Of a stretch of DNA of 64,000 nt, positions 1 through 64,000 are shown piece by piece; position 1 is the first letter of the stretch; every line of letters starts with the position of its first letter. The DNA lies in NCBI GenBank assembly GCA_949286705.1, contig CASEDF010000003.1:474-64473 (forward strand), given 5' to 3'. The stretch comes from an uncultured bacterium. Its GTDB lineage: Bacteria; Cyanobacteriota; Vampirovibrionia; Gastranaerophilales; Gastranaerophilaceae. The translations under genes and the position numbers were made by a program. The notes beneath the pieces are model-generated. The model did not search any database and was not told the origin of the DNA. It worked only from the letters and a program-made list of their open reading frames with translations.

Positions 1-100
1 TAAATAGCGTGTTTTTCTTTCTCGGTTCACTCTTTCTTTTTGCATCGCTACAAAAAGAAAGAGTGAACAAAAAGACATACCGATAATAGTTTTTATGTAT
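1..100. repeat. Partial copy of hairpin repeat A
   Basis: Positions 1-100 match the right-hand part of the inverted-repeat element at 11158-11257 almost base for base. The core is a perfect 18-bp hairpin with arms 25-42 and 51-68 and an 8-nt loop. In the second copy the pair closing the loop changes from G-C to A-T on both arms, so the stem is kept. After about position 100 the two copies diverge, so this copy lacks the outer end of the 33-nt terminal inverted repeat and may be truncated or extend left of the window. Confidence 0.8.
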
Positions 101-131
101 ATATTTTCACTTTTGCCTGTTTATTTGATTT

Positions 132-167
132 GGTGCGGGTTTTAGACTATGGCGCGAAACCCGCACC
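132..167. other. Stable hairpin in the rpoB upstream region
   Basis: Arms 132-142 and 157-167 are perfect 11-bp GC-rich complements around a 14-nt loop. No T-tract follows on either side, so it is not a standard terminator. Together with repeat A it fills the gene-free 1-468 stretch before the rpoB promoter. It could be the tail of an upstream transcription unit or part of a repeat. No gene was found in 1-468. Confidence 0.45.
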
Positions 168-285
168 GTGCGATATATACATCTTATGCCTTGACAGGCA
201 AACCCTGATATATTCAAGCTTTCAGGCTTTCAAAAAATATTGTAACAAAAATTTAACAAATTCAAAAAAAAGAGCTTAAAATTTC

Positions 286-313
286 TTGACTAAATATATT
301 GATGTAATATGAT
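286..313 (+). promoter_or_regulatory. Predicted sigma-70 promoter of rpoB-rpoC1-rpoC2
   Basis: TTGACT at 286-291 and TATGAT at 308-313 are separated by 16 bp. Transcription would start near 320, leaving a leader of about 150 nt before rpoB. The leader contains a CCTGAAA/TTTCAGG stem (about 366-400), which could have an attenuation role. That role is inference. Confidence 0.55.
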
Positions 314-468
314 GAAGTAACATGAAAAAGTAAAGTGGGGGCGATTTGTGCCTAAACACAAAAAACCCTGAAAAATATATTTATTTGCCGGTTTCAGGCA
401 AAAGGTTAACAGCCTCAAGTTAGAAAAATTTTTAGTACGTACACCATTTATAAGAATGAGGTAATTTA

Positions 469-3400
469 ATGTCTAAGACAAAATACGCAGAAAGAGTAAC
501 TCCGATGGGTATTCCCCATACTCGATTGGATGATTTACCGGACCTTATTGAAGTGCAGAAAAAATCTTTTGAATGGTTTTTAAAAGAAGGTTTGAAGGAA
601 GAATTACTTTCTTTCAGCCCTATTAAAGACTACACAGGAAGGTTGGAATTGCATTTCTTACCGAATTATACTTTCGACAACGCAAAGTATACAGTAGAAG
701 AAGCAAGAATTCATGACGCGACATACGCAAAACAGTTACGCGTAATGATAAGACTTGTAAACCGTGACAGCGGTGAAATCAAAGAACAGGAAGTCTACAT
801 AGGCGACATTCCGACAATGACCGACAAAGGTACATTTATCGTAAACGGTGCGGAACGTGTAATCGTTTCTCAAATCGTAAGATCACCGGGTGTATATTTC
901 AAACGCGAAGTATCCCCTGCAGGAAAACGTTTATACAACGCAACAATGATTCCGAACCGCGGTGCATGGTTAAAAATCGAAACAGACAGCAATGATTTAA
1001 TCTACGTTAAAATAGACAAAAACAGAAAAATCCTTGCTACAACATTATTAAAAGCAATGGGCATCACTGTTTCAGAAATGGAAACTTTATTCACACACTT
1101 TGAATTTTTGAAAAAGACACTGGATAAAGACACTACAGAAACCACGGATGACGCTTTAATAGAAGTATATAAAAAATTACGACCCGGCGATCCGGCATCT
1201 CCTCAAGGCGGACGTTCAATTTTGGAGGCACGTTTCTTTGACGAGAAAAAATACGACATTGGCAGAGTCGGTCGTTACAAATTAAACAAAAAATTAAACT
1301 TGAACATTCCTAAGAACCAGAGAACATTGACGGTTCAGGATATCGTTGCGTCAATCGAATACTTAATCAACTTAACATATGATGAAGGAACATTAGACGA
1401 TATCGACCACTTAGGAAACAGAAGAATCCGTTCAGTCGGCGAACTTTTACAAAACCAGTTCAGAGTTGGTCTTTCAAGAATTGAAAGAATCGTAAAAGAA
1501 AGAATGACATTACAGGATTCAGAAACATTAACCCCGTTAAATCTGTTGAACACAAAACCGCTGGTTGCTTCATTGAAGGAATTCTTCGGAAGTTCACAGT
1601 TATCACAGTTTATGGATCAGACAAACCCGCTTGCTGAATTAACTCACAAAAGACGTATTTCAGCATTAGGACCAGGCGGTTTAATGAGAGAACGTGCAGG
1701 ATTTGCTGTTCGTGACATTCACCCGTCACACTACGGACGTATTTGTCCGGTTGAAACTCCGGAAGGTCCGAACGCAGGTTTGATAGGTTCACTTGCAACA
1801 CACGCAAAAGTTAACGACTACGGTTTTGTAGAATCACCGTTCTTCGTAGTAAAAGACGGTGTTGTAACTGATGAAGTTCACTATCTGACCGCGGACGAAG
1901 ACGAAAACTTCCGTGTTGCTCCTGCAGACGTTCAATTGAACAAAGACAGAAGCTTCAAAGATGAATACGTACCTGTACGTTATCATTCCGAATTCACAAT
2001 GGGAGATTCCAAAAAAGTAGACTACGTAGGTGTTTGCCCGATTCAGATTATCTCGGTTGCAACTTCAATGATTCCGTTCATTGAACACGACGACGCAAAC
2101 CGTGCATTGATGGGTTCAAACATGCAGCGTCAGGCAGTACCGTTATTTATTACCCAGAGACCGGTAGTAGGTACAGGCTTGGAAGCAAGAGCCGCAAAAG
2201 ACTCCGGCATGGTAATCGTATCCGATGTGGACGGTGTTGTTGAAAGAGTTGTGGGTGAAGAAATCGTAATCCGCGACAAACAAAACAATCCTCACGTATA
2301 TCAATTAATGAAATACGTAAGAAGCAACCAGGATACCTGCATTAACCAGCGTCCTATCGTAAACGAAGGCGACAAGGTTAAAGCGGGCGACGTAATCGCA
2401 GACGGTGCGTCAACCTGCGGCGGCGAACTTTCTCTCGGTAAAAACGTAATCGTTGCATATATGCCGTGGGAAGGCTACAACTTCGAAGATGCTATCCTGT
2501 TATCCGAAAGATGCGTACACGATGACATCTTCACATCAATCCACATTGAAAAATTAGAAATAGATGCAAGACAAACAAAACTCGGACCGGAAGAAATTAC
2601 CCGTGAAATTCCGAACGTATCGGAAGATGCTCTGAGACATCTGGATGAACGCGGTATTGTTCGTATCGGTGCAAGAGTTTATGCAGACGATATATTGGTA
2701 GGTAAAGTAACTCCGAAAGGCGAATCCGAACATCCGCCGGAAGAAAAACTCTTAAGAGCAATCTTTGCGGAAAAAGCAAGAGATGTAAAAGACAATTCAT
2801 TAAGAGTTCCTCACGGCGAAGGCGGACGCGTAATCGACGTTAAGGTATTTGACAGAGAAAAAGGCGACGAATTGCCGCCGGGAGCAAATACGGTAATCAG
2901 AGTTTACATCGCGCAAAAACGTAAAGTTTCAGTCGGTGATAAACTTTCCGGACGTCACGGTAACAAAGGTATTGTATCAAGAATATTACCGAAAGAAGAT
3001 ATGCCGTTTATGCCTGACGGAACCCCTGTTGATATCGTGTTGAACCCGCTGGGTGTACCTTCACGTATGAACGTTGGTCAAACTTATGAATTATTGTTAG
3101 GTTTGGCTGCATATTTGACAGGAAACTACTATGAAGCACCGTCTTTTGACGAAATGTACGGAGAAGCTCAATCAGAAATCGCAACAAAATACGAACTTGT
3201 AAAAGGTATTAAAGAAAGCGGATGCGATTGGGTAACCGAAGACGGTAAAGTAAGACTAATCGACGGCAGAACGGGCGAACCGTTTGATGAACCCGTAGCA
3301 GTCGGTCTTTCATACATCCTTAAACTTGTCCACCTTGTTGACGACAAAATTCACGCACGTTCAACAGGTCCTTACTCACTTGTAACACAACAGCCTTTAG

Positions 3401-3786
3401 GCGGTAAGGCACAATTCGGCGGACAAAGATTCGGTGAAATGGAAGTTTGGGCTTTGGAAGCATATGGTGCAGCTTATACATTGCAGGAAATGTTAACAAT
3501 CAAATCCGATGATGTAAACGGCAGAAACAGAGCCTACGAAGCAATAGTTAAAGGCGACAACATTCCGAGACCGGGTATTCCGGAATCATTCAAGGTACTT
3601 GTAAGAGAATTGCAAAGTATCGGTTTGGATATAACAGTAGCCAAAAAAGACGGTGAAGAAGTCGACTTGATGAGCGATATGGACGATTTAAGAAAATCAG
3701 CTCCGAAACGCACATTATCCGACATAGATTCAGAGTTGTTGAACATCAACTTCTTTGAAACACCGACAACTTTCGGCGATCTGTAG
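469..3786 (+). CDS. rpoB: DNA-directed RNA polymerase subunit beta
   Basis: This 1105-residue protein is the beta subunit of RNA polymerase, which with beta-prime forms the catalytic centre. It reads through all the conserved blocks: the rifampicin region with the [12 protein letters not shown] stretch, the [21 protein letters not shown] block, the GYNFEDAI motif and the C-terminal [19 protein letters not shown] segment. The length is close to the short beta form lacking the large proteobacterial insertions. An AATGAGGTAAT ribosome site precedes ATG 469. It is first in an operon with rpoC1 and rpoC2, 57 bp downstream. The ribosomal protein genes that often precede rpoB are not in the window. 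Confidence 0.99.
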
Positions 3787-3798
3787 AAATTAATTTAA

Positions 3799-3818
3799 GC
3801 GGGGAATAAAATCCCCGC
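3799..3818 (+). other. Intercistronic hairpin between rpoB and rpoC1
   Basis: GCGGGGA (3799-3805) pairs with TCCCCGC (3812-3818) around a 6-nt loop. It lacks a T-tract and lies 25 nt before the rpoC1 start, so it is better read as an RNA-processing or stability hairpin than as a terminator. Confidence 0.5.
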
Positions 3819-3843
3819 CCAAATAAAAGGAGAAATAACAAAA

Positions 3844-5556
3844 ATGTCAACAAGCATAGATTACTTTGACTATATACGAATAAGTATAGCTTCACCGGAA
3901 AGGATATTGAAATGGTCCTACGGCGAAGTCACAAAACCGGAAACAATAAATTACCGTACCTTAAAACCGGAACGCGACGGTCTTTTCTGCGAAAGAATTT
4001 TCGGACCGACAAAGGACTGGGAATGCTATTGCGGTAAATATAAAAGAGTAAGACACAAAGGTATCATCTGCGAACGCTGCGGTGTTGAAGTTACAGACTC
4101 AAAAGTCCGCCGTCACAGAATGGGACACATCAAACTCGCTGCCCCTGTTTCACATATCTGGTTTTTAAAAGGTATCCCGTCATATTTGGGATTGCTGCTG
4201 GATATGACTTTGAAAGATTTGGAACAGGTAATTTACTTTAACAATTATGTAGTAATTGATCCGGGAGAAAGCCCGTTCAAAAAATTACAATTGTTAGGCG
4301 AAGAAGAATACGAAGATTATATTGCTGAAAACGAAGAAACTACTTTAAAAGTAGGTATCGGCGCAGAAGCAATAAAAGAACTTTTGTCAGAAATTAATAT
4401 AAAAGATCTGGCGGAAGAAATAAGAAGTGAGCTTGCGGGTAACGTAACCTCAGTTCAAAGAAAAAGCAAACTTATCAAACGTTTAAGATTACTTGATGCA
4501 TTAATCTCATCCGAAACAGATCCTTCCTGGATGATAATGGATGTACTTCCTGTAACACCGCCGGATTTAAGACCTATGGTACAATTGGACGGCGGACGTT
4601 TTGCAACATCTGACTTAAACGATTTATACAGACGCGTAATCAACAGAAACAACCGTTTGCAAAGACTTTTGGAAATGGGCGCACCTGAAATCATCGTAAG
4701 AAACGAAAAACGTATGCTTCAGGAAGCTGTTGACGCACTTATTGATAACGGCAGACGCGGAAGAACGGTAGTAGGCCCGAATAACCGCGCTCTTAAATCA
4801 TTATCAAACATCATTGAAGGTAAACAAGGTCGTTTCAGACAGAACTTGCTGGGTAAACGTGTTGACTACTCCGGCCGTTCAGTTATCGTTGTAGGTCCGC
4901 AGTTAAGCTTGAATCAGTGCGGCTTGCCGAAAGAAATGGCAATTGAATTGTTTAAACCGTTTGTAGTTAACAAACTTATCGAAAGAGGATACGTTCAAAA
5001 CATCAAATCAGCTAAAAAGAAAATTGAACGCTCCGAAGCAATAGTTTGGGATATATTGGAAGAAGTAATTGACGGACATCCGGTATTATTGAACCGCGCC
5101 CCGACCCTTCACAGATTAGGTATTCAGGCATTTGAACCGAAGCTTGTAGAAGGCCGCGCAATTCAATTGCACCCGCTTGTATGTACAGCATTCAACGCCG
5201 ACTTCGACGGTGACCAGATGGCTGTTCACGTACCGTTGTCAATTGAAGCTCAAACGGAAGCAAGGATGTTAATGCTTGCAACAAATAACATTCTGGCACC
5301 TGCAAACGGCAAACCGATTATTACACCTTCACAGGATATGGTTTTGGGTATGTATTACCTCACAATCCTTAAAAATCCCGAACAGGAACCAAAAGGTTAT
5401 TTCTACAACTTCCAGGATGCAATATCCGCGCTGGAAGTCGGCGTAATCGACTTGCACGATAAAATCGTTGTAAGAAACGAAAAAGGTGAAAGAATGGAAA
5501 CTACTGTCGGAAGAATTATTTTTAACGAAACCGTTAAAAATGCTCTGGCTGATTAA
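3844..5556 (+). CDS. rpoC1: RNA polymerase subunit gamma (N-terminal part of beta-prime)
   Basis: This 570-residue protein corresponds to the N-terminal part of bacterial beta-prime. It has the zinc-binding cysteines (CYCGKYK and CERCGVEV, residues about 58-80), the clamp and bridge to the active site, and the catalytic [12 protein letters not shown] motif near residue 450 whose aspartates bind the catalytic magnesium. It ends with an in-frame TAA at 5556 and the next polypeptide starts 22 nt later with its own ribosome site. This is therefore a true gene split, not a sequencing frameshift. The arrangement is the cyanobacterial/plastid rpoC1-rpoC2 one. AAAGGAG precedes the ATG. Confidence 0.97.
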
Positions 5557-5578
5557 TTGTAAGAAAAGGGAATATATA

Positions 5579-8500
5579 ATGGAAACAACATACATTCATG
5601 AAAAAAAGACACCCGAATACATTAACAAACAAATGGACAAAAAAGGACTTAACAACCTTTTAGCCCAGATGTATTTGGAATACGGCGGAGCAAAGACAGC
5701 AGAACTTGCAAACGCCTTGAAAAACCTCGGTTACAAATATGCAACCAAATCAGGTACAACAATTTCAATTGCTGACCTTCAGGTACCTCCTGCCAAAAAA
5801 GAACTTTTGCAGGAAGCTGAAAAAGAAATTGAACAATCAACAAACAGATACTTAAAAGGTGAAATTACAGAGGTAGAAAGATATACAAAAGTTATCGACA
5901 CCTGGTCTGAAACAACGGCAAAATTAACCGAACAGGTTGTAGAAAACTTTGACAAATTAAACCCTGTATATATGATGGCATTCTCAGGTGCGAGAGGTAA
6001 CTTATCACAGGTATCCCAATTAGTCGGTATGCGCGGATTGATGGCAGACGCACAGGGTCAAATCATCGACTTGCCGATTAAATCAAACTTTAAAGAGGGC
6101 TTATCCGTTACCGAATACATCATTTCCTCATACGGCGCCCGTAAAGGTCTTGTAGATACCGCGTTAAAAACAGCTGACTCAGGGTATTTGACAAGACGTC
6201 TGGTCGACGTAGCACAAGACGTAATCATCCGCGCTGATGACTGTCATACAACAAAATCAATTAACATGAAACCGATTGTAGACGGCGATACGGTCATTGT
6301 ACCGTTGATTGACAGATTACTCGGCAGAACTGTTGCGGAAGACATTGTCGATACGGACGGCACAGTTCTTGTTAAATCAGGCACAACAATGAACCGTGAA
6401 GATATCAAAAAAGTTGCACATTTGAATTTACAGCACTTAAAAGTACGTTCTGGCTTGACCTGCGGACTTGAATACGGTATCTGCCAGAAATGCTACGGCT
6501 GGGCAATGACAACCCAAAAATTAGTAGATGTAGGTGAAGCAATCGGTATTATCGCAGCACAATCAATCGGTGAACCCGGTACACAGCTTACAATGAGAAC
6601 ATTCCACACAGGCGGTGTATTCAAAGGTTCCGGTGCTATGAAACACATCGACGCAAAATCAGCCGGTGAAGTTATCTCTAACGTTAAAACAAGAGAATTG
6701 AGAACACGTCACGGTGATATCGTAAACGTTGCAAACTACGAAGCTGATATTGAAGTTAAAGGTGCTAAAAGAACCGAAAAATACCACATTCCGGCAGGTT
6801 CAACAGTATTCTTTACAAACGGAATGAAGGTAGAAAAAGGCTTCACTTTAGCTGCATATGAACCCGCATCACAGGGTGACGGTTCACGTTTGACCGAAAA
6901 AGCAACCAAAGATATCAATGCTGATTTAAGCGGTGAAGTTATATACGAAGACTTTGTAGCCGATGAAAAGAAAGACAGACAGGGTAACATTTCAAGAACC
7001 ACAAATAAACAAGGCGTTATCTGGGTTCTCGGAGGCGATGTCTACAACTTACCCGGCGGCTCAAAAGTAATCGTAAAAGACGGTCAAAAAATCAAAGCCG
7101 GTGAAAAATTAGCTGAAACCTTGACGATTTCAGAACACGGCGGCGAAGTTCGTTTCGGCGAAGACCTTGTTATAGAAGATGTAAACTTTGAAGGCAAAAA
7201 AATTAAGAAAATCGTACAGGGTAAAGAAATTACCATTGTAATCGCATCTTTGATGCCTGAAAACGCATCATTTGAACAAACTAAAAAAGAACAAATCTGG
7301 ACAGTTAAAAAGACAGGCGAAAAATACATTGTAAAAGCACCTGTTGATACAACTGTTGAAAACGGCATGATTATCGCGGAGCTTCTTGACGAAGAATGCG
7401 CTGTCACAAGCTCCGGCGAAATCAGATACGTAGACGTTGAAGTTGATGAAAATCAAATCATTACAAAACCCGGTACTGTTGTATTTATTCCGGAAGAAAT
7501 CCACCAGATTTCAAAAGACAGCACATTAAAAATGGTTGAAAACGGAACATACGTAACAGCAGGTACCGAAGTTGTAAAAGACGTTTACTGCCACATAGAC
7601 GGTATCGTTGAATTCAAAGAATACAACGACATCATCCACGAAATTACCGTACGCCCGGGAGAAATCCACACATTGTCAAGCGTTTCCGAATTAAAAGTTG
7701 ACGAAGGCGAAGTGGTTAAAAAAGGCACTGTAATTGCAGACGGTATCAAAGCAAAAGAAACATCCATCGTAACGATTATGGATTCCTCAATGGATGAAAT
7801 TGAAATTGACGATCTGGATGAAGAACTTGATGCAAGTCTTTCACTGGACGAAGACAATATCTCCAACCAGCCTATCCAAATTCTGGTAAGACCGGTTCAG
7901 GTACTGGATGTTCAGCAAAAAGACGTATCCATCAAATTCAACACAACTGACGAATTGATTGATATTGTTCCTGTAACTCAATTACAATACAAAGACGGCG
8001 CAAGAGTAAGAAATCTTGACGGTTCAACAATCACAAGAACAAGCCTTGTTCTTCAAATGCAAGGATACCTTTCACACCTGAAAGGTATGGTTGAATTGGA
8101 TGACAAAGGCAACTTGAGAATAGTTGTACTTGAAAACTTAATCGTACGCCGTGAATTTGAAGGCAATTCAAAACTTTTATCAGCTCTTCAAACTGAATTG
8201 CTGGTAAAAGACGGCCAGACAATTGAGCCGAAAACACCGATTGCAAAAACACAGGTACTTGCAATCAATGACGGTGTAGCATCAATTAACGAAAACAGAA
8301 CTGATAACAGACGACTTCTTTTGACAAGCAGCAATTACGAAGAAGTTATCAAAATCAAATCTGCTGCAAGCGTTAAGAAAGGTGATTTTGTCAAAACTGA
8401 CTCAATAATTACATCAAGCGGCGAAACATCTCCTGTATCAGGTCTTGTAGTTGCCGTTAACAAAGGCGAAATCACAATCAGAACAGGCAGACCGTACTTG

Positions 8501-9439
8501 ATAAGCCCGGGTACAATGCTTCAGGTAGAATCAGGTGCACTGGTACTCCGTGGTGATATGATTGCAACCTTGGTATTTGAAAGACAAAAAACAGGCGACA
8601 TCGTACAAGGTTTGCCGAGGGTTGAAGAACTTCTTGAAGGCCGCAAACCGAAAGACTGCGCTATATTGGCGGAAGAAGACGGCGTTGCTGAAATTGAAAC
8701 CGACGATGATTTGCCGAGATTGTATCTGGTGAATGAAAACGGCAGAGTAGAAATCAAATACGCAATTGATGCAAATATCATCGTTCACGATAAACAAAAA
8801 ATCACAAAAGGTCAGCCGTTGACCAGCGGTCCTTTGAACCCGCACGACGTTATCAGACTTTGCGGAGTTGAGGCAGCGCAGCAGTATCTGGTTGACGAAG
8901 TACAACGCGTTTACCGCTCACAAGGTGTAGAAATCGCCGACAAACACATCGAAATTATCGTACGTCAAATGACCAAGAAAGTACGTATTATTGATGCAGG
9001 CGATACAAACCTTTTACCGGGTGAACTTATTGAACTTCAAACATTTGAAGAAGCTAACAAAAAAGCCGAAGAAGAAGGCAAAGTACCTGCAACTTGCGAA
9101 TACATGCTGTTAGGTATTACAAAAGCTTCTTTGAATACCGAAAGCTTCATATCAGCAGCATCCTTCCAGGAAACAACAAGAATCCTGACAGAAGCTGCAG
9201 TTGACGGTAAGAAAGATATGTTAAGAGGCTTGAAAGAAAACGTAATTATCGGACGTTTAATACCTGCAGGTACAGGCTTCCACCATCTTTCAAACGCCAA
9301 CGAAGAAAAGGAACGCGAAGCAAGAAAACGTGCAGTAGCACAAAGAAATCAAGCAAGAAAACCGTCTGCAATTTTGGAAGAAATTGAAGGCATGTTCGGC
9401 GCTCCTGATTTCACATTAGACGATAATGAAGATGAATAA
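5579..9439 (+). CDS. rpoC2: RNA polymerase subunit beta-prime C-terminal part, with large trigger-loop insertion
   Basis: This 1286-residue protein carries the C-terminal part of beta-prime. The start is ATG 5579, eight bases after AAGGGA. A longer reading frame opening at 5486 would overlap rpoC1 and is not preferred. The trigger-loop first helix ([20 protein letters not shown] then MRTFHTGG) lies at about residues 325-347, and the continuation ([20 protein letters not shown]) only resumes near residue 1004. About 650 residues are inserted between them, rich in acidic beta-type repeats with biotin-domain-like turns, matching the SI3 insertion of cyanobacterial polymerase. The protein ends with the conserved clamp segment and an acidic tail. 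A strong terminator follows. Confidence 0.97.
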
Positions 9440-9454
9440 TCATACTTCAAAATA

Positions 9455-9487
9455 AGAAAAAAGCCTCCGTATCCGGGGGCTTTTTCA
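9455..9487 (+). terminator. Rho-independent terminator after rpoC2
   Basis: AAAAGCCTCCG pairs with CGGGGGCTTTT around a short loop and is followed by a T-run, 16 nt after the rpoC2 stop. Confidence 0.9.
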
Positions 9488-9522
9488 TTTATTTATATTA
9501 TATACAAAAAATAAAAATCCTA

Positions 9523-9528
9523 TATAAT
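9523..9528 (+). promoter_or_regulatory. -10 box positioned for leaderless transcription of the DUF3137 gene
   Basis: TATAAT at 9523-9528 is separated by 7 nt from the ATG at 9536. No Shine-Dalgarno sequence is present. Transcription would start at or next to the A of the ATG. Confidence 0.5.
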
Positions 9529-9535
9529 ATAATTT

Positions 9536-10612
9536 ATGAAAGAAAAAAACATAGACGACTACAGACGAGAATTTTATCAGGTTTATCACAGAGAAATTCT
9601 GCCGAAGCTTGAAGTTTTTGAAAGAACCAGAAAAACAAAATTCGGACAATTATTATTTTATGAAATAACTGTTGCGTCGGTGTTAACAGTTTTATTGATA
9701 TCATCGGGCTACATACGCGGGCTGTATTACGAAATTGCATGCATACTTCTGGTTCTGGCACTTATCCTCATCCCTTATTTTATGAACAAAAATTTTGTAA
9801 AAATGCTAAAGGACGGCTGCATGCAGAGCCTGACCAAAGTATTCGGCGAGGTTATCTGGAATCAGGGCGAGGACATGATACTCAGTTCCGACTTACAAAA
9901 AAGCGAATTATTCGGACCTTTTAACCGGCGCGCAACAGACGATGAATTCCGCGGCTGCTACAATGATGTTAGTTTTGTAATTTCAGAAACGCATCTTGCT
10001 TACGAAAGCGGTTCCGGCAAAAACAAACGCCGCTCAACTGTTTTTAAAGGCGTTGTAATCTCTTTTAAATTCAACAAAACCATAAAAAACAAAACAATTA
10101 TCACAACCAAATGGGATATGAATACATCCAAAACAAGCAAATGGATGGTATTTATTTCATTAATACCGATATTAGGATATATATATGTTGTTCCGGAAAA
10201 AAGCGCTGTAATACCAATAATTATAATGATTTTTGTAATTATATTAATAGCAATTTTCTCTCGCAGCGAAAAAGAAGAAAGGCTTGAAAAAATAAACCTT
10301 GAAGACCCTGTATTCGAAAAAAACTTTAATGTATACTCTTCTGATGAGGTTGAATCCCGATACTTAATTACAACCGCATTTATGGAACGGTTTAACAATT
10401 TGAACACAGCATTTGGCGCAAGAATGGCCAAATGTTCATTTTTTGATGAGAATATAATGTTTGCAATAACGACTTACAAAAATCTGTTTGAGATAGGAAA
10501 TTTATTCACAAGACTTGATAATCCGAACAGAATAACCGAATTTTTCAATGAAGTTGCGTCAATTTTGACACTGGTGGATTATTTTAAACTGGATGAAAAT
10601 ATAAAATTATAA
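9536..10612 (+). CDS. DUF3137-type membrane protein
   Basis: This 358-residue protein has two closely spaced hydrophobic helices near residues 40-85 and a second pair near residues 200-240, with a soluble domain between. The middle part has the pattern recognised for DUF3137 proteins: an FGPFNRRATDDEFRG segment, then VSFVISETHLAYE, then a basic stretch and TVFKGVVISFKFNK. Function is unknown; it is expected in the cytoplasmic membrane. It follows the rpoC2 terminator and has its own -10 box directly upstream, so it is a separate unit. The family assignment is from memory of the pattern and is moderate. Confidence 0.75.
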   Translation: MKEKNIDDYRREFYQVYHREILPKLEVFERTRKTKFGQLLFYEITVASVLTVLLISSGYIRGLYYEIACILLVLALILIPYFMNKNFVKMLKDGCMQSLTKVFGEVIWNQGEDMILSSDLQKSELFGPFNRRATDDEFRGCYNDVSFVISETHLAYESGSGKNKRRSTVFKGVVISFKFNKTIKNKTIITTKWDMNTSKTSKWMVFISLIPILGYIYVVPEKSAVIPIIIMIFVIILIAIFSRSEKEERLEKINLEDPVFEKNFNVYSSDEVESRYLITTAFMERFNNLNTAFGARMAKCSFFDENIMFAITTYKNLFEIGNLFTRLDNPNRITEFFNEVASILTLVDYFKLDENIKL

Positions 10613-10707
10613 TTCCGATTTGAAAGAGAATTTCTAAACAAAAAAGCTGATTTTGCAAAGGTTTCAGAAACATTTTGCCGTAAATGATTTTAAAGAAAGG
10701 AACATTT

Positions 10708-10869
10708 ATGGCAAGAATAATTGAAGGCAAACGACGAATAATCAAAATGAGCGTGGATGATGTATTGAATATAGTCAGGGAATACCAGCAAATCTGCCAC
10801 CGCAGCTGCTGCTACGAACACACACGGGAGCTTTTAGCAAAAGCAGATTTTTACATTCCGGAGGATTAA
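10708..10869 (+). CDS. Small uncharacterised protein, 53 aa
   Basis: ATG 10708 has a good AAAGAAAGG ribosome site. An in-frame ATG at 10684 has none, so the shorter form is chosen. The product is basic at its N-terminus (MARIIEGKRRIIKM), then has an amphipathic helix (SVDDVLNIVREYQQ) and a C-HRSCC cysteine cluster. It has no membrane segment and I do not recognise the family. The three cysteines could bind a metal, which is inference. Confidence 0.6.
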   Translation: MARIIEGKRRIIKMSVDDVLNIVREYQQICHRSCCYEHTRELLAKADFYIPED

Positions 10870-10915
10870 CATCACATAAAGACTCGTGCCAAATTTGGCA
10901 CAATACTGTGCCAAC

Positions 10916-11270
10916 ATTTGTATCGCTTTACATAAAAACTATTATCGGAAGTTGTTTGTATTTATTTTTTTAGAGCCTCCGGCGGTTGCTGCGTAGCAGT
11001 TCCGCGCCGTGATTATAGGCGCGGTAAAAGATTGCAGGATTTTAGCCCCTCTCCCGTCACTACGTGACACCCTCTACCCCAAGGGGGCGAGGGATAAAAT
11101 ACTGCAACGGCACGGATGTGCGCCCGTCAGGGCTTGAGCAATCCGTAGGATTGCAATTTATTTAGCGTGTTTTTCTTTCTCGGTTCACTCTTTCTTTTTA
11201 CATCGCAATAAAAAGAAAGAGTGAACAAAAAGACATACCGATAATAGTTTTTATGTAAAGCGATACAAAT
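10916..11270. mobile_element. 355-bp element bounded by 33-nt perfect inverted repeats
   Basis: Positions 10916-10948 and 11238-11270 are exact reverse complements over 33 nt. Inside are a short segment related to repeat family B (about 11050-11095, the CCCCTCTCCCG part), GC-rich palindromes (about 10975-11030), and the 18-bp hairpin 11183-11200/11209-11226 shared with positions 25-68. There is no coding capacity or transposase. The structure resembles a non-autonomous miniature element. Nothing else was found in the gene-free stretch 10870-11421. Confidence 0.75.
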
Positions 11271-11421
11271 ATTGTTACAATATGTTATCGTACCTGTCGC
11301 ACCGTTTTTTTCTAAAATAAAACTGAGAAGGAGTCTTTGTTTTTAATAAAAAGTCATAGTCGGATAGAGGATTAAAATTTTTGGGAATAATAAATACGGG
11401 GTACAAGCTGCGGGGTTTGCT

Positions 11422-11610
11422 ATGGGCGATTTTACTGTAGGACATGCGACACGACCTGACGTAAAATCAAAACACTTCGGATTTGAGTCAATGTTTCCGC
11501 GAAAAGAAAATATTGACGACATGTTTCGTGAATATTTTTCAAAACACAGCTCTGATGACGGGTTCGTTGATCTTCACGGTGAACTTCAAAGGCTCGATTT
11601 GAGAGGTTAA
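11422..11610 (+). CDS. Small uncharacterised protein, 62 aa
   Basis: This 62-codon frame begins at ATG 11422, six bases after GCGGGG, a possible but unremarkable ribosome site. The product is charged and soluble (MGDFTVGHATRPDVKSKHFG...), with no transmembrane helix and no recognised motif. A strong terminator 24 nt after the stop supports a real transcription unit. It could also be an RNA gene or a decayed remnant. Confidence 0.5.
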   Translation: MGDFTVGHATRPDVKSKHFGFESMFPRKENIDDMFREYFSKHSSDDGFVDLHGELQRLDLRG

Positions 11611-11633
11611 ACGTCGGCGTGAAAAAGATTTGA

Positions 11634-11664
11634 AAACCGCACTTTTGAGTGCGGTTTCTTTTTT
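11634..11664 (+). terminator. Rho-independent terminator
   Basis: AAACCGCAC and GTGCGGTTT pair around a 6-nt loop and are followed by a run of T interrupted by a single C. It closes the small gene ending at 11610 and precedes the activase promoter. Confidence 0.9.
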
Positions 11665-11675
11665 TGTGTTATAAT
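11661..11675 (+). promoter_or_regulatory. Extended -10 promoter of the activase gene
   Basis: A T-run is followed by TGTTATAAT, with TATAAT at 11670-11675. No clear -35 is seen. The leader would be about 17 nt and contains AAAGGAAG. Confidence 0.6.
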
Positions 11676-11698
11676 TATAAAAGAAAAGGAAGTATAAC

Positions 11699-12703
11699 AT
11701 GAGTTTGACAGTATATTTAGGGATAGACGTAGGATCAGTAACCACAAAGCTTGCGCTGGTGGATGAAAAAGGGAAATATGTAGACAGCTACATGCTCAGA
11801 ACTGCCGGCAAACCCGTTATGGCGGTTCAAAAGGGTTTGAAAGAACTTTATGCTAAAAAGCTGACGGACTATGAGGTTATGGGGGTCGGAACAACAGGTT
11901 CGGGCAGAAATCTTGCAGGCGCACTGGTCGGTGCGGATATTATAAAGAATGAAATTACGGCGCACGCTGTTGCGGCAAGTACAAATGTTCCCGGGGTTCA
12001 GACAATTCTTGAAATCGGCGGTCAGGACAGCAAAATAATTCTGCTGAGAGACGGCATTGTAACGGATTTTGCGATGAATACTGTTTGCGCTGCAGGTACC
12101 GGCAGTTTCCTGGATCAGCAGGCAAACAGACTTAATGTTCCGATTGAAAAGTTTGGCGAAACCGCTTTGAAATCCGAAAATCCCGCAAGAATTGCAGGCC
12201 GCTGCGGTGTTTTTGCGGAAAGTGATTTAATCCACAAACAGCAATTGGGATATCCTGTCGAGGACTTGTTATACGGACTTTGTCAGGCTTTAGTCAGAAA
12301 TTATCTTTCCAATCTGGCACTCGGTAAAGAATTGCTTCCGGTATTTTCATTTCAGGGCGGAGTTGCAACAAATTCAGGCATGGTAAAAGCTTTTGAAGAA
12401 GCTCTGGGGCATAAAGTTATTGTACCTGAAAATCATCAAACAATGGGTGCAATCGGTGCTGCGCTTCTTGCAATGGAAAATCATCAATACACCGAAACTC
12501 CGACCAAATTTAAAGGCTGGCAGGTGGGTGATATGCATTTCTCATCAATAACATGCGATTGCAACGGCTGCTCCAACAATTGTGAAGTTATTACGATTGT
12601 AGAGGGTGTTGACGAAATTCAGCATGTTGAAAAAATTAAAGATATAAAAGGCAATATAATCGCGCGCTGGGGCGGAACCTGCGGACGCTGGGATATTGCA
12701 TAG
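11699..12703 (+). CDS. BadF/BadG/BcrA/HgdC-family ATPase, acyl-CoA dehydratase activase-like
   Basis: This 334-residue protein has the ASKHA fold of activases that use ATP to inject an electron into 2-hydroxyacyl-CoA dehydratases or benzoyl-CoA reductases. The N-terminus LGIDVGSVTTKLALV is the phosphate-binding loop and VGTTGSGR follows. Two conserved cysteines, in VCAAGTGSFLDQQANRL (about residue 130) and GRCGVFAESDLIHK (about residue 168), bind the [4Fe-4S] cluster at the dimer interface of this family. A C-terminal segment adds a CDCNGCSNNC cluster. No dehydratase subunits are adjacent, so the substrate cannot be assigned. Such enzymes are oxygen-sensitive, supporting an anaerobic lifestyle. 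Confidence 0.88.
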   Translation: MSLTVYLGIDVGSVTTKLALVDEKGKYVDSYMLRTAGKPVMAVQKGLKELYAKKLTDYEVMGVGTTGSGRNLAGALVGADIIKNEITAHAVAASTNVPGVQTILEIGGQDSKIILLRDGIVTDFAMNTVCAAGTGSFLDQQANRLNVPIEKFGETALKSENPARIAGRCGVFAESDLIHKQQLGYPVEDLLYGLCQALVRNYLSNLALGKELLPVFSFQGGVATNSGMVKAFEEALGHKVIVPENHQTMGAIGAALLAMENHQYTETPTKFKGWQVGDMHFSSITCDCNGCSNNCEVITIVEGVDEIQHVEKIKDIKGNIIARWGGTCGRWDIA

Positions 12704-12712
12704 GAGTTTTTT

Positions 12713-13354
12713 ATGAGTGAAAATTTATCCGCGTATGCTAATTACGAGCTGGGTGAAGCATTTTTTGAAATTATCAATAAAATGGTAGTTCGTGACGGCA
12801 TTCCGTTTTCGCGCATAGGTGATTTTGAAATAGTTTCGCCGAGCTGGCGTAAGCTTGCGGACAAAAAAGACAAATCGGCTGATGACATTAAAAAAATCGA
12901 CGGGGATTACAGGATGGAAATTCGGGATCTTGCGGATTCCTGTATGGTTTATATGGGTGCCAAAACTAATAACAAAACTTATAAATTTACCCTTGATGAT
13001 TACAAAAATTTTCTTGTTGCGACCAATATTGATAAAACCGCAATTCCGAACGACAAAACCGAACTTGAAAAGTACAACAAAAAAATCGAAATCCAGTTTA
13101 AAAAAATCGCAAACCACGGCGAAGAAACAGGCGACAATTTGATTGATAACAAGGATTTTGCGGCGTTTATATATGCACTGGATATGAAAAGCGAGCGGGA
13201 TGAAAACAATAATTTCAAAGGCTTTATTCTGAACGGCAAAATTACCCCGATGGATTATGCGATAGCTTACAGGGAATTAAAAGAGGACAGTGATAATATG
13301 ATTTCCTTCAAACTCCGTCAGGCATATAAAAATTTATTCCTTAATAATTCGTAA
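12713..13354 (+). CDS. Uncharacterised 213-aa protein with EF-hand-like acidic loop
   Basis: ATG 12713 follows TAGGAG and starts 9 bp after the activase stop, so the genes are probably co-transcribed. The protein is soluble and charged. Around residues 140-160 the stretch EETGDNLIDNKDFAAFIYALD resembles a degenerate EF-hand followed by its exit helix. The C-terminal ISFKLRQAYKNLF resembles the end of the next protein (NILAAYKHLF). I infer a distant paralogue of the EF-hand gene downstream. Function is unknown. Confidence 0.75.
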   Translation: MSENLSAYANYELGEAFFEIINKMVVRDGIPFSRIGDFEIVSPSWRKLADKKDKSADDIKKIDGDYRMEIRDLADSCMVYMGAKTNNKTYKFTLDDYKNFLVATNIDKTAIPNDKTELEKYNKKIEIQFKKIANHGEETGDNLIDNKDFAAFIYALDMKSERDENNNFKGFILNGKITPMDYAIAYRELKEDSDNMISFKLRQAYKNLFLNNS

Positions 13355-13407
13355 CCTTTTGTCAATAATTGTCAGAAAAAATCCTTTATATATATACGAG
13401 GATTTTT

Positions 13408-14328
13408 ATGGCGCAGATTAATATAGGTCAAGGACAGGGGATAACGCAGGCAATAGCATCACATTTAGGGATGTCAAAAGACGACTGCAAAAAAGTCGGA
13501 CTTGCACAGTGGCAGCAGGTTATGACACTTGTTGATCAAAATAACACTCAAAATAAAGCCGATAGCAAAGAAAGCATATTCACAGGCGGAAATAATGTTC
13601 AAGATTTAGGCAATAAAGCAAACTGGAAAACGGACTTTGTGGTTCAACAGGGAACTGTTGAAATCCAACAGAGTTTCTGGGATAAAATTGTGGCAATTTT
13701 AAAACCTTCTGCTGCTGCCAACACAGAGGCAGCAGAACCCGTTTCAACAACTCCTGAAACGCCCGTTTCAGAGTCTACACCTAAAATTACATCAGGTGCT
13801 GTTGAAGAGTCTACGGGTGATAAACTTATGGAATTTGCAGAAGATATAAGCGAACTTCATATGTCCAAAATGGCTGACTCAGGTAAGGAATTTGCCGTAA
13901 TAAGCAAAGAAGATTGGAATGCTGTTTTACAAACCAATGATGGTGCAAAAATTGATGCCGCATATAAACAGGCATTTACGGACCTTGGCGTGTCATTTAA
14001 TACAACTTTGGACAGGGCAGGCGGTAACGGTGACGGTGAATTGACATTTGAAGAGTTTAAAGAATCCGGTCTGTATGAAAAAGCGAACGGCGATGCATCT
14101 TTGAAAAAAGCATTTGATAATTTTGATATAAATTCAGATGGTAAAATAGATAAAAAGGAAATGGCGGCATTTTTAAGACTTGTCGATAACAGCGTTAATC
14201 CTAATGAAAAAGGCGGAGATAATGCCAGAATAGATGCATATTCATTTGCCGCAAGACTGATGGCAATGGAAAATCCGGAAATGAAAGAAAATATTTTGGC
14301 AGCCTATAAACATTTATTCGGAGAATAG
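13408..14328 (+). CDS. EF-hand calcium-binding protein
   Basis: The start is ATG 13408 with ACGAGGA upstream; a TTG-initiated extension from 13369 has no ribosome site. The 306-residue product starts MAQINIGQGQGITQAIASHLG, has a Ser/Thr/Pro/Ala-rich linker (about residues 100-135), and ends with an EF-hand pair. The second loop, D240-x-N-x-D-G-x-I-x-x-x-E251, is canonical. The first, around residues 202-214 (GNGDGELTFEE), lacks an acidic residue at loop position 1. There is no signal peptide or membrane helix. Calcium binding is expected from the motif; the target is unknown. Confidence 0.85.
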   Translation: MAQINIGQGQGITQAIASHLGMSKDDCKKVGLAQWQQVMTLVDQNNTQNKADSKESIFTGGNNVQDLGNKANWKTDFVVQQGTVEIQQSFWDKIVAILKPSAAANTEAAEPVSTTPETPVSESTPKITSGAVEESTGDKLMEFAEDISELHMSKMADSGKEFAVISKEDWNAVLQTNDGAKIDAAYKQAFTDLGVSFNTTLDRAGGNGDGELTFEEFKESGLYEKANGDASLKKAFDNFDINSDGKIDKKEMAAFLRLVDNSVNPNEKGGDNARIDAYSFAARLMAMENPEMKENILAAYKHLFGE

Positions 14329-14338
14329 TTTTTTGTGC

Positions 14339-14344
14339 TAAACT
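14339..14344 (+). promoter_or_regulatory. Extended -10 for leaderless transcription of the CxxCxxCC gene
   Basis: TTTTTTGTGC is followed by TAAACT at 14339-14344 and exactly 6 nt later by ATG 14351. No Shine-Dalgarno sequence is present. Confidence 0.6.
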
Positions 14345-14350
14345 GTTTTT

Positions 14351-15025
14351 ATGGAAGATTTAACGGAATCCGTAAACAATTTGCGTGCAAAATACAGGGA
14401 AATTTTCAAAACCTCCGCAAAAGAAATTGAAAAACGCGTGGAGGAATTGAAACCCGAAGGAGCCGGAGATATTTTTGACCGATATTCGTCCAAATCCGCA
14501 GGTGCGCTGTGGCAAACGTCAGTTCTCAAGATGTTTGACGAAGATATTTGCCGTGAAATTTACAGAAAGTGGTCGGAATTTCTTGCCTACCGCAGAGAAT
14601 TTTCCTGCACGGGCTGCGGAACTTGCTGCCGTCTGGCATGCAGCGAGTTTTCGCCTCAAGAATTAAAAATGAAAGCGGAACACGGCGATAATTTCGCGGC
14701 GCAGTTTTTGAGCGTTTTTGTGCCGTATAAATCAAAAGCAGAGGCGCGGGAGATTTATCCGGAATATATCAAAATGCTTGAAAATAATAAAGAAGAGGAT
14801 GTATATTTTTATTATTGTCCGAAACTCAATGAGTGCAGCAGATGTACGGATTACGAAAACCGCCCGCAAATCTGCCGCGATTTTCCCGATAATCCGCTTG
14901 CACTTTTGCCGAAATCCTGCGGGTTTAACGCGTGGAAGAATGAGGTCGAGCCTGTGGCTTTGATGCTTCATTCCATGCTCGAAATTGTTGAATATTATAA
15001 GGCGCATATACCTTTGAGGAGCTAA
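14351..15025 (+). CDS. YkgJ-family CxxCxxCC metal-cluster protein
   Basis: This 224-residue protein has the signature C-T-G-C-G-T-C-C at residues 86-93, followed by further cysteines (CPKL, CSRC, ICRDFP, SCGF), the pattern of the zinc- or iron-chelating YkgJ family. The N-terminal 80 residues are helical and charged. Its partner is unknown. It lies just before rlmN, whose ribosome site overlaps its end, so they are probably co-transcribed. A related protein is encoded at 20142-20726. The -10 box lies 6 nt upstream of the ATG, suggesting a leaderless transcript. Confidence 0.85.
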   Translation: MEDLTESVNNLRAKYREIFKTSAKEIEKRVEELKPEGAGDIFDRYSSKSAGALWQTSVLKMFDEDICREIYRKWSEFLAYRREFSCTGCGTCCRLACSEFSPQELKMKAEHGDNFAAQFLSVFVPYKSKAEAREIYPEYIKMLENNKEEDVYFYYCPKLNECSRCTDYENRPQICRDFPDNPLALLPKSCGFNAWKNEVEPVALMLHSMLEIVEYYKAHIPLRS

Positions 15026-15028
15026 ATT

Positions 15029-16048
15029 ATGCAAATTCTAACCGGTTTAAGTCAGAAAGAAATAGAAAAAATAACTGATGAGCTTCATCAGTCAAAGTTT
15101 CGTGCGCGTCAGATTCATAATTGGATTTACTTAAAATCCGCCAAGTCTATTGACGATATGACGGATTTGTCAAAAGATTTCCGCGAAGATTTGAAAAAAA
15201 TCGCAAAAGTTTCTGACGTTAAAATTAAAATTAAGCAGGAAAGCTCCGACGGGACTTTGAAATATTTGCTTGAATATCCTGACGGCGAGTGTGTGGAAAC
15301 CGTTTTAATGCGTTTTGATAACCGCGCAAACCTCACAGCCTGCGTAAGCTCACAGGTCGGATGCGCCGTTAATTGTTCGTTTTGCGCAACCGGAAAACGC
15401 GGGTTTATAAGAAATTTGACTTATAAAGAAATAATTGAGCAGGTCTTGACTATTCAAAGAGATACGGGGCTTAAGGTTACAAACGTTGTTTTTATGGGGC
15501 AGGGCGAGCCGCTTTTGAATCTTGATAACGTTTTGAAGGCAATGGAAATTTTTAACGAAAGCTTACAAATCGGGCAAAGACGTCTGACTGTTTCCACAAG
15601 CGGTATAATCCCGGGGATTAACAGGCTGGCGGAGTTGGATATGCAGTCTACACTTGCACTTTCGCTGCATGCGCCGGGTCATGAATTGCGTAAAAAATTA
15701 ATGCAGATTGAAGAAAAATATAACCTTCGGGATTTGAAAATTGCTTTGAAAAATTACGTTGAAAAAACCGGCAGAAGAATTACGATTGAATACTTGCTGA
15801 TAAAGGATTTGAACGACACAACGGAATGCGCAAAACAATTGGCGGAATATCTTCACGATATCAAATGCAACGTGAATTTAATCCCATACAATCCGACAAG
15901 TGACAACGATTACAAACGTCCGTCAAACAATGCAATAATGAAATTCAAGTGTTTGTTGGAACATTCTGGCAAAAAAGTTACCGTAAGACTTGAACGCGGT
16001 GCGGATATTGATGCCGCCTGCGGACAATTGCGCGGAAAAGTTGATTGA
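15029..16048 (+). CDS. rlmN: 23S rRNA A2503 / tRNA A37 C2-methyltransferase, radical SAM
   Basis: This 339-residue radical-SAM enzyme methylates C2 of adenosine. The cluster motif C-A-V-N-C-S-F-C lies near residues 112-119, followed by CATGKRGF, then [12 protein letters not shown] and the [17 protein letters not shown] and LIPYNP blocks typical of RlmN. A cysteine near the C-terminus (AACGQLRG) matches the catalytic methyl-carrying cysteine. GAGGAG precedes ATG 15029. It is followed by dtd in a probable operon of RNA-modification and translation quality-control genes. Confidence 0.97.
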
Positions 16049-16056
16049 GGTGGTTC

Positions 16057-16494
16057 ATGAAAGCATTAATCCAGAGAGTGAAAAGAGCATCAGTGACGAT
16101 TGACGGGGAACTTTATTCCCGAATCGGGCATGGAATTCTGGTCTTTGTCGGGGTGGAAAAGACGGATGAACGGCTTAATGCGGAAAAATTAGCCGACAAA
16201 ATCGTTAACCTCAGAATTTTTGAGGATAATGACGGCAAAATGAATTTGTCCTTAAAAGATGTTAAAGGCGAAATTCTTGTCGTATCACAGTTTACCTTAT
16301 GCGGTGATTGCAAAAAAGGCACCCGTCCGAGTTTTGATAAGTCCGCACCTCCGGACAAAGCAGTTGACTTATACGAATATTTCGTTAAAAAGATTAAAGA
16401 ATCAAATCTTAAAACCGAAACCGGCAAATTCCGCGCAATGATGGATGTTGAGCTGCTTAACGATGGGCCTGTCACCTTCTGGCTCGAAAAATAA
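16057..16494 (+). CDS. dtd: D-aminoacyl-tRNA deacylase
   Basis: The start is ATG 16057, preceded by GAGGTGG, giving 145 residues, the usual length for Dtd. A TTG frame extension from 16045 is not supported. The product hydrolyses D-amino acids mischarged on tRNA. It shows the [19 protein letters not shown]-terminus, [17 protein letters not shown] (the SQFTL catalytic motif) and the C-terminal [12 protein letters not shown] segment with the Gly-cisPro-type motif of the family. It lies 8 nt after rlmN. Confidence 0.97.
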
Positions 16495-16517
16495 CGTTTT
16501 GTCGTATTATCCCCCCC

Positions 16518-16546
16518 TTGTCAAGATTTATTTTTTATGTTAAAAT
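16518..16546 (+). promoter_or_regulatory. Promoter of the zinc-ribbon protein-rimM-trmD operon
   Basis: TTGTCA (16518-16523) is spaced 17 bp from TAAAAT (16541-16546), which is extended by ATG(T) and preceded by a T-run. The leader would be about 88 nt. Confidence 0.6.
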
Positions 16547-16640
16547 GTTCATGCAAATTTGTATTATTTTTATGAAATCGATTTTATTCGAGGAGTGTTA
16601 ATTTAATTTTTTATTATTCAATTAAGAGGCTTTTAAAATT

Positions 16641-17534
16641 ATGTATGTGAACAAGTGCATTAAATGCGGTCGCGAGTTTGAGACGAAAAACCCCAAAAGA
16701 GTTATCTGTCCTGATTGTTTGTATCCTGATAAAAAGATGATAATATCATCCGATACGCCTGTTGAGGAAGCAAAACCGGTACAGCAGGAGGAACAGCCAA
16801 AATTTTACAGCAGCTACAGCGCCGGCGAAGGCCGTGAAGCAAGACCGCAGCAGCGTCCTAATAATTACAACAGAAACAGACAGAGCGGCTATAACCGTAA
16901 TAATAACCGTCCGCGTTATAACAATCAAAGACCACAGCAGGGCGGCTACAACCGCAATCAGCGTCCCGGCGGATTTAATAAGCCCGGCTTTAACAGAAAT
17001 CAACGCCCCGGGTTTAACAATCGCCGTCCGATGAACAAGGCTAAAGGCCCGAAACAGTTACTTGTAAGCAAGGAGCAGCTGGAACAAATTGAAATGCTCT
17101 ATAAGCCTATGCTTCCGCTTCCGAATCCGGATGCCCATGAAGTTATCGGCGAAAAAATCGGTCTTGAACCGAGAAAAGTTTTCTTCGGCATAAACCTTGT
17201 AAGACAAAAGCTTATGCTCCCGAAACTTCCGTTCCCGAAACGCAAACTTGCAATTTCTCCGGATCAGTTGTTTGCGATTAAAAATCTTTATGAACCGCTG
17301 TTGCCGCTTCCGCCTATCGGATGCCACAAAATTATCGCGGCTCAATTAAAAATGGATGAGTGGAGAGTCCACGTAGGTATTGGCTTAATCCGTTCACAAA
17401 TGGGGCTGGATCGCTGGAACCCCGATAGAGATGACGCTCCGGAAGAATTCAAAAAACCTAAATCTGAAGAAAAAACATCAGAAACTGCTCAGGAAGAAAA
17501 ACCCAAACGCGGAAGAAAATCTAAAAGCTCATGA
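16641..17534 (+). CDS. Zinc-ribbon, Asn/Arg/Gln-rich disordered protein with two tandem helical repeats
   Basis: This 297-residue protein has an N-terminal zinc ribbon (CIKC at residues 6-9, CPDC near 23-26). A low-complexity region follows (about residues 55-135), rich in N, R, Q, G and Y with recurring YNRN, RPG and FN units. Next are two homologous segments of about 60 residues (about 140-200 and 205-265) that share an L-S-(x)4-Q-x4-I-x2-L-Y-x-P-x-LPLP pattern and end in xxGIxLVRxKx or xVGIGLIRSQMGL. A Lys/Glu tail closes it. It overlaps rimM by 4 nt (ATGA), so translation is coupled. A role in RNA or ribosome biology is inferred from composition and context. I do not recognise a named family. 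Confidence 0.85.
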   Translation: MYVNKCIKCGREFETKNPKRVICPDCLYPDKKMIISSDTPVEEAKPVQQEEQPKFYSSYSAGEGREARPQQRPNNYNRNRQSGYNRNNNRPRYNNQRPQQGGYNRNQRPGGFNKPGFNRNQRPGFNNRRPMNKAKGPKQLLVSKEQLEQIEMLYKPMLPLPNPDAHEVIGEKIGLEPRKVFFGINLVRQKLMLPKLPFPKRKLAISPDQLFAIKNLYEPLLPLPPIGCHKIIAAQLKMDEWRVHVGIGLIRSQMGLDRWNPDRDDAPEEFKKPKSEEKTSETAQEEKPKRGRKSKSS

Positions 17535-18043
17535 GTAAGTTTATATCTGTCGGCAAAATTTTGAATTTCCACGGAATTCAAGGGGAAGCTAAAGTCGGTT
17601 TTTCCAAAAATCAGGCGGATTTTTTCCTGTCTTTGAACGAGGTTTTTGCAAAAATCCAAAATGATTACAAGCCGTTAAAAATTACACGTTCAAGGCTTAA
17701 CAAAAATTTTGCGGTGGTAAAGTTTGACGGAATAAATTCCATAAATGACCTGCTGCCCTTGAAGGGAACGCTTTTGTTTGTGGATGAGAATACAATCCGC
17801 GAGAATTTGGAAGAGGACGAGTTTTTGATAGATGAGCTTGTCGGGCTTGAAGTTGTGGATTTGGAAGGCACAAATCTCGGGTTTATAGTCGGGGTTTCCA
17901 ACAACGGCGCAACGGATTTGTTGTCCGTTAAAACCAAATCCAAAAAGATTTCGCTTGTCCCGTTTGTGAAAGCTATTGTGACGGATGTGGATTTGAAAGG
18001 CAAAAAGGTTACGATTAACAATCTGGAGGGGCTTTTGGAATGA
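17531..18043 (+). CDS. rimM: 16S rRNA maturation factor RimM
   Basis: This 170-residue protein has the N-terminal RimM beta-barrel (SVGKILNFHGIQGEAKV) and a C-terminal PRC-barrel (DELVGLEVVDLEGTNLGFIVGV...LVPFVKAIV). RimM binds ribosomal protein S19 and helps assemble the 30S head. It overlaps the preceding gene and trmD by 4 nt each. The rimM-trmD order is widely conserved. Confidence 0.95.
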   Translation: MSKFISVGKILNFHGIQGEAKVGFSKNQADFFLSLNEVFAKIQNDYKPLKITRSRLNKNFAVVKFDGINSINDLLPLKGTLLFVDENTIRENLEEDEFLIDELVGLEVVDLEGTNLGFIVGVSNNGATDLLSVKTKSKKISLVPFVKAIVTDVDLKGKKVTINNLEGLLE

Positions 18044-18711
18044 GGTTTGATGTCCTGACGCTTTTTCCGGAGATGATTACGGACTACTGCAGCCAGAGTA
18101 TCATAAAACGTGCTGCGGAAGCGGGGGTTATCAGCGTAAATACAATTAACCCGCGCGATTTCACGCTTAATAAACACAAAAAAGTCGACGACACCCCATA
18201 TGGAGGCGGTGCGGGTATGGTTTTGATGCCTCAGCCTTATGTTGACGCGTATGAAAGTATAGACAGGTGCGAAAATTCTCTGACGGTAATGCTTTCGCCT
18301 CAAGGGGAGCCTTTAAAAGAAAATTTGGTGAAAGAGCTTGCAAAATTCGATCAAATTATTTTGCTTTGCGGGCATTATGAGGGATTTGACGAGAGAATAC
18401 GAGATATTATAAAGCCCAGAGAAATTTCCTTGGGGGATTTTGTTTTGACGGGAGGCGAGCTTCCCGCGCTTTGTGTTATTGACGCTGTAAGCCGGAAGCT
18501 TGAAGGTACTTTGGGCAAAATCGAATCGGCAAATGATGACAGTTTTTCGGACGGTATGCTTGAATATCCGCAGTATACAAAACCCAGAGAATACAGAGGT
18601 CTAAAAGTTCCGGAGGTTTTGTTGAACGGAAACCACAAAGAAATAGAGGAATTCAGGCAGTCTCAAAGGCTTAAACGTACTAAAGAGCGACGTCCTGACC
18701 TGATGCATTAG
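18040..18711 (+). CDS. trmD: tRNA (guanine-37-N1)-methyltransferase
   Basis: This 223-residue SPOUT-knot methyltransferase makes m1G37 in tRNA and prevents +1 frameshifting. It has the FDVLTLFPEM start, PYGGGAGMV, LLCGHYEGFDERI (SAM-binding knot), SLGDFVLTGGELPAL, and the C-terminal EYPQYTKPREYRG and PEVLLNGNHKEIEEFR tRNA-binding segments. Its last 32 bp overlap the 3' end of the convergent gene on the minus strand. Confidence 0.98.
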   Translation: MRFDVLTLFPEMITDYCSQSIIKRAAEAGVISVNTINPRDFTLNKHKKVDDTPYGGGAGMVLMPQPYVDAYESIDRCENSLTVMLSPQGEPLKENLVKELAKFDQIILLCGHYEGFDERIRDIIKPREISLGDFVLTGGELPALCVIDAVSRKLEGTLGKIESANDDSFSDGMLEYPQYTKPREYRGLKVPEVLLNGNHKEIEEFRQSQRLKRTKERRPDLMH

Positions 18712-19174
18712 TCAGGTTATTGTGTTTTCCTATTCCGAAACCGTCTTTTAAAATTGTATATATGCCGTAAATTCCAAGCCCGATTGCGGAACCTTTTGCA
18801 AGCGGCAGAGCACGTTTTCTGGCAAACAGTGCGGTTAACCCCAGACCAAGCGGCACAACGTCATGTATAAGCGTTGTCCCGATACCTTTGAAGTAGCCGA
18901 TAATTGAGTTTACAAAACCTCTGATACGTTCATTCAATTCAAGTTTATAGACGCCGTTTTGGATATCCATAGCTGTTCTTGAAGGTCTGTCAATGCTCAT
19001 TGTGTTTTCCAGATAATATTGAGCGGCTTTTGCGTCTTTACTTTTAACTTCAATATCGGATTTTATTTTGCCGAAGTTGTGGGCGTCGCGCGCTATAAAA
19101 TACAGTGCCGCAGCGCCTGCGCCCCTTGCTAAATATTTACCGTAATTTGATTTTATTGCTGTTATTACGCTCAT
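18680..19174 (-). CDS. Uncharacterised membrane-associated protein, 164 aa
   Basis: This product has a short hydrophobic stretch near residues 15-28 (ARGAGAAALYFIARDA) and two more at about 100-118 and 125-145 (VVPLGLGLTALFA, KGSAIGLGIYGIYTIL), so it is probably an integral membrane protein. It follows the Gln/Asn-rich protein with a TAATG stop-start overlap, so the pair is translationally coupled. Its 3' end overlaps trmD tail to tail. A C-terminal ILKDGFGIGKHNN resembles IVIKDGVGCWKYV in the protein encoded at 60316-61044, hinting at a shared lineage-specific family. Function is unknown. Confidence 0.8.
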   Translation of the reverse strand: MSVITAIKSNYGKYLARGAGAAALYFIARDAHNFGKIKSDIEVKSKDAKAAQYYLENTMSIDRPSRTAMDIQNGVYKLELNERIRGFVNSIIGYFKGIGTTLIHDVVPLGLGLTALFARKRALPLAKGSAIGLGIYGIYTILKDGFGIGKHNNLTNASGQDVAL

Positions 19175-20022
19175 TATTTTTTATCTTCCTTTTTAGGTTT
19201 GTCTTTTACTTCAAATTCTTTTTGGACTGTTTGTCCTGACATCTTAAGCAGGATTTGGCTTGCCTGAAGTGCGTCCTGACCGTATCCGGAATCTGATTGC
19301 TGCATTTGCTGAAGAATTTGTTTTGTAAGATCATCACCTGTTACGGCTCTTGTGTCAAGCATACCGAGGGCTAAAAATCTTACGGGCTGATAAGGATCCT
19401 GAAGCATTTTGTTAATCAATGCGGTTAATGCTTTGTCGTCTTTTCTGGAGTCGTCCTCCTGAAGCCTTGCCGCAACTTCTTTTGCGCCCATTAATCTTAT
19501 TTCTTTATCCTGACTGTTCAGGTAATTCTCAAGATTTCTTATGTAATCGTCCGTCAGCAAAACTATATTTCGTTTTTCGGTTTTCTTTTTTTCTTCTGTT
19601 TTTGTGGTTGTTGTATTTGTCGTATTGGTCGTATTGGTTGTAGTGCCGGAAGAATTTGCACTGTTGGTATTATTGCCGTTTGCATTGCTTCCTGTGCCGC
19701 TGCCCCAGTTATTTGTATAGTATCCTGAAGGGTAGCATCCGGGGGTTTGGTATTGCGGTGCATTAACATTATAAACGGGCGCACCGCCCGGAACTCCTAC
19801 CGACGGGTTAAAGATTTGAATATTTACGCCTGAATAATTCGGAACAGAAACTGTTTGCCCCTGAGAACTTATCTGCGGCGCCGGATAGTATGCGGATTGG
19901 GGTGTCGTATAAGCCTGTCCTGCTGCTTGAGTTTGCGCTTGAGGCTGTTGAATAGCAGGTGCTGTCGCATATTGCGGACAGTTACACTGTTGATATTGCT
20001 GTTGACCTACTGTATTTTGCAT
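19174..20022 (-). CDS. Low-complexity (Gln/Asn/Thr-rich) protein with HEAT-like C-terminal helices
   Basis: This 282-residue protein has residues 1-110 rich in Q, P, Y, N and S, then an Asn/Gly/Ser/Thr tract with an NTT triplet repeat (about 110-142), a lysine-rich hinge, and a helical C-terminal domain (about 150-265). The LMGAKEVAARLQ and VRFLALGMLDTRAV segments resemble HEAT-type repeats. There is no signal peptide. AAAAGGTAG lies upstream of the ATG. It is first of a two-gene unit with the membrane protein at 18680-19174. Function is unknown; a scaffold role is inference. Confidence 0.8.
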   Translation of the reverse strand: MQNTVGQQQYQQCNCPQYATAPAIQQPQAQTQAAGQAYTTPQSAYYPAPQISSQGQTVSVPNYSGVNIQIFNPSVGVPGGAPVYNVNAPQYQTPGCYPSGYYTNNWGSGTGSNANGNNTNSANSSGTTTNTTNTTNTTTTKTEEKKKTEKRNIVLLTDDYIRNLENYLNSQDKEIRLMGAKEVAARLQEDDSRKDDKALTALINKMLQDPYQPVRFLALGMLDTRAVTGDDLTKQILQQMQQSDSGYGQDALQASQILLKMSGQTVQKEFEVKDKPKKEDKK

Positions 20023-20141
20023 AATACTACCTTTTCACTACTTAAATAAATAAAGTATAAAACTTTTAAATTATTGCTATTTTTTAGAATATTTTAAGAA
20101 ATATTACGTGATTTTATTTAATTTATTAAAGGGGATATAAT

Positions 20142-20726
20142 GTGATTATGGATAATTATGAAAAGAATTATTTATCAAAGCGTCCTGAAATGTGTGTAAA
20201 ATGCGGTCTTTGCTGCAGGGTTGCGACAACGACAACCCCGTATAAAAAACTGCTTGAAATGAAAGAAGCAGGTGACGAGGGCGCGATTGATTTTTTGAGC
20301 GTATTTGAACCGTATGAATCCATTGAGGCTGCGCGTCAGGTTTCCGCGCCTACGGTTGATAATATTATTAACTGTCTGAAAGAGGACGGAAATTACAAAG
20401 AAGAAGATATGACGTTTTATAAGTGCAAATACCTTGATGATAATAATTTATGCACAAGATATGACACAAGACTTGCGCTTTGCAAGCATTTCCCCGCCTC
20501 TCCGTGGGCAATAGTTCCTCCCGGGTGCGGCTATGAGGGGTGGCTTTTTATGAAGCGGGAAGAAACCAAACAAAAAATCCGCAAGATTAAAGAGGAACTT
20601 TTGGAATTGCAGCTTTTGAAAAACAAAGCCGTTTCTCCCGATATTCAGCTCAAAATTGCATCCGTTGAGAAAAAAATGCTCGCTAATATTGAGCTTTACA
20701 AAAAACACGGTTCCGAAAACTGGTAA
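20142..20726 (+). CDS. YkgJ-family CxxCxxCC metal-cluster protein, second paralogue
   Basis: This 194-residue protein has the motif MCVKCGLCC near residues 17-25 and downstream cysteines YKCKYL, LCTRY, LCKHFP and GCGY, in the same order as the protein at 14351-15025. Both share LSVFEPY/LSVFVPY phrases. The C-terminal 50 residues form a charged helix. The start is ambiguous. GTG 20142 has AGGGG at ideal spacing. ATG 20148 lies exactly 6 nt after TATAAT (20136-20141), suggesting a leaderless start. The stop lies 2 nt from the convergent GH57 gene. Confidence 0.85.
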   Translation: MIMDNYEKNYLSKRPEMCVKCGLCCRVATTTTPYKKLLEMKEAGDEGAIDFLSVFEPYESIEAARQVSAPTVDNIINCLKEDGNYKEEDMTFYKCKYLDDNNLCTRYDTRLALCKHFPASPWAIVPPGCGYEGWLFMKREETKQKIRKIKEELLELQLLKNKAVSPDIQLKIASVEKKMLANIELYKKHGSENW

Positions 20727-20728
20727 AT

Positions 20729-23227
20729 TTAAACTTTTGTTTTTGTGTTCAGAAGTTTATTTTTGTAAAAATCAGTATTGATGTTCAATTTTGTACCGAT
20801 ATCAAGGAGCATATTGATAAATTCTTTGTCTTTTGATCTTCCGGTTTTTGTGTAATTATCAATAATGTCGCCGATTTTGTGGTAAATTCTGTTGAAGTAG
20901 ATATTCTGAGCTTCCGCAATATCAATTTCAAGATCAAGTTTTTCGACATTATCAAAGATTTCCAACAGAACTTCCGCCTGCTGGCTTTCGAAACTCTGGG
21001 CAAGTCTGATTGTATTTTGCAGAATTTTCTTCGCAAAGATGTTGTTGGAAGGTGTTCTGTCTAATTTTATGCCCATTTTTTTCGCTTCATAATTTATGTC
21101 AAAAGCCTGCTGCAAAATCGCCGGATCCACAAAACCTCCGGAGTGTGCCACAAGGTCATTAAATTTGCGGCTGAGGGTGTATGTTGCGGCAATTTTGAAT
21201 TCATCCGGAATCGCAAGACCGAGATTTTGCATATGATAAATTGAGCCTTTGCCCTCATCGTACATGTCTTTATAGGTTTGCGCAAATTTTTCCAGTTTGC
21301 CTTTGAGCATAATTTGAAGAATTTTGCGTCTTTCTTCAATAAATATGTCTTTAAGCGTAAAGTATTCTTTGCCGAAGTTTTCGTCCAGTGCGCGGATAAT
21401 TTCCGTCAAAGGATTCAGCATAAATGTCTTTATCAAATCGGTTTTGATTGTATTGTAAGCCCCTTCGTCCGAAAATTCCTTAATCGCGCAGTGGAAGTCG
21501 CCGCCTGAAAATTGTACAAGCGCAAAAATCTGGTTTACGCTCTCAAGGGTTATTCTCGACTGCATCTCTATATGCCCGATAACAAACGTTGACGTGCCTT
21601 TTTGAACTTTTTGATAATCATAGCTTTTAATTTTATAGCAATATACGTTTTCTTCATCGTCAAAATCTTCATACAAAGATGAAATTGCCCAGAGGCTTGC
21701 AACCTGTTTCGGGGTTACGACAGACGGTTTTACAAACCTTTCGTAAATATCTTTTCCCGTGCCGTATTCTTGAATGTTGCTTTTTGCCTCACTCAGAATT
21801 TCCAAAAATTTCTTTTCAAAATTCTGTTTTGTGAAATATACTGCCAATTGCATTGCGCGGGCGGCGTATTTCATAATCTGGACGGTTTCAATGCCTGAAA
21901 TTTCCGAGAAAAACCAGCCGCAGCTCGTGTACATCAAAAGTGCCTGACGCTGGATTTCCAACAATTTCATACCGCGGACTTTATCTTCATCATTTAAGTC
22001 CGGCAAAAAGTATTTGCTCTGGAATTTTTTAATATTAGCTTCCGTTCTGGACAAAATTACGTCAATGTAGTTGTTGCGGACTTCCCACACGTCTGTGTTA
22101 AAGTATTTCGGGCCTTCCTTTTCGTATACTTTTATAAGTTCATCTCTCAAATAGTCAAGCGCATCACGCAAAGGCTTTCTCCATTTCTGGTTCCAGCCGG
22201 GGTGCCCGCCTGTTGAACAGCCGCAATCTTCGCACCATCTGCCGACTCCGTGGAAACAGCTCCATGATGATGCCTGTTTTATATCAACTTCGTAATCGCT
22301 TCTGTATTTGTCCAGATATGCAGCGTAGTTGATTATTTTAAATCCTTCGTCCTCCGCTCTGATTTTCAGAACATAAGAAAGCGCCATATCGCCGAATTTT
22401 GTATGGTGTCCGTAGCTTTCGCCGTCGGTTGCGATATTTACAATCTGCGGGTAATTTCTTGTGTCGGAAACTCCTTCTTTTAAGCGTTTTATAAACTTAT
22501 TGCCGTCTTTTAAAAGTTCGTCAAATGCAACAGAGCGCGAAATTGCTCCGTCATAGAAAAATAATGCGATTGATTTTCCGGGAGCTGATTTAATATTATA
22601 GTTATAAGAGCGCGCGGGGTCGATATTTCCCCAGCTTACATCAGTCCATTCTTTATCTTTCGGACCTTTGATTTTCAGTGCCTGATAAGGTGAAAGCACG
22701 GTGAATTTTATCCCGTTTTCTTCAAGAACTCTCAAAGTGTCGTCATCAACGGCGGTTTCCGCAAGCCACATGCCTTCCGGTTTTCTGCCGAAACGGTATT
22801 CAAAATCTCTTATGCCCCACTTAACTTGAGTTTGTTTATCCTGTTCGTTTGCAAGCGGCATAATCATGTGGTTATACACCTGAGCCATGGCGTTTCCGTG
22901 CCCGTCATTCAGGTCTATGCTTTCAATATCCGCTTTTATAATCCTTTCATAAGTCAAAGGCGCATACTGTTCCATCCACGACAAAAGCGTCGGACCGAAG
23001 TTGAAGCTCATCAAAGAATAGTTATTAACAACGTCAAGAATTCTGTTCCGGTTATCAACGATTTTTGATACGGAATTCGGGTTGTAGCATTCTTTTGTAA
23101 TCCTTTCATTCCAGTCGTGGAAAGGCAGCGCGCTGTCTTGAAGCTCTATTGCCTCAAGCCACGGGTTCTCTCTCGGCGGCTGGTAAAAGTGACCGTGTAT
23201 TGTTAAAAACTTTTCTTTTTCTGCCAT
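20729..23227 (-). CDS. GH57-family (DUF3536-type) glycoside hydrolase
   Basis: This 832-residue protein has the five-motif layout of GH57. HGHFYQPP (about residues 11-18) is motif 1, GNAMAQVYNHMIMPLA (111-126) motif 2, GMWLAETAVD with the likely nucleophile E157 motif 3, and IATDGESYGHH with the likely acid/base D268 motif 4. A cysteine-rich WCEDCGCSTGGHPGW segment follows. The long C-terminal half with no recognised motif fits the DUF3536 subgroup. GH57 enzymes cleave or transfer alpha-glucans, so a role in storage or intracellular alpha-glucan metabolism is likely. No signal peptide is seen. GGAG lies upstream of the ATG. Confidence 0.88.
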   Translation of the reverse strand: MAEKEKFLTIHGHFYQPPRENPWLEAIELQDSALPFHDWNERITKECYNPNSVSKIVDNRNRILDVVNNYSLMSFNFGPTLLSWMEQYAPLTYERIIKADIESIDLNDGHGNAMAQVYNHMIMPLANEQDKQTQVKWGIRDFEYRFGRKPEGMWLAETAVDDDTLRVLEENGIKFTVLSPYQALKIKGPKDKEWTDVSWGNIDPARSYNYNIKSAPGKSIALFFYDGAISRSVAFDELLKDGNKFIKRLKEGVSDTRNYPQIVNIATDGESYGHHTKFGDMALSYVLKIRAEDEGFKIINYAAYLDKYRSDYEVDIKQASSWSCFHGVGRWCEDCGCSTGGHPGWNQKWRKPLRDALDYLRDELIKVYEKEGPKYFNTDVWEVRNNYIDVILSRTEANIKKFQSKYFLPDLNDEDKVRGMKLLEIQRQALLMYTSCGWFFSEISGIETVQIMKYAARAMQLAVYFTKQNFEKKFLEILSEAKSNIQEYGTGKDIYERFVKPSVVTPKQVASLWAISSLYEDFDDEENVYCYKIKSYDYQKVQKGTSTFVIGHIEMQSRITLESVNQIFALVQFSGGDFHCAIKEFSDEGAYNTIKTDLIKTFMLNPLTEIIRALDENFGKEYFTLKDIFIEERRKILQIMLKGKLEKFAQTYKDMYDEGKGSIYHMQNLGLAIPDEFKIAATYTLSRKFNDLVAHSGGFVDPAILQQAFDINYEAKKMGIKLDRTPSNNIFAKKILQNTIRLAQSFESQQAEVLLEIFDNVEKLDLEIDIAEAQNIYFNRIYHKIGDIIDNYTKTGRSKDKEFINMLLDIGTKLNINTDFYKNKLLNTKTKV

Positions 23228-23249
23228 ACTTAACTCCGTTTATTGTTGC

Positions 23250-23762
23250 TTATTTTGCTGCGGGTGCTTTTTCAGATGAGGTTTCTTCTTTGTTTTTTTG
23301 GGTCAGAACCGTAAATTTTTCCGCATCCATCCACACATCTCCTAATGCGTTTGAAAATACTTTCCCGCTGAATTCAATCTCGTCGCCGGCATCCAGATCA
23401 ATGTGTTTTTCTGCTTCCGTACGTTTCAAAAATATTTTCATCTCCGATAAAGGTATGTTGTGGTCAACCACATCAGGACGCTGGATTAAAAACGTGATAT
23501 AATCCTCGGAACTTCTCATCGCAGACTCATAATCAAGTCCGAGAGTCGAAAATTTGTCGAATTTACCTTTAACAGTTATGAATTTATTCAAATATTTTGA
23601 CGGTGAGGCAACTACATCCAGTGCATTGACCGTTGTATATGTCTGTTGCTGTGTCTGCGCAGCCGGCGTCTGTTGTGCCGGTGTTGCCTGCGGCGCCGCG
23701 ATTACTGCCGTGTTCACCGCTAATGCGGCTGTTATTATTAATACTTTTAACATGTTTTTCAT
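23250..23762 (-). CDS. Exported small OB-fold-like protein
   Basis: This 170-residue protein has an N-terminal signal peptide (MKNMLKVLIITAALAVNTAVIAA, cleavage expected after AxA near residue 23), an Ala/Gln/Pro/Thr linker, and a beta-rich domain (about 45-150). The domain starts NALDVVASPSKYLNKFITVKGKF and has DEIEFSGKVFSNALGDVWMDAEKF, the pattern of periplasmic nucleotide-independent OB folds. It is expected in the periplasm or attached to the envelope. AAAGGGGA precedes ATG. It lies 22 bp upstream of the GH57 gene, probably in the same operon. Confidence 0.8.
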   Translation of the reverse strand: MKNMLKVLIITAALAVNTAVIAAPQATPAQQTPAAQTQQQTYTTVNALDVVASPSKYLNKFITVKGKFDKFSTLGLDYESAMRSSEDYITFLIQRPDVVDHNIPLSEMKIFLKRTEAEKHIDLDAGDEIEFSGKVFSNALGDVWMDAEKFTVLTQKNKEETSSEKAPAAK

Positions 23763-23830
23763 AATTTATATCCCCTTTAATTATATTCTATCACAATAAT
23801 TATTTTTTGGTAACTAGCCGGGAAAATAAA

Positions 23831-24290
23831 TAAGTGAGTAAAGTGAATAGAGTGAGTGGTGTGAGGTGTTATGTCATCCTCAGGCTTCGAAGTATCTCTT
23901 TGCCCCCTCTCCCTAACCCTCTCCCGCTGGGAGAGGGAAGAATTTCGACACGAGCATTTGCGAGTGGTAGAAATTCGGGTGAGGGTAGGTTAGACCTTCA
24001 GTATGACAAATTATAGGTTGGATTATCAGACTGTTAAGTCTTCTGTCGGATAAGCCGACCTACTGCTTTTAAAAAATCCGGGATTTTGTGAAAAATGTCC
24101 GTTTTTCCATAGAATTTCAAAATCAATGAGAAGCCCCTCTCCCGTCCTTTGGACACCCTCTAGGGGAGAGGGAAGAATTTTTTTATCAGGATTGCAGGTT
24201 GAACAAACCTGCCAGACAATAAATCCTTAGTGCCTTAGTATCATAGTAACTTAGTATCTTTAACCTGATAAAGCCTCAGGATGATGTAAA
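23831..24290. repeat. Repeat family B, copy 1 (composite)
   Basis: This gene-free stretch is made of modules shared with other copies: GTGAG-type tandem pentamers (23831-23870), a TCATCCTCAGGCTTCGAAG module, the CTCTCCCGCTGGGAGAGGG palindrome (about 23919-23938), the CACGAGCATTTGCGAGTGG module, and a TCGGATTATCAGACTG/TCGGATAAGCCGACCTAC inverted module. A second palindrome lies at about 24130-24172, then a GCAGGTT/AACCTGC hairpin and a right-end TTAGTGCCTTAGTATC module ending near 24250. Short frames inside encode the same peptide in several copies and are not genes. Confidence 0.8.
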
Positions 24291-24377
24291 TAATTCCCCT
24301 CTTGTTCCAAATTTTTGTTTGTGGTACGCTCGTTGTGTGTGGCTGAAATTAAATTAGCTGTAAAAAGGAGAAATTTT

Positions 24378-26039
24378 ATGACAACAAAAGAATTCTTTAC
24401 TGATTCGGAAGAATTGAAAAAGATTATGTCAGCAGCGCGTGCGACTATCACTGCGCCGTTTTTCGGAAACAATGTTGAGGAAGTCAAGTCCGTTTCCGAA
24501 GCTTACAAGCTGGCAAAATCAAGCCCCGGAACTATTGAACTTACAGGCATGCCTGTTTACAAACCGGAAAAAATCGGTTTACCCCAGGGCGCAAACCAAC
24601 TGCTGTTTAACGACGGTACTGTCGTCGGCAGATGCGCTGCAGCCAGAAAAATCGTCGGCGAACCTAATTGCGATTTGAAATATTTATTGCCGATTATTCG
24701 TGAAGCTATTTATCAAACACGTGATAAATTAATGTACAAAACCGAAGTTGTTGTCGGTTTGGAAGAAGATTTTATGGTAAAAGCTCACCTGATGATTCCG
24801 GAAGGCTTTGAAAATATTATGTATTCCTGGATGCTGAACTTCCAGTATATTAATGAAAAATACGCTGATATGTATTCCGACTCCCGTGCATTGCCGGACG
24901 GTGATATCTACGTATTTTCAGACCCTGACTGGACTCACCCCGACTTTCCGTACGGTTTGACTTTCTTTGATCCGGAACACAACTGCGCGGCTATCTTAGG
25001 TATGAGATATTTCGGTGAGCACAAAAAAGGCACCCTGACACTTGCATGGGGCTGCGCTGCCCGTAACGGTTATGCTTCATGCCACGGCGGTATGAAACGC
25101 TACAACCTTGATAACGGTAAATCCTTCCAGGTTGCCGTATTCGGACTTTCAGGTTCAGGCAAATCAACCATTACTCACGCAAAACATAATAATAAATACA
25201 ATATCACCGTTCTTCACGATGATGCGTTTATTATTAACGTTCACGACAAATACACAATCGCGCTTGAGCCGGCTTATTTTGACAAAACCGCTGACTATCC
25301 TATCGGCTGCGACGATAATAAATATATCTTAACCCAGCAAAACGCAGGCGCAATCCAGCTTGCTGACGGGAAAGTGGTTTCTGTTACCGAAGATATCAGA
25401 AACGGCAACGGCCGCGCTGTTAAATCAAAACTCTGGTCACCGAACAGAGTCGACAGAATTGACCAGCCGATTAACGCTATTTTCTGGCTTATGAAAGACC
25501 CGACAATTCCTCCTGTATTGAAATTGTCAGGCGCTTCACTCGGTTCTGCCATGGGTGCAACACTTGCTACAAAACGTTCTTCCGCTGAAAGACTTGCGGC
25601 AGGCGTTGATCCGAACGCGCTCGTTGTTGAACCTTATGCTAACCCGTTCAGAGTTTATCCGTTAGAGGTTGACTATACAAGATTTAAACAGTTAATCGCT
25701 GACGGCGTTGACTGCTATATTCTGAATACGGGTGAATTTATGGGAACTAAAGTTCAGCCGAAACATACTCTCGGAATTATTGAGGCTATTGTTGAAGGCA
25801 CTGCTAAATTCCATAAATGGGAAAACTTCTCAGATATAGAAATTATGGATATCGACGGATTTGACGCATCATTCTCCAACAAAGACTATGCAGCTCAGTT
25901 TGTTGCCCGTATGAACGACAGAATTGAGTTTGTTAAATCAAGAGAAACCGAAAAAGCAGGTATCGACAAGCTTCCTGCTGATGCCCTGCAGGCTCTCGAA
26001 GCTGTTGTTAAAGAGGCAACTTCACTTGCAAGAGTGTAA
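24378..26039 (+). CDS. pckA: Phosphoenolpyruvate carboxykinase (ATP) family protein
   Basis: The start is ATG 24378, preceded by AAAGGAG, giving 553 residues. An upstream in-frame extension lacks a ribosome site. The protein has the kinase-1a P-loop GLSGSGKST near residue 257, a downstream metal-binding HDD (VLHDDAFII, in place of the usual GDDEH), and the conserved blocks EPAYFDKTADY, PINAIFWLMKDPTIPPV, MGATLATKRS and NPFRVYPLEVDYTRF. These support the ATP-dependent PEPCK fold, interconverting oxaloacetate and PEP. The divergent P-loop surroundings leave some doubt about nucleotide preference. It is monocistronic, with its own terminator. Confidence 0.8.
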   Translation: MTTKEFFTDSEELKKIMSAARATITAPFFGNNVEEVKSVSEAYKLAKSSPGTIELTGMPVYKPEKIGLPQGANQLLFNDGTVVGRCAAARKIVGEPNCDLKYLLPIIREAIYQTRDKLMYKTEVVVGLEEDFMVKAHLMIPEGFENIMYSWMLNFQYINEKYADMYSDSRALPDGDIYVFSDPDWTHPDFPYGLTFFDPEHNCAAILGMRYFGEHKKGTLTLAWGCAARNGYASCHGGMKRYNLDNGKSFQVAVFGLSGSGKSTITHAKHNNKYNITVLHDDAFIINVHDKYTIALEPAYFDKTADYPIGCDDNKYILTQQNAGAIQLADGKVVSVTEDIRNGNGRAVKSKLWSPNRVDRIDQPINAIFWLMKDPTIPPVLKLSGASLGSAMGATLATKRSSAERLAAGVDPNALVVEPYANPFRVYPLEVDYTRFKQLIADGVDCYILNTGEFMGTKVQPKHTLGIIEAIVEGTAKFHKWENFSDIEIMDIDGFDASFSNKDYAAQFVARMNDRIEFVKSRETEKAGIDKLPADALQALEAVVKEATSLARV

Positions 26040-26068
26040 AAAACGGGTTTTTAAACCCGTTTTTTTCA
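26040..26068 (+). terminator. Rho-independent terminator of pckA
   Basis: AAACGGGTTT and AAACCCGTTT flank a short loop and are followed by a T-run, starting right at the pckA stop. Confidence 0.92.
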
Positions 26069-26070
26069 TA

Positions 26071-26106
26071 CAAAAAAGCCGTCCTTTCGGGCGGCTCCTT
26101 TTTGTT
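26071..26106 (-). terminator. Terminator of the ferredoxin gene, probably bidirectional
   Basis: AGCCGTCC and GGGCGGCT form a stem, with A-run on one side and T-run on the other. On the minus strand it lies 14 nt after the ferredoxin stop. Confidence 0.85.
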
Positions 26107-26119
26107 ATTATGTTTGAAA

Positions 26120-26296
26120 CTATTCGATTTCAATAACGCCAACAGGGCAAGAATCAGCAGCTTCTTTTACTGCATCCATGTTGTCAGCAACTGCTGCTTC
26201 GTTAACCATTGCTGTTCCGTCTACTGAAAATACTGCATCGCAAATTGATTCGCAAGCGCCGCATCCGATGCATCCGTCATTAATTTTTACTGTCAT
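26120..26296 (-). CDS. Short [4Fe-4S] ferredoxin, 58 aa
   Basis: ATG 26296 on the minus strand is preceded by AAGGAG. The product starts MTVKINDGCIGCGACESIC and ends SCPVGVIEIE. It has the cluster motif C9-x2-C12-x2-C15, an extra C19, and a distal C50-P, so it is a single-cluster ferredoxin of the short acidic type. The second CxxCxxC is absent and its region is acidic and alanine-rich. It should serve as a low-potential electron carrier in the cytoplasm. It lies downstream of deoB on the same strand, with a possible TATAAT at 26347-26352 of its own. Confidence 0.93.
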   Translation of the reverse strand: MTVKINDGCIGCGACESICDAVFSVDGTAMVNEAAVADNMDAVKEAADSCPVGVIEIE

Positions 26297-26363
26297 TTCG
26301 TTTTCTCCTTATTTATATTTACACGCGGAATTTTTCCCGCAGTCACATTATAAAACAAAAAAT

Positions 26364-27533
26364 TTAAAATATCCAGTCTTTTATAAATTTTGCAACATTA
26401 TCAAAGCCCTGTAATTTACCTAAATCTCCGCCTTGAGTTTTTTTGTTGAAAACAAGTACGGGCACGGTTTCGCGGGTATGGTCGGTGCCTTCAACCGTCG
26501 GGTCGCAGCCGTGGTCTGCCGTAATTATCAGCAAATCCTCGTCCGTAACTTCTTTTAATATTATATCAAGATAGCGGTCGATTTCTTCCAGCGCCTTACC
26601 ATAGCCTGGTGCGTCATTTCTGTGGCCGAAGAGCATGTCTGTGTCTACAAGGTTTGTGAAAATCAATGTCGGCTCGCCGTAATTTTTATCCTCGTAAGCT
26701 ATTTTATCAAGTTCAAGCTCATTTTTAACCGCTTTTATCGTTAATTCAAGCCCTTCTTTGTTGGAACCTGTATGGATAGCGTGGGTTATTCCTTTTTTTG
26801 CGAAAATATCTTCGATTTTGCCGATTGCGATAACTTTTCCGCCTTTATTTTTGATGTCGTCAAGAAGCGTGTGTTTCGGCGCCATTGAGTAGTCGCGTCT
26901 GTCTTTGGAAATCCTTGTCGGCTTGCCGTCAATAACTTTATACGGCCGTGCAATTACTCTTGATACGTTGTAATTCCCTTCATCAAGCAGTCTGCGTGCA
27001 ATATGGCACCAGTCGTACAGTGTTTCAAGCGGGATAAGATCTGTGTCAACCGCAATTTGGAAAACGCTGTCGGCGGATGTGTAAACTATCGGGAATTTTG
27101 TCTTTTGGTGTTCGTCATTCAATTCCGCAATAATCGCTGTTCCGCTTGCCGGAATGTTTGCCAGAACCCCGCCGCAGTTTGTTTCTTTTATAAATTTTTC
27201 GATTAATTCATCGGGAAATCCTTGAGGAAAAGTTGCAAAAGGCTTTTCGGAAATCAGTCCGGCGATTTCCCAGTGTCCGGTTGTTGTATCTTTGCCTTTG
27301 GATTTTTCAAACATTGTGCCGTATTTTGCAGATGGTGATGAGGTTTTTTCCAGACCTTCAAAGTCCTGAATATTTCCCAGCCCCATTTTTGCCATGTTGG
27401 GTAATTTCAGCCCGTGATTGAATTTGCACACGTTTTTCAGGGTATTGCATTCCGGAACATCGTTAAAGTCCCTGCAATCAGGCATTGCGCCTATCCCCAT
27501 TGAATCTATTACAATAATTATTGCTCTTTTCAT
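26364..27533 (-). CDS. deoB: Phosphopentomutase
   Basis: ATG 27533 with GGGG upstream gives 389 residues, the usual size. A 27-codon upstream extension has no support. The protein interconverts ribose/deoxyribose 1- and 5-phosphate in nucleoside salvage. It has the alkaline-phosphatase superfamily metal ligands: IIVIDSMGIGAMPD near the N-terminus, KGKDTTTGHWEIAG with the phosphorylated threonine, and ITADHGCDPTVEGTDHTRETVPVLVF at the C-terminus. The TGC-TATAAT promoter is at 27555-27560. Confidence 0.97.
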   Translation of the reverse strand: MKRAIIIVIDSMGIGAMPDCRDFNDVPECNTLKNVCKFNHGLKLPNMAKMGLGNIQDFEGLEKTSSPSAKYGTMFEKSKGKDTTTGHWEIAGLISEKPFATFPQGFPDELIEKFIKETNCGGVLANIPASGTAIIAELNDEHQKTKFPIVYTSADSVFQIAVDTDLIPLETLYDWCHIARRLLDEGNYNVSRVIARPYKVIDGKPTRISKDRRDYSMAPKHTLLDDIKNKGGKVIAIGKIEDIFAKKGITHAIHTGSNKEGLELTIKAVKNELELDKIAYEDKNYGEPTLIFTNLVDTDMLFGHRNDAPGYGKALEEIDRYLDIILKEVTDEDLLIITADHGCDPTVEGTDHTRETVPVLVFNKKTQGGDLGKLQGFDNVAKFIKDWIF

Positions 27534-27554
27534 AATCTGACCCCTTTTGAGCTT

Positions 27555-27560
27555 ATTATA
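27555..27560 (-). promoter_or_regulatory. Extended -10 promoter of deoB
   Basis: On the minus strand CTTTTGTGC precedes TATAAT; the ATG lies about 15 nt beyond the expected start point, with GGGG between. Confidence 0.6.
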
Positions 27561-27573
27561 GCACAAAAGGCAG

Positions 27574-28107
27574 TTATTCCGCAATATCAACCACGCTGTA
27601 CGCATTGAAATCAATTGAGCCGAAAATTATTTTTATCTCGTTTTCGCCGTTATTCAGTATGTCTACAAAATGTACGGTTTCCTGATTAAAGTCATCGGGC
27701 GTTTCTACTGCCGGAATTTCCGCCATAAGGTAGTGCGACTGGTAGAATTTCAGATAAGGTTTGCCGTTTTTCTTTTCGCCTGCTACCTGATAGTGTCCGA
27801 CAGGGAGAATTTCGTTTTCGGAAAGTTTTATGCTGACCGGCACGCAAAGTACGGGCAGCTCCTCTCCTGCTTGTTTGATAAATTGGGTTTCGTTGCTTTG
27901 ATGAAATTCTTCGCCTTTGGGTATATTTTTGTCGCGTTTTTTCTTTTTCTTTTTGCTTTCAAGCGCCTGCTCAAATTCCTTATCCGACACAGGTTTTTGC
28001 CCGTAAACATTTTGATCCCCGAAGTAGTCCCAGATTTCGCCTTCGGCAAAGCTCGCGTTTCCCGCAAAAAATATTATCGCAAAAAGTGCTGTAAGTATTT
28101 TTCTCAT
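27574..28107 (-). CDS. Exported uncharacterised protein, 177 aa
   Basis: The start is placed at ATG 28107, which gives a good signal peptide (MRKILTALFAIIFFAGNASFA, cleavage after SFA). The longer frame from 28197 would bury it. The mature part has a lysine-rich stretch (KKKKKKRDK) near residue 55, then a beta-rich domain with VLCVPVSIKLSENEILPVGHY and HYLMAEIPAVE. There is no clear Shine-Dalgarno sequence. It is probably periplasmic. I do not recognise the family. Confidence 0.75.
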   Translation of the reverse strand: MRKILTALFAIIFFAGNASFAEGEIWDYFGDQNVYGQKPVSDKEFEQALESKKKKKKRDKNIPKGEEFHQSNETQFIKQAGEELPVLCVPVSIKLSENEILPVGHYQVAGEKKNGKPYLKFYQSHYLMAEIPAVETPDDFNQETVHFVDILNNGENEIKIIFGSIDFNAYSVVDIAE

Positions 28108-28157
28108 ATATTTATAATAATGTTTTTTTTTAATAAGTAAACCAATCATTTGCAGGA

Positions 28158-28184
28158 TAAAAAAAATCGCCCGGAGGCGATTCT
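28158..28184 (-). terminator. Rho-independent terminator of the sigma-factor gene
   Basis: On the minus strand GAATCGCC, a TCCG loop and GGCGATT are followed by eight T, 22 nt after the sigma-factor stop. Confidence 0.88.
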
Positions 28185-28206
28185 GTGAATTTGTCATACA
28201 AGGAAA

Positions 28207-29109
28207 TTACGAAATATAGCCTGAAAGGACTGTTTCGCCCGTCAGTTTCATTTTCTTTAAAGCTCTCAATTCCGTCTGGCGGATACATTCTTTTGTTACT
28301 CCGTAAATGTTGCCGATTTCTTCCAGAGTTCTTCTTGTTGTGTCCCCGAGTCCGTAGCGCATTCTTACAACATCGCGCTCTCTGTCTTTTAATGTTGATA
28401 CAACCATTTCTATATCGGTTTTTAAATTCTCAAATTCAACGTTTTCGCTTACGGAGGTCTTTTCGTCCGCAAGAATATCCGCAACATTCAGCTCTTTGCC
28501 GTCGGCTTTTTCAAGCCCGCTTTCGATTGAAATTGTCTTTGTATAGGCAGATAAAAATGTGTCGATTTTATCTGCCGGAATATTCATTCTTTTGGCAACG
28601 TCTTCGGTTTTTACCTGCTCCGTTGAGGTTTGTTCCATCTCGGATTTGATTTTGGAAAATTTGGAAAGGGTTTCCTGAATATATACGGGGATTTTCATGC
28701 AGTGTGACTGCTCGGAAATCGCCTTGAACATTGATTGCTTTATCCACCAGCTCGCATAGGTCGCAAATTTGTACCCGAGTTTGTAGTTGAATTTTTCCGC
28801 CGCAATCATTAAGCCTAGATTCCCTTCCTGTATTAAATCCGTCAGGGGCAGGTTTGATGTGTGGATTGCTTTTTTCGCAATTGTTATTACCAGTTTTAAA
28901 TTCGATTGGATTAACTGTCTTTTTGCATCAGTGTCGCCTTCTTTGGCACGCTTTGCAAGCTCTTTTTCTTCCTTTGCACTCAGTGCGGGATACTCTGAAA
29001 TCTCTCTTACGTAATTCGATAATACACTGTCGGCCTGTAATACTTCATTCTTTGCCGGATTTGAAAATTTTGTTGTTTTTTTCAACTTGATCGGCGAATT
29101 TTTTTTCAT
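28207..29109 (-). CDS. RNA polymerase sigma-70 family factor (RpoD/SigA-like)
   Basis: ATG 29109 with AGGAG upstream gives 300 residues; the frame is open to 29220 but lacks a start signal. It has region 1.2 (SVLSNYVREISEYPALSAKEEKELA), region 2 (LPLTDLIQEGNLGLMIAAEKF and FATYASWWIKQSMFKAI, binding the -10 element), region 3, and region 4 with DRERDVVRMRYGL and TLEEIGNIYGVTKECIRQTELRAL binding the -35. The short N-terminus without region 1.1 is more like a group-2 factor than a full primary sigma. The control region upstream carries overlapping palindromes. Confidence 0.92.
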   Translation of the reverse strand: MKKNSPIKLKKTTKFSNPAKNEVLQADSVLSNYVREISEYPALSAKEEKELAKRAKEGDTDAKRQLIQSNLKLVITIAKKAIHTSNLPLTDLIQEGNLGLMIAAEKFNYKLGYKFATYASWWIKQSMFKAISEQSHCMKIPVYIQETLSKFSKIKSEMEQTSTEQVKTEDVAKRMNIPADKIDTFLSAYTKTISIESGLEKADGKELNVADILADEKTSVSENVEFENLKTDIEMVVSTLKDRERDVVRMRYGLGDTTRRTLEEIGNIYGVTKECIRQTELRALKKMKLTGETVLSGYIS

Positions 29110-29178
29110 CTTAAACTCCTCTTCTTCTTTACACGCGATAATTTTGCCGTTTTTATGTACGGCGTCACGAGATACGAA

Positions 29179-29209
29179 TATATACTTAGTATATACCACG
29201 GTATATACT
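29179..29209. promoter_or_regulatory. Overlapping palindromic operator candidate upstream of the sigma factor
   Basis: Three half-sites occur in a row: TATATACT (29179-29186), AGTATATACC (29188-29197) and GGTATATACT (29200-29209). The middle arm pairs with both neighbours, giving an 8-bp dyad with 1-nt spacer and a perfect 10-bp dyad with 2-nt spacer. It lies about 75 bp before the sigma-factor ATG and 110 bp before the divergent thioredoxin-like gene. The binding protein is unknown. Confidence 0.6.
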
Positions 29210-29319
29210 TTCTCTAACATGTATGTTAAGTTATGTAAAGTTGGCGGGCAGAGAAAAGTTGAAAAAATCTTTAATATCAGTATTTTTTGTTGTAGAATTT
29301 TATTATAAGGGAGTAGGAT

Positions 29320-29790
29320 ATGAAAAAGAAAGTTTTAATTACATTAATAATTACAGGGATTGTTATTTTGACGTCAGCGATTACATATGCTTTGACAAAT
29401 CCTGCAAGTGAGCAAAAGCATAAACCCTCGGATTACAAAATCGGGATAAAGTATTCGGAAGCCTTGCAGTCCGATAAACCCATGCTTGCCCTGATGTATG
29501 TTGACTGGTGCGGATATTGTTTGAGATTTATGCCAAAATACAAGACCGTAAGCAATATTTATAAAGACAAATTTAATATTGTAATGCTTAACGCTGAAGA
29601 TCCGGCAAATGAAGAATTGGTAAAAGATGTAGCGTTGAGCGGTTTTCCGACCTTATATATTATTGATCCGAAATATGATAACAGGGTTTTATTGAACAAT
29701 GCAATTTACATGGATTTGAAAAAGCTGAGGGTTGAACTTGACCGCTATTTGCGGATTAGAGGACTTTTGGATCAAGTTCCCGTAAAATAA
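29320..29790 (+). CDS. Membrane-anchored thioredoxin-like protein
   Basis: This 156-residue protein has an N-terminal helix (residues 4-25, KKVLITLIITGIVILTSAITYA) serving as signal or anchor. The thioredoxin fold follows, with active site W-C-G-Y-C near residues 62-66 (MYVDWCGYCLRFMPKYK) and the cis-proline in SGFPTLYIIDP. It should act outside the cytoplasm in disulfide reduction or exchange. GGGAGTAGG lies upstream of the ATG. It is divergent from the sigma factor, so the palindromic region could regulate both. Confidence 0.88.
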   Translation: MKKKVLITLIITGIVILTSAITYALTNPASEQKHKPSDYKIGIKYSEALQSDKPMLALMYVDWCGYCLRFMPKYKTVSNIYKDKFNIVMLNAEDPANEELVKDVALSGFPTLYIIDPKYDNRVLLNNAIYMDLKKLRVELDRYLRIRGLLDQVPVK

Positions 29791-29888
29791 TTGTTAAATA
29801 TTGTAAAATTTATGAAAAAAAAGTAGCAATTTTTAGAAGATATGGGACTTTATAATAGTATAAAGCTCTCTCTTCTTATTTAAACGGA

Positions 29889-29919
29889 TAGGCCTTGAAT
29901 ATAACAAGGTCTTTTTTTT
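29889..29919 (+). terminator. Terminator between the thioredoxin-like gene and dnaA
   Basis: GGCCTTG pairs with CAAGGTC (one G-T) around a 7-nt loop and is followed by eight T. The T-run leads directly into the dnaA promoter. Confidence 0.75.
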
Positions 29920-29929
29920 ATGCTAAAAT
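29912..29929 (+). promoter_or_regulatory. dnaA promoter for leaderless transcription
   Basis: A T-run, then ATGC and TAAAAT (29924-29929), lies exactly 6 nt before the ATG at 29936. No Shine-Dalgarno sequence is present, so the transcript would start at the initiation codon. Confidence 0.65.
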
Positions 29930-29935
29930 TTAGTT

Positions 29936-31324
29936 ATGGAAGTTTCGGAAGTAAAACATGTTTGGGAAGATGTTAAGTCAGAGTTGAAAAAAACTCTGCC
30001 GGAGCATGTTTTTGACACGTGGATTAAGCCATTGGAGGCTGTCGGCTTTGACAACAATATTTTTGCGCTTTTAACCGTTCACCAGATGGCGGTTGAGATT
30101 ATCCGCAAAAATCATTATGCCCAGATAAAATCCGCTCTCGAAAAGGTTCTGGGGCAAAGCGTCGAATTTTCGCTCAATTATGATGCTGATCTCGCGGAAA
30201 AATACAAAAAAGAAAAGCAAAAAGAACGGTTAAAAATTAAAAAAGACGACGACGAAAAAATTTCCAAAACCATGGAAAACCTTGCTCAAATGCAGTCGTT
30301 TTCCAATTTGAATTTGAAATACAGGTTTGATAATTTTGTTGTGGGAGAAAACAGCAGATTTGCACATGCCGCTGCCTTTGCCGTTGCGCAAAATCCCGCG
30401 AAAAAATATAATCCTCTGTTTATATACGGCGCCTCAGGTCTTGGAAAAACCCACCTGATGCAGGCAATCGGGCATTATATAGTTTTTAATAAGCCAAAAC
30501 TCAAGGTTCGCTATATTAAAACCGAAGAGTATGTAAACGAGCTTATAAAAAATCTTCAGCACGGCGGCGAGCGCAATGCCCGTATGGAAAAATTCCGCCA
30601 GAAATACAGAAATATCGATGTTTTATTAATCGATGACATTCAGTTTCTGGAATCCAAAACTTACACAATGGAAGAAATTTTCCACACGTTTGACACGCTT
30701 CATAATAATAACAAGCAGATTGTCATAACCTCCGACCGTCTGCCCAAAGATATTCCGACGCTTCCCGACAGGCTGCGAACACGTTTTGAGATGGGGCTTG
30801 TTGTCGATATTACGCCGCCGGATTTTGAAACCCGCGTTGCAATTTTGAAAAACCTTGCCGAACAAATTTCCATGAATATTGAATTTGAGGTTTTTGAATA
30901 CATTGCAAATAATTTTGTAAACAACGTCAGAGAGCTTGAGGGGGCGTTTAATAAGGTCAGTGCCTACGCGGACATTGAAAAAGTCGATGTTACTCTTGCT
31001 TACGCAAAAAAAGTTCTTAATTGCGAAGCTATGAAAAAAGCAATTACCATTGACAAAGTTGCCAAAACCGCGGCGGAATACTACAACGTTACTTTGCAGG
31101 ATTTCAAAAGCTCCTCGCGCAATCAGAAAGTTTCAAGCGCGCGCCACGTTGCGGTTTATCTTGCCCGCGAAATTACCGGCAAAAGCTTTGAAAGTATTGC
31201 GGAATATTTTAACAAAAAACACACCACAATGCTTTATTCCTACGAAAAAATTAAAGAGGATTTGAAAACAAATAAAGACCTTGACAGAGCAATTTCGGAG
31301 ATTAAAAATAAATTAAAGGATTAA
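29936..31324 (+). CDS. dnaA: Chromosomal replication initiator protein DnaA
   Basis: This 462-residue protein has the N-terminal oligomerisation domain I (HVWEDVKSELKKTLPEHVFDTWI), a lysine-rich linker, and AAA+ domain III with Walker A GASGLGKTHLMQAIGHY near residue 165 and Walker B VLLIDDIQFL. The C-terminal DNA-binding domain IV has SSARHVAVYLAREITGKSF and the KKHTTMLYSYEKI helix that reads DnaA boxes. No dnaN, recF or obvious DnaA-box cluster lies next to it here, so this is not clearly the origin. The start has no ribosome site. Confidence 0.98.
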   Translation: MEVSEVKHVWEDVKSELKKTLPEHVFDTWIKPLEAVGFDNNIFALLTVHQMAVEIIRKNHYAQIKSALEKVLGQSVEFSLNYDADLAEKYKKEKQKERLKIKKDDDEKISKTMENLAQMQSFSNLNLKYRFDNFVVGENSRFAHAAAFAVAQNPAKKYNPLFIYGASGLGKTHLMQAIGHYIVFNKPKLKVRYIKTEEYVNELIKNLQHGGERNARMEKFRQKYRNIDVLLIDDIQFLESKTYTMEEIFHTFDTLHNNNKQIVITSDRLPKDIPTLPDRLRTRFEMGLVVDITPPDFETRVAILKNLAEQISMNIEFEVFEYIANNFVNNVRELEGAFNKVSAYADIEKVDVTLAYAKKVLNCEAMKKAITIDKVAKTAAEYYNVTLQDFKSSSRNQKVSSARHVAVYLAREITGKSFESIAEYFNKKHTTMLYSYEKIKEDLKTNKDLDRAISEIKNKLKD

Positions 31325-31328
31325 AACC

Positions 31329-31949
31329 ATGTACGATTACATAAAAGGAGTTTTGACAAACAAATCAGGCGGGACCAAAGGCTTCACGGCAACCGTTGAA
31401 ACAGGCGGCGGAGTCGGGTATTTGATGGAAATAACCTCAACCGACTACGGCGATTTGCCTTTATTGGAAGAAAAAGTCAAGCTTTATACAGTTTTAATCC
31501 ATAGAGAAGACAAAATGAGCCTTTGCGGTTTTTTGAAGCGTGAAGATAGGGATATATTCAATATTTTGACATCAGTTTCAGGTGTGGGCAGCAAAATGGC
31601 TTTGACTTTGCTGGATGAATTCCCGTCATCGGAGCTTATCGGGTTTGTTATTGAGGGGAATTTTAAAGAATTAACCCGCGCAAAAGGTGTCGGACCAAAG
31701 CTTGCACAGAAAATTATCCTTGAATTGAAAGATAAATTGATGAATTACAAAGAGTCTGAGCCGATTGTAATCTCAGCACCGACCGCTCTTAATTCTCAGG
31801 CGGTTGATGATGCTCAGACGGTTCTTGTGTCACTCGGGTATGAAAAAGACGAGATAAAATCCGCTATGTCAAAGGCGGTTACCCTTGTTCAGGAGAATGC
31901 CTCCGCCGAGGATATCCTTAAAGAAACACTCAAAATTCTTTCGGAATAA
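31329..31949 (+). CDS. ruvA: Holliday junction DNA helicase subunit RuvA
   Basis: This 206-residue protein binds four-way junctions with RuvB. It has the N-terminal OB-fold (MYDYIKGVLTNKS... LYTVLIHREDKMSLCGF), the helix-hairpin-helix pair (ILTSVSGVGSKMAL and LTRAKGVGPKLAQKIILELKDKL), and a C-terminal RuvB-interacting domain (AQTVLVSLGYEKDEIKSAM). AAAGGA lies upstream of ATG 31329, 4 nt after dnaA. The pair is probably an operon. A family B repeat starts 2 nt after the stop. Confidence 0.97.
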   Translation: MYDYIKGVLTNKSGGTKGFTATVETGGGVGYLMEITSTDYGDLPLLEEKVKLYTVLIHREDKMSLCGFLKREDRDIFNILTSVSGVGSKMALTLLDEFPSSELIGFVIEGNFKELTRAKGVGPKLAQKIILELKDKLMNYKESEPIVISAPTALNSQAVDDAQTVLVSLGYEKDEIKSAMSKAVTLVQENASAEDILKETLKILSE

Positions 31950-31951
31950 TT

Positions 31952-32250
31952 AAGATACTAAGATACTAAGGCAGTAAGATACTAAGAAGTTTTTAGAGTG
32001 AGTGAAGTGAGTGGTGTGAGTATTGTGAGAAGCAGGTCGGCTTATCCGACAGAAGACTTAACAGTCTGATAATCCGACCTACAATTTGTCATACTGAAGG
32101 TCTAACCTACCCTCACCCGAATTTCTACCACTCGCAAATGCTCGTGCCGAAATTCTCCCCTCTCCCAGCGGGAGAGGTTTAGGGAGCGGGGGGGGCAAAG
32201 AGATCCTTCGGCAAAAGCCTCAGGATGACCATCTATCACAGATAGATTTT
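31952..32250. repeat. Repeat family B, copy 2
   Basis: This copy starts with the AGATACTAAG/GCAGTAAG terminal module two bases after the ruvA stop, then GTGAG pentamers, the TCGGCTTATCCGACAG/CTGATAATCCGACCTAC module, GTCATACTGAAGG, the CACTCGCAAATGCTCG module, the CTCTCCCAGCGGGAGAGG palindrome and CCTCAGGATGAC. Read on the minus strand, most of it matches 23870-24060. No right-hand terminal repeat is present. There is no gene in 31950-32277. Confidence 0.85.
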
Positions 32251-32277
32251 AGAAACAATTTATTCCCCTATTCCCGT

Positions 32278-33261
32278 CTACACCAGCAGCACAATAAATC
32301 CCGCAAGAATTAATGCCGGTCCGAAAGGCAGATAAGTCCTGTTTTCAGGAACTCGTATTCCTCTTAATATCTCTCTGCATGCAAAAATACCGATTACGGC
32401 AAGAACAATTGCGCTCAATGCATATGCAACGGTATTTTCAAGCCATCCGAATTTCATTGCCATCAAAAAAGCAAGTGTATAGATGAAAAATGCCCCGAGT
32501 GACAACACTACCATCCAGTTTTTGTTCTCGATTTCTTTTTTAACATATAAAGGCAGTGTGATAATAACCTGAATAATTACTGCCATAACAAGTGCAACTA
32601 TAAGCATTCTCCAGCCGAATACAGCCCCCAGACCCGCTGCGATAAAGGAATCACCTTCTCCGAACGCGCGGGAGCCGGCAATTAAATACCCTATTCTTGA
32701 AATAACTTCCATTACAACAAAACCGATGATTATTCCTAAAAGTGTGCTGGATACAGGGTTTCCGATAATCCATTCCGTAGTAAAGTTAAATCCGCCCGTT
32801 AATTGATGAAAGTTGTATAAATCAAGCGCTGTTACCAGAATTGCATAAATGATACCAACACCGATAAGAGAATACGTGTGCATATCAAATACAACTTTTT
32901 CCCTCCAGTCCGTTCCTGCAATTACTATGAATAAACTGCCGATAATAAGCGCAAATAATGTGTCCCAGCTTATTCCGAATTTCAAAAACGTGAGAACGAA
33001 CATGATGCCTGTTAAAAATTCCACAATCGGGTACTGAATGCTGATTTTTCCCCCGCAAAACCCGCATTTGCCTCTTAATATTATATAAGACAAAATAGGA
33101 ATATTGTGCCACCAAAGAAGTTTATGCCCGCATTCGGGACATTTTGATGCCGGAAATACAATTGATTCGCTGCTTAATGCCCTCAGAATAACAACGTTCA
33201 AAAAACTCCCTATGCAAAGCCCTACAATAAAAATCAATAACAATACAGCTATCACAAGCAT
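32278..33261 (-). CDS. pilD: Prepilin peptidase (type IV leader peptidase / N-methyltransferase)
   Basis: This 327-residue membrane protease processes and methylates type IV prepilins. The N-terminal helix is followed by two CxxC pairs (C41/C44 and C66/C69) that bind zinc in the methyltransferase part. The catalytic aspartates of the A24 family lie in AGTDWREKVVFD (D118) and FGEGDSF (D204). At least eight transmembrane helices are visible. It is longer than usual because of extra C-terminal helices. It lies 11 bp downstream of the SigF-like sigma factor, in the same operon. Confidence 0.93.
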   Translation of the reverse strand: MLVIAVLLLIFIVGLCIGSFLNVVILRALSSESIVFPASKCPECGHKLLWWHNIPILSYIILRGKCGFCGGKISIQYPIVEFLTGIMFVLTFLKFGISWDTLFALIIGSLFIVIAGTDWREKVVFDMHTYSLIGVGIIYAILVTALDLYNFHQLTGGFNFTTEWIIGNPVSSTLLGIIIGFVVMEVISRIGYLIAGSRAFGEGDSFIAAGLGAVFGWRMLIVALVMAVIIQVIITLPLYVKKEIENKNWMVVLSLGAFFIYTLAFLMAMKFGWLENTVAYALSAIVLAVIGIFACREILRGIRVPENRTYLPFGPALILAGFIVLLV

Positions 33262-33272
33262 AATTTACTCCT

Positions 33273-34043
33273 TTATCCTTCATTATTTTTTATAAGTTCA
33301 TACATTCTGTTAAGCGCTTTTTTAAGCCTTCTTGAAACCTGCATCTGCGAAATGTGAATTCTTTCGGCAATTTCACGCTGGTTAAGATCTTCATAGTAGC
33401 TTAATTCAATAATCTGCCTCAATTCTGCAGGTAATTTTCTGATTGTAGAGGAAAGCATAATTTTATCTTCATAAGAGTTCATAAACTCCTTGTAATCTCC
33501 CGACGGAATTCTGTCAACAAGCGCCAAATCTTCATCTTCACCTTTTAAATACTGATCCAGAGAGAGCGCGTTTTTATATTTGTCAATGTTTAAGACTTCC
33601 TCAACTTTTCCGGCAGGTATATTTAAAACTTCTGCGATATCTTCTGCCGTCGGATCTTCAATTCCTTCTTCCGTTAATTTTTTAGAGGCTGTAGAAATTT
33701 TAAAGACAAGCTCTTGAAGTTCACGAGGAGCCTTTATTATAGCAGCTTTGTCCCTCAGGTAATGTTTGATTTCGCCTTTGATAAAATATGTGGCGTAAGT
33801 TCTGAAACGCGTGTTCATATTGAGTTTATACGCGTCAATTGCTTTAATCAGTCCGAGGGAACCCACCTGCACCAGATCCTCATTATTTACTCCGGATTGC
33901 ATTGCGATTGTGTTTGCAATTTTTTTGACAAGAATCATTGCATCCTCAACAATTTTTAAGTGCAGCATACGCTTTTTCTTTTCGTCTTTGCACATTTTGA
34001 AGGATGCTATCAATTCATCAAGTTTTTCAAAAGTCTTTGTCAT
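33273..34043 (-). CDS. RNA polymerase sigma factor, SigF/SigB-like group 3
   Basis: This 256-residue protein has sigma region 2 (VNNEDLVQVGSLGLIKAIDAY, FRTYATYFIKGEIKHYLRD), region 3 (APRELQELVFKISTASKKL) and region 4 (LPAELRQIIELSYYEDLNQREIAERIHISQMQVSRRLKKAL). The size and region-2 pattern fit the alternative SigB/F/G group. It is first in an operon with the prepilin peptidase. In Synechocystis, SigF controls type IV pili, so a pilus-control role is inferred. TATAAT at 34063-34068 (minus strand, extended by TGT) gives a leader of about 13 nt with GAGAG. Confidence 0.9.
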   Translation of the reverse strand: MTKTFEKLDELIASFKMCKDEKKKRMLHLKIVEDAMILVKKIANTIAMQSGVNNEDLVQVGSLGLIKAIDAYKLNMNTRFRTYATYFIKGEIKHYLRDKAAIIKAPRELQELVFKISTASKKLTEEGIEDPTAEDIAEVLNIPAGKVEEVLNIDKYKNALSLDQYLKGEDEDLALVDRIPSGDYKEFMNSYEDKIMLSSTIRKLPAELRQIIELSYYEDLNQREIAERIHISQMQVSRRLKKALNRMYELIKNNEG

Positions 34044-34128
34044 GGGTTACTCTCTCAAATTTATTATAACATATTTTCGGGTTTTATCTAATTTTTAATT
34101 TTACGTAATAATTTTTAAGGCATGCTTA

Positions 34129-34144
34129 TTTTTTATGCTACAAT
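34129..34144 (+). promoter_or_regulatory. Extended -10 promoter of gatC
   Basis: TTTTTTATGC then TACAAT (34139-34144); no clear -35. The start point near 34151 leaves a 15-nt leader with TAGGAG. Confidence 0.6.
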
Positions 34145-34165
34145 TAATTCATAGGAGCAGAAAAT

Positions 34166-34447
34166 ATGATAACCATTAAAGATGTAGAGCATGTTGCAAA
34201 GCTTGCGAGATTGGAATTAACGGAAGATGAAAAAGAACTTTATACAAAACAGCTGGGCGATGTTTTGAAATATGTTGACCAGATGAACGAAGTTGATACA
34301 ACAAACGTCAAGCCTATGTCACATGCCATTGATTTTGTAAACGTAATGAGAGAGGACAAAGTCGTTTACGAGCAGACAAAAGAAGAATTAATGGCAAACG
34401 CTCCCGAAGAAGAAAACGGATTTTTTAAGGTTCCTAAAATTAATTAA
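34166..34447 (+). CDS. gatC: Asp-tRNA(Asn)/Glu-tRNA(Gln) amidotransferase subunit C
   Basis: This 93-residue protein stabilises the GatA-GatB complex that amidates misacylated Glu-tRNA(Gln) or Asp-tRNA(Asn). It shows the family pattern VEHVAKLARLELTEDEKELYTKQLGDVLKYVDQMNEVDT and the C-terminal FVNVMREDKV. TAGGAG lies upstream of ATG. gatA and gatB are not in the window, so the subunits are encoded apart. It lies 79 bp before pyrG. Confidence 0.96.
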   Translation: MITIKDVEHVAKLARLELTEDEKELYTKQLGDVLKYVDQMNEVDTTNVKPMSHAIDFVNVMREDKVVYEQTKEELMANAPEEENGFFKVPKIN

Positions 34448-34526
34448 TATTGAGAGTGAAGAATTTGTTAACGAACAACAGTGAATTTGCAAATTCTGGG
34501 GTTAGTAATAGTTAAGGTGTTAAAAC

Positions 34527-36128
34527 ATGACAAAATACATTTTTATAACAGGCGGGGTAGTAAGTTCATTAGGTAAAGGGATTATCGCGGCATCTTTAGG
34601 AAAATTATTGAGAGCGCGCGGATTTTCGGTTATTAACCAGAAATTTGATCCGTATATAAACGTGGATCCGGGGACAATGAGTCCTTTTCAGCACGGCGAA
34701 GTTTTCGTAACCGATGACGGCGCCGAAACCGATTTGGATTTGGGACACTATGAAAGATTTACCGATACAAACCTCGGCAAATTCAATAACGTAACCTCAG
34801 GAAGCGTTTACCAGAGAGTTATTGAAAAAGAAAGAAAAGGCGATTATCTCGGCGCAACCGTTCAGGTTATTCCGCATATCACAAACGAGATCAAATCAAG
34901 AATTGCAGGCGCCACAAAGCAATTCAAACCTGATTTTCAGCTGATTGAAATCGGCGGAACAATCGGCGACATTGAAAGTTTGCCGTTTATTGAATCTATC
35001 CGCCAATTCAAATCCGAGGTCGGAATAGGCAATGCAATATCCGTTCACTGTACGCTATTGCCGTATTTGCCGACATCGGGCGAATTAAAAACAAAACCGT
35101 CACAGCACAGTGTAAGCGTTTTGAGAAGCTACGGAATTCAGCCGGAAATTCTCGTCTGCCGTACAACACGTGCTATTCCGAAAACAGAAAAAGAAAAACT
35201 CGCGCTTTTCTGTTCGGTTCCCAAAGACGCTGTTATTGAGTGCCGTGATATGAAAAGTATCTATGAAGTTCCGCTTGCGCTCGAAGAACAAAAAATGGCG
35301 GATGTAATTCTTCAGATGCTCGGGGTTAAATCAAAACAACCCGATTTAAAAGGCTGGGAAAAGCTTGTTGAAAAAATTAAAAATCCGAAAAAGACCGTAA
35401 AAGTCGCAATTGCCGGCAAATATACAAAGCTTTCTGACGCTTATATATCTGTTGTTGAAGCTTTGAAACACGCAGGTTACGCAAACGATGCGGCAATTGA
35501 GGTTAAGTGGATAAATTCGGAAGAATGTATTGACGAAAAACGCTGTAAGGAACTTTTGAAAGATGTTCAGGCGGTTGTTGTTCCCGGAGGTTTCGGAGTA
35601 CGCGGAATTGAAGGTAAATTAAACGTTATTAAATACGCAAGAGAAAATAATTTGCCGTTTTTGGGACTGTGCCTTGGCATGCAGTGCGCGGTCATTGAAT
35701 ATGCCCGTAATGTTGCGGGACTCAAAGGCGCAAATTCCGCTGAATTTGATGAAAATGCGCAATTCCCCGTAATTGATTTGATGATGGAGCAGAAAAATGT
35801 TAAAGGCTACGGCGGCACAATGCGATTGGGCGCTTATGACTGTATTTTGAAAAAGGGTTCTGTTGCGGCCAAAGCTTACGGCAAAGAAAAAATCTCAGAA
35901 CGCCACAGACACAGATATGAAGTTAATAATGAATATTTGAAACAAATTTCCGATGCCGGTCTGGTATTTTCCGGCATGTCGCCTGACGGAATGCTCGCGG
36001 AAGTCGTTGAATTACCGAAAAATGACTGGTTTGTGGCATCTCAATTCCATCCTGAATTTAAGTCACGTCCCGACAAGCCGCATCCGTTGTTCAAGGGATT
36101 GATTGACGCGGCTGTTAAAAGAGTGTAA
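34527..36128 (+). CDS. pyrG: CTP synthase
   Basis: This 533-residue enzyme makes CTP from UTP, ATP and glutamine. The synthetase domain shows [14 protein letters not shown] and [38 protein letters not shown]. The class I glutamine amidotransferase domain has the nucleophile in [16 protein letters not shown] and the C-terminal FHPEFKSRP catalytic His-Glu. The length is standard. AAGGTG lies upstream of the ATG. The MFS gene follows after 12 bp. Confidence 0.98.
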
Positions 36129-36140
36129 TATGGAGAAAAA

Positions 36141-37514
36141 ATGTCGGATTTAAAGAAGTTTGGTACTCTTCAATTTTTGAATTTTGCACTCGGATTTTTC
36201 GGGCTGCAGTTTGCGTGGCAGATGAGAATTATTCTGTCGGGACCTGTTACCGAGAATTTGGGCGCGTCGCCGTTTTTGTACGGCTTAATCTGGCTTGCCG
36301 GACCTTTTACGGGCATGGTTGTCCAGCCTTTAGTCGGTGCATTGAGTGACAAAACAGTATCAAGATTTGGCAGAAGACGTCCGTATTTGTTGGGCGGGGC
36401 TTTGATTGCAAGTTTGGCATTGTGGATTTTTCCTAATTCTCAAAATGTTGCGATTGCTCTGGAAAGTTCGCTGGGCATTGAACTTCCGATTTGGTCCGCA
36501 CTTTGCGTTGCAGCAATTATGATCTGGGTAATTGATGCGTGTATTAACGTTGCTCAAGGTCCATATAGAGCATTAATCCCTGATGTTGTTCCGCAGGAAC
36601 AGCATGCCATGGCTAATTCTTACATCAGCCTTTCTATCGGACTCGGCTCTGTTGTCGCTGCCGCAACCGCACCTTTTTTGAAATGGGCGTTCGGATATCA
36701 GATGTCTATCCCTGCTCAATTTGTTATGGCTGCAACAGCGTTTTCGCTTGCTATGATCTGGACTTGTTTCACTATTAAAGAACATCAGACCAGAAAAGAA
36801 AACCTTAAAGAGGCTGCTGTTGCTAATATTAAAGAAGATAATTTTTTAGATTCTATGAAAAATTTCTTTTTAATGTCGCCCGAGGTTTCAAAAATTTGTC
36901 TTATGCAGTTTTTCACTTGGATGAGTACAATGTGTATGCTGATATTTTTTACACAGTACTCAGTGCATACGCTTTTCGGGGTTCCCGATTTGACAAGCGC
37001 ATCGGAAACTGCCCGTCATACGTTTGAAGATGCTGTTGTGAACGGAACTAATTTTTCATCAATTTGTTTTGCAATCTTTAACCTTATCTGTTTTCTGGTT
37101 GCAATTCCAATCGGCGCACTGGCTGAAAAATTCGGCAATAAAAAGGTTCACATAATTTCTTTATTATCAATGGTGGCTGCGTATTTGGGGATGGCATTTA
37201 CCGTAAATACGGTATATGTTGCGATTTTAATGGGGCTTGCGGGTATCGGCTGGGCGAGCATTTGTGCTTTGCCGTTTGCGATGCTTTCAAAATACATAAA
37301 AAAAGGTACTGAAGGCTCAGTAATGGGTATATTTAACATATTTATCGCAGGTCCTCAGGTATTTGTATGCACGCTTGTTGCCTGGTTTATTTCCAAATGC
37401 GTATTTGATGCGGGCGAGGGGCTGGTTAATTATCACTGGGAATACGCGTTTTTAATCGGTGCGGTTTGTCTTTTGTGCGCCGCATTTATTACCAGAACCA
37501 TTAAAGAAGATTAG
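36141..37514 (+). CDS. MFS transporter, SLC45/sugar-symporter-like
   Basis: This 457-residue protein has about 12 transmembrane helices. The first half contains FAWQMRIILSGPVTENLGA, a PFTGMVVQPLVGALSDKTVSRFGRRRPYLL loop (the conserved cytoplasmic D-R/K-x-G-RRRP motif between helices 2 and 3) and a WVIDACINVAQGPYRALIPD helix. These features are typical of the SLC45/plant sucrose transporter-like group. The substrate is probably a sugar, by inference. TGGAG precedes the ATG, 12 bp after pyrG. Confidence 0.8.
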   Translation: MSDLKKFGTLQFLNFALGFFGLQFAWQMRIILSGPVTENLGASPFLYGLIWLAGPFTGMVVQPLVGALSDKTVSRFGRRRPYLLGGALIASLALWIFPNSQNVAIALESSLGIELPIWSALCVAAIMIWVIDACINVAQGPYRALIPDVVPQEQHAMANSYISLSIGLGSVVAAATAPFLKWAFGYQMSIPAQFVMAATAFSLAMIWTCFTIKEHQTRKENLKEAAVANIKEDNFLDSMKNFFLMSPEVSKICLMQFFTWMSTMCMLIFFTQYSVHTLFGVPDLTSASETARHTFEDAVVNGTNFSSICFAIFNLICFLVAIPIGALAEKFGNKKVHIISLLSMVAAYLGMAFTVNTVYVAILMGLAGIGWASICALPFAMLSKYIKKGTEGSVMGIFNIFIAGPQVFVCTLVAWFISKCVFDAGEGLVNYHWEYAFLIGAVCLLCAAFITRTIKED

Positions 37515-37563
37515 CGGCAAAAAATATTTTTCCGGTGTTTTAGTATTTTCAAAGGAGAAATTT

Positions 37564-38103
37564 ATGCGTGTAACAAACGTGAACAGCCAATCTTTTACGG
37601 GATTTAAGCTTAAAGCTGACGGAGCAAGGGTTCTGGCTGAAAAATTCGTCAATAATCCTGATTATGAAAAAGTTTTTATGCGGCGTATTGCTGCACCTTT
37701 AAAGAATCTTAAAACAGATGTGATTTTTGACGGGAAGGATGTTTTTGTCAAAAGCTCCATGGGCAAAAAAAAGGTAACGGATTTTGCGGCAACCGATTAT
37801 TTGTGCGGGAACAGGCACAGTGTTTATGAAGTTTTTGTAAAAAGATTCGGTGATAAAAAAATCAATTCTCCCGAAAGTTATTTTATCCCTGATGGCGGAA
37901 AAGGCGCGCGCAAAGTCCTTAAAGATTCCGAATTGACCGGTATCCCCGAAGAATTTCTCGTGGCAAAACAAATCGCCTTATATGAAGACGACGTACTCTA
38001 TTCGGGCATACGGCAGCATATTAATGACAAATCGCTGCAGAAATTTGATAATGCGATTGAAAATAAAACAAGAGATCTGGAATTTTTATTCGGAAAAAAA
38101 TAA
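37564..38103 (+). CDS. Uncharacterised protein with N-terminal FTG motif
   Basis: The start is ATG 37564 with AAAGGAG; an in-frame extension from 37459 overlaps the MFS gene and is rejected. The 179-residue product starts MRVTNVNSQSFTGFKLKADG, then has a charged alpha/beta-type region with no membrane helix. The NxxxxSFTGF start resembles the N-terminus of the protein at 61044-62552. Function is unknown. Confidence 0.8.
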   Translation: MRVTNVNSQSFTGFKLKADGARVLAEKFVNNPDYEKVFMRRIAAPLKNLKTDVIFDGKDVFVKSSMGKKKVTDFAATDYLCGNRHSVYEVFVKRFGDKKINSPESYFIPDGGKGARKVLKDSELTGIPEEFLVAKQIALYEDDVLYSGIRQHINDKSLQKFDNAIENKTRDLEFLFGKK

Positions 38104-38132
38104 GCCCCATTCAGGAGCTTATCTTTTTTACA
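38101..38132. terminator. Bidirectional terminator between convergent genes
   Basis: TAAGCCCC and GGAGCTTA (one mismatch) flank ATTCA, with A-run upstream and T-run downstream. The stem overlaps the stop codon of the plus-strand gene. Confidence 0.75.
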
Positions 38133-38715
38133 ATGACAGGATAAATCCGCCTTTATCGGCATTTTTAAGACTATCACCGTCAATTTTTGCACGTAAGTTT
38201 TTGATGTATTTGTAGACATAATCTCTGGGCAAATCCAGAAGCGCTGCCAAATCTTTTGCATAGACAATTTTGTTGCTGTTTTGTGCGAAATAATCAAAAA
38301 CTTTTTGTTCTCTGTCAGTGAGTGCTTTTTTGAAGACTATTCTTACTTCTTCTTTCAAATTTTTAGCCGGTTTTTCAGCTGTTTTAACCGGTTTAACGAC
38401 TTCTTTTTTCTGCACTGCCGTTTTTTTGGCAGTTGTTTGAGGCTCGTGTTTAATAAAAGGTGACGGAGCAATTTCGCGTTCGCGGGCATAGGCTCTATCT
38501 GCGATGGTGCTTAATCTTTCCGTACGTGTTTGCGCCCATTCATCGGTTTCATTGGAGATTACGGGTCTGCCTTTTAAAACTATATCAACGATATCGTTTG
38601 TATGTTTATCTTCTTCTAATTTTTTCCCCAATCTGGCAGCGTATTCTTCTAATGTTATCTTTTCTAATGAGCTTCTCCATTGCTTAATCTCTTCTTTGCT
38701 CAAATATTCAGACAT
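38128..38715 (-). CDS. Uncharacterised protein with C-terminal winged-helix-like domain
   Basis: This 195-residue protein has a helical N-terminus (MSEYLSKEEIKQWRSSLEKITLEEYAARLG), a Lys/Val/Pro/Ala-rich linker (about 85-120), and a C-terminal domain with KKALTDREQKVFDYFAQNSNKIVYAKDLAALLDLPRDYVYKYIKNLRAKI, which looks like a winged helix-turn-helix. A DNA-binding regulatory role is inferred. AAGGAG precedes the ATG; a TGTGC-TAAGTT promoter is at 38753-38763 (minus). Confidence 0.8.
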   Translation of the reverse strand: MSEYLSKEEIKQWRSSLEKITLEEYAARLGKKLEEDKHTNDIVDIVLKGRPVISNETDEWAQTRTERLSTIADRAYAREREIAPSPFIKHEPQTTAKKTAVQKKEVVKPVKTAEKPAKNLKEEVRIVFKKALTDREQKVFDYFAQNSNKIVYAKDLAALLDLPRDYVYKYIKNLRAKIDGDSLKNADKGGFILSL

Positions 38716-38850
38716 TCATTAATCTCCTTAAATAATCTCTTTCACAATATTTAACTTAGCACAAACCATGCCCGAATTGTGCAAAATGTTTCATAACGTA
38801 AATTTTTATGTTGAATATTTTACATTTGTTATATTTCTTTATAAAGAGAG

Positions 38851-39123
38851 GTTACTAAGATACTAAGGCAGTAAGATACTAAGAAGTTTTTAGAGTGAGT
38901 GAAGTGATTGGCACGTGAGGCTTCGAAGGATCTCTATGCCCCCTCTCCCGTTGGGAGAGGGTAAAATTTCGACACGAGCATTTGCGAGTGGCAGAAATTC
39001 GGGTGAGGGTTTCTTACTTTCAAATCCACCTTTGAAAAATTTATTATTTGTGCTAAATGAGAAGCAGGTCGGCTTATCCGACAGTTTTATCTTAGTGCCT
39101 TACTGCCTTAGTATCTTAGTAAC
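38851..39123. mobile_element. Repeat family B, copy 3: MITE-like element with 33-bp inverted ends
   Basis: Positions 38851-38883 and 39091-39123 are inverted repeats over 33 nt with two mismatches (GTTACTAAGATACTAAGGCA at the outer end). Inside are GTGAG pentamers, the CTCTCCCGTTGGGAGAGGG palindrome, the CACGAGCATTTGCGAGTGG module and a segment at about 39006-39056 identical to the ilvC promoter region. Its right end stops one base from the stop codon of the thymidylate-kinase-like gene. No coding capacity. It covers most of the gene-free stretch 38716-39124. Confidence 0.85.
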
Positions 39124-39124
39124 T

Positions 39125-39796
39125 TTAATCCAGCACGCCTGTGTCAAGGATTTTTTGGACTTCGGATTTCATAATTTTATGGATTTCGGGAATGGTTTTT
39201 GTTCCGTCAATACTGATAAACCCGTAGGCATTTTTCATTTTTTCATACTGCTCAAGGCACTTGTTCTGATAAATTTCAAAGCTGTTGTAAAAATCCGTTG
39301 AAAATCCGACATCTCTGCCGCTTTCGTAGAAATCAAGCCCTGTCGTACCTATAATTCTTTTCAGCAAAACATCGACGGGCATATCCAGATAAAATACCAG
39401 ATCAGGCTCCGGCGCGTATTCATAGAGGTTTTTAACCCATTCAATATTCTGACCTCTGACCACGTCGCGGGCGAGCGCGGTGTAGTAGTATCTATCCAAA
39501 AGCACAACAAATCCGGATTTCAAGGCAGGTATAATCTGGTTTTCCAATCTGTCGGCAAAATCCGCGGCATACAAGAGGCTGTATGTCGTTGCGTTAAGCA
39601 GGTTTCTGTCTTTTGCGTCATCAATAACATCCGCAATAAGCCTTGAGGTTTTCCACTCGGACACCATAACCCCGTAGGATTGGTCCTGCAGGTATTTTTT
39701 CAAAAGTTCAAGCTGGGTAGACTTGCCTGACCCGTCAGTACCTTCGATTACTATTAATAATCCTTCATATCCGTGTTTTGTTCTGAATTTTGTCAT
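39125..39796 (-). CDS. Thymidylate kinase-like protein 1
   Basis: This 223-residue P-loop kinase has VIEGTDGSGKSTQLELL (Walker A) near residues 16-32 and the LLDRYYYTALARDVVRGQ lid/LID-side segment. Canonical dTMP kinases have TREPGG after the P-loop; here it is VSEWKTSRLI. The closest pattern I know is the divergent thymidylate-kinase-like subgroup. It follows the paralogue at 39796-40470 with overlapping ends. Nucleotide monophosphate kinase activity is expected; the substrate is not certain. Confidence 0.82.
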   Translation of the reverse strand: MTKFRTKHGYEGLLIVIEGTDGSGKSTQLELLKKYLQDQSYGVMVSEWKTSRLIADVIDDAKDRNLLNATTYSLLYAADFADRLENQIIPALKSGFVVLLDRYYYTALARDVVRGQNIEWVKNLYEYAPEPDLVFYLDMPVDVLLKRIIGTTGLDFYESGRDVGFSTDFYNSFEIYQNKCLEQYEKMKNAYGFISIDGTKTIPEIHKIMKSEVQKILDTGVLD

Positions 39797-40470
39797 TAGA
39801 GTTCAACCCCCTTAGCCTCAAGAATTTCTGTGAGCATTTTTCTGATTTCGACCTGTTTTTTGTGGATTGTGTCATTGGCGTCGAGTTTCACGATATCAAA
39901 CTCTTTGAGCATTTTTTTGTATTCGTCGATGACGCGGGTTTGAAAAATCAAATAGCTTTCAAAAGGGTCATTGCTTAATTTCAAATCCATCCCTGCCTCG
40001 TAGAATTTTGGAGTTCTGTTGAAACAAATCCGCTCCATAGAGGTTTTGGGGTCAATATCAAAATAAATTGTCAAATCAGGTCTGATTGCAAAATCATAAA
40101 CCTGCCGCACCCATTTGGGGTCAACCCCTCTTGCGACGTCGCGGGCAAATGCCGTAAAGGCATATCTGTCGGCAAGCACGATAAAACCTGCTTTCAAAGC
40201 CGGTGCAATAACCTGTTTGAGCCTGTCCGCAAAATCAACCGCATGCAAAAGACTGAAAGTCCTCGGCGACAGCATATTTTTTTTCTTGGCAAGCTTTGTT
40301 GTCTGGCTGATTAAGGGGGAAGAATTCCATTCGGTATAAATAACGTCTTTGCCGCTTGCTTTGAGCCAATCTCTCAAAAGCGCAAGCTGGGTAGATTTTC
40401 CTGACCCGTCAATCCCTTCAACGCAGACGAGCGTGCCTTCATAATTGTGTTTTTCGGTTAATTTTGCCAA
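39796..40470 (-). CDS. Thymidylate kinase-like protein 2
   Basis: This 224-residue paralogue of the downstream gene has VEGIDGSGKSTQLALL, YTEWNSSPLI in place of TREPGG, and LADRYAFTAFARDVARGVDP. It also shares FSLLHAVDFADRL with the first copy (YSLLYAADFADRL). The start lies inside the 3' end of the YhaM-like gene (13-bp overlap) and its stop touches the next start. The three genes are one operon. I cannot tell which copy is the housekeeping dTMP kinase. Confidence 0.82.
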   Translation of the reverse strand: MAKLTEKHNYEGTLVCVEGIDGSGKSTQLALLRDWLKASGKDVIYTEWNSSPLISQTTKLAKKKNMLSPRTFSLLHAVDFADRLKQVIAPALKAGFIVLADRYAFTAFARDVARGVDPKWVRQVYDFAIRPDLTIYFDIDPKTSMERICFNRTPKFYEAGMDLKLSNDPFESYLIFQTRVIDEYKKMLKEFDIVKLDANDTIHKKQVEIRKMLTEILEAKGVEL

Positions 40471-41309
40471 TTTAATCCTCTTTCTATCATTGCAACGTTA
40501 ATTCTGCCGAATTTTGCGGACAAATTATCCATAAAGTGCAGGAAATAAAGTTCCGGCTCGAGGTCTTTTTCGTCCAGATCAATAATTGCGCCCCACTCAT
40601 CGCGTCCGTGGTGTGCCGCAATCATTTTTGCAATACGTTTGAAACCGTTCATCATACATAGCGAAAATCCGTACTGCGAGTGGCTCAACCATTCCGAGCG
40701 GAAATTTTCGTCATAATCTATCAGCCCTGTTTCCAAATCAACAGTGTATTCAAAAATCTTGCCTATGTCGTGCAGAATACACGCTGCAATTGCAATATCG
40801 CGGCTGATTTTAAGCGTAAACATTTCAAGATTTTTTTCCGCGAACTGCACGCACTCAATCGTGTGAACCATAAGCCCCCCGATATAGTTGTGGTGCATAA
40901 CTTTTGCCGCAGGCATAATTTTGATTTTTTCTTTATGTTCCTCAAAATATGCACTGAGAAATCCGCGCAGTTTTTCATCTTTTATTGTATCAAAATAGCC
41001 CGTAAGCTTTTTGTAGGTTTCTTCGCGTTCAGCCTCATCCAGACCGGTTTTTGCCTCTTTTATAAGCTCCAGTGAGGTAACAAGGCAGTTGTTGAACTTT
41101 TCGTTAAAACTCGCCGTCACAATTCTGACCAGATTGCCTGTTCTGAATAGCTTATTGTCAAGCCTGTTCAGGGTTTCTTCCCACAAAACGCAGTTTAAAA
41201 TTGCGTTATTTTTGGTGTCTTTAAGCTGAAGCTTGCCCATTTTGGTGCCGGCTTTTGTGTCGCCTATTGCAAATGTTACTACTTCGTAAATTGTTTCCGT
41301 ATCAAACAT
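40458..41309 (-). CDS. OB-fold/HD-domain 3'-5' exoribonuclease, YhaM-like
   Basis: This 283-residue protein has an N-terminal OB-type domain (about 15-85, KMGKLQLKDTKNNAILNCVLW) and a C-terminal HD domain. The metal ligands lie in MHHNYIGGLMVHTIECV and AACILHDIGKIFEY, with a further AAHHGRDEWG. This order matches YhaM/CBF1 nucleases. It starts 3 bp after ilvC on the minus strand and overlaps the kinase gene downstream. Confidence 0.87.
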   Translation of the reverse strand: MFDTETIYEVVTFAIGDTKAGTKMGKLQLKDTKNNAILNCVLWEETLNRLDNKLFRTGNLVRIVTASFNEKFNNCLVTSLELIKEAKTGLDEAEREETYKKLTGYFDTIKDEKLRGFLSAYFEEHKEKIKIMPAAKVMHHNYIGGLMVHTIECVQFAEKNLEMFTLKISRDIAIAACILHDIGKIFEYTVDLETGLIDYDENFRSEWLSHSQYGFSLCMMNGFKRIAKMIAAHHGRDEWGAIIDLDEKDLEPELYFLHFMDNLSAKFGRINVAMIERGLNWQN

Positions 41310-41311
41310 AT

Positions 41312-42328
41312 CTAATTCTTTTCCCTGTTAATTAATTTTTCTTTACCCCAGACAAATGAGGAGCGGATTTCTTCGCCGATTTTTTCGATTTGAGCACCGG
41401 AATTTTCTTTTCTCAGCTCATTGAATTTTTTGCAGCCGGAATTCATTTCTGCTAAAAATTCATCCGCGAATTTGCCTGATTGAATATTTTTCAGAATTTC
41501 TTTCATCGCCTGTTTTGATTCATTTCCGATAACTTTTGGACCGCGGGTCATATCGCCGTATTCAGCGGTATTGGAAATTGAATATCTCATATCCCCGAGT
41601 CCGCCCTGACAGATTAAATCAACAATCAATTTCATCTCGTGCAGGGTTTCAAAATAAGCCATATAAGGCGAATATCCGGCTTCAACCAGAGTGTCGAATC
41701 CTGTTTTAATAAGCGCGGAAATTCCGCCGCAAATTACAGCCTGCTCGCCAAAAAGGTCGGTTTCGGTTTCTTCGCGGAAAGTGGTTTCAAGAATTCCGGC
41801 ACGTCCCGCGCCTATTGCAGAGGCATAAGAGAGCGCAACTTCTTTTGAATCGCCTGAAGGATCCTGATAAACCGCAATCAATGACGGAACACCTTTGCCA
41901 TCTATGTATTCGCTTCTGACCGTATGCCCCGGACCTTTGGGCGCAACCATAATAACGTTCACATCCTCAGGCGGCACAATTCTTTTGAAATGTATATTAA
42001 ACCCGTGCGAAAACATCAGGTACTGACCTTTTTTCATATGGGGCTTGATTTGCCGTTCATAAACCTCTGCCTGAATTTCGTCCGGTATAAGAATTTGTAC
42101 GATATCAGCCTGTTTTACGGCATCTTCGATACTCATTGTCAAAAGCCCGTATTCTTTTGCCTTTTGATCGGATTTGCCCCCTTGTCTTAAGCCCAGAATT
42201 ACGTCGCAGCCTGAATCTTTAAGGTTCAGGGATTGTCCGTAGCCCTGTGAGCCGAACCCGATTACAGCGATTTTTTTTGTTTTGATTAAATTTTTGTCAA
42301 TATCCTTGTCTAAGTAAATTTTTACCAT
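41312..42328 (-). CDS. ilvC: Ketol-acid reductoisomerase, class I
   Basis: ATG 42328 with GAGGTGG gives 338 residues; GTG 42334 overlaps that ribosome site. The enzyme makes dihydroxy-valerate/isoleucine precursors in branched-chain synthesis using NADPH. It has the dinucleotide motif [39 protein letters not shown], and the metal site [19 protein letters not shown]. The knotted C-terminal domain follows. The other ilv genes are not in the window. Its promoter seems to sit within a repeat. Confidence 0.98.
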
Positions 42329-42345
42329 ATCCACCTCGTCAATTT

Positions 42346-42356
42346 ATCTTAGCACA
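42346..42356 (-). promoter_or_regulatory. ilvC extended -10 promoter at the edge of repeat B
   Basis: On the minus strand TTTGTGC precedes TAAGAT (42346-42351); ATG 42328 lies 17 nt beyond. The sequence upstream (about 42349-42402) is the same as 39004-39056 inside repeat copy 3, through TTTGTGCTAA. Confidence 0.6.
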
Positions 42357-42549
42357 AAGAATAAATTTTTCAAAGGTGGATTTGAAAGTAAGAAACCCTC
42401 ACCAGAATTTCTACCACTCGCAGATGCCCGTGTCGAAAAACTCCCCTCTCCCAACGGGAGAGGGGAGTTTTTTTTATCAGGATTGCAGGTTGAACAAACC
42501 TGCACGACAGTAAATTCTTAGTATCTTACTGCCTTAGTATCTTAGTAAC
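42349..42549. repeat. Repeat family B, copy 4
   Basis: Modules in order are the promoter-bearing segment shared with copy 3 (inverted relative to it), CACTCGCAGATGCCCGTG, the CTCTCCCAACGGGAGAGG palindrome, the GCAGGTT-GAAC-AAACCTGC hairpin and the 33-bp right terminal module 42517-42549. It ends two bases before the stop codon of the GNAT-like gene. Confidence 0.85.
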
Positions 42550-42551
42550 TT

Positions 42552-43532
42552 TTAATTTGAAATAAGCCTGTTTTCGCCGAAAGAAAAGACCTTGAGGACG
42601 CTTTCGGCTTCTTTAACAGGTTTGTAGAAATCTTTTACGAAAACGCACTGGGTCTGGATGCAGTTAAGATTACGGCTGTGGAGATATTCTTCGAGTATAT
42701 CGGCATTTTTTGCATACTGGCGGTGTTTTAAAAACGCGGTAAAATGTGACTTGCGGCGGCGGATTTCACCGAGTCCGAAGTTCAAAATTTCATCGTAATC
42801 AAATTGGTAACCGTTATTGGTTGAAATATCTATTATAAAATTCAGGTTATCAACCGTGGTGATTGAAAGATAGGCGATGATATTTTCACCGCCTTCCAGC
42901 ACATAACGGTTTTTGTAGTATTTGTTAAATCCCGCAAACAAAGACTCCGAGTATTCAGACGGAATTCTTTCCATAGAGGGCTTATAAAGATTATTCAATT
43001 CGCCGTTATAAAGTCTTGCAACGGCTTTTGTGTCATCATTCTGGCAGGGGCGGAAGTTAGCCGCAGACGGGTTTTGCGGAAAAAAATTGTCAAGCTTCCA
43101 CAAATTTTCATACGAACACTGTCTGAAGCCGCAGCCCTCCACAAACAGCGTGCATAATTCATCGTGGCTTATGTCAACATATACCATAAAGCAGTGTGCG
43201 CCTTTTGCTCCGTATTTCGCTATGATGAATTCTATTAATTGTTTGCCGACATTATAAAAATCCTGTTTGAAAACAAGACGCGTTATGTTGATTTTGTAAG
43301 GGTTTCCGGCAGTCGGTTCAACTGTTATAAGCCCGAGGATTTCATCCCCTTCCAGCAGGATATAAGATTCCGCTTTAAACTTATACGGCAGAGGCAGAAG
43401 ATTATTCAGGATGCCCGCGGGTTCTTCCATAATCATTTTCAAAAACCTGTCGTGCTCCTCGGCGCCCAGATAGGAAACCATTTTTTCGATTTTAGGATAA
43501 TCAAAGCAGAATAATTTTCGAATCCTCGTCAT
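42552..43532 (-). CDS. GNAT-like acetyltransferase-related protein
   Basis: This 326-residue protein has a first half (about 1-150) with the alternating beta/alpha pattern of GNAT folds (ESYILLEGDEILGLITVEP... VGKQLIEFIIAKYGAKGAHCFMVYVDISHDELCTLFVEGCGFRQCSYENLWKL) and a second, more divergent half. A double-GNAT architecture is likely. The Q/R-x-x-G-x-G/A acetyl-CoA loop is not clearly conserved, so activity is unsure. TAAAAT (43539-43544, minus) lies 6 nt before the ATG and no Shine-Dalgarno is seen. Confidence 0.7.
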   Translation of the reverse strand: MTRIRKLFCFDYPKIEKMVSYLGAEEHDRFLKMIMEEPAGILNNLLPLPYKFKAESYILLEGDEILGLITVEPTAGNPYKINITRLVFKQDFYNVGKQLIEFIIAKYGAKGAHCFMVYVDISHDELCTLFVEGCGFRQCSYENLWKLDNFFPQNPSAANFRPCQNDDTKAVARLYNGELNNLYKPSMERIPSEYSESLFAGFNKYYKNRYVLEGGENIIAYLSITTVDNLNFIIDISTNNGYQFDYDEILNFGLGEIRRRKSHFTAFLKHRQYAKNADILEEYLHSRNLNCIQTQCVFVKDFYKPVKEAESVLKVFSFGENRLISN

Positions 43533-43538
43533 ATTTAT

Positions 43539-43544
43539 ATTTTA
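43539..43544 (-). promoter_or_regulatory. -10 box for leaderless transcription of the GNAT-like gene
   Basis: TAAAAT on the minus strand followed by ATAAAT and then the ATG at 43532. Confidence 0.5.
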
Positions 43545-43569
43545 ATATATCTTTTATTTTCATGCAAGT

Positions 43570-43580
43570 TGTGCTAAGAT
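43570..43580 (+). promoter_or_regulatory. Extended -10 promoter of the dehydrogenase pair
   Basis: TTGTGC then TAAGAT (43575-43580); the leader of about 13 nt carries GCGAGG before ATG 43600. Confidence 0.55.
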
Positions 43581-43599
43581 ATTTTTTGCGAGGCGAGAT

Positions 43600-44583
43600 A
43601 TGAAAATAGCTGTAATAAATAAAGGTAAAATTGTTGTAAAAGAAACCCCGGATATTGAATTAAACGGCAGAGAAGGCGCAATAGTTAAAGTTTTGGGCTG
43701 CGGTCTGTGCGGGTCTGACATCGTAAAATTTATTCATAAAATTTCAAAAGACGGAACAGTACTCGGACACGAAATCGTTGCCGAAATTGTTGAAATTAAT
43801 TCTAAAACGAACTTTAAAATCGGCGACGAAATTGTTACATCGCACCATATCCCCTGCGGGGAATGCGTTTACTGCAAAAACGGAAACGTTTCAATGTGCG
43901 AGCATTTTAAATCAACAAACATTGTCCCCGGCGGATTTAGCGAATATGTTTATCTGTCGGAAGAACATTTGAAAAACGTGGCACACGTTAAGCCGGAAAA
44001 TTTGACCGATATTGAGGCATCTTTTTATGAACCTCTCGGCTGCTGCGTCAGAGCAATAAAAAGGGCCAATTTACGCGGAAACGCAACGGTGCTTGTTGTG
44101 GGTCTGGGTACAATCGGACTTATGATGGCGCAGGCTCTGAAAGCTTTCGGAATGGACGTTATGGGCTGCGATTTAATTCCCGACAGGGTTAACCGCCTCA
44201 GAAATCTCGGAATTGCAGCATGCAACGTCAGAGAAATGGATCCGAATTTCAAAGCGGACGGTGTTTTTATGACCTCAGGTGCCGACAAAGCCATTAATAC
44301 CGCGCTTAAATACGTCAGAAACGGCGGAAAAATTCTCGTATTTTCAAGCACTCCGAACAACTGGGGCTACGCTAATAACGAAATTTACTATAGAGAACTT
44401 ACCGTTCTCGGAAGCTATTCGCCGGCGCCTGTGGATTTGGAGGATTCTTTAAACCTTTTGAGATCTCATCAGGTCAAAGTCGCCGGACTTTCAACCGTGT
44501 ATGAGCTTGATGATATTCAAAAAGCCTTTGACGACACGATGAATAACCGGATTATGAAGGCTTATATCAAGATTAAGGAGTAA
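43600..44583 (+). CDS. Zinc-dependent medium-chain dehydrogenase 1
   Basis: This 327-residue protein belongs to the zinc-binding MDR family. LGCGLCGSDIVKF has the catalytic-zinc cysteine, LGHEIVAEI the zinc-binding His-Glu, and HHIPCGECVYCKNGNVSMC the four structural-zinc cysteines. The Rossmann motif is VVGLGTIGLMMAQAL near residue 165. It acts on an alcohol or polyol with NAD(P), but the substrate is unknown. It is followed after 1 nt by a second MDR gene, so they are an operon. Confidence 0.87.
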   Translation: MKIAVINKGKIVVKETPDIELNGREGAIVKVLGCGLCGSDIVKFIHKISKDGTVLGHEIVAEIVEINSKTNFKIGDEIVTSHHIPCGECVYCKNGNVSMCEHFKSTNIVPGGFSEYVYLSEEHLKNVAHVKPENLTDIEASFYEPLGCCVRAIKRANLRGNATVLVVGLGTIGLMMAQALKAFGMDVMGCDLIPDRVNRLRNLGIAACNVREMDPNFKADGVFMTSGADKAINTALKYVRNGGKILVFSSTPNNWGYANNEIYYRELTVLGSYSPAPVDLEDSLNLLRSHQVKVAGLSTVYELDDIQKAFDDTMNNRIMKAYIKIKE

Positions 44584-44584
44584 T

Positions 44585-45622
44585 ATGAAAGCAATACAGT
44601 ATTACGGACCGCAAAATATAAAGCTGGAAGAAGTTATGGTCAAACCGCCCGAGGAAGGCGAAGTTGTCGTAAAGGTTATGGCGGCTTTGACCTGCGGGAC
44701 GGATGTCAAAACGTTCAGACGCGGTCATCCGGTGTTGATTAAAAATATTCCGTCGGGTTTCGGGCATGAATTTTCGGGAATCGTTGAAAAAGTCGGGCGC
44801 GGCGTTGAAGAATTTAAACCCGGAGATCGTGTCGTTGCGGCAAATTCAGCCCCCTGCGGCGACTGTTTTTTCTGCAGACGCGGAGAATATAATTTGTGCG
44901 AAAATTTGAACCTGTTAAACGGTGCTTACGCTGAATATATCACTGTTCCGGCACGAATTGTCAAAAAAAATATGCTGATTTTGCCGGATGATTTGGCATT
45001 TGAGAGAGCTGCATTTTGTGAACCTCTGGCAAACGTTGTCCACGGAGTTGAAAGAACAGGTATAAAACCCGGAGATTCCGTCGGGATTATCGGAATAGGA
45101 CCTATCGGTTTGATGTTCGCAAGGCTTGCAAAGCTTAAAGGCGCACGCGTTATTGCCGCAGGCAGAAATCCTCTGAAGCTTAAAATGGCGGAAGAATTTT
45201 CTCATGCGGACGAAATTGTGGATTTGAAAAAATACCCCAATCCCGAAAAGATTTTTAAAGCTTTTTCCGAAGAAGAAAAAGGGCTTGATATTGCGGTTGA
45301 ATGCGTCGGGCTGCCGGAGATTTGGGAAAGAATTTTTACCTGCGTCCGCCCGGGCGGTACGGTACACTTTTTCGGCGGCTGCAAATCAGGTTCCACAGTG
45401 ACTTTTGATACTACCAAAATGCACTACGGCGATATTACCATGATGAGTGTTTTTCACCATACGCCAAAATACTTCCGTATGGCGCTTGATTATATCGCAT
45501 CAGGCGAAGTTGAGGTCGAAAAGCTTATCACGGACACCCTTCCGCTTGAAAAAGTCGAATACGCTATGAATCAGCATATTGAAGGCAAAGCCTTGAAATT
45601 TTTGATTAAGCCCAATAGCTGA
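44585..45622 (+). CDS. Zinc-dependent medium-chain dehydrogenase 2
   Basis: This 345-residue MDR protein has LTCGTDVKTF (zinc), GFGHEFSGIVEKVG, NSAPCGDCFFCRRGEYNLC (structural zinc) and GIIGIGPIGLMFARLAKLKG as cofactor motif. The C-terminal GGTVHFFGGCKSGSTVTFDT follows the same plan as threonine/sorbitol dehydrogenase relatives. AAGGAG overlaps the preceding stop. The pairing suggests two steps or a heteromeric enzyme in one pathway. Confidence 0.87.
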   Translation: MKAIQYYGPQNIKLEEVMVKPPEEGEVVVKVMAALTCGTDVKTFRRGHPVLIKNIPSGFGHEFSGIVEKVGRGVEEFKPGDRVVAANSAPCGDCFFCRRGEYNLCENLNLLNGAYAEYITVPARIVKKNMLILPDDLAFERAAFCEPLANVVHGVERTGIKPGDSVGIIGIGPIGLMFARLAKLKGARVIAAGRNPLKLKMAEEFSHADEIVDLKKYPNPEKIFKAFSEEEKGLDIAVECVGLPEIWERIFTCVRPGGTVHFFGGCKSGSTVTFDTTKMHYGDITMMSVFHHTPKYFRMALDYIASGEVEVEKLITDTLPLEKVEYAMNQHIEGKALKFLIKPNS

Positions 45623-45657
45623 CAGGTTAAGAATTTTTTTATAAATTAACTGATAAT

Positions 45658-45686
45658 TAAAAAGGCGGATAAAATCCGCCTTTAAA
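45658..45686 (-). terminator. Terminator of the 51-aa protein gene
   Basis: AAAGGCGGAT and ATCCGCCTTT pair perfectly around a 3-nt loop (10 bp). The T-run lies on the minus-strand side; an A-run on the other side makes it potentially bidirectional. Confidence 0.85.
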
Positions 45687-45698
45687 AATCTCTCTTCA

Positions 45699-45854
45699 TT
45701 ATTTCACGGCTCTTAACTTGGCCTGAATACCCGCGTCCGCGTTTATTGCGTTCGCATTCATTAACGCCATGGAACGGCGTTTTCTCGCTCCTCTTAATAT
45801 AAATTCAACACTGTCGCTTATGTTACACGAAGGTTGTGAAATCTTTTTTAGCAT
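45699..45854 (-). CDS. Small uncharacterised protein, 51 aa
   Basis: ATG 45854 follows AAAGGAG at good spacing. The product starts MLKKISQPSCNISDSVEFIL, then RGARKRRSMALMNANAINA and ends basic. It has no membrane helix or known motif. A perfect terminator follows the stop by 13 nt. A longer frame reaching 45959 exists but lacks a ribosome site. Confidence 0.7.
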   Translation of the reverse strand: MLKKISQPSCNISDSVEFILRGARKRRSMALMNANAINADAGIQAKLRAVK

Positions 45855-45975
45855 GAGATACTCCTTTATATTTTTTTTATCGGAGCTTTTGCAGACAATC
45901 TTTAATATTTTTTTCCGTTTGTAAACAAAATTTAACATGATTTTGTAAAAATTATTCATTAATTTATTTTGTTTT

Positions 45976-45981
45976 TATAAT
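45976..45981 (+). promoter_or_regulatory. -10 element of the 255-aa protein gene
   Basis: TTTT then TATAAT; the ATG at 46000 follows AGGGGG. Confidence 0.5.
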
Positions 45982-45999
45982 AAGCATAGGGGGAATATT

Positions 46000-46767
46000 A
46001 TGGAAAAAATTACATTGGCTGTGCCGTCAACAAATTTGTTAAAAAATTACGGTGCAACCGTTCAACAAAAAAGAGAAACTTTTACGGCGGAAAAAGAGCC
46101 TGCAAAAGAAATAATCAGTAAAGAAGCCGCAGATGCTTCAAGAGCCTACAGCGGAGTTGCCGTAAAACAGCCGTTTGAAAAGAAAAGTTTTGACGATAAA
46201 AAAGCCGAACTTTTAAGTAACGGTAAAGTCGAAGGTGAAAATTTTAAGATTTACAATGCAGGCAAAAACCTCAGGGTGCTGGAAGTTCTTAATGACGGCA
46301 AACCGTCGGAAATTTATTACTATAATGACAGCGGAAATCCGGATGGTTTTACAAAATATCAATACTGTCTGAATTCCGAAACGACCGGTTTGAAATATTC
46401 AGCAGCAGCTTATGACGGCAATGGTGTTTTTAAGTCACGAACTAATATTTATGAAAAAGATAAGTCACCCTATACCGGTATTGATGTGAATTTTGAAACC
46501 GAAGCGGAAGATTTGATTGAACATCTTAAATCCGAAAATATCAGATTTGCGGTTGATAAATTTGTTGACGGGGAATTGACTACGGATGTCATAACCGCGT
46601 TTGATGCCGGTAAGGTTTATAAGTATGAATTTGTCCGTGATATAAACGGAAATCCGGTTGAGATGAGAAAAATAGAAACGGATGAGAACGGAAAAGATTT
46701 AAGATATATTACTTTTTCTCCAGATGAAACATCTTATACGGAATACAAAGAAAGTTTTGTCGCATAA
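46000..46767 (+). CDS. Uncharacterised protein, 255 aa
   Basis: This soluble protein starts MEKITLAVPSTNLLKNYGAT and has a charged N-terminal region (ETFTAEKEPAKEI), followed by beta-rich repeats with periodic D-G/N-G turns (NDGKPSEIYYYNDSGNPDGF, YDGNGVF, RDINGNPVEM, DENGKDLRYITF). These resemble MORN/YD-type solenoid turns. There is no signal peptide. It is monocistronic, with its own promoter and a terminator. Function is unknown. Confidence 0.75.
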   Translation: MEKITLAVPSTNLLKNYGATVQQKRETFTAEKEPAKEIISKEAADASRAYSGVAVKQPFEKKSFDDKKAELLSNGKVEGENFKIYNAGKNLRVLEVLNDGKPSEIYYYNDSGNPDGFTKYQYCLNSETTGLKYSAAAYDGNGVFKSRTNIYEKDKSPYTGIDVNFETEAEDLIEHLKSENIRFAVDKFVDGELTTDVITAFDAGKVYKYEFVRDINGNPVEMRKIETDENGKDLRYITFSPDETSYTEYKESFVA

Positions 46768-46773
46768 ATGCAA

Positions 46774-46804
46774 TAAAAAAGAGGACCGGAGTCCTCTTTT
46801 TTTA
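46774..46804. terminator. Bidirectional terminator (255-aa gene / rpmA)
   Basis: AAAAAAGAGGAC-CGGA-GTCCTCTTTTTTT lies between the two convergent genes. Confidence 0.9.
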
Positions 46805-46816
46805 TTGTTTTAAATT

Positions 46817-47071
46817 TTACACCGCGTAAACGCTGACCTGTTTTCTGTCGCGTCTGTGAGGTTCAAATTTTACCTGACCGTCAATCAATGCGAACAAAGT
46901 ATCGTCAGAGCCGATGCCTACATTGTTGCCCGGGTGGATTTTAGTACCTCTCTGGCGAACAAGAATATTTCCGGCTTTAACAGTTTCGCCGCCGAATTTC
47001 TTAACGCCCAGGCGCTTAGCTTCCGAGTCGCGTCCGTTACGGGTTGATCCCATACCTTTCTTATGTGCCAT
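46817..47071 (-). CDS. rpmA: Large ribosomal subunit protein bL27
   Basis: This 84-residue protein has the full bL27 pattern [53 protein letters not shown]. The N-terminus begins directly with MAHKKG and has no cleavable extension of the Firmicute type. It is downstream of rplU in the usual operon, with terminator after it. Confidence 0.98.
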
Positions 47072-47125
47072 TTTTATTTCTCCTTATAGTTTTTTTGAGT
47101 TTTTGCGGAAGTACCCGCACCAGAA

Positions 47126-47482
47126 TTATTCAGCTGCTGATTCTTCGGCTGCTGCGGCTTTTTTCTGAGCTGATGTTCTGATTTTGTTAATCATAACTCT
47201 TGTAAAGCCTTGTCTGTGTCCTTGTTTTTTTCTGTAACCTTTTTTAGGTCTTTGTTTGAAAACAATGATTTTTTTAGCTTTGTCATGAGCCAGAACGGTT
47301 CCTTCTGCAGATGCGCCTGTAACGTAAGGCTGACCTACTTTTGATTTTTTACCGTTTACGATCATAACAACTTTATCAAAAACGATTTTGCTGTCTTTGT
47401 CTGCTTCAAGCAATTCTACGTCAACGTAGCGGCCTTCTTCGACCTGATACTGCTTTCCGCCTGTTTCTACAATTGCGTACAT
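47126..47482 (-). CDS. rplU: Large ribosomal subunit protein bL21
   Basis: This 118-residue protein begins [17 protein letters not shown] and contains [32 protein letters not shown], the 23S-binding loop. A C-terminal Ala/Glu extension ([12 protein letters not shown]) goes beyond the usual ~103 residues. AAAGGAA lies upstream. It is first in the rplU-rpmA operon. Confidence 0.97.
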
Positions 47483-47600
47483 TTCATATTTCCTTTCATT
47501 TTGGGTTTCGTATCCCTTTTGCCGTAACGAAATTTCGTCAGGGATTACTTCTTTCGGCTTTCGGGGATTTTTATAACGAGTTACCGCTGATACGTAAATT
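47483..47600 (-). ncRNA. Candidate ribosomal-protein leader upstream of rplU
   Basis: On the minus strand the 118 nt before rplU include ATCCC (near 47551) pairing with GGGAT (near 47513) around an internal ACGAAATTTCGT palindrome, and a second short hairpin with CCCCGAAAGCCGAAAG. bL21 autoregulatory leaders are known in other bacteria; whether this is one is inference. Confidence 0.35.
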
Positions 47601-47677
47601 TATTATCCGATAGTGAAAATCAGTTGTCAAGTAGTTTTAATATTTGTAAAGTTTGTGATTTCGGTTATTTTTTGCAG

Positions 47678-47683
47678 TAAAAT
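47678..47683 (+). promoter_or_regulatory. -10 box for leaderless transcription of murF
   Basis: A T-run, TGCAG, then TAAAAT, with ATG 47691 seven nt further and no Shine-Dalgarno sequence. Confidence 0.55.
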
Positions 47684-47690
47684 TATAAAT

Positions 47691-49022
47691 ATGAAAGAAG
47701 ATGAGATTGTAAAAGCCACGGGAGCAAAAGTTTTAAAATCGGGCGGAACGCTTGAGGATTATGTATTTTCGACCGATACGAGAAGCATAAAAGCGGGTGA
47801 AATTTATCTTCCCTTGAAGGGAGCGAATTTTGACGGTGAAAAATTCATTGCGGACGCTTTAGATAAAGGTGCTGCGGGGTATTTTACAACGGGTGATGAA
47901 GTTTTTGGGGGTGCGGAGTTTGTTTTTAAAGTTCCGGACACACTTGATGCTTATTTGAAGCTTGCAAATTTTTACCGCAAAAAGATTAATCCCAAAGTCA
48001 TAGGGATTACGGGAAGTTCCGGTAAAACCACCGCAAAAGAGATGATGTATTCTGTATTGAGCCGCAAATTCAAGACTGTTAAGACTTTTTCAAACCACAA
48101 TAACGAAATAGGCTTTTGTCAGACGGTTTTTGAGATGACACCTGATACGCAAGTGTTGATTGTAGAGATGGGAATGCGCGGTTCGGGAGAAATTGAACTT
48201 ATTTCGCGCTATGCTCAGCCTGATATTGCACTGATTACAAATGCCGGAACTTCTCACATCGGACGTTTGGGCAGCCTTGAAAATATTGCGAAAGCCAAAT
48301 GCGAAATTGCGGAGCATCTGAATTCGAAAGGTACTTTTATTGCGCTTGATCAGGACAGAATTAAAAAAAATGTGAAATTTTCCGGCGAAAAAGTGTATTT
48401 TTCGCTTAAAGACGTTCAAATTCTTGCGAAAAAGCCTTCATATTCGCGATTTATTTACAAAAATAAAGAATATGAATTGAACGTTGAGGGGGATTATAAT
48501 ATTGAAAATTCATTAGGGATAATCGAGGCTGCGGAAAGACTCGGGGCGGGTTATGACGATATAAAAGAGGGTTTGGCAGCCTACAGACCTATTGAAAAGC
48601 GCTGGGAAGCCGTAACAGCGGGCGGGTTCAGGATTATAAACGACAGCTATAACGCAAATCCCGATTCTATGAAGGCTTCGGTCAAAACGTTTGCGGAACT
48701 TTACGAAAATCCCGTTGTTATTTTAGGAAATATGGGAGAACTCGGTGAAAATGAAATAAAGCTTCACAGAGAGGTCGGAAAATTTCTGGCGGAGCAGAAA
48801 AATGTTAAAAATGTAAAATTTTTGACTGTCGGAAATCTTGCTGCGGAAATCGGCAAAGAGCTTGAAGCGGCGGGAGTTTCAGTAAAATATTTCAAAAATA
48901 ACGGCGAAGTTTCCCGTTACATTCTTGATAATTCGGATATCGGTAATACAATATTTTTGAAGGCATCAAGAGTGATGAAGTTTGAAGAGATTATTGAAAA
49001 TTTAAAAAGAGGTAAGCTATGA
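47691..49022 (+). CDS. murF: UDP-MurNAc-tripeptide D-alanyl-D-alanine ligase
   Basis: The start is set at ATG 47691; the frame extends to 47613 but that part is hydrophobic non-family sequence and covers the promoter. The 443-residue Mur ligase has VIGITGSSGKTTAKEMM (ATP loop), FSNHNNEIGFCQTVF, VEMGMRGSGEIELISRYAQPDIALITNAGTSHIG and the C-terminal INDSYNANPDSMKASV. It adds D-Ala-D-Ala to the peptidoglycan precursor. It is first in the murF-mraY-murD-ftsW-murG operon; murC, murB and ddl are absent. Confidence 0.96.
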   Translation: MKEDEIVKATGAKVLKSGGTLEDYVFSTDTRSIKAGEIYLPLKGANFDGEKFIADALDKGAAGYFTTGDEVFGGAEFVFKVPDTLDAYLKLANFYRKKINPKVIGITGSSGKTTAKEMMYSVLSRKFKTVKTFSNHNNEIGFCQTVFEMTPDTQVLIVEMGMRGSGEIELISRYAQPDIALITNAGTSHIGRLGSLENIAKAKCEIAEHLNSKGTFIALDQDRIKKNVKFSGEKVYFSLKDVQILAKKPSYSRFIYKNKEYELNVEGDYNIENSLGIIEAAERLGAGYDDIKEGLAAYRPIEKRWEAVTAGGFRIINDSYNANPDSMKASVKTFAELYENPVVILGNMGELGENEIKLHREVGKFLAEQKNVKNVKFLTVGNLAAEIGKELEAAGVSVKYFKNNGEVSRYILDNSDIGNTIFLKASRVMKFEEIIENLKRGKL

Positions 49023-49999
49023 TAATGATTACGGTGTCATTTCTTCTGGGAATGATTTTGTGCCTCCTTTTCGGGGTTCCGTACATAGATTTTTTAAAGA
49101 AAAAGATGATAGGGCAGTATGTAAAAGATCTGGCGCCCGAAACTCACGCCAAAAAACAGGGAACACCGACAACGGGCGGCGTTTTTATAATCGTTGCCGT
49201 TATTGCGGCATCATTAATTACGCTTATGCTCGCGCAAAGACTCACGACCGATGCTTTGATAATCCTTTTGACGCTTGTTTTCTATACTTTTGCGGGATTT
49301 CAGGATGATTATATAAAAATCAAGGGCAAAGGAAACGACGGGCTGACACCGCGCGGAAAATTTTTAAGACAGGTTGCTATTGCACTTTTGCCGACGTTGT
49401 ATGTAATGATGACAAACCCTTTCGGTTCATATTTTTCCGTGGGACACTGGGTAATCAATCTGGGCTGGGTTTATCCTTTGCTTTCAATATTTATTATCAC
49501 GGGTGCTTCAAACGCATACAACTTAACCGACGGATTGGACGGGCTTGCGGCATCAGCGGGAGTTCCGGCATTTGTTGTGTGTTCGTTGATTGCAATGTTT
49601 ACGGGATATTCCGAGGTCGCAATAATTTCGGCTGCTGTTGCCGGCGGATTAATCGGTTTTTTGAAATACAACAAGCCTAAAGCTCAGGTGTTTATGGGCG
49701 ATACAGGTTCGCTTGCAATCGGAGGTTTATTGGGAACATTAGCTGTTATGGGAAAATTTGAATTCCTTTTAATCTTTATTGCGGCGGTATTTGTTATTGA
49801 AACTCTGTCGGTTATTATTCAGGTTGCAAGTTTCAAGACAACGGGAAAAAGAGTTTTCAAAATGGCGCCGATTCACCATCATTTTGAGCTTTGCGGGTGG
49901 AGCGAGAAAAAAATCGTTATTGTATTTGCGATTTTTTCTTTAGTTTGTTCTTTATTTGCAATCGGATTATTTGAGGTATTTGTAAAAGGGATAATATAA
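49019..49999 (+). CDS. mraY: Phospho-N-acetylmuramoyl-pentapeptide transferase
   Basis: This 326-residue enzyme has about ten membrane helices and makes lipid I. It has the motifs PTTGGVFII, FAGFQDDYIKIK with catalytic aspartates, NAYNLTDGLDGLAAS and PIHHHFELCGWSEKKIV. It overlaps the murF stop by 4 nt. Confidence 0.97.
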   Translation: MIMITVSFLLGMILCLLFGVPYIDFLKKKMIGQYVKDLAPETHAKKQGTPTTGGVFIIVAVIAASLITLMLAQRLTTDALIILLTLVFYTFAGFQDDYIKIKGKGNDGLTPRGKFLRQVAIALLPTLYVMMTNPFGSYFSVGHWVINLGWVYPLLSIFIITGASNAYNLTDGLDGLAASAGVPAFVVCSLIAMFTGYSEVAIISAAVAGGLIGFLKYNKPKAQVFMGDTGSLAIGGLLGTLAVMGKFEFLLIFIAAVFVIETLSVIIQVASFKTTGKRVFKMAPIHHHFELCGWSEKKIVIVFAIFSLVCSLFAIGLFEVFVKGII

Positions 50000-50000
50000 G

Positions 50001-51311
50001 ATGAAAAAGGTTCTGGTACTGGGGTTATCAAAAAGCGGCAAGGCTGCGGCAAAGTTTTTAAAAAAACACGGATTTGACGTTTATTTAACGGAAAGCAAAA
50101 GCGTTGAGCCGGATCCTGAGCTTGAAAAATCGGGAATTCATATAGAAACCGGCGGGCATTCTTTAGGGTTTGTCGAGGGGTCGGAATTTGCTGTAACAAG
50201 TCCGGGAATTCCGCCTTTCAGCACCATTATTGAACTTTTGCGGATGAAAAATATCCCCGTAATTTCCGAGCTGGAATTGTGTTACAGAATGAGTAAGACG
50301 CCGTTTGTTGCGATAACAGGTACCAACGGCAAGACTACCACAACAGCTTTGACCGCTCATATTTTTGAAAAAAAATTCAAGGCAAAGGCTTGCGGAAACA
50401 TAGGTCAGCCGCCCTCTGACTTTGCGGATGACAATCTGGATTATTATGTGTGCGAAATGAGTTCTTACCAGATTGCAATGTGCCCGACCCTGACGCCTTT
50501 TATCTCGGTCTGGACTAATTTTACTCCCGATCATATTGACTGGCATCAGGGAATTGAAAATTATTTCGCGGCAAAAGCCAAAATTTTTAAAGCGCCTCAG
50601 GCTCCCGAATTTTCCGTCCTTAATGCCTGCGACGAAAGGTTAAAGGATTTTCAGGTAGACGGCACGGTTTTCTATTTCGGCGAAAGAAAAACAGGCAACT
50701 CCTGCTATGTTAAAAATAACGAATTTATTTACGAACGTGACGGAGTTGTGGAATTTGTTATGCCGGTTTCCGACTGCCCTTTGGTCGGCGAACACAATTA
50801 CCAGAACACGGAATGCGCAATAATCTGCGCAAAGCTCGCAGGAATTGACAATGACACAATACGTGAGGCAATAAAAGAGTTCAAATCCCCGCCGCACAGA
50901 CTTGAATATGTAGGAAAAATCGGAAAAACCGCTTTTTATAACGATTCAAAAGCTACAAACCCCGAGGCGGCAAGCGTTGCGATTAAGTCGTTCAATAATT
51001 CCGATGTACTTTTAATCGCGGGCGGCAGAGATAAAAATACAAGCCTGAAAGATTTTTGTGATGATATTAAAAATCATATCAAAACCGTAGTATTAATCGG
51101 GGAGGCTGCCGAAAGATTTGAGAAAAATCTCAGAGCAAGCGGATTTGAAAACATTTTACACGCAGAAAGTCTTGAGGCGGCAATTGATAAGGGAATTGAA
51201 TTAAAGCCGGATGTGGTATTGCTTTCGCCGGCATGTGCAAGTTTTGATATGTTCAAAAGTTACGAGGAGAGGGGGGACGTTTTCAAAGACTATGTCTTAT
51301 CAAAGATCTGA
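50001..51311 (+). CDS. murD: UDP-N-acetylmuramoylalanine-D-glutamate ligase
   Basis: This 436-residue Mur ligase starts VLVLGLSKSGKAAAKFL, with AITGTNGKTTTTALTAHIF as ATP loop, NFTPDHIDWH, and ending FYNDSKATNPEAASVAI and LSPACASFDMFKSYEERG. It adds D-Glu to UDP-MurNAc-L-Ala in the cytoplasm. Its 3' end overlaps ftsW by 20 nt. Confidence 0.97.
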   Translation: MKKVLVLGLSKSGKAAAKFLKKHGFDVYLTESKSVEPDPELEKSGIHIETGGHSLGFVEGSEFAVTSPGIPPFSTIIELLRMKNIPVISELELCYRMSKTPFVAITGTNGKTTTTALTAHIFEKKFKAKACGNIGQPPSDFADDNLDYYVCEMSSYQIAMCPTLTPFISVWTNFTPDHIDWHQGIENYFAAKAKIFKAPQAPEFSVLNACDERLKDFQVDGTVFYFGERKTGNSCYVKNNEFIYERDGVVEFVMPVSDCPLVGEHNYQNTECAIICAKLAGIDNDTIREAIKEFKSPPHRLEYVGKIGKTAFYNDSKATNPEAASVAIKSFNNSDVLLIAGGRDKNTSLKDFCDDIKNHIKTVVLIGEAAERFEKNLRASGFENILHAESLEAAIDKGIELKPDVVLLSPACASFDMFKSYEERGDVFKDYVLSKI

Positions 51312-52467
51312 AAACAGAGAACCTAAAAGGCGCCGCCCGATTCAAAGTATCATTGTGTCTTCGCCTGATACAACCTTATTGGTTGCGGTTGCATTTCTTG
51401 TAATAATCGGGTTTATGGCGATATTTTCTGCGACTGCCCCCAAATGTCTTGATGAGGGCGGAAATCCAGCGCAGTTTTTGATTAAGCAGATACTGGCATT
51501 TGTTGTCGGATTTGTCGGGTTGAAATTCTTTTCAAACTACGATTACAAAAAATTAGCGCAGTGGAATACGATTTTTATGATAATAATAGTTGTCGCGCTT
51601 TTGCTGGTTGATTTTACGCCTCTGGGCGTGACGGTAAACGGTGCGAAACGATGGATAAATATTGCGGGATTTCAGCTTCAGCCGTCGGAATTTGCAAAAC
51701 CTGCGGTTGTAATGCTTCTGGCATCGGCATTTAAAAATGATGCAAATCTGTTTGACCAGAATAAATGGGTGTTTGCGTTTATTCCGATACTTGTAATGAT
51801 AGCGTTTATTTTTGCGCAGCCAAACTTGAGTATGGTAATTTTGCTTTTAGCGACCTCGGTTGTGGTTTATTTGTGTTCGGGCGGGTCGTTGAAGCTTTTT
51901 GTAAGCTGTCTTGTTGCGGGGATTACGGGGATTGTAATTGCGGCGACAACGGTTATTAAGCCTTATCAGCTTCAGAGATTGAGAATCTGGCGTCACCCTG
52001 AAACTGATCCGCAGGGCGCAGGATATAACATAATTCAATCGCTGATTGCCTTTGCCTCAGGCGGGTTCAGCGGGGTAGGATACGGAGGTTCCATTCAAAA
52101 ACTCTATTATCTTCCGGAATGCCATACGGACTTTATTTTCGCGATTATTGCCGAAGAAATGGGCTTTATCGGGTGTATTCTGGTAATCGGATTGTTCTTT
52201 ACCTTTGTCCAGCGGGGATTTTTGATTGCGGGAAGATGTCCGGATATGTACGGCAAGCTTCTGGCGGTCGGAATTACGTTTTCAATCGGATTTCAGGCAT
52301 TTTTGAATATGAGTGTGGCAAGTTCTTTCCTTCCGACAACGGGTGTTCCGCTTCCTTTCATAAGCTACGGCGGCTCGTCCCTGATTGTTTCTCTGTGGAT
52401 GGTCGGAATTTTGTTGAATATTTCCAAAAAACGCATTAAAAAAATAAGGAATGTAGAGGGTGACTAG
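51292..52467 (+). CDS. ftsW: Lipid II polymerase FtsW (SEDS family)
   Basis: The start is ATG 51292 within the end of murD; an upstream frame from 51211 is only overlap. The 391-residue protein has a basic N-terminus and ten helices with SEDS motifs: VNGAKRWINIAGFQLQPSEFAKP, GAGYNIIQSLIAFASGGFSGVGYGGS and the PTTGVPLPFISYGGSS loop. It polymerises peptidoglycan at the septum, together with a class B PBP not seen here. Confidence 0.95.
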   Translation: MSYQRSENREPKRRRPIQSIIVSSPDTTLLVAVAFLVIIGFMAIFSATAPKCLDEGGNPAQFLIKQILAFVVGFVGLKFFSNYDYKKLAQWNTIFMIIIVVALLLVDFTPLGVTVNGAKRWINIAGFQLQPSEFAKPAVVMLLASAFKNDANLFDQNKWVFAFIPILVMIAFIFAQPNLSMVILLLATSVVVYLCSGGSLKLFVSCLVAGITGIVIAATTVIKPYQLQRLRIWRHPETDPQGAGYNIIQSLIAFASGGFSGVGYGGSIQKLYYLPECHTDFIFAIIAEEMGFIGCILVIGLFFTFVQRGFLIAGRCPDMYGKLLAVGITFSIGFQAFLNMSVASSFLPTTGVPLPFISYGGSSLIVSLWMVGILLNISKKRIKKIRNVEGD

Positions 52468-53554
52468 GTATTTTATTACGGGCGGCGGCACGGGCGGCCA
52501 TATATATCCTGCGATTGCAATCGCTGATTATCTTAAAAGTGACGGAGAAATTTTCTATGTCGGCAATCCGCGCAACCTTGAATTCGATATTGTAAAACAA
52601 AAAGGCTACAAATTTCTGCCCGTAAGCGTTCAGGGCATGCCGAGAAAAGCCTGTCTTGACCTTTTAAAATGGAGTATACAGCTCGGTTTTGCCGTTGTAA
52701 AAGGGTTTTATTATATCTTGAAATATAAACCTGACGTGATTTTTGGCACGGGCGGTTATGTGTCCGCGCCTGTATTGATTGCGGCAGCGGTTTTAAAAAC
52801 ACCTTTTGTAATGCATGATTGCGACGCACAGCCGGGGCTTGTGACAAGATATCTTTCGCCTTATGCCTCGGGGGTTTCGCTTGCATTTGAGTGCGCTCAG
52901 GATTTTATTAACAACGAAAACTGTTATATTACGGGAAATCCCTTGCGCGACGGGTTTAAAAAACTTTCAAAACAGGAGGCGCGGCGCACGCTCGGGCTTG
53001 AGGATAAATTAACCCTCTGTATTATGGGCGGCTCTCAGGGCGCAAAGTCAATAAATTCCGCCTCTGTTGAAATTTTGAAAACTCTTTCTCAAAAATACGA
53101 TATGCAGATTATTTTTCAGACCGGCAAAAAGAAATTCAGCGCGGTTGAGGAGCGTTTGGCGGTTCTTTATCCCGAATATGCAAATGACAAAAATATTATT
53201 ATAAAGCCGTATTTTGATGATATGGTAAGCGTTTTGAAAGCCTCTGACATTGCGGTGTCCAGAGCAGGGTCATTAAGTATATCGGAGCTTTGTGCGTCAG
53301 GAATTGCGCCGATTTTTGTGCCGTATCCGCATGCGGCAGCCGACCATCAGCGTAAAAACGCAAGGTTTATGGAAGAAAAAGGCGCCGGAATTTATATCGA
53401 AGATGACGAAATTTCATCTGATATCCTTTTAAATACAATCAAAACGCTTGTTGATAATCCTGATCGGCTTAAAGAATTGCAAAAGAACGCATTTGAGCTT
53501 GCCAAATTCAACGCTGCCTTTGATATTGTAAAGGTTATTAACGAATGTTTGTAA
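52460..53554 (+). CDS. murG: UDP-GlcNAc: lipid I N-acetylglucosaminyltransferase
   Basis: This 364-residue glycosyltransferase makes lipid II on the inner face of the membrane. It has FITGGGTGGHIYPAIAIADYL, VIFGTGGYVSAPVLIAAAVLK, IMGGSQGAKSIN and the donor site VSRAGSLSISELCASGIAPIFVPYPHAAADHQ. A GTG start at 52460 overlaps the ftsW stop by 8 nt, with AGAGGG upstream. It ends the cell-wall operon; glyS follows after 142 bp. Confidence 0.97.
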   Translation: MTRYFITGGGTGGHIYPAIAIADYLKSDGEIFYVGNPRNLEFDIVKQKGYKFLPVSVQGMPRKACLDLLKWSIQLGFAVVKGFYYILKYKPDVIFGTGGYVSAPVLIAAAVLKTPFVMHDCDAQPGLVTRYLSPYASGVSLAFECAQDFINNENCYITGNPLRDGFKKLSKQEARRTLGLEDKLTLCIMGGSQGAKSINSASVEILKTLSQKYDMQIIFQTGKKKFSAVEERLAVLYPEYANDKNIIIKPYFDDMVSVLKASDIAVSRAGSLSISELCASGIAPIFVPYPHAAADHQRKNARFMEEKGAGIYIEDDEISSDILLNTIKTLVDNPDRLKELQKNAFELAKFNAAFDIVKVINECL

Positions 53555-53696
53555 ATTGCGGCAAATTGATTTTACATCGGGCTTTGTTTGCGGTATGATT
53601 TTGGGGTAAATAAGGGAATAAGTTTTATTTGTTATTTGAGCGAAAAATGTTCATATTATACGTATCACTTTATTCAACAACACAAAAGGACACAAA

Positions 53697-55688
53697 ATGA
53701 GCAAATATTTACTGGAAATCGGAACGGAAGAATTACCCTACAGATTTATACCGTCTGCAATAGAGCAGTTGAAAAAGGGTTTTGAAAACTTTTTGAATAC
53801 AAATAAAGTCGGGTTTGATAAAATTGACGTTTATGCAACTCCGCGGCGTCTGGCGGTTATTGTTGCAGGACTTGAGGCTAAAAGTCCGGATGAAGAAAAA
53901 ATTGTTAAAGGTCCGATTAAAAAAGTCGCTTACGACGAAAACGGTAATCTCACACGCGCCGGCGAAGGGTTTTTGAATAAAAACGGACTTAAACCCTCTG
54001 ATATTTATATCGAAAACGATTACATCCACGCCAAAATTACCGTAAAAGGCAAGTCCGTTGTTGAATTGCTGCAGGAAAACGTTCCCTCAATAGTTATGAA
54101 GCTCCAAGGCTCGCACTTTATGCGCTGGGGTTATAACGATGAAAAATTCTCCCGCCCTATTCGCTGGATTGTGTCAGTTTTGGACAGGGACGAGGTTAAA
54201 ATAAAAATTATCGATAAAGAATCGTCAATTTATTCACGCGGTCACAGGTTTGCCCAGCAAAAAGTTATGATAGGGCATCCGGATGATTACGTGGAAACCA
54301 TGCGCAATGCCTGCGTTATCGTTGACCAGAACGAAAGAAAACAACTTATTATTGAAAAAGCTAAAGCCGAAGCCGACAAACTCGGCGCAACCGTCAGATA
54401 CTCAGATGACCTGCTGGATGAGGTTACGTATATTACCGAATATCCCGTGGCAGTGGTCTGTGAGTTTGACCCGAAATATCTCGAAATCCCCGAAGAAGTT
54501 ACGGTTACCGTTATGGCGGTTCATCAAAGATATTTCGCGCTCTACAAAAACGGCAAATTGATTAATAAATTTATTACCATGACAAACTACATCGGCGATG
54601 AATTCGCAAACATAAAAGCCGGTAACGTCCGCGTAATTAAAGCAAGACTTGATGATGCGGTATTTTTCTTTACGGAAGATACCAAAAAACCGCTTGCTGA
54701 CTATGTGGAAGATTTAAAAGGCGTAACGTTTCAAAAAGGTATGGGTTCCGTCTATGACAAAACTCAAAGGATTATTACGCTTTCAAAAGACATTGCGTCA
54801 GACCTCGGCGAAACCTCGCCGACAATTGAGCGGACAGCACTTTTGTGCAAAGCTGATTTGACAACCAGCCTTGTGTTTGAGTTTACGGAACTTCAGGGCT
54901 TTATCGGCGCTGATTACGCAAGAGTTTCAAAAGAAGATGCGCGTGTCGCGGAGGGAATTAAGGAACACTACTTCCCGCTTAACTCAGAAAGCGAAACCGC
55001 AAAAGGCATTGAAGGTCAAATAGTCGGTATTGCCGATAAATTGGATACGATTTGCGCGGTGTTTGCCGACGGCAAAAAACCGACAGGCTCCTCTGACCCG
55101 CTCGGCGTAAGACGTGCTGCACTCGGCGTTATGAGAACCGTTCTTGATGCAGGTTTGAAGGTTAATATCGCAAAATATATCGATAAAGCCGTTAAATTGC
55201 TTCCCGTTCAAAAAGACTGCGCGGATGAGGTTAATGAATTTTTTGTCCAGCGTTTGATTATTATGCTTTCCGATAAATTCAAAAGGAATGTTCTGGAAGC
55301 CTGCGCGGCATCGCGTAATCCGCTTCTGGATTTGAATGATTATATTCAAAGAGTTAAAATAGTATCAGAGCTTAATTCACCCGAAATGCTCGAAAGCGCC
55401 AACAGGGTTATTCGAATTTTGAAAGAAGAAAACCCTGCGCCCGTTAATCCGGAATTGTTCAAAGAACAGGCAGAGGGCATGCTTTTTGAGGCGGTAAATT
55501 CGGTTAATGAAAATTTTAAATACGGGGCTTATCTTGACGCTTTGATTGCCATAAATCCCGTCGTAGAGAAGTTTTTTAATGATGTTCTCGTAAATGACCC
55601 TGACGAAAATGTTAAGAAAAACAGACTCGCACTTCTAACTTTGCTCAAACATAAGTACGAAGTTCTGGCGGATTTCAGCAGACTGTAA
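53697..55688 (+). CDS. glyS: Glycine-tRNA ligase beta subunit
   Basis: This 663-residue beta subunit of the heterotetrameric glycyl-tRNA synthetase has LLEIGTEELPYRFIPSAIEQL, VYATPRRLAVIV, KLQGSHFMRWGYNDEKFSRPIRWIV, the HD-like domain around ERTALLCKADLTTSLVFEFTELQGFIGADYA and SSDPLGVRRAALGVMR. AAAGGA precedes the ATG. The alpha subunit glyQ is not adjacent, so the two are encoded apart. It is slightly shorter than usual (about 690). Confidence 0.96.
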   Translation: MSKYLLEIGTEELPYRFIPSAIEQLKKGFENFLNTNKVGFDKIDVYATPRRLAVIVAGLEAKSPDEEKIVKGPIKKVAYDENGNLTRAGEGFLNKNGLKPSDIYIENDYIHAKITVKGKSVVELLQENVPSIVMKLQGSHFMRWGYNDEKFSRPIRWIVSVLDRDEVKIKIIDKESSIYSRGHRFAQQKVMIGHPDDYVETMRNACVIVDQNERKQLIIEKAKAEADKLGATVRYSDDLLDEVTYITEYPVAVVCEFDPKYLEIPEEVTVTVMAVHQRYFALYKNGKLINKFITMTNYIGDEFANIKAGNVRVIKARLDDAVFFFTEDTKKPLADYVEDLKGVTFQKGMGSVYDKTQRIITLSKDIASDLGETSPTIERTALLCKADLTTSLVFEFTELQGFIGADYARVSKEDARVAEGIKEHYFPLNSESETAKGIEGQIVGIADKLDTICAVFADGKKPTGSSDPLGVRRAALGVMRTVLDAGLKVNIAKYIDKAVKLLPVQKDCADEVNEFFVQRLIIMLSDKFKRNVLEACAASRNPLLDLNDYIQRVKIVSELNSPEMLESANRVIRILKEENPAPVNPELFKEQAEGMLFEAVNSVNENFKYGAYLDALIAINPVVEKFFNDVLVNDPDENVKKNRLALLTLLKHKYEVLADFSRL

Positions 55689-55788
55689 GCCGTTTTTGAG
55701 AAAAATATTAATTTTTGTAAACAATAGGGCAAAAACAGTAAATATTTTTTTTCAGGATACTTTAAAATAGTACAAAGGTGAGGTAGTG

Positions 55789-56094
55789 ATGTTTAACCGA
55801 TTCCAGAATTTAAAGATAGTTAAAAAATTAAAAGAAGAAATCAGCCCGAAATTACGCTGGCTGAGGTTCTCAAATAAAAATGCAGACAAAACCTCCTCTG
55901 ATTATATTCAAATGGTAAGCGGGGTTGAACTGCAGTCAATGTCTGACGCACAAAAGCTGGAAGCAATGGTCAGAGAACAGCTCAAGGCTGAATTTCCGAA
56001 TATTGAGAGCATGAAGTCTTATGAGCTTCTGGTTGATGCGGTTATGCACAACATGATGAAAAAACAGCTTCAAGCAGAAGATGATCAGCAGTAG
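55789..56094 (+). CDS. Uncharacterised protein, 101 aa
   Basis: ATG 55789 or GTG 55786 both follow AAAGGTGAGG. The product is helical and charged (MFNRFQNLKIVKKLKEEISPKLRWLRFSN..., then DAQKLEAMVREQLKAEFPNIESMKSYELLVDAVMHNMMKKQLQ). There is no membrane helix. I do not recognise the family. TAAAAT at 55763-55768 is a possible -10 and a terminator follows the stop by 18 nt, so it is a monocistronic unit. Confidence 0.75.
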   Translation: MFNRFQNLKIVKKLKEEISPKLRWLRFSNKNADKTSSDYIQMVSGVELQSMSDAQKLEAMVREQLKAEFPNIESMKSYELLVDAVMHNMMKKQLQAEDDQQ

Positions 56095-56111
56095 ATGATT
56101 ATCATATTATT

Positions 56112-56141
56112 AAAAAAGCACCCTGCGGGGTGTTTTTTTTA
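56112..56141 (+). terminator. Rho-independent terminator
   Basis: A-run, GCACCC, TGC loop, GGGTGT (with one extra G) and eight T. It closes the 101-aa gene; a family B element begins just after it. Confidence 0.88.
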
Positions 56142-56143
56142 AG

Positions 56144-56636
56144 GTTACTAAGATACTAAGGCAGTAAGATACTAAGAAGATTTTAGAGTGAGTGGTGTGA
56201 GTGGTACGTGAGGCTTTATGTCTTCCTTAGACTTCGAAGGATCTCTATGCCCCCCTCTCCCGCTGGGAGAGGGTAGAATTTCGACACGAGCATTTGCGAG
56301 TGGTAGAAATTCGGGTGAGGGGTGCCAAAGGCACGACAATACACTGAATATTGGTGTGCCTTGCATGTCATCCTGAACTGCCAAAGCGTGAGTGACGTGA
56401 GTCGAGTGAGTGGCGTGAATAACGTAGGTCGGCATTACTATGCCGACAGAAAAGTTTACTGTTACGAGTTTAGCCACCCCCACCCTAACCCTCCCCACCT
56501 TCACTGCGTTTCGGAAAAAGGGTCGCACAACTCGTACCTCGTTGGCTCCCTTTGTTCCCTAAGGGGCGAGGGAAATATAGGTCGGCTTATCCGATAGTAA
56601 ATCCTTAGTGCCTTACTGTCTTAGTATCTTAGTAAC
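56144..56636. mobile_element. Repeat family B, copy 5: 493-bp MITE-like element
   Basis: Inverted terminal repeats of 33 nt are at 56144-56176 and 56604-56636. The inside has GTGAG pentamers, the CTCTCCCGCTGGGAGAGGG palindrome, the CACGAGCATTTGCGAGTGG module, a second set with CGTGAGTGACGTGAG and CCGACAGAAAAG, and further modules not in the shorter copies. The right end overlaps the 3' end of the DUF4013 gene (stop at 56621). Any short frames inside are repeat-derived. It fills the gene-free stretch 56095-56620. Confidence 0.85.
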
Positions 56637-57373
56637 TTTTCTTTATAAATCTGTACATAGCAGTAGCTAGCAATATACTGCATTATAGTCGTCAAATAGG
56701 CGCCGAGGGCGGTGCAAATATAAGCCATAACGTCATTTCCGCGTCCGAAAATATTTACGACAGCTACAACTATAAATATCGGAATGAGTTTTATAATAAG
56801 CCACAGAACGCTCGTGAAGGTTTTGCGCAGGTATGTGAAAATTAGTCCGAAATTATACAGCCCGTCGCGTTTGTATTCTCTTGAAAATTCCGTGAAAATA
56901 AACGGTATCATCAGGCAGATTATTAAAGATATTATTCCGAATAGCGCCATTACAATTCCGGAGGCGGTTTTCGGATTTATAAAATACGTCATCCCGACTT
57001 TTAGAATAAATGCAATTATAAATAATAAAACTATATACAAAACCCACACAATCTGTACGGGCAAAGCTTTGAAAAACATCTTGAACCAGCTTTTGTCAAA
57101 TTCCGGCAAAATTCCCTCTTTTGTTTCGTCAAAAGAGTTGTGGATTATTCCGTAAATATACCCGCCGAGGTAGATGGAAATTATACCCATTACAAGCAGG
57201 GCAAGAAGCGACATAACCACATCCGTTGTCGAAAGCGCAACACGTTTGCTGATTTCGTTCAAAGGATTTGACAGCATAACAGGCACACCCGTTAACACAA
57301 AAAGCATTATGTGTTTTACAAGAATGTCATCTCCCGTGTATAATTTTTTGATTGCGTCTTTGATTCCTAACAT
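56621..57373 (-). CDS. DUF4013-like membrane protein
   Basis: ATG 57373 with AAGGAG gives 250 residues; an 11-codon extension is not supported. The protein starts LGIKDAIKKLYTGDD and has six or so hydrophobic helices (IMLFVLTGVPVML, VVMSLLALLVMGIISIYLGGYIYG, VWVLYIVLLFIIAFIL, MALFGIISLIICLMIPFIF, LWLIIKLIPIFIVVAVV, a last near the end) with a GILPEFDKSWFKMFFKAL loop, matching the DUF4013 pattern. The last residues KLLRY and the stop codon come from the terminal repeat of the family B element. Confidence 0.8.
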   Translation of the reverse strand: MLGIKDAIKKLYTGDDILVKHIMLFVLTGVPVMLSNPLNEISKRVALSTTDVVMSLLALLVMGIISIYLGGYIYGIIHNSFDETKEGILPEFDKSWFKMFFKALPVQIVWVLYIVLLFIIAFILKVGMTYFINPKTASGIVMALFGIISLIICLMIPFIFTEFSREYKRDGLYNFGLIFTYLRKTFTSVLWLIIKLIPIFIVVAVVNIFGRGNDVMAYICTALGAYLTTIMQYIASYCYVQIYKEKLLRY

Positions 57374-57454
57374 TATAAAGCTCCTTTTTTGTATTAAGCA
57401 TAACATTTTTCCCGCGGAATTGCAATAGAAAAAAGTTTATTGTAGGATTGAATT

Positions 57455-58535
57455 ATGGAAATCGAATTAAAACAGCAAATAAACAGTTTGCGTCAGCGTG
57501 TCGACAAGATAAAGGAGTGTCTTTGACCCTGCGGGGCAGGAGAAAAAATTAGCGGAACTTGAAGAAAAAATGCAGTCGCCGGACGTTTGGTCGGATAAAA
57601 ATCTTTCTTCAAAATTGGGCGGCGAAATTAAAGAAATCAAGGATAATCTTGATATGCTTAAGCGCTGGGCAGGCACGCTTGATGATGCCGAGACCGCATT
57701 TGAAATTCAAGATGCCGAATTAATATCGGAAAGTGAAAACGCACTGGCAAAAATTGCAAAAGAGGTTGACAGTTTTGAGTTAAGGCAGATGCTCTCGGGT
57801 GAATACGACGAGGTGGATGCCATTTTGACAATAAATGCAGGTGCCGGCGGAACAGACGCTCAGGATTGGGCAAGCATGCTTTTGAGAATGTATATACGTT
57901 GGGCTGAAAACCGCGGCTGGAAAGTCGAACTTCTGGACAAGCTTGACGGCGAAGAAGCCGGGATTAAATCCGCTACCATAAAAATTACCGGCAAATACGC
58001 TTTCGGCTACGCAAAAGCCGAAAAAGGCGTCCACAGGCTCGTCAGAATTTCACCGTTTAACGCTAACGGCAAACGCCAGACAAGTTTTGCGTCTTTGGAG
58101 GTTATGCCGATTATTGAAGATTACGAAAAAACAATCCACATTCCGCCCGAGGATTTGGAAATCGATACAATGCGCTCGGGAGGTGCCGGCGGTCAAAATG
58201 TTAATAAAGTAGAAACAGCCGTAAGAATTCTCCACAAACCCACGGGCATTGTCGTTAAATGCCAAGAGCAGCGCTCTCAATTGCAAAATAAAGAAAATGC
58301 CATGCAAATGCTTGCGGCAAAGCTTCTTGCAATGCGTCAGGCTGAACACGAGAAAAAACTCGCCGAAATTAAAGGCGAAAGTATGGATATTAATTTCGGT
58401 TCTCAAATCCGTTCTTACGTTTTTCACCCCTATAAGATGGTTAAAGACCACAGAACAAATTTTGAGGTCGGAAATGTCGATGCGGTTATGGACGGCGATA
58501 TCGACGGCTTTATTGAAGAATATTTGAGGAAGTAA
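57455..58535 (+). CDS. prfB: Peptide chain release factor 2, with programmed +1 frameshift
   Basis: The gene starts at ATG 57455 and reads 23 codons to CTT (57521-57523) followed by in-frame TGA (57524-57526). The AAGGAG at 57512-57517 lies 3 nt before CTT-TGA-C, the classic frameshift site by which RF2 controls its own synthesis. After shifting +1 at GAC 57525 the frame continues 336 codons to 58535, giving 359 residues. The GGQ catalytic motif ([11 protein letters not shown]) is near residue 244 and the stop-codon recognition domain precedes it. A TAGGAT box lies 6 nt upstream of the ATG; AGGA within it could also serve as ribosome site. Confidence 0.95.
57512..57527 (+). promoter_or_regulatory. 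prfB autoregulatory frameshift site
   Basis: AAGGAG, 3-nt spacer, CTT TGA C. Low RF2 slows termination at UGA and favours the slip from CUU to UUU, so RF2 is made when scarce. Confidence 0.95.
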
Positions 58536-58629
58536 GTAAATAGGTAAATAAGGGAACAAGTATTAAGTTGATATTGAAAAATTTGTTCAGATTGATTTTA
58601 GAAATAACTTATTTCACTTATTTACTTTA
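58531..58629. repeat. Short inverted-repeat element after prfB
   Basis: AAGTAAATAGGTAAATAAG (near 58536) and CTTATTTCACTTATTTACTT (near 58609) form imperfect inverted ends about 95 bp apart. The left end reaches the prfB stop codon. Confidence 0.5.
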
Positions 58630-58760
58630 GGCAAGTATGTCCCCTCACCCCTAACCCTCTCCCCCGGGGGGAGAGGGAAGTTTTTTATCAGGATTGCAGG
58701 TTGAACAAACCTACCCGACAGTAAATCCTTAGTATCTTACTGTCTTAGTATCTTAGTAAC
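58630..58760. repeat. Repeat family B, copy 6
   Basis: CCCCTCACCCCTAACCC, the CTCTCCCCCGGGGGGAGAGG palindrome, the GCAGGTTGAACAAACCT hairpin and the 33-bp right terminal module 58728-58760. No left terminal module is present. Confidence 0.8.
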
Positions 58761-58773
58761 TTTAATTAACATC

Positions 58774-58802
58774 TGGACAATTTTTAAAAAATATACTATA
58801 CT
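58774..58802 (+). promoter_or_regulatory. Promoter of the 115-aa protein gene
   Basis: TGGACA (58774-58779) and TATACT (58797-58802) with a 17-bp spacer. GAGGAAG precedes the ATG. Confidence 0.6.
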
Positions 58803-58824
58803 AATATCATTAAGAGGAAGTTTT

Positions 58825-59172
58825 ATGGCTAAAAATATTGATACTGTTCCAATAGAGGTTTGTATATTGACGGCTGATCACGATATTAAAGGGGTTGTGC
58901 ACGTTTCAAAATACACCAATACAAATCGTGAGCTGACTGATTTATTAAACGACAGAGAAAGAAGATTTCTCGCCGTAACCAATGCTGAGATTTATCCGAG
59001 AAACGCAAATCAGTCCCCGAGACGGTATAATTTTTTGGAAATTCATATGGATTACGTGCTGATGGTTCATCCGGCAACGCAGGCAGTGTTTAAAGATTCC
59101 GGCAAAACTCAGGAAGATATTGCACGTTTCAGAGATTTGAGATTGAAATTAAATCAGACAAAGCCGTTTTAG
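58825..59172 (+). CDS. Uncharacterised conserved protein, 115 aa
   Basis: This soluble protein (MAKNIDTVPIEVCILTADHDIKGVVHVSKYTN...) has a beta-rich first half, ELTDLLNDRERRFLAVTNAEIYP in the middle and IHMDYVLMVHPATQAVF near the end. The pattern suggests a small beta-barrel similar to a conserved cyanobacterial-type DUF; I cannot name it. Its stop directly abuts the next ATG, so it is co-transcribed with the hydroxyacid dehydrogenase. Confidence 0.78.
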   Translation: MAKNIDTVPIEVCILTADHDIKGVVHVSKYTNTNRELTDLLNDRERRFLAVTNAEIYPRNANQSPRRYNFLEIHMDYVLMVHPATQAVFKDSGKTQEDIARFRDLRLKLNQTKPF

Positions 59173-60087
59173 ATGAAAGCTTTATTGGTTGACAACATAA
59201 ATGATATAGCGGTTGAAATTCTCAATAATTCAGGTATTGAGGCAACTGTTTTGCCAACGTTGTCCGAGGATGATTTATGTAAAATTATCGGCGGTTTTGA
59301 TGCTGTATTATTGAGAAATTTGACGTATATTACAAAAAAGGTTATCCAAAATGCCGGAAAGCTTAAAATAATAGGCAGAGTCGGTTCCGGACTTGATAAT
59401 ATTGACCTTGCAGCCGCTGATGATGCAAAAATCCGCGTTATTAATTCTCCTGACGGCAATACAATCGCAACTTCCGAACACACAATGGCATTGATGCTTG
59501 CTTTGTCAAGAAAAATTCCTCAGGCATGTGCTTCCGCCTTTACCGGAAAATGGGACAGAGCAAGGTTTACCGGTAATGATTTGTGCGGCAAAACTATCGG
59601 TATAATCGGTTTTGGCAGAATAGGTTTTCGCGTTGCAAAGCTTTGTGAAGCTTTCGGTATGAATGTCGTTGTATATTCCAGACGTAAAATAAACGATTAC
59701 ACCTGTTTTGACAGGCTGGAAGATATTCTTCCTTTGTGTGATTATATTACTCTCCATCTGCCCAAAACTCCGGATACCGTCGGAATAATTAATTCGGATG
59801 CAATTAAGCTTATGAAGCCGGGTGTGAAAATAATTAATTGCGCGCGCGGCGGGCTTGCCGTAGAAAAAGATCTGGCATGGGGGCTTGAAAACGGTTTTAT
59901 TTCCGGCGTCGCAACGGATGTATTTGAATCCGAACCCGATATTTCGGCATCCCCGCTTTTAAAATTCCCTGATAAAGTCGTTGCTGTCCCTCACTTAGGG
60001 GCAAGTACCATTGAAACCCAGACTAAAGTCGCTGAAGAAATTGCTCGAAAAGTCGCGGATTTTTTGTCGGAGAATAAAAGATACTAA
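59173..60087 (+). CDS. D-isomer-specific 2-hydroxyacid dehydrogenase (phosphoglycerate dehydrogenase-like)
   Basis: This 304-residue enzyme has the NAD-binding IIGFGRIGFRVAKLCEAFG near residue 145, with the catalytic Arg in INCARGGLAVEKDL, the Glu in TDVFESEPD and the His in VAVPHLGASTIETQ. The N-terminal GRVGSGLDNIDLAAA resembles SerA. It lacks the ACT domains of full-length SerA, so it is a short form; 3-phosphoglycerate is likely but not proven. Its last residues KRY and stop codon lie in the terminal module of a family B repeat. Confidence 0.87.
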   Translation: MKALLVDNINDIAVEILNNSGIEATVLPTLSEDDLCKIIGGFDAVLLRNLTYITKKVIQNAGKLKIIGRVGSGLDNIDLAAADDAKIRVINSPDGNTIATSEHTMALMLALSRKIPQACASAFTGKWDRARFTGNDLCGKTIGIIGFGRIGFRVAKLCEAFGMNVVVYSRRKINDYTCFDRLEDILPLCDYITLHLPKTPDTVGIINSDAIKLMKPGVKIINCARGGLAVEKDLAWGLENGFISGVATDVFESEPDISASPLLKFPDKVVAVPHLGASTIETQTKVAEEIARKVADFLSENKRY

Positions 60088-60290
60088 GGCAGTAAGGCAA
60101 TAAGAATTTACTGTCGGTCAGAAAGTCCAACCTGCAAACCTACTATTGTCCCCTCTCTCCTTCCCCTCTCCCGCTGGGAGAGGGCAGAACTTCTTAACGA
60201 ACTTGTGAGTTTAGAAATTCGGGTGAGGGTTTCAAGTCATTCTGAGCCGTAAGACTGCGAGTGTCGTGCAAATCCAAGATACGCCCCAAC
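60079..60290. repeat. Repeat family B, copy 7
   Basis: The AGATACTAAGGCAGTAAG terminal module begins inside the 3' end of the preceding gene. It is followed by ACTGTCGG, CAACCTGCAAACCT, the CTCTCCCGCTGGGAGAGGG palindrome, TTCGGGTGAGGGT and GTCATTCTGAG. It reads as an inverted version of the right half of copy 4 or 6. There is no other feature in 60088-60315. Confidence 0.8.
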
Positions 60291-60315
60291 ATTTTCTGTT
60301 GGATTACTCTACTTA

Positions 60316-61044
60316 TCAGTGGTAATTATAATATCTTTTTAAAAGATTTGTATTATGGGTTGTGATATCAAGTTTATCACCAAAGGCTTCCGGTTGGACT
60401 TCTGCCGGTTTTTCTTCCTGTTTTTCTTCCTGTTTTTCAAATCGTTCCGGATGGTGGGTGTGTTCGTATTCTTCCATTTTGTCTTTAACTTTTGCCGCCA
60501 GCGGTGTTGCTATGAAAGGTACGATAACACGTTTGCCGATAATTGTTGCGGCTGCAATATCCGCTACAAATTTGAATACGTCTAAGCCGTCTGATTTGAC
60601 CTTGTTGTATTCTTTTTCTATCGGAAGTTTTCTTGATGCCTGTTGACCTGCCTGAACCTGTTTCATACGAATTCTTGAGGCAATATTTTTAGACATTTCA
60701 GGATTGAAAGATCTTCTGAAAAGTTTTTCAAATAACGGACCGCTGTATTTGCGCATTGCAAAATACATTGCTATCTGCGCTGCAATCATTAATACGCCGT
60801 TTGTTAAGTCTAATGCGGCAACGAATTTACGTTTTTCTTCCGGAATTTTTTTGTTGTTTAAGCTTTGTGTTACATATTTCCAGCAGCCGACACCGTCTTT
60901 GATTACGATTGACGTTACGGTTGCAAGTCCTAATGCTTTTTCCGGATCTATATTGAATTTTCCTTCCGCCCATTGCATGGGTTTTGTTTTTTCAAATGCG
61001 CCGATTGCTCTGGAGGTTGCTGATAATACTTTATTTACAGGCAT
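60316..61044 (-). CDS. Lineage-specific membrane-associated protein, 242 aa
   Basis: The product starts MPVNKVLSATSRAIGAFEKTKPMQWAEG and has hydrophobic stretches near 40-50 (ALGLATVTSIVI), 78-95 (LDLTNGVLMIAAQIAMYFAM) and 165-185 (DVFKFVADIAAATIIGKRVIVPFIATPLA). Between these it is strongly basic, and the tail has repeated EKQEEK. It overlaps the upstream gene by one base (TAATG), so translation is coupled. IVIKDGVGCWKYV resembles the ILKDGFGIGKH segment of the protein at 18680-19174. Function is unknown. Confidence 0.8.
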   Translation of the reverse strand: MPVNKVLSATSRAIGAFEKTKPMQWAEGKFNIDPEKALGLATVTSIVIKDGVGCWKYVTQSLNNKKIPEEKRKFVAALDLTNGVLMIAAQIAMYFAMRKYSGPLFEKLFRRSFNPEMSKNIASRIRMKQVQAGQQASRKLPIEKEYNKVKSDGLDVFKFVADIAAATIIGKRVIVPFIATPLAAKVKDKMEEYEHTHHPERFEKQEEKQEEKPAEVQPEAFGDKLDITTHNTNLLKRYYNYH

Positions 61045-62552
61045 TATTTATCACCTCCGTCCTTTTTTACTCCCGCAAGGTTTGGAAATACTATTTCCAT
61101 AAAACGCGGATATACCCAGTTTAAAGCATTGCAGGTTATAGGTAATGTTATACATACTCCGATAAGAATTTTTATAATCTGGTTCGGGGCTTTGTAATTG
61201 TTTTCTAAGAATTTTTTATAGAGTTTTGTTACATCTTTGTATATTTTTTTGGTTAATTTGATTTCGTCTGAATCAAATGTGTTTGTGTCATGCAGAATTG
61301 ATTTTAACAAATTTGCTGATTTTTTGAATTGACAATTTTCAATTAACCGGTTCATTGTGTCAGTAATCGTTGCTGTTGTAGCTTTTGCAGGATCACTGAT
61401 TTTATTCATTTTTAATTTTGTAATTGTTTTGTCAAGTTCGGAATTCCTTAAAGTCATTGCGTTCAGGTAATCTTCCGGTGTAAAATGACCTTTGCAGGTA
61501 TCTTTGATTGTGTCTATACGGTGCAGGGTTCTTGCAATACGGCTTGCGCGGATATCTTCCGGTTTATCAAGAATTTCCTGAAGAATTCTTTGGACTGCCG
61601 GATCTTTTTCTTTTGCAAGCGCGCCTTTTAATATGGAATCAGTTTGTTTGTATAGTTTTTGCAGCTCTTTTGCATCCGTTGTTTTGTCGATTGCTTCAAC
61701 CGGCACATCTTTAAACATTTCTCTTAAACGGCTTTCGTTCTCGATAAGAGTCTGCGCCCTGCCGCTGTAAAATGCCAGACCGTTGTTGTCTATTTTTAAT
61801 TTGGCTGCGTCATTGATGTAATCATCTATTTGTTTATTGATTAATTCCGCAACGGTTTTGTTCGAAATATTACGTTTGCCGGCTTTGATTCTTCCTGTCT
61901 GGCGGAAAATATCCGATACCTGTTCTATCTGTTCTTCAGCTTTTGCGTCTGCAGCTTTTTTTACCATTTCGTCATAGTTCTGACGTTGTTTTGTTATTTT
62001 GCCGAAACCTTCTTTAAATCCTTCCAGAATTGAAGGTTTTTTTATACCTTTTTGTTTCAACTCCGCTTTCGCAAGTGTTTTCAAATATGATTTGTTGTTC
62101 AGCGCGGATTGGTCTACGTTTATGCTTAAATTTTTTGCATATTCCGGATCGTTGAATATTTTGTCTAAAACTTTATCTATCGGTTTTAAGGCTCCTACCT
62201 GAAATAAAATCGCAAGTACTGCGGATATAGGCTGTCTCATTGCCGTGTATAATTTGGTGTTGGTTACTTCTTTCTTTTGTTCTTCGGATGCATTTTTCGG
62301 GGCTTTTACAAACGGGTTAAATCCTATAAATATCGGCGCAACCAATCCTGTTCCGAGTGCAGTGATTAATATGCCTCCGAGTTCCCCTTTTAACCATTCA
62401 AGGCTTTTCATTCTGCTTAATGCCTTTTTACCGGGCAGTGAATTGGTTATTTCATCGGCTAATGATGTTACTCCGCCCGTAAAATTAGGCGATTTATTGC
62501 GCCCGGGGGTGCGCTGCATCGCATAATTTCCGTTTATCTTTTCTACTTTCAT
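61044..62552 (-). CDS. Large lineage-specific membrane protein with N-terminal FTG motif
   Basis: This 502-residue protein starts MKVEKINGNYAMQRTPGRNK, then SPNFTGGVTSLADEITN. One hydrophobic helix lies near residues 55-75 (GELGGILITALGTGLVAPIFIGF), a second short one near 105-120, and a third near the C-terminus (IIKILIGVCITLPITCNALNWVYP). Between them is a long helical, lysine-rich region of about 300 residues suggesting coiled coil. It has no signal peptide, and the architecture is not one I recognise. It is the first gene of a coupled pair with 60316-61044. Confidence 0.8.
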   Translation of the reverse strand: MKVEKINGNYAMQRTPGRNKSPNFTGGVTSLADEITNSLPGKKALSRMKSLEWLKGELGGILITALGTGLVAPIFIGFNPFVKAPKNASEEQKKEVTNTKLYTAMRQPISAVLAILFQVGALKPIDKVLDKIFNDPEYAKNLSINVDQSALNNKSYLKTLAKAELKQKGIKKPSILEGFKEGFGKITKQRQNYDEMVKKAADAKAEEQIEQVSDIFRQTGRIKAGKRNISNKTVAELINKQIDDYINDAAKLKIDNNGLAFYSGRAQTLIENESRLREMFKDVPVEAIDKTTDAKELQKLYKQTDSILKGALAKEKDPAVQRILQEILDKPEDIRASRIARTLHRIDTIKDTCKGHFTPEDYLNAMTLRNSELDKTITKLKMNKISDPAKATTATITDTMNRLIENCQFKKSANLLKSILHDTNTFDSDEIKLTKKIYKDVTKLYKKFLENNYKAPNQIIKILIGVCITLPITCNALNWVYPRFMEIVFPNLAGVKKDGGDK

Positions 62553-62776
62553 ACCTTCTACCTTCTATATATATAGAGTGTTAAACAAAATTAAAATTGC
62601 TATATCTGCAAGAATTATTAAGTTTTGTAAATGCTTTTGCCGACTCTTTCACAAACTTGTCAAATTAAGCAGAATACGTAATTGATTTCCCTAATCTTTC
62701 CCAAGAGGGGTCACATATTAATTATACATCATAAAGGGTGGTGTCAAGCAATACTTGCAAAAAATACAGAAAGTTA

Positions 62777-62782
62777 TAAAAT
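62777..62782 (+). promoter_or_regulatory. -10 element of the phosphodiesterase gene
   Basis: TTGCAA (62755-62760) and TAAAAT (62777-62782) are 16 bp apart in the 250-bp divergent region 62553-62802, which holds no other feature I can see. Confidence 0.5.
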
Positions 62783-62802
62783 ATATAGAAAAAGGAATGA
62801 TT

Positions 62803-64000
62803 ATGAACAGATTTATAACCGCATTAAAGGAGTTTGTGACTTCATCAAACACAATAAAAATTTCCGCGCTGATAGGATTTACCTGTCTTATGACGGCTGT
62901 CATTGCGTCTCAGAATTATTTTTTCCAAAATATTATAGAAAACGGAATAAGCAAGCGTGATATTATTGCGCAAAAAACTTTGACTGTTGTTGATGTAAAG
63001 CGCACCGAGCAGCACAGAAAAGAGGTTGCCTCTAAAGTTGAGCCTGTTCTGACCTCAGCCGAGGATGAATTTATCAAGACAAATCTTGTTACTATGGAAA
63101 ATTCCATTGTGCAGATCAGAAAAAAAAGTATTCCGGATACGGTTAAAATGGAAGAATTGAACACTTTACTGGATCTTTCGGGCAATCCGCGCAAGGAATT
63201 CATCACAACATTCCTTTTAAAATCCGATGACGCAAGTCTTCATGAGGTCTTTGACAAAGCGAACATGACACTTGATAAGATTTTGCGTGTGGGAATCAGC
63301 GAAAGTGATTATGAAAATAATGACATACATCTTTTAGTCGTGAATAATATGGCTTCCAATGTTTCAAGACGCCAGATTTCCATAATCAGTGCGCTTTTGG
63401 AACAGGTAATTGTGCCAAATCTTGTTGTGGATGAATTCGCAACCGAAATCGCCCGCAAAAACGCAATGAATTCGGTTAAGCCTTATGAAATTACTTTCCA
63501 AAAAGGCGATAAAATCCTGTTTGAAGGCGAGCCTGTAACCCGTTTAAAGCGTGATGCTTTAAGACAAGCCGGGTATAACGTTTATGAACTCAACTGGCAG
63601 GGGCTTTCAGCGATTTATGTACTGGTATTTTTAGCAACAATTCTGTTTTTAGGGTATATGAAGTTTTTCGAAAAGAAATTTTTGGAAAGCAGTTATCTTG
63701 CAATATCAGCTGTTTTGTCGGTAATTATCGCGTTAATTGTTGCGGTTATCCCGACCGGATTTTCGCCTTATATACTGCCGATTCCGGCGTATATGATTAT
63801 GATGTCAATATTTTTGAACCCGAGGGTGGCATGTATTGCTACGGTCATTCTTTCGACGGTTCTGGCTGCCGGTGCCCAGTATGATATTCAGTGGCTCATA
63901 ACCTTTATTCTTATGGCTGTTGTTTCCATGCTCGCTATCTCCCAAATCAGATATTCAAGACGTTTTGACCTTATTAAAACAGGTTTTCATATATCCATTG
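62803..64000 (+). CDS. 7TM-HD phosphodiesterase (PgpH-like), partial
   Basis: The frame from ATG 62803 (AAAGGA at 6-nt spacing) stays open to the end of the window, so the 3' part is missing. The visible 399 residues have one N-terminal helix (KISALIGFTCLMTAVIASQNYF), a large extracytoplasmic domain of about 230 residues, and the first helices of a multi-helix block (LSAIYVLVFLATILFLGYM, YLAISAVLSVIIALIVAVIP and more). The FQKGDKILFEGEPVTRLKRDAL segment and the order match the 7TMR-HDED domain of PgpH, a c-di-AMP phosphodiesterase. The catalytic HD domain would lie beyond the window. Confidence 0.85.
   Translation, partial: MNRFITALKEFVTSSNTIKISALIGFTCLMTAVIASQNYFFQNIIENGISKRDIIAQKTLTVVDVKRTEQHRKEVASKVEPVLTSAEDEFIKTNLVTMENSIVQIRKKSIPDTVKMEELNTLLDLSGNPRKEFITTFLLKSDDASLHEVFDKANMTLDKILRVGISESDYENNDIHLLVVNNMASNVSRRQISIISALLEQVIVPNLVVDEFATEIARKNAMNSVKPYEITFQKGDKILFEGEPVTRLKRDALRQAGYNVYELNWQGLSAIYVLVFLATILFLGYMKFFEKKFLESSYLAISAVLSVIIALIVAVIPTGFSPYILPIPAYMIMMSIFLNPRVACIATVILSTVLAAGAQYDIQWLITFILMAVVSMLAISQIRYSRRFDLIKTGFHISI

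Follow-up and report, generated by a model that had tools for sequence, protein, structure and literature searches.

The stretch analysed here, the window, comprises 64 kb (bases 474-64473 of contig C3) of a draft genome of 1.85 Mb in 41 contigs, whose closest named relatives are Candidatus Gastranaerophilales assemblies. In what follows, this genome is G000, the compared genomes carry other G-codes and the fetched loci carry L-codes; every compared genome was an assembly, not a set of reads. On its minus strand, the window contains a DUF4013 gene (56621-57373) coding for a protein of 250 aa (MLGIKDA...VQIYKEKLLRY), with a match to Pfam PF13197 (E 3.2e-7) over residues 57-205. The prfB gene has the motif CTTTGAC at 57521-57527, which we take to be its usual programmed frameshift site. 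A second dispersed repeat (GGTAAATAAGGGAATAAG type) was observed at 53605-53627 and 58543-58565, the latter copy starting just past the stop of prfB (58535), a gene whose end varies between relatives.

The mosaic repeat and the DUF4013 gene end

The DUF4013 gene terminates in a mosaic repeat of 493 bp (56144-56636), at its right end. This repeat stands at the place of a TM1266-like gene and of the native DUF4013 end in the relatives G002 and G012. The right end is a 32-nt array of four octamers (56605-56636, minus strand; GTTACTAA GATACTAA GACAGTAA GGCACTAA), and an inverted partner array lies at the left end (56144-56175, plus strand). With their flanks, the two ends make up terminal inverted repeats of 36 nt with 89% complementarity, as in MITEs. 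Between the arrays we have found a GTAG-tagged REP-like hairpin (56424-56447, plus strand; GTAGGTCGGCATTACTATGCCGAC) and other short repeats. At least one site with a GTAG tag and a palindrome was present in 37 of 158 loci, a GTAG-REP trait of the element; the octamer array itself is no GTAG-type hairpin.

The 16-mer GTTACTAAGATACTAA, half of the array, had eight matches in the window when up to two mismatches were allowed (0.04 expected) and 19 exact copies in the G000 genome, in which a 73-base query around the site and a query with the whole element gave 45 and 118 matches, respectively. The exact array pattern was present in 7 of 59 genomes, with none anywhere in G002 and G012. Outside the genus of the window, it was seen in a single searched genome, G051, which belongs to another family of the order and has five copies; this hints at transfer or contamination.

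When the array is entered from the gene strand, a stop is met at its base 6, 14 or 22, depending on the frame. The octamer length is not divisible by 3; each unit therefore presents its TAA in the frame next to that of the unit before it, and entry in any frame meets a stop within 24 nt. The other strand has one open frame. Stops in three frames within 26 nt were found in 167/20000 random pieces of the window and in 1242/20000 shuffled arrays.

The original prediction held that the repeat end, read on the minus strand, encodes KLLRY and a stop. This was borne out by the minus-strand codons AAG TTA CTA AGA TAC TAA, and GTTACTAAGATACTAA spans the gene end at 56621-56636 on this strand. The last four codons and the stop are made of array bases; in the K codon, repeat sequence is confined to the third base. 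The further claim that the repeat supplied the last codons and the stop stood for L-R-Y and the stop (56621-56632, minus strand), as seen by comparison with 14 other orthologues from the genus, and failed for K-L, which is also found in relatives without the array. As K and L are native, the net gain from the repeat is L-R-Y plus the stop.

We have read by eye the tails of DUF4013 in 15 genomes of the genus, G000 included; no orthologue was found in G010, a genome that is 85% complete. The ending KLLRY occurred in only two of them, G000 and G011 (98% identical), both with the array. The 11 orthologues without a visible repeat after the gene end otherwise (KLSDTAVE in G002 and G012, KLETVE in G015, others elsewhere). 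In G009 the protein ends in KL and a degenerate array follows, and in G001 it ends in KLSGQNLL, inside remnants of the sequence that elsewhere follows the array. After the native KL, the repeat-bearing genomes therefore carry LRY (G000, G011), nothing (G009) or SGQNLL (G001). In the tree, these four orthologues came out together with a support of 93/94 and in 96% of bootstrap trees, the branch that joins them being slightly under the starred level of the tool. The comparison of sequences supported the earlier reading that the repeat made the DUF4013 C-terminus, and the repeat would have had a single origin at this site. Being outside the domain match and not conserved, the tail is probably near-neutral, and its turnover among sisters suggests little constraint.

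A junction created by a repeat-caused assembly error is scarcely credible. Although G000 is a draft in many contigs with many array copies, the same junction of gene end and array is present in the separately assembled G011, and related, decayed junctions are found in G009 and G001.

The missing neighbour and the history of the site

In G002 and G012, the gene of a 76-aa protein, a weak TM1266-like match under the curated cut-off, is located between a 102-aa gene and DUF4013. The synteny of G000 with these two genomes is kept on both sides and broken at the array. No match to the TM1266-like gene was found in G000, nor in G001, G007, G009, G010 and G011. The same query matched 10 of the 15 other genus genomes searched, and we have consequently rejected the idea that the gene moved elsewhere in G000. 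In G000, G001, G009 and G011, its place holds the repeat or a remnant of it. The gene is also missing from G007, whose genome has no array match, and from G010, so that its loss need not stem from the repeat and is not unique to the repeat-bearing clade.

Two options had originally been offered for the DUF4013 end, an insertion that truncated the gene or a later adaptation. The best fit is a replacement of the native end, given that both the native codons and the neighbouring gene are missing at the repeat site; later change of the tail is also seen, between sister species. We propose, with a probability of roughly 0.8, that a dispersed mosaic repeat replaced a gene interval, cutting DUF4013 and giving it a new tail and stop. 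This would have taken place in the ancestor of G000, G011, G009 and G001, in the interval that separates DUF4013 from the 102-aa gene, and the TM1266-like gene and the last DUF4013 codons would have been lost along with that interval. The truncated gene would have gained at once a short new tail and a stop (here L-R-Y-stop), and this tail would have been altered later, as the repeat decayed. Stops in three frames would limit the damage to a few residues when the repeat crosses a stop, and such an event could thus survive selection.

The same end state might have been reached without insertion, if the TM1266-like gene had first lain between two repeat copies and had been removed by recombination or deletion involving both, the DUF4013 end being cut on that occasion. 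The gene is indeed missing with arrays at both edges of the gap, and G011 contains composite units of ~99 bp in tandem, indicating that copies do recombine or duplicate. However, the inverted orientation of the two arrays speaks for inversion rather than simple deletion, and among the 15 genus genomes searched none was seen with both the repeats and the TM1266-like gene. We consider this course of events possible, although rather doubtful.

Regarding the mobility that replacement by a dispersed repeat would require, the MITE-like inverted ends are not accompanied by a visible target-site duplication: none was found by eye at three paired elements (38851-39123, 56144-56636 and L060:2151-2604). 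G000 has one Y1-type transposase gene (Y1_Tnp), whose product might move the REP part of the element. Our transposase search covered the Y1_Tnp family, which was matched in the array-free G003, G013 and G015 and had no match in the array-bearing G001, G009 and G051; owing to the latter, the G000 gene ranks as no more than a candidate for a dedicated transposase. We favour REP-type transposition, recombination or both as the means by which the element would move. GTAG hairpins were also observed upstream of and inside this single transposase gene (L092:222-245 and 524-547, contig C2 of G000), the inner copy being read in frame.

Other genes ending in arrays

The fetched G000 loci contained 59 array copies; 28 are in prepilin genes and were set aside, and 31 were counted. 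Five of the 31 array ends hold the stop of a long ORF, DUF4013 being one of them. A second such end in the window (60072-60106, plus strand) terminates a 2-hydroxyacid dehydrogenase gene (59173-60087), whose product ends in VADFLSENKRY, compared with VADFLLCS in G012 and EFLAS in G002. Similarly, a class-III aminotransferase ends in EVTKILRQ, compared with EVLLSL (G012) and EVLGSL (G002); for both proteins, the comparison covered these two genomes. MiaB, named from its UPF0004, Radical SAM and TRAM domains, ends in array sequence in G000 (GEVTKILR), G011 (GEVTKILRH) and G009 (GEVTTILS), and in five array-free relatives it ends in GEILNK, GEII, GEVI, GEIVS and GRVNS. Together with DUF4013, these are four clear array-ended genes, which use two of the three frames, and a few genes besides DUF4013 have likewise gained array-made ends. 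Two further loci were set apart: at L040:2120 the stop falls on the first base of the array and the gene end is near-native, so we do not claim it as array-made, and at L039:16857 the gene has its own stop 48 nt before the array.

The four G000 genes carry array-coded basic tails (LLRY, KRY, TKILRQ and TKILR), as would be expected if the repeat equipped several proteins with a KLLRY-like tail that is under selection as a C-terminal signal. Yet the tails vary with the frame and between sisters, both in DUF4013, as described above, and in MiaB (TKILR, TKILRH, TTILS). As the tails change in this manner, we have rejected such a signal as very improbable.

For 15 of the 31 arrays, an ORF running towards the array and no shorter than 95 codons had its stop from 8 nt before to 24 nt inside the array; among these ORFs, that at L036:11442 is doubtful. 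Another six arrays had an ORF stop within the 150 nt before them, and ten had none. The same measure applied to the window gave 254/12652 intergenic positions (~2%), and 3988/127200 when all positions were taken in both directions. As with GTAG-REPs, the location is thus intergenic and mainly 3' of coding regions (15/31 vs 254/12652). In most of these 15 cases the stop of the gene itself is preserved, and in a minority the array took over.

This crowding at gene ends would also arise if the element were retained there because its hairpins stabilise or end mRNA, the new stops being a side effect. The 15 array ends at gene stops agree with such a role, as does the folding of the element as RNA, far better than that of 100 shuffles (z -8.93), and REPs are reported (PMC3733652) to lie mainly downstream of coding regions. 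However, the element was found to contain no terminator-like site, and the number of such sites in 55700-58850, three, is that of the shuffles (mean 3.1), so that we have rejected a terminator role. The occurrence of the array is patchy among relatives (the 7 of 59 genomes given above), and selection against intragenic repeats would likewise crowd repeats at gene ends. We regard retention for an mRNA-end role as unlikely, and replacement of the native gene end by the repeat remains our preferred reading for DUF4013.

Arrays and G-tracts in prepilin-type genes

Of the 59 array copies in G000, 16 lie early in prepilin-type genes and 12 right before an AFTLAE motif. In the 16 early copies, TAT (15) or TGT (1) stands in place of the in-frame TAA. 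The LLRY frame is open in all 16 of them, against 3/31 elsewhere; the 12 copies before AFTLAE are all open in frame 0 of the opposite strand, against 21/31 elsewhere. The prepilin copies may share descent, and these counts are not of independent events. At L033:1519-1980 and at similar array pairs in G000, octamer arrays and other repeats were observed in frame between SRQDKGF and AFTLAE. Leaders with arrays are open over ~60-180 residues, and one array is read as LVPYCLSNLVS.

The prepilin-type genes were further seen to have an ATG or other start, a short stretch (often 27 nt) and then a run of 6-10 Gs, mostly G9. Such genes occur at L033:1430-2100 and at like places in L035, L042, L045, L046, L050, L057, L058, L059, L061 and L062 (G000), in L063 (G011) and in L119-L148 (12 genomes). 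G9 was found in 15/19 tracts of one set and in 20/30 of a second set, one locus being shared. The start codon was in frame with the prepilin in 2/18 tracts with a start candidate in the first set and in 7/29 in the second (five of these seven being G10). A tract that is mostly G9 leaves most prepilin genes out of frame, and G10 or G7 puts some in frame. The tract motif was present in 12 of 40 genomes; since 31 copies are in the array-free G012, the G-tract family is independent of the arrays. A 666-aa prepilin-like gene with a G10 tract was also observed in G011 between a murG-like gene and glyS (L063:5271-7586); it is absent at the corresponding G000 place (window 53555-53700).

As read from the sequences, a phase-variable pilin repertoire in the genus is possible, phase switching being a natural reading. 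We suggest, tentatively and with less than even confidence, that the array is a module acting on both sides of coding boundaries: at 3' ends it would provide an instant stop in any frame, and, cleared of stops, it would be part of very long prepilin leaders in which a tract of some nine Gs directly behind the start codon would switch expression. A literature search at the level of titles and abstract starts returned no report of repeat-built or G-tract prepilin leaders in this group. The array also points to a broader topic, namely prepilin genes that combine G-tracts with leaders built from repeats, and raw metagenome reads could put these to a direct test.

The element shares features with several known repeat systems. 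Cyanobacterial STRR sequences are tandem heptamers. The arrays resemble them in their short tandem units, dispersed between genes, and in the phylum; they differ from STRRs in being octamers, nearly always four rather than a varying number, at the ends of an element.

GTAG-tagged REPs and bacterial interspersed mosaic elements (PMC3733652, PMC2817692) are alike in their GTAG-tagged hairpins, in the mosaic of short intergenic repeats, in the presence of a Y1 transposase gene in the genome (its tie to the array being at most putative) and in termini that give a stop codon to flanking ORFs, as PMC3733652 describes. Here, unlike in GTAG-REPs, the four-octamer array that forms the element's end provides the stop, in place of a REP terminus, and this array stops three frames. 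The Coxiella elements QMITE1 and QMITE2 (PMC5896051) overlap the 3' ends of functional genes by 1-50 bp, and the C-terminus of EnhC is element-made. The DUF4013 element shares both traits, and it differs from the elements described there in having no target-site duplication seen, another sequence and another phylum, and in the missing native codons and neighbour gene. In the enterobacterial RU-1 case (PMC2759123), an amidase gene carries a repeat fused at its 3' end and has lost its normal stop, as here; that protein became ~35 residues longer, whereas the DUF4013 tail is of three residues because the array stops all frames early. Rickettsia palindromic elements (PMC10969869) are repeats that become parts of proteins, and the prepilin leaders resemble them; at DUF4013, in contrast, the array stops the frame and is not in frame inside an open ORF.

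Ending genes is thus a behaviour already known from GTAG-REPs and Coxiella MITEs, and the present case adds the repeat family with its octamer ends, and the host group. DUF4013 offers a clear and datable case in Gastranaerophilales in which an intergenic repeat has edited a conserved protein at its end, and in which an adjacent gene is absent from that very place. For annotators, the tails LLRY, KRY and TKILRQ in these genomes are a warning, as they are repeat and not conserved protein.
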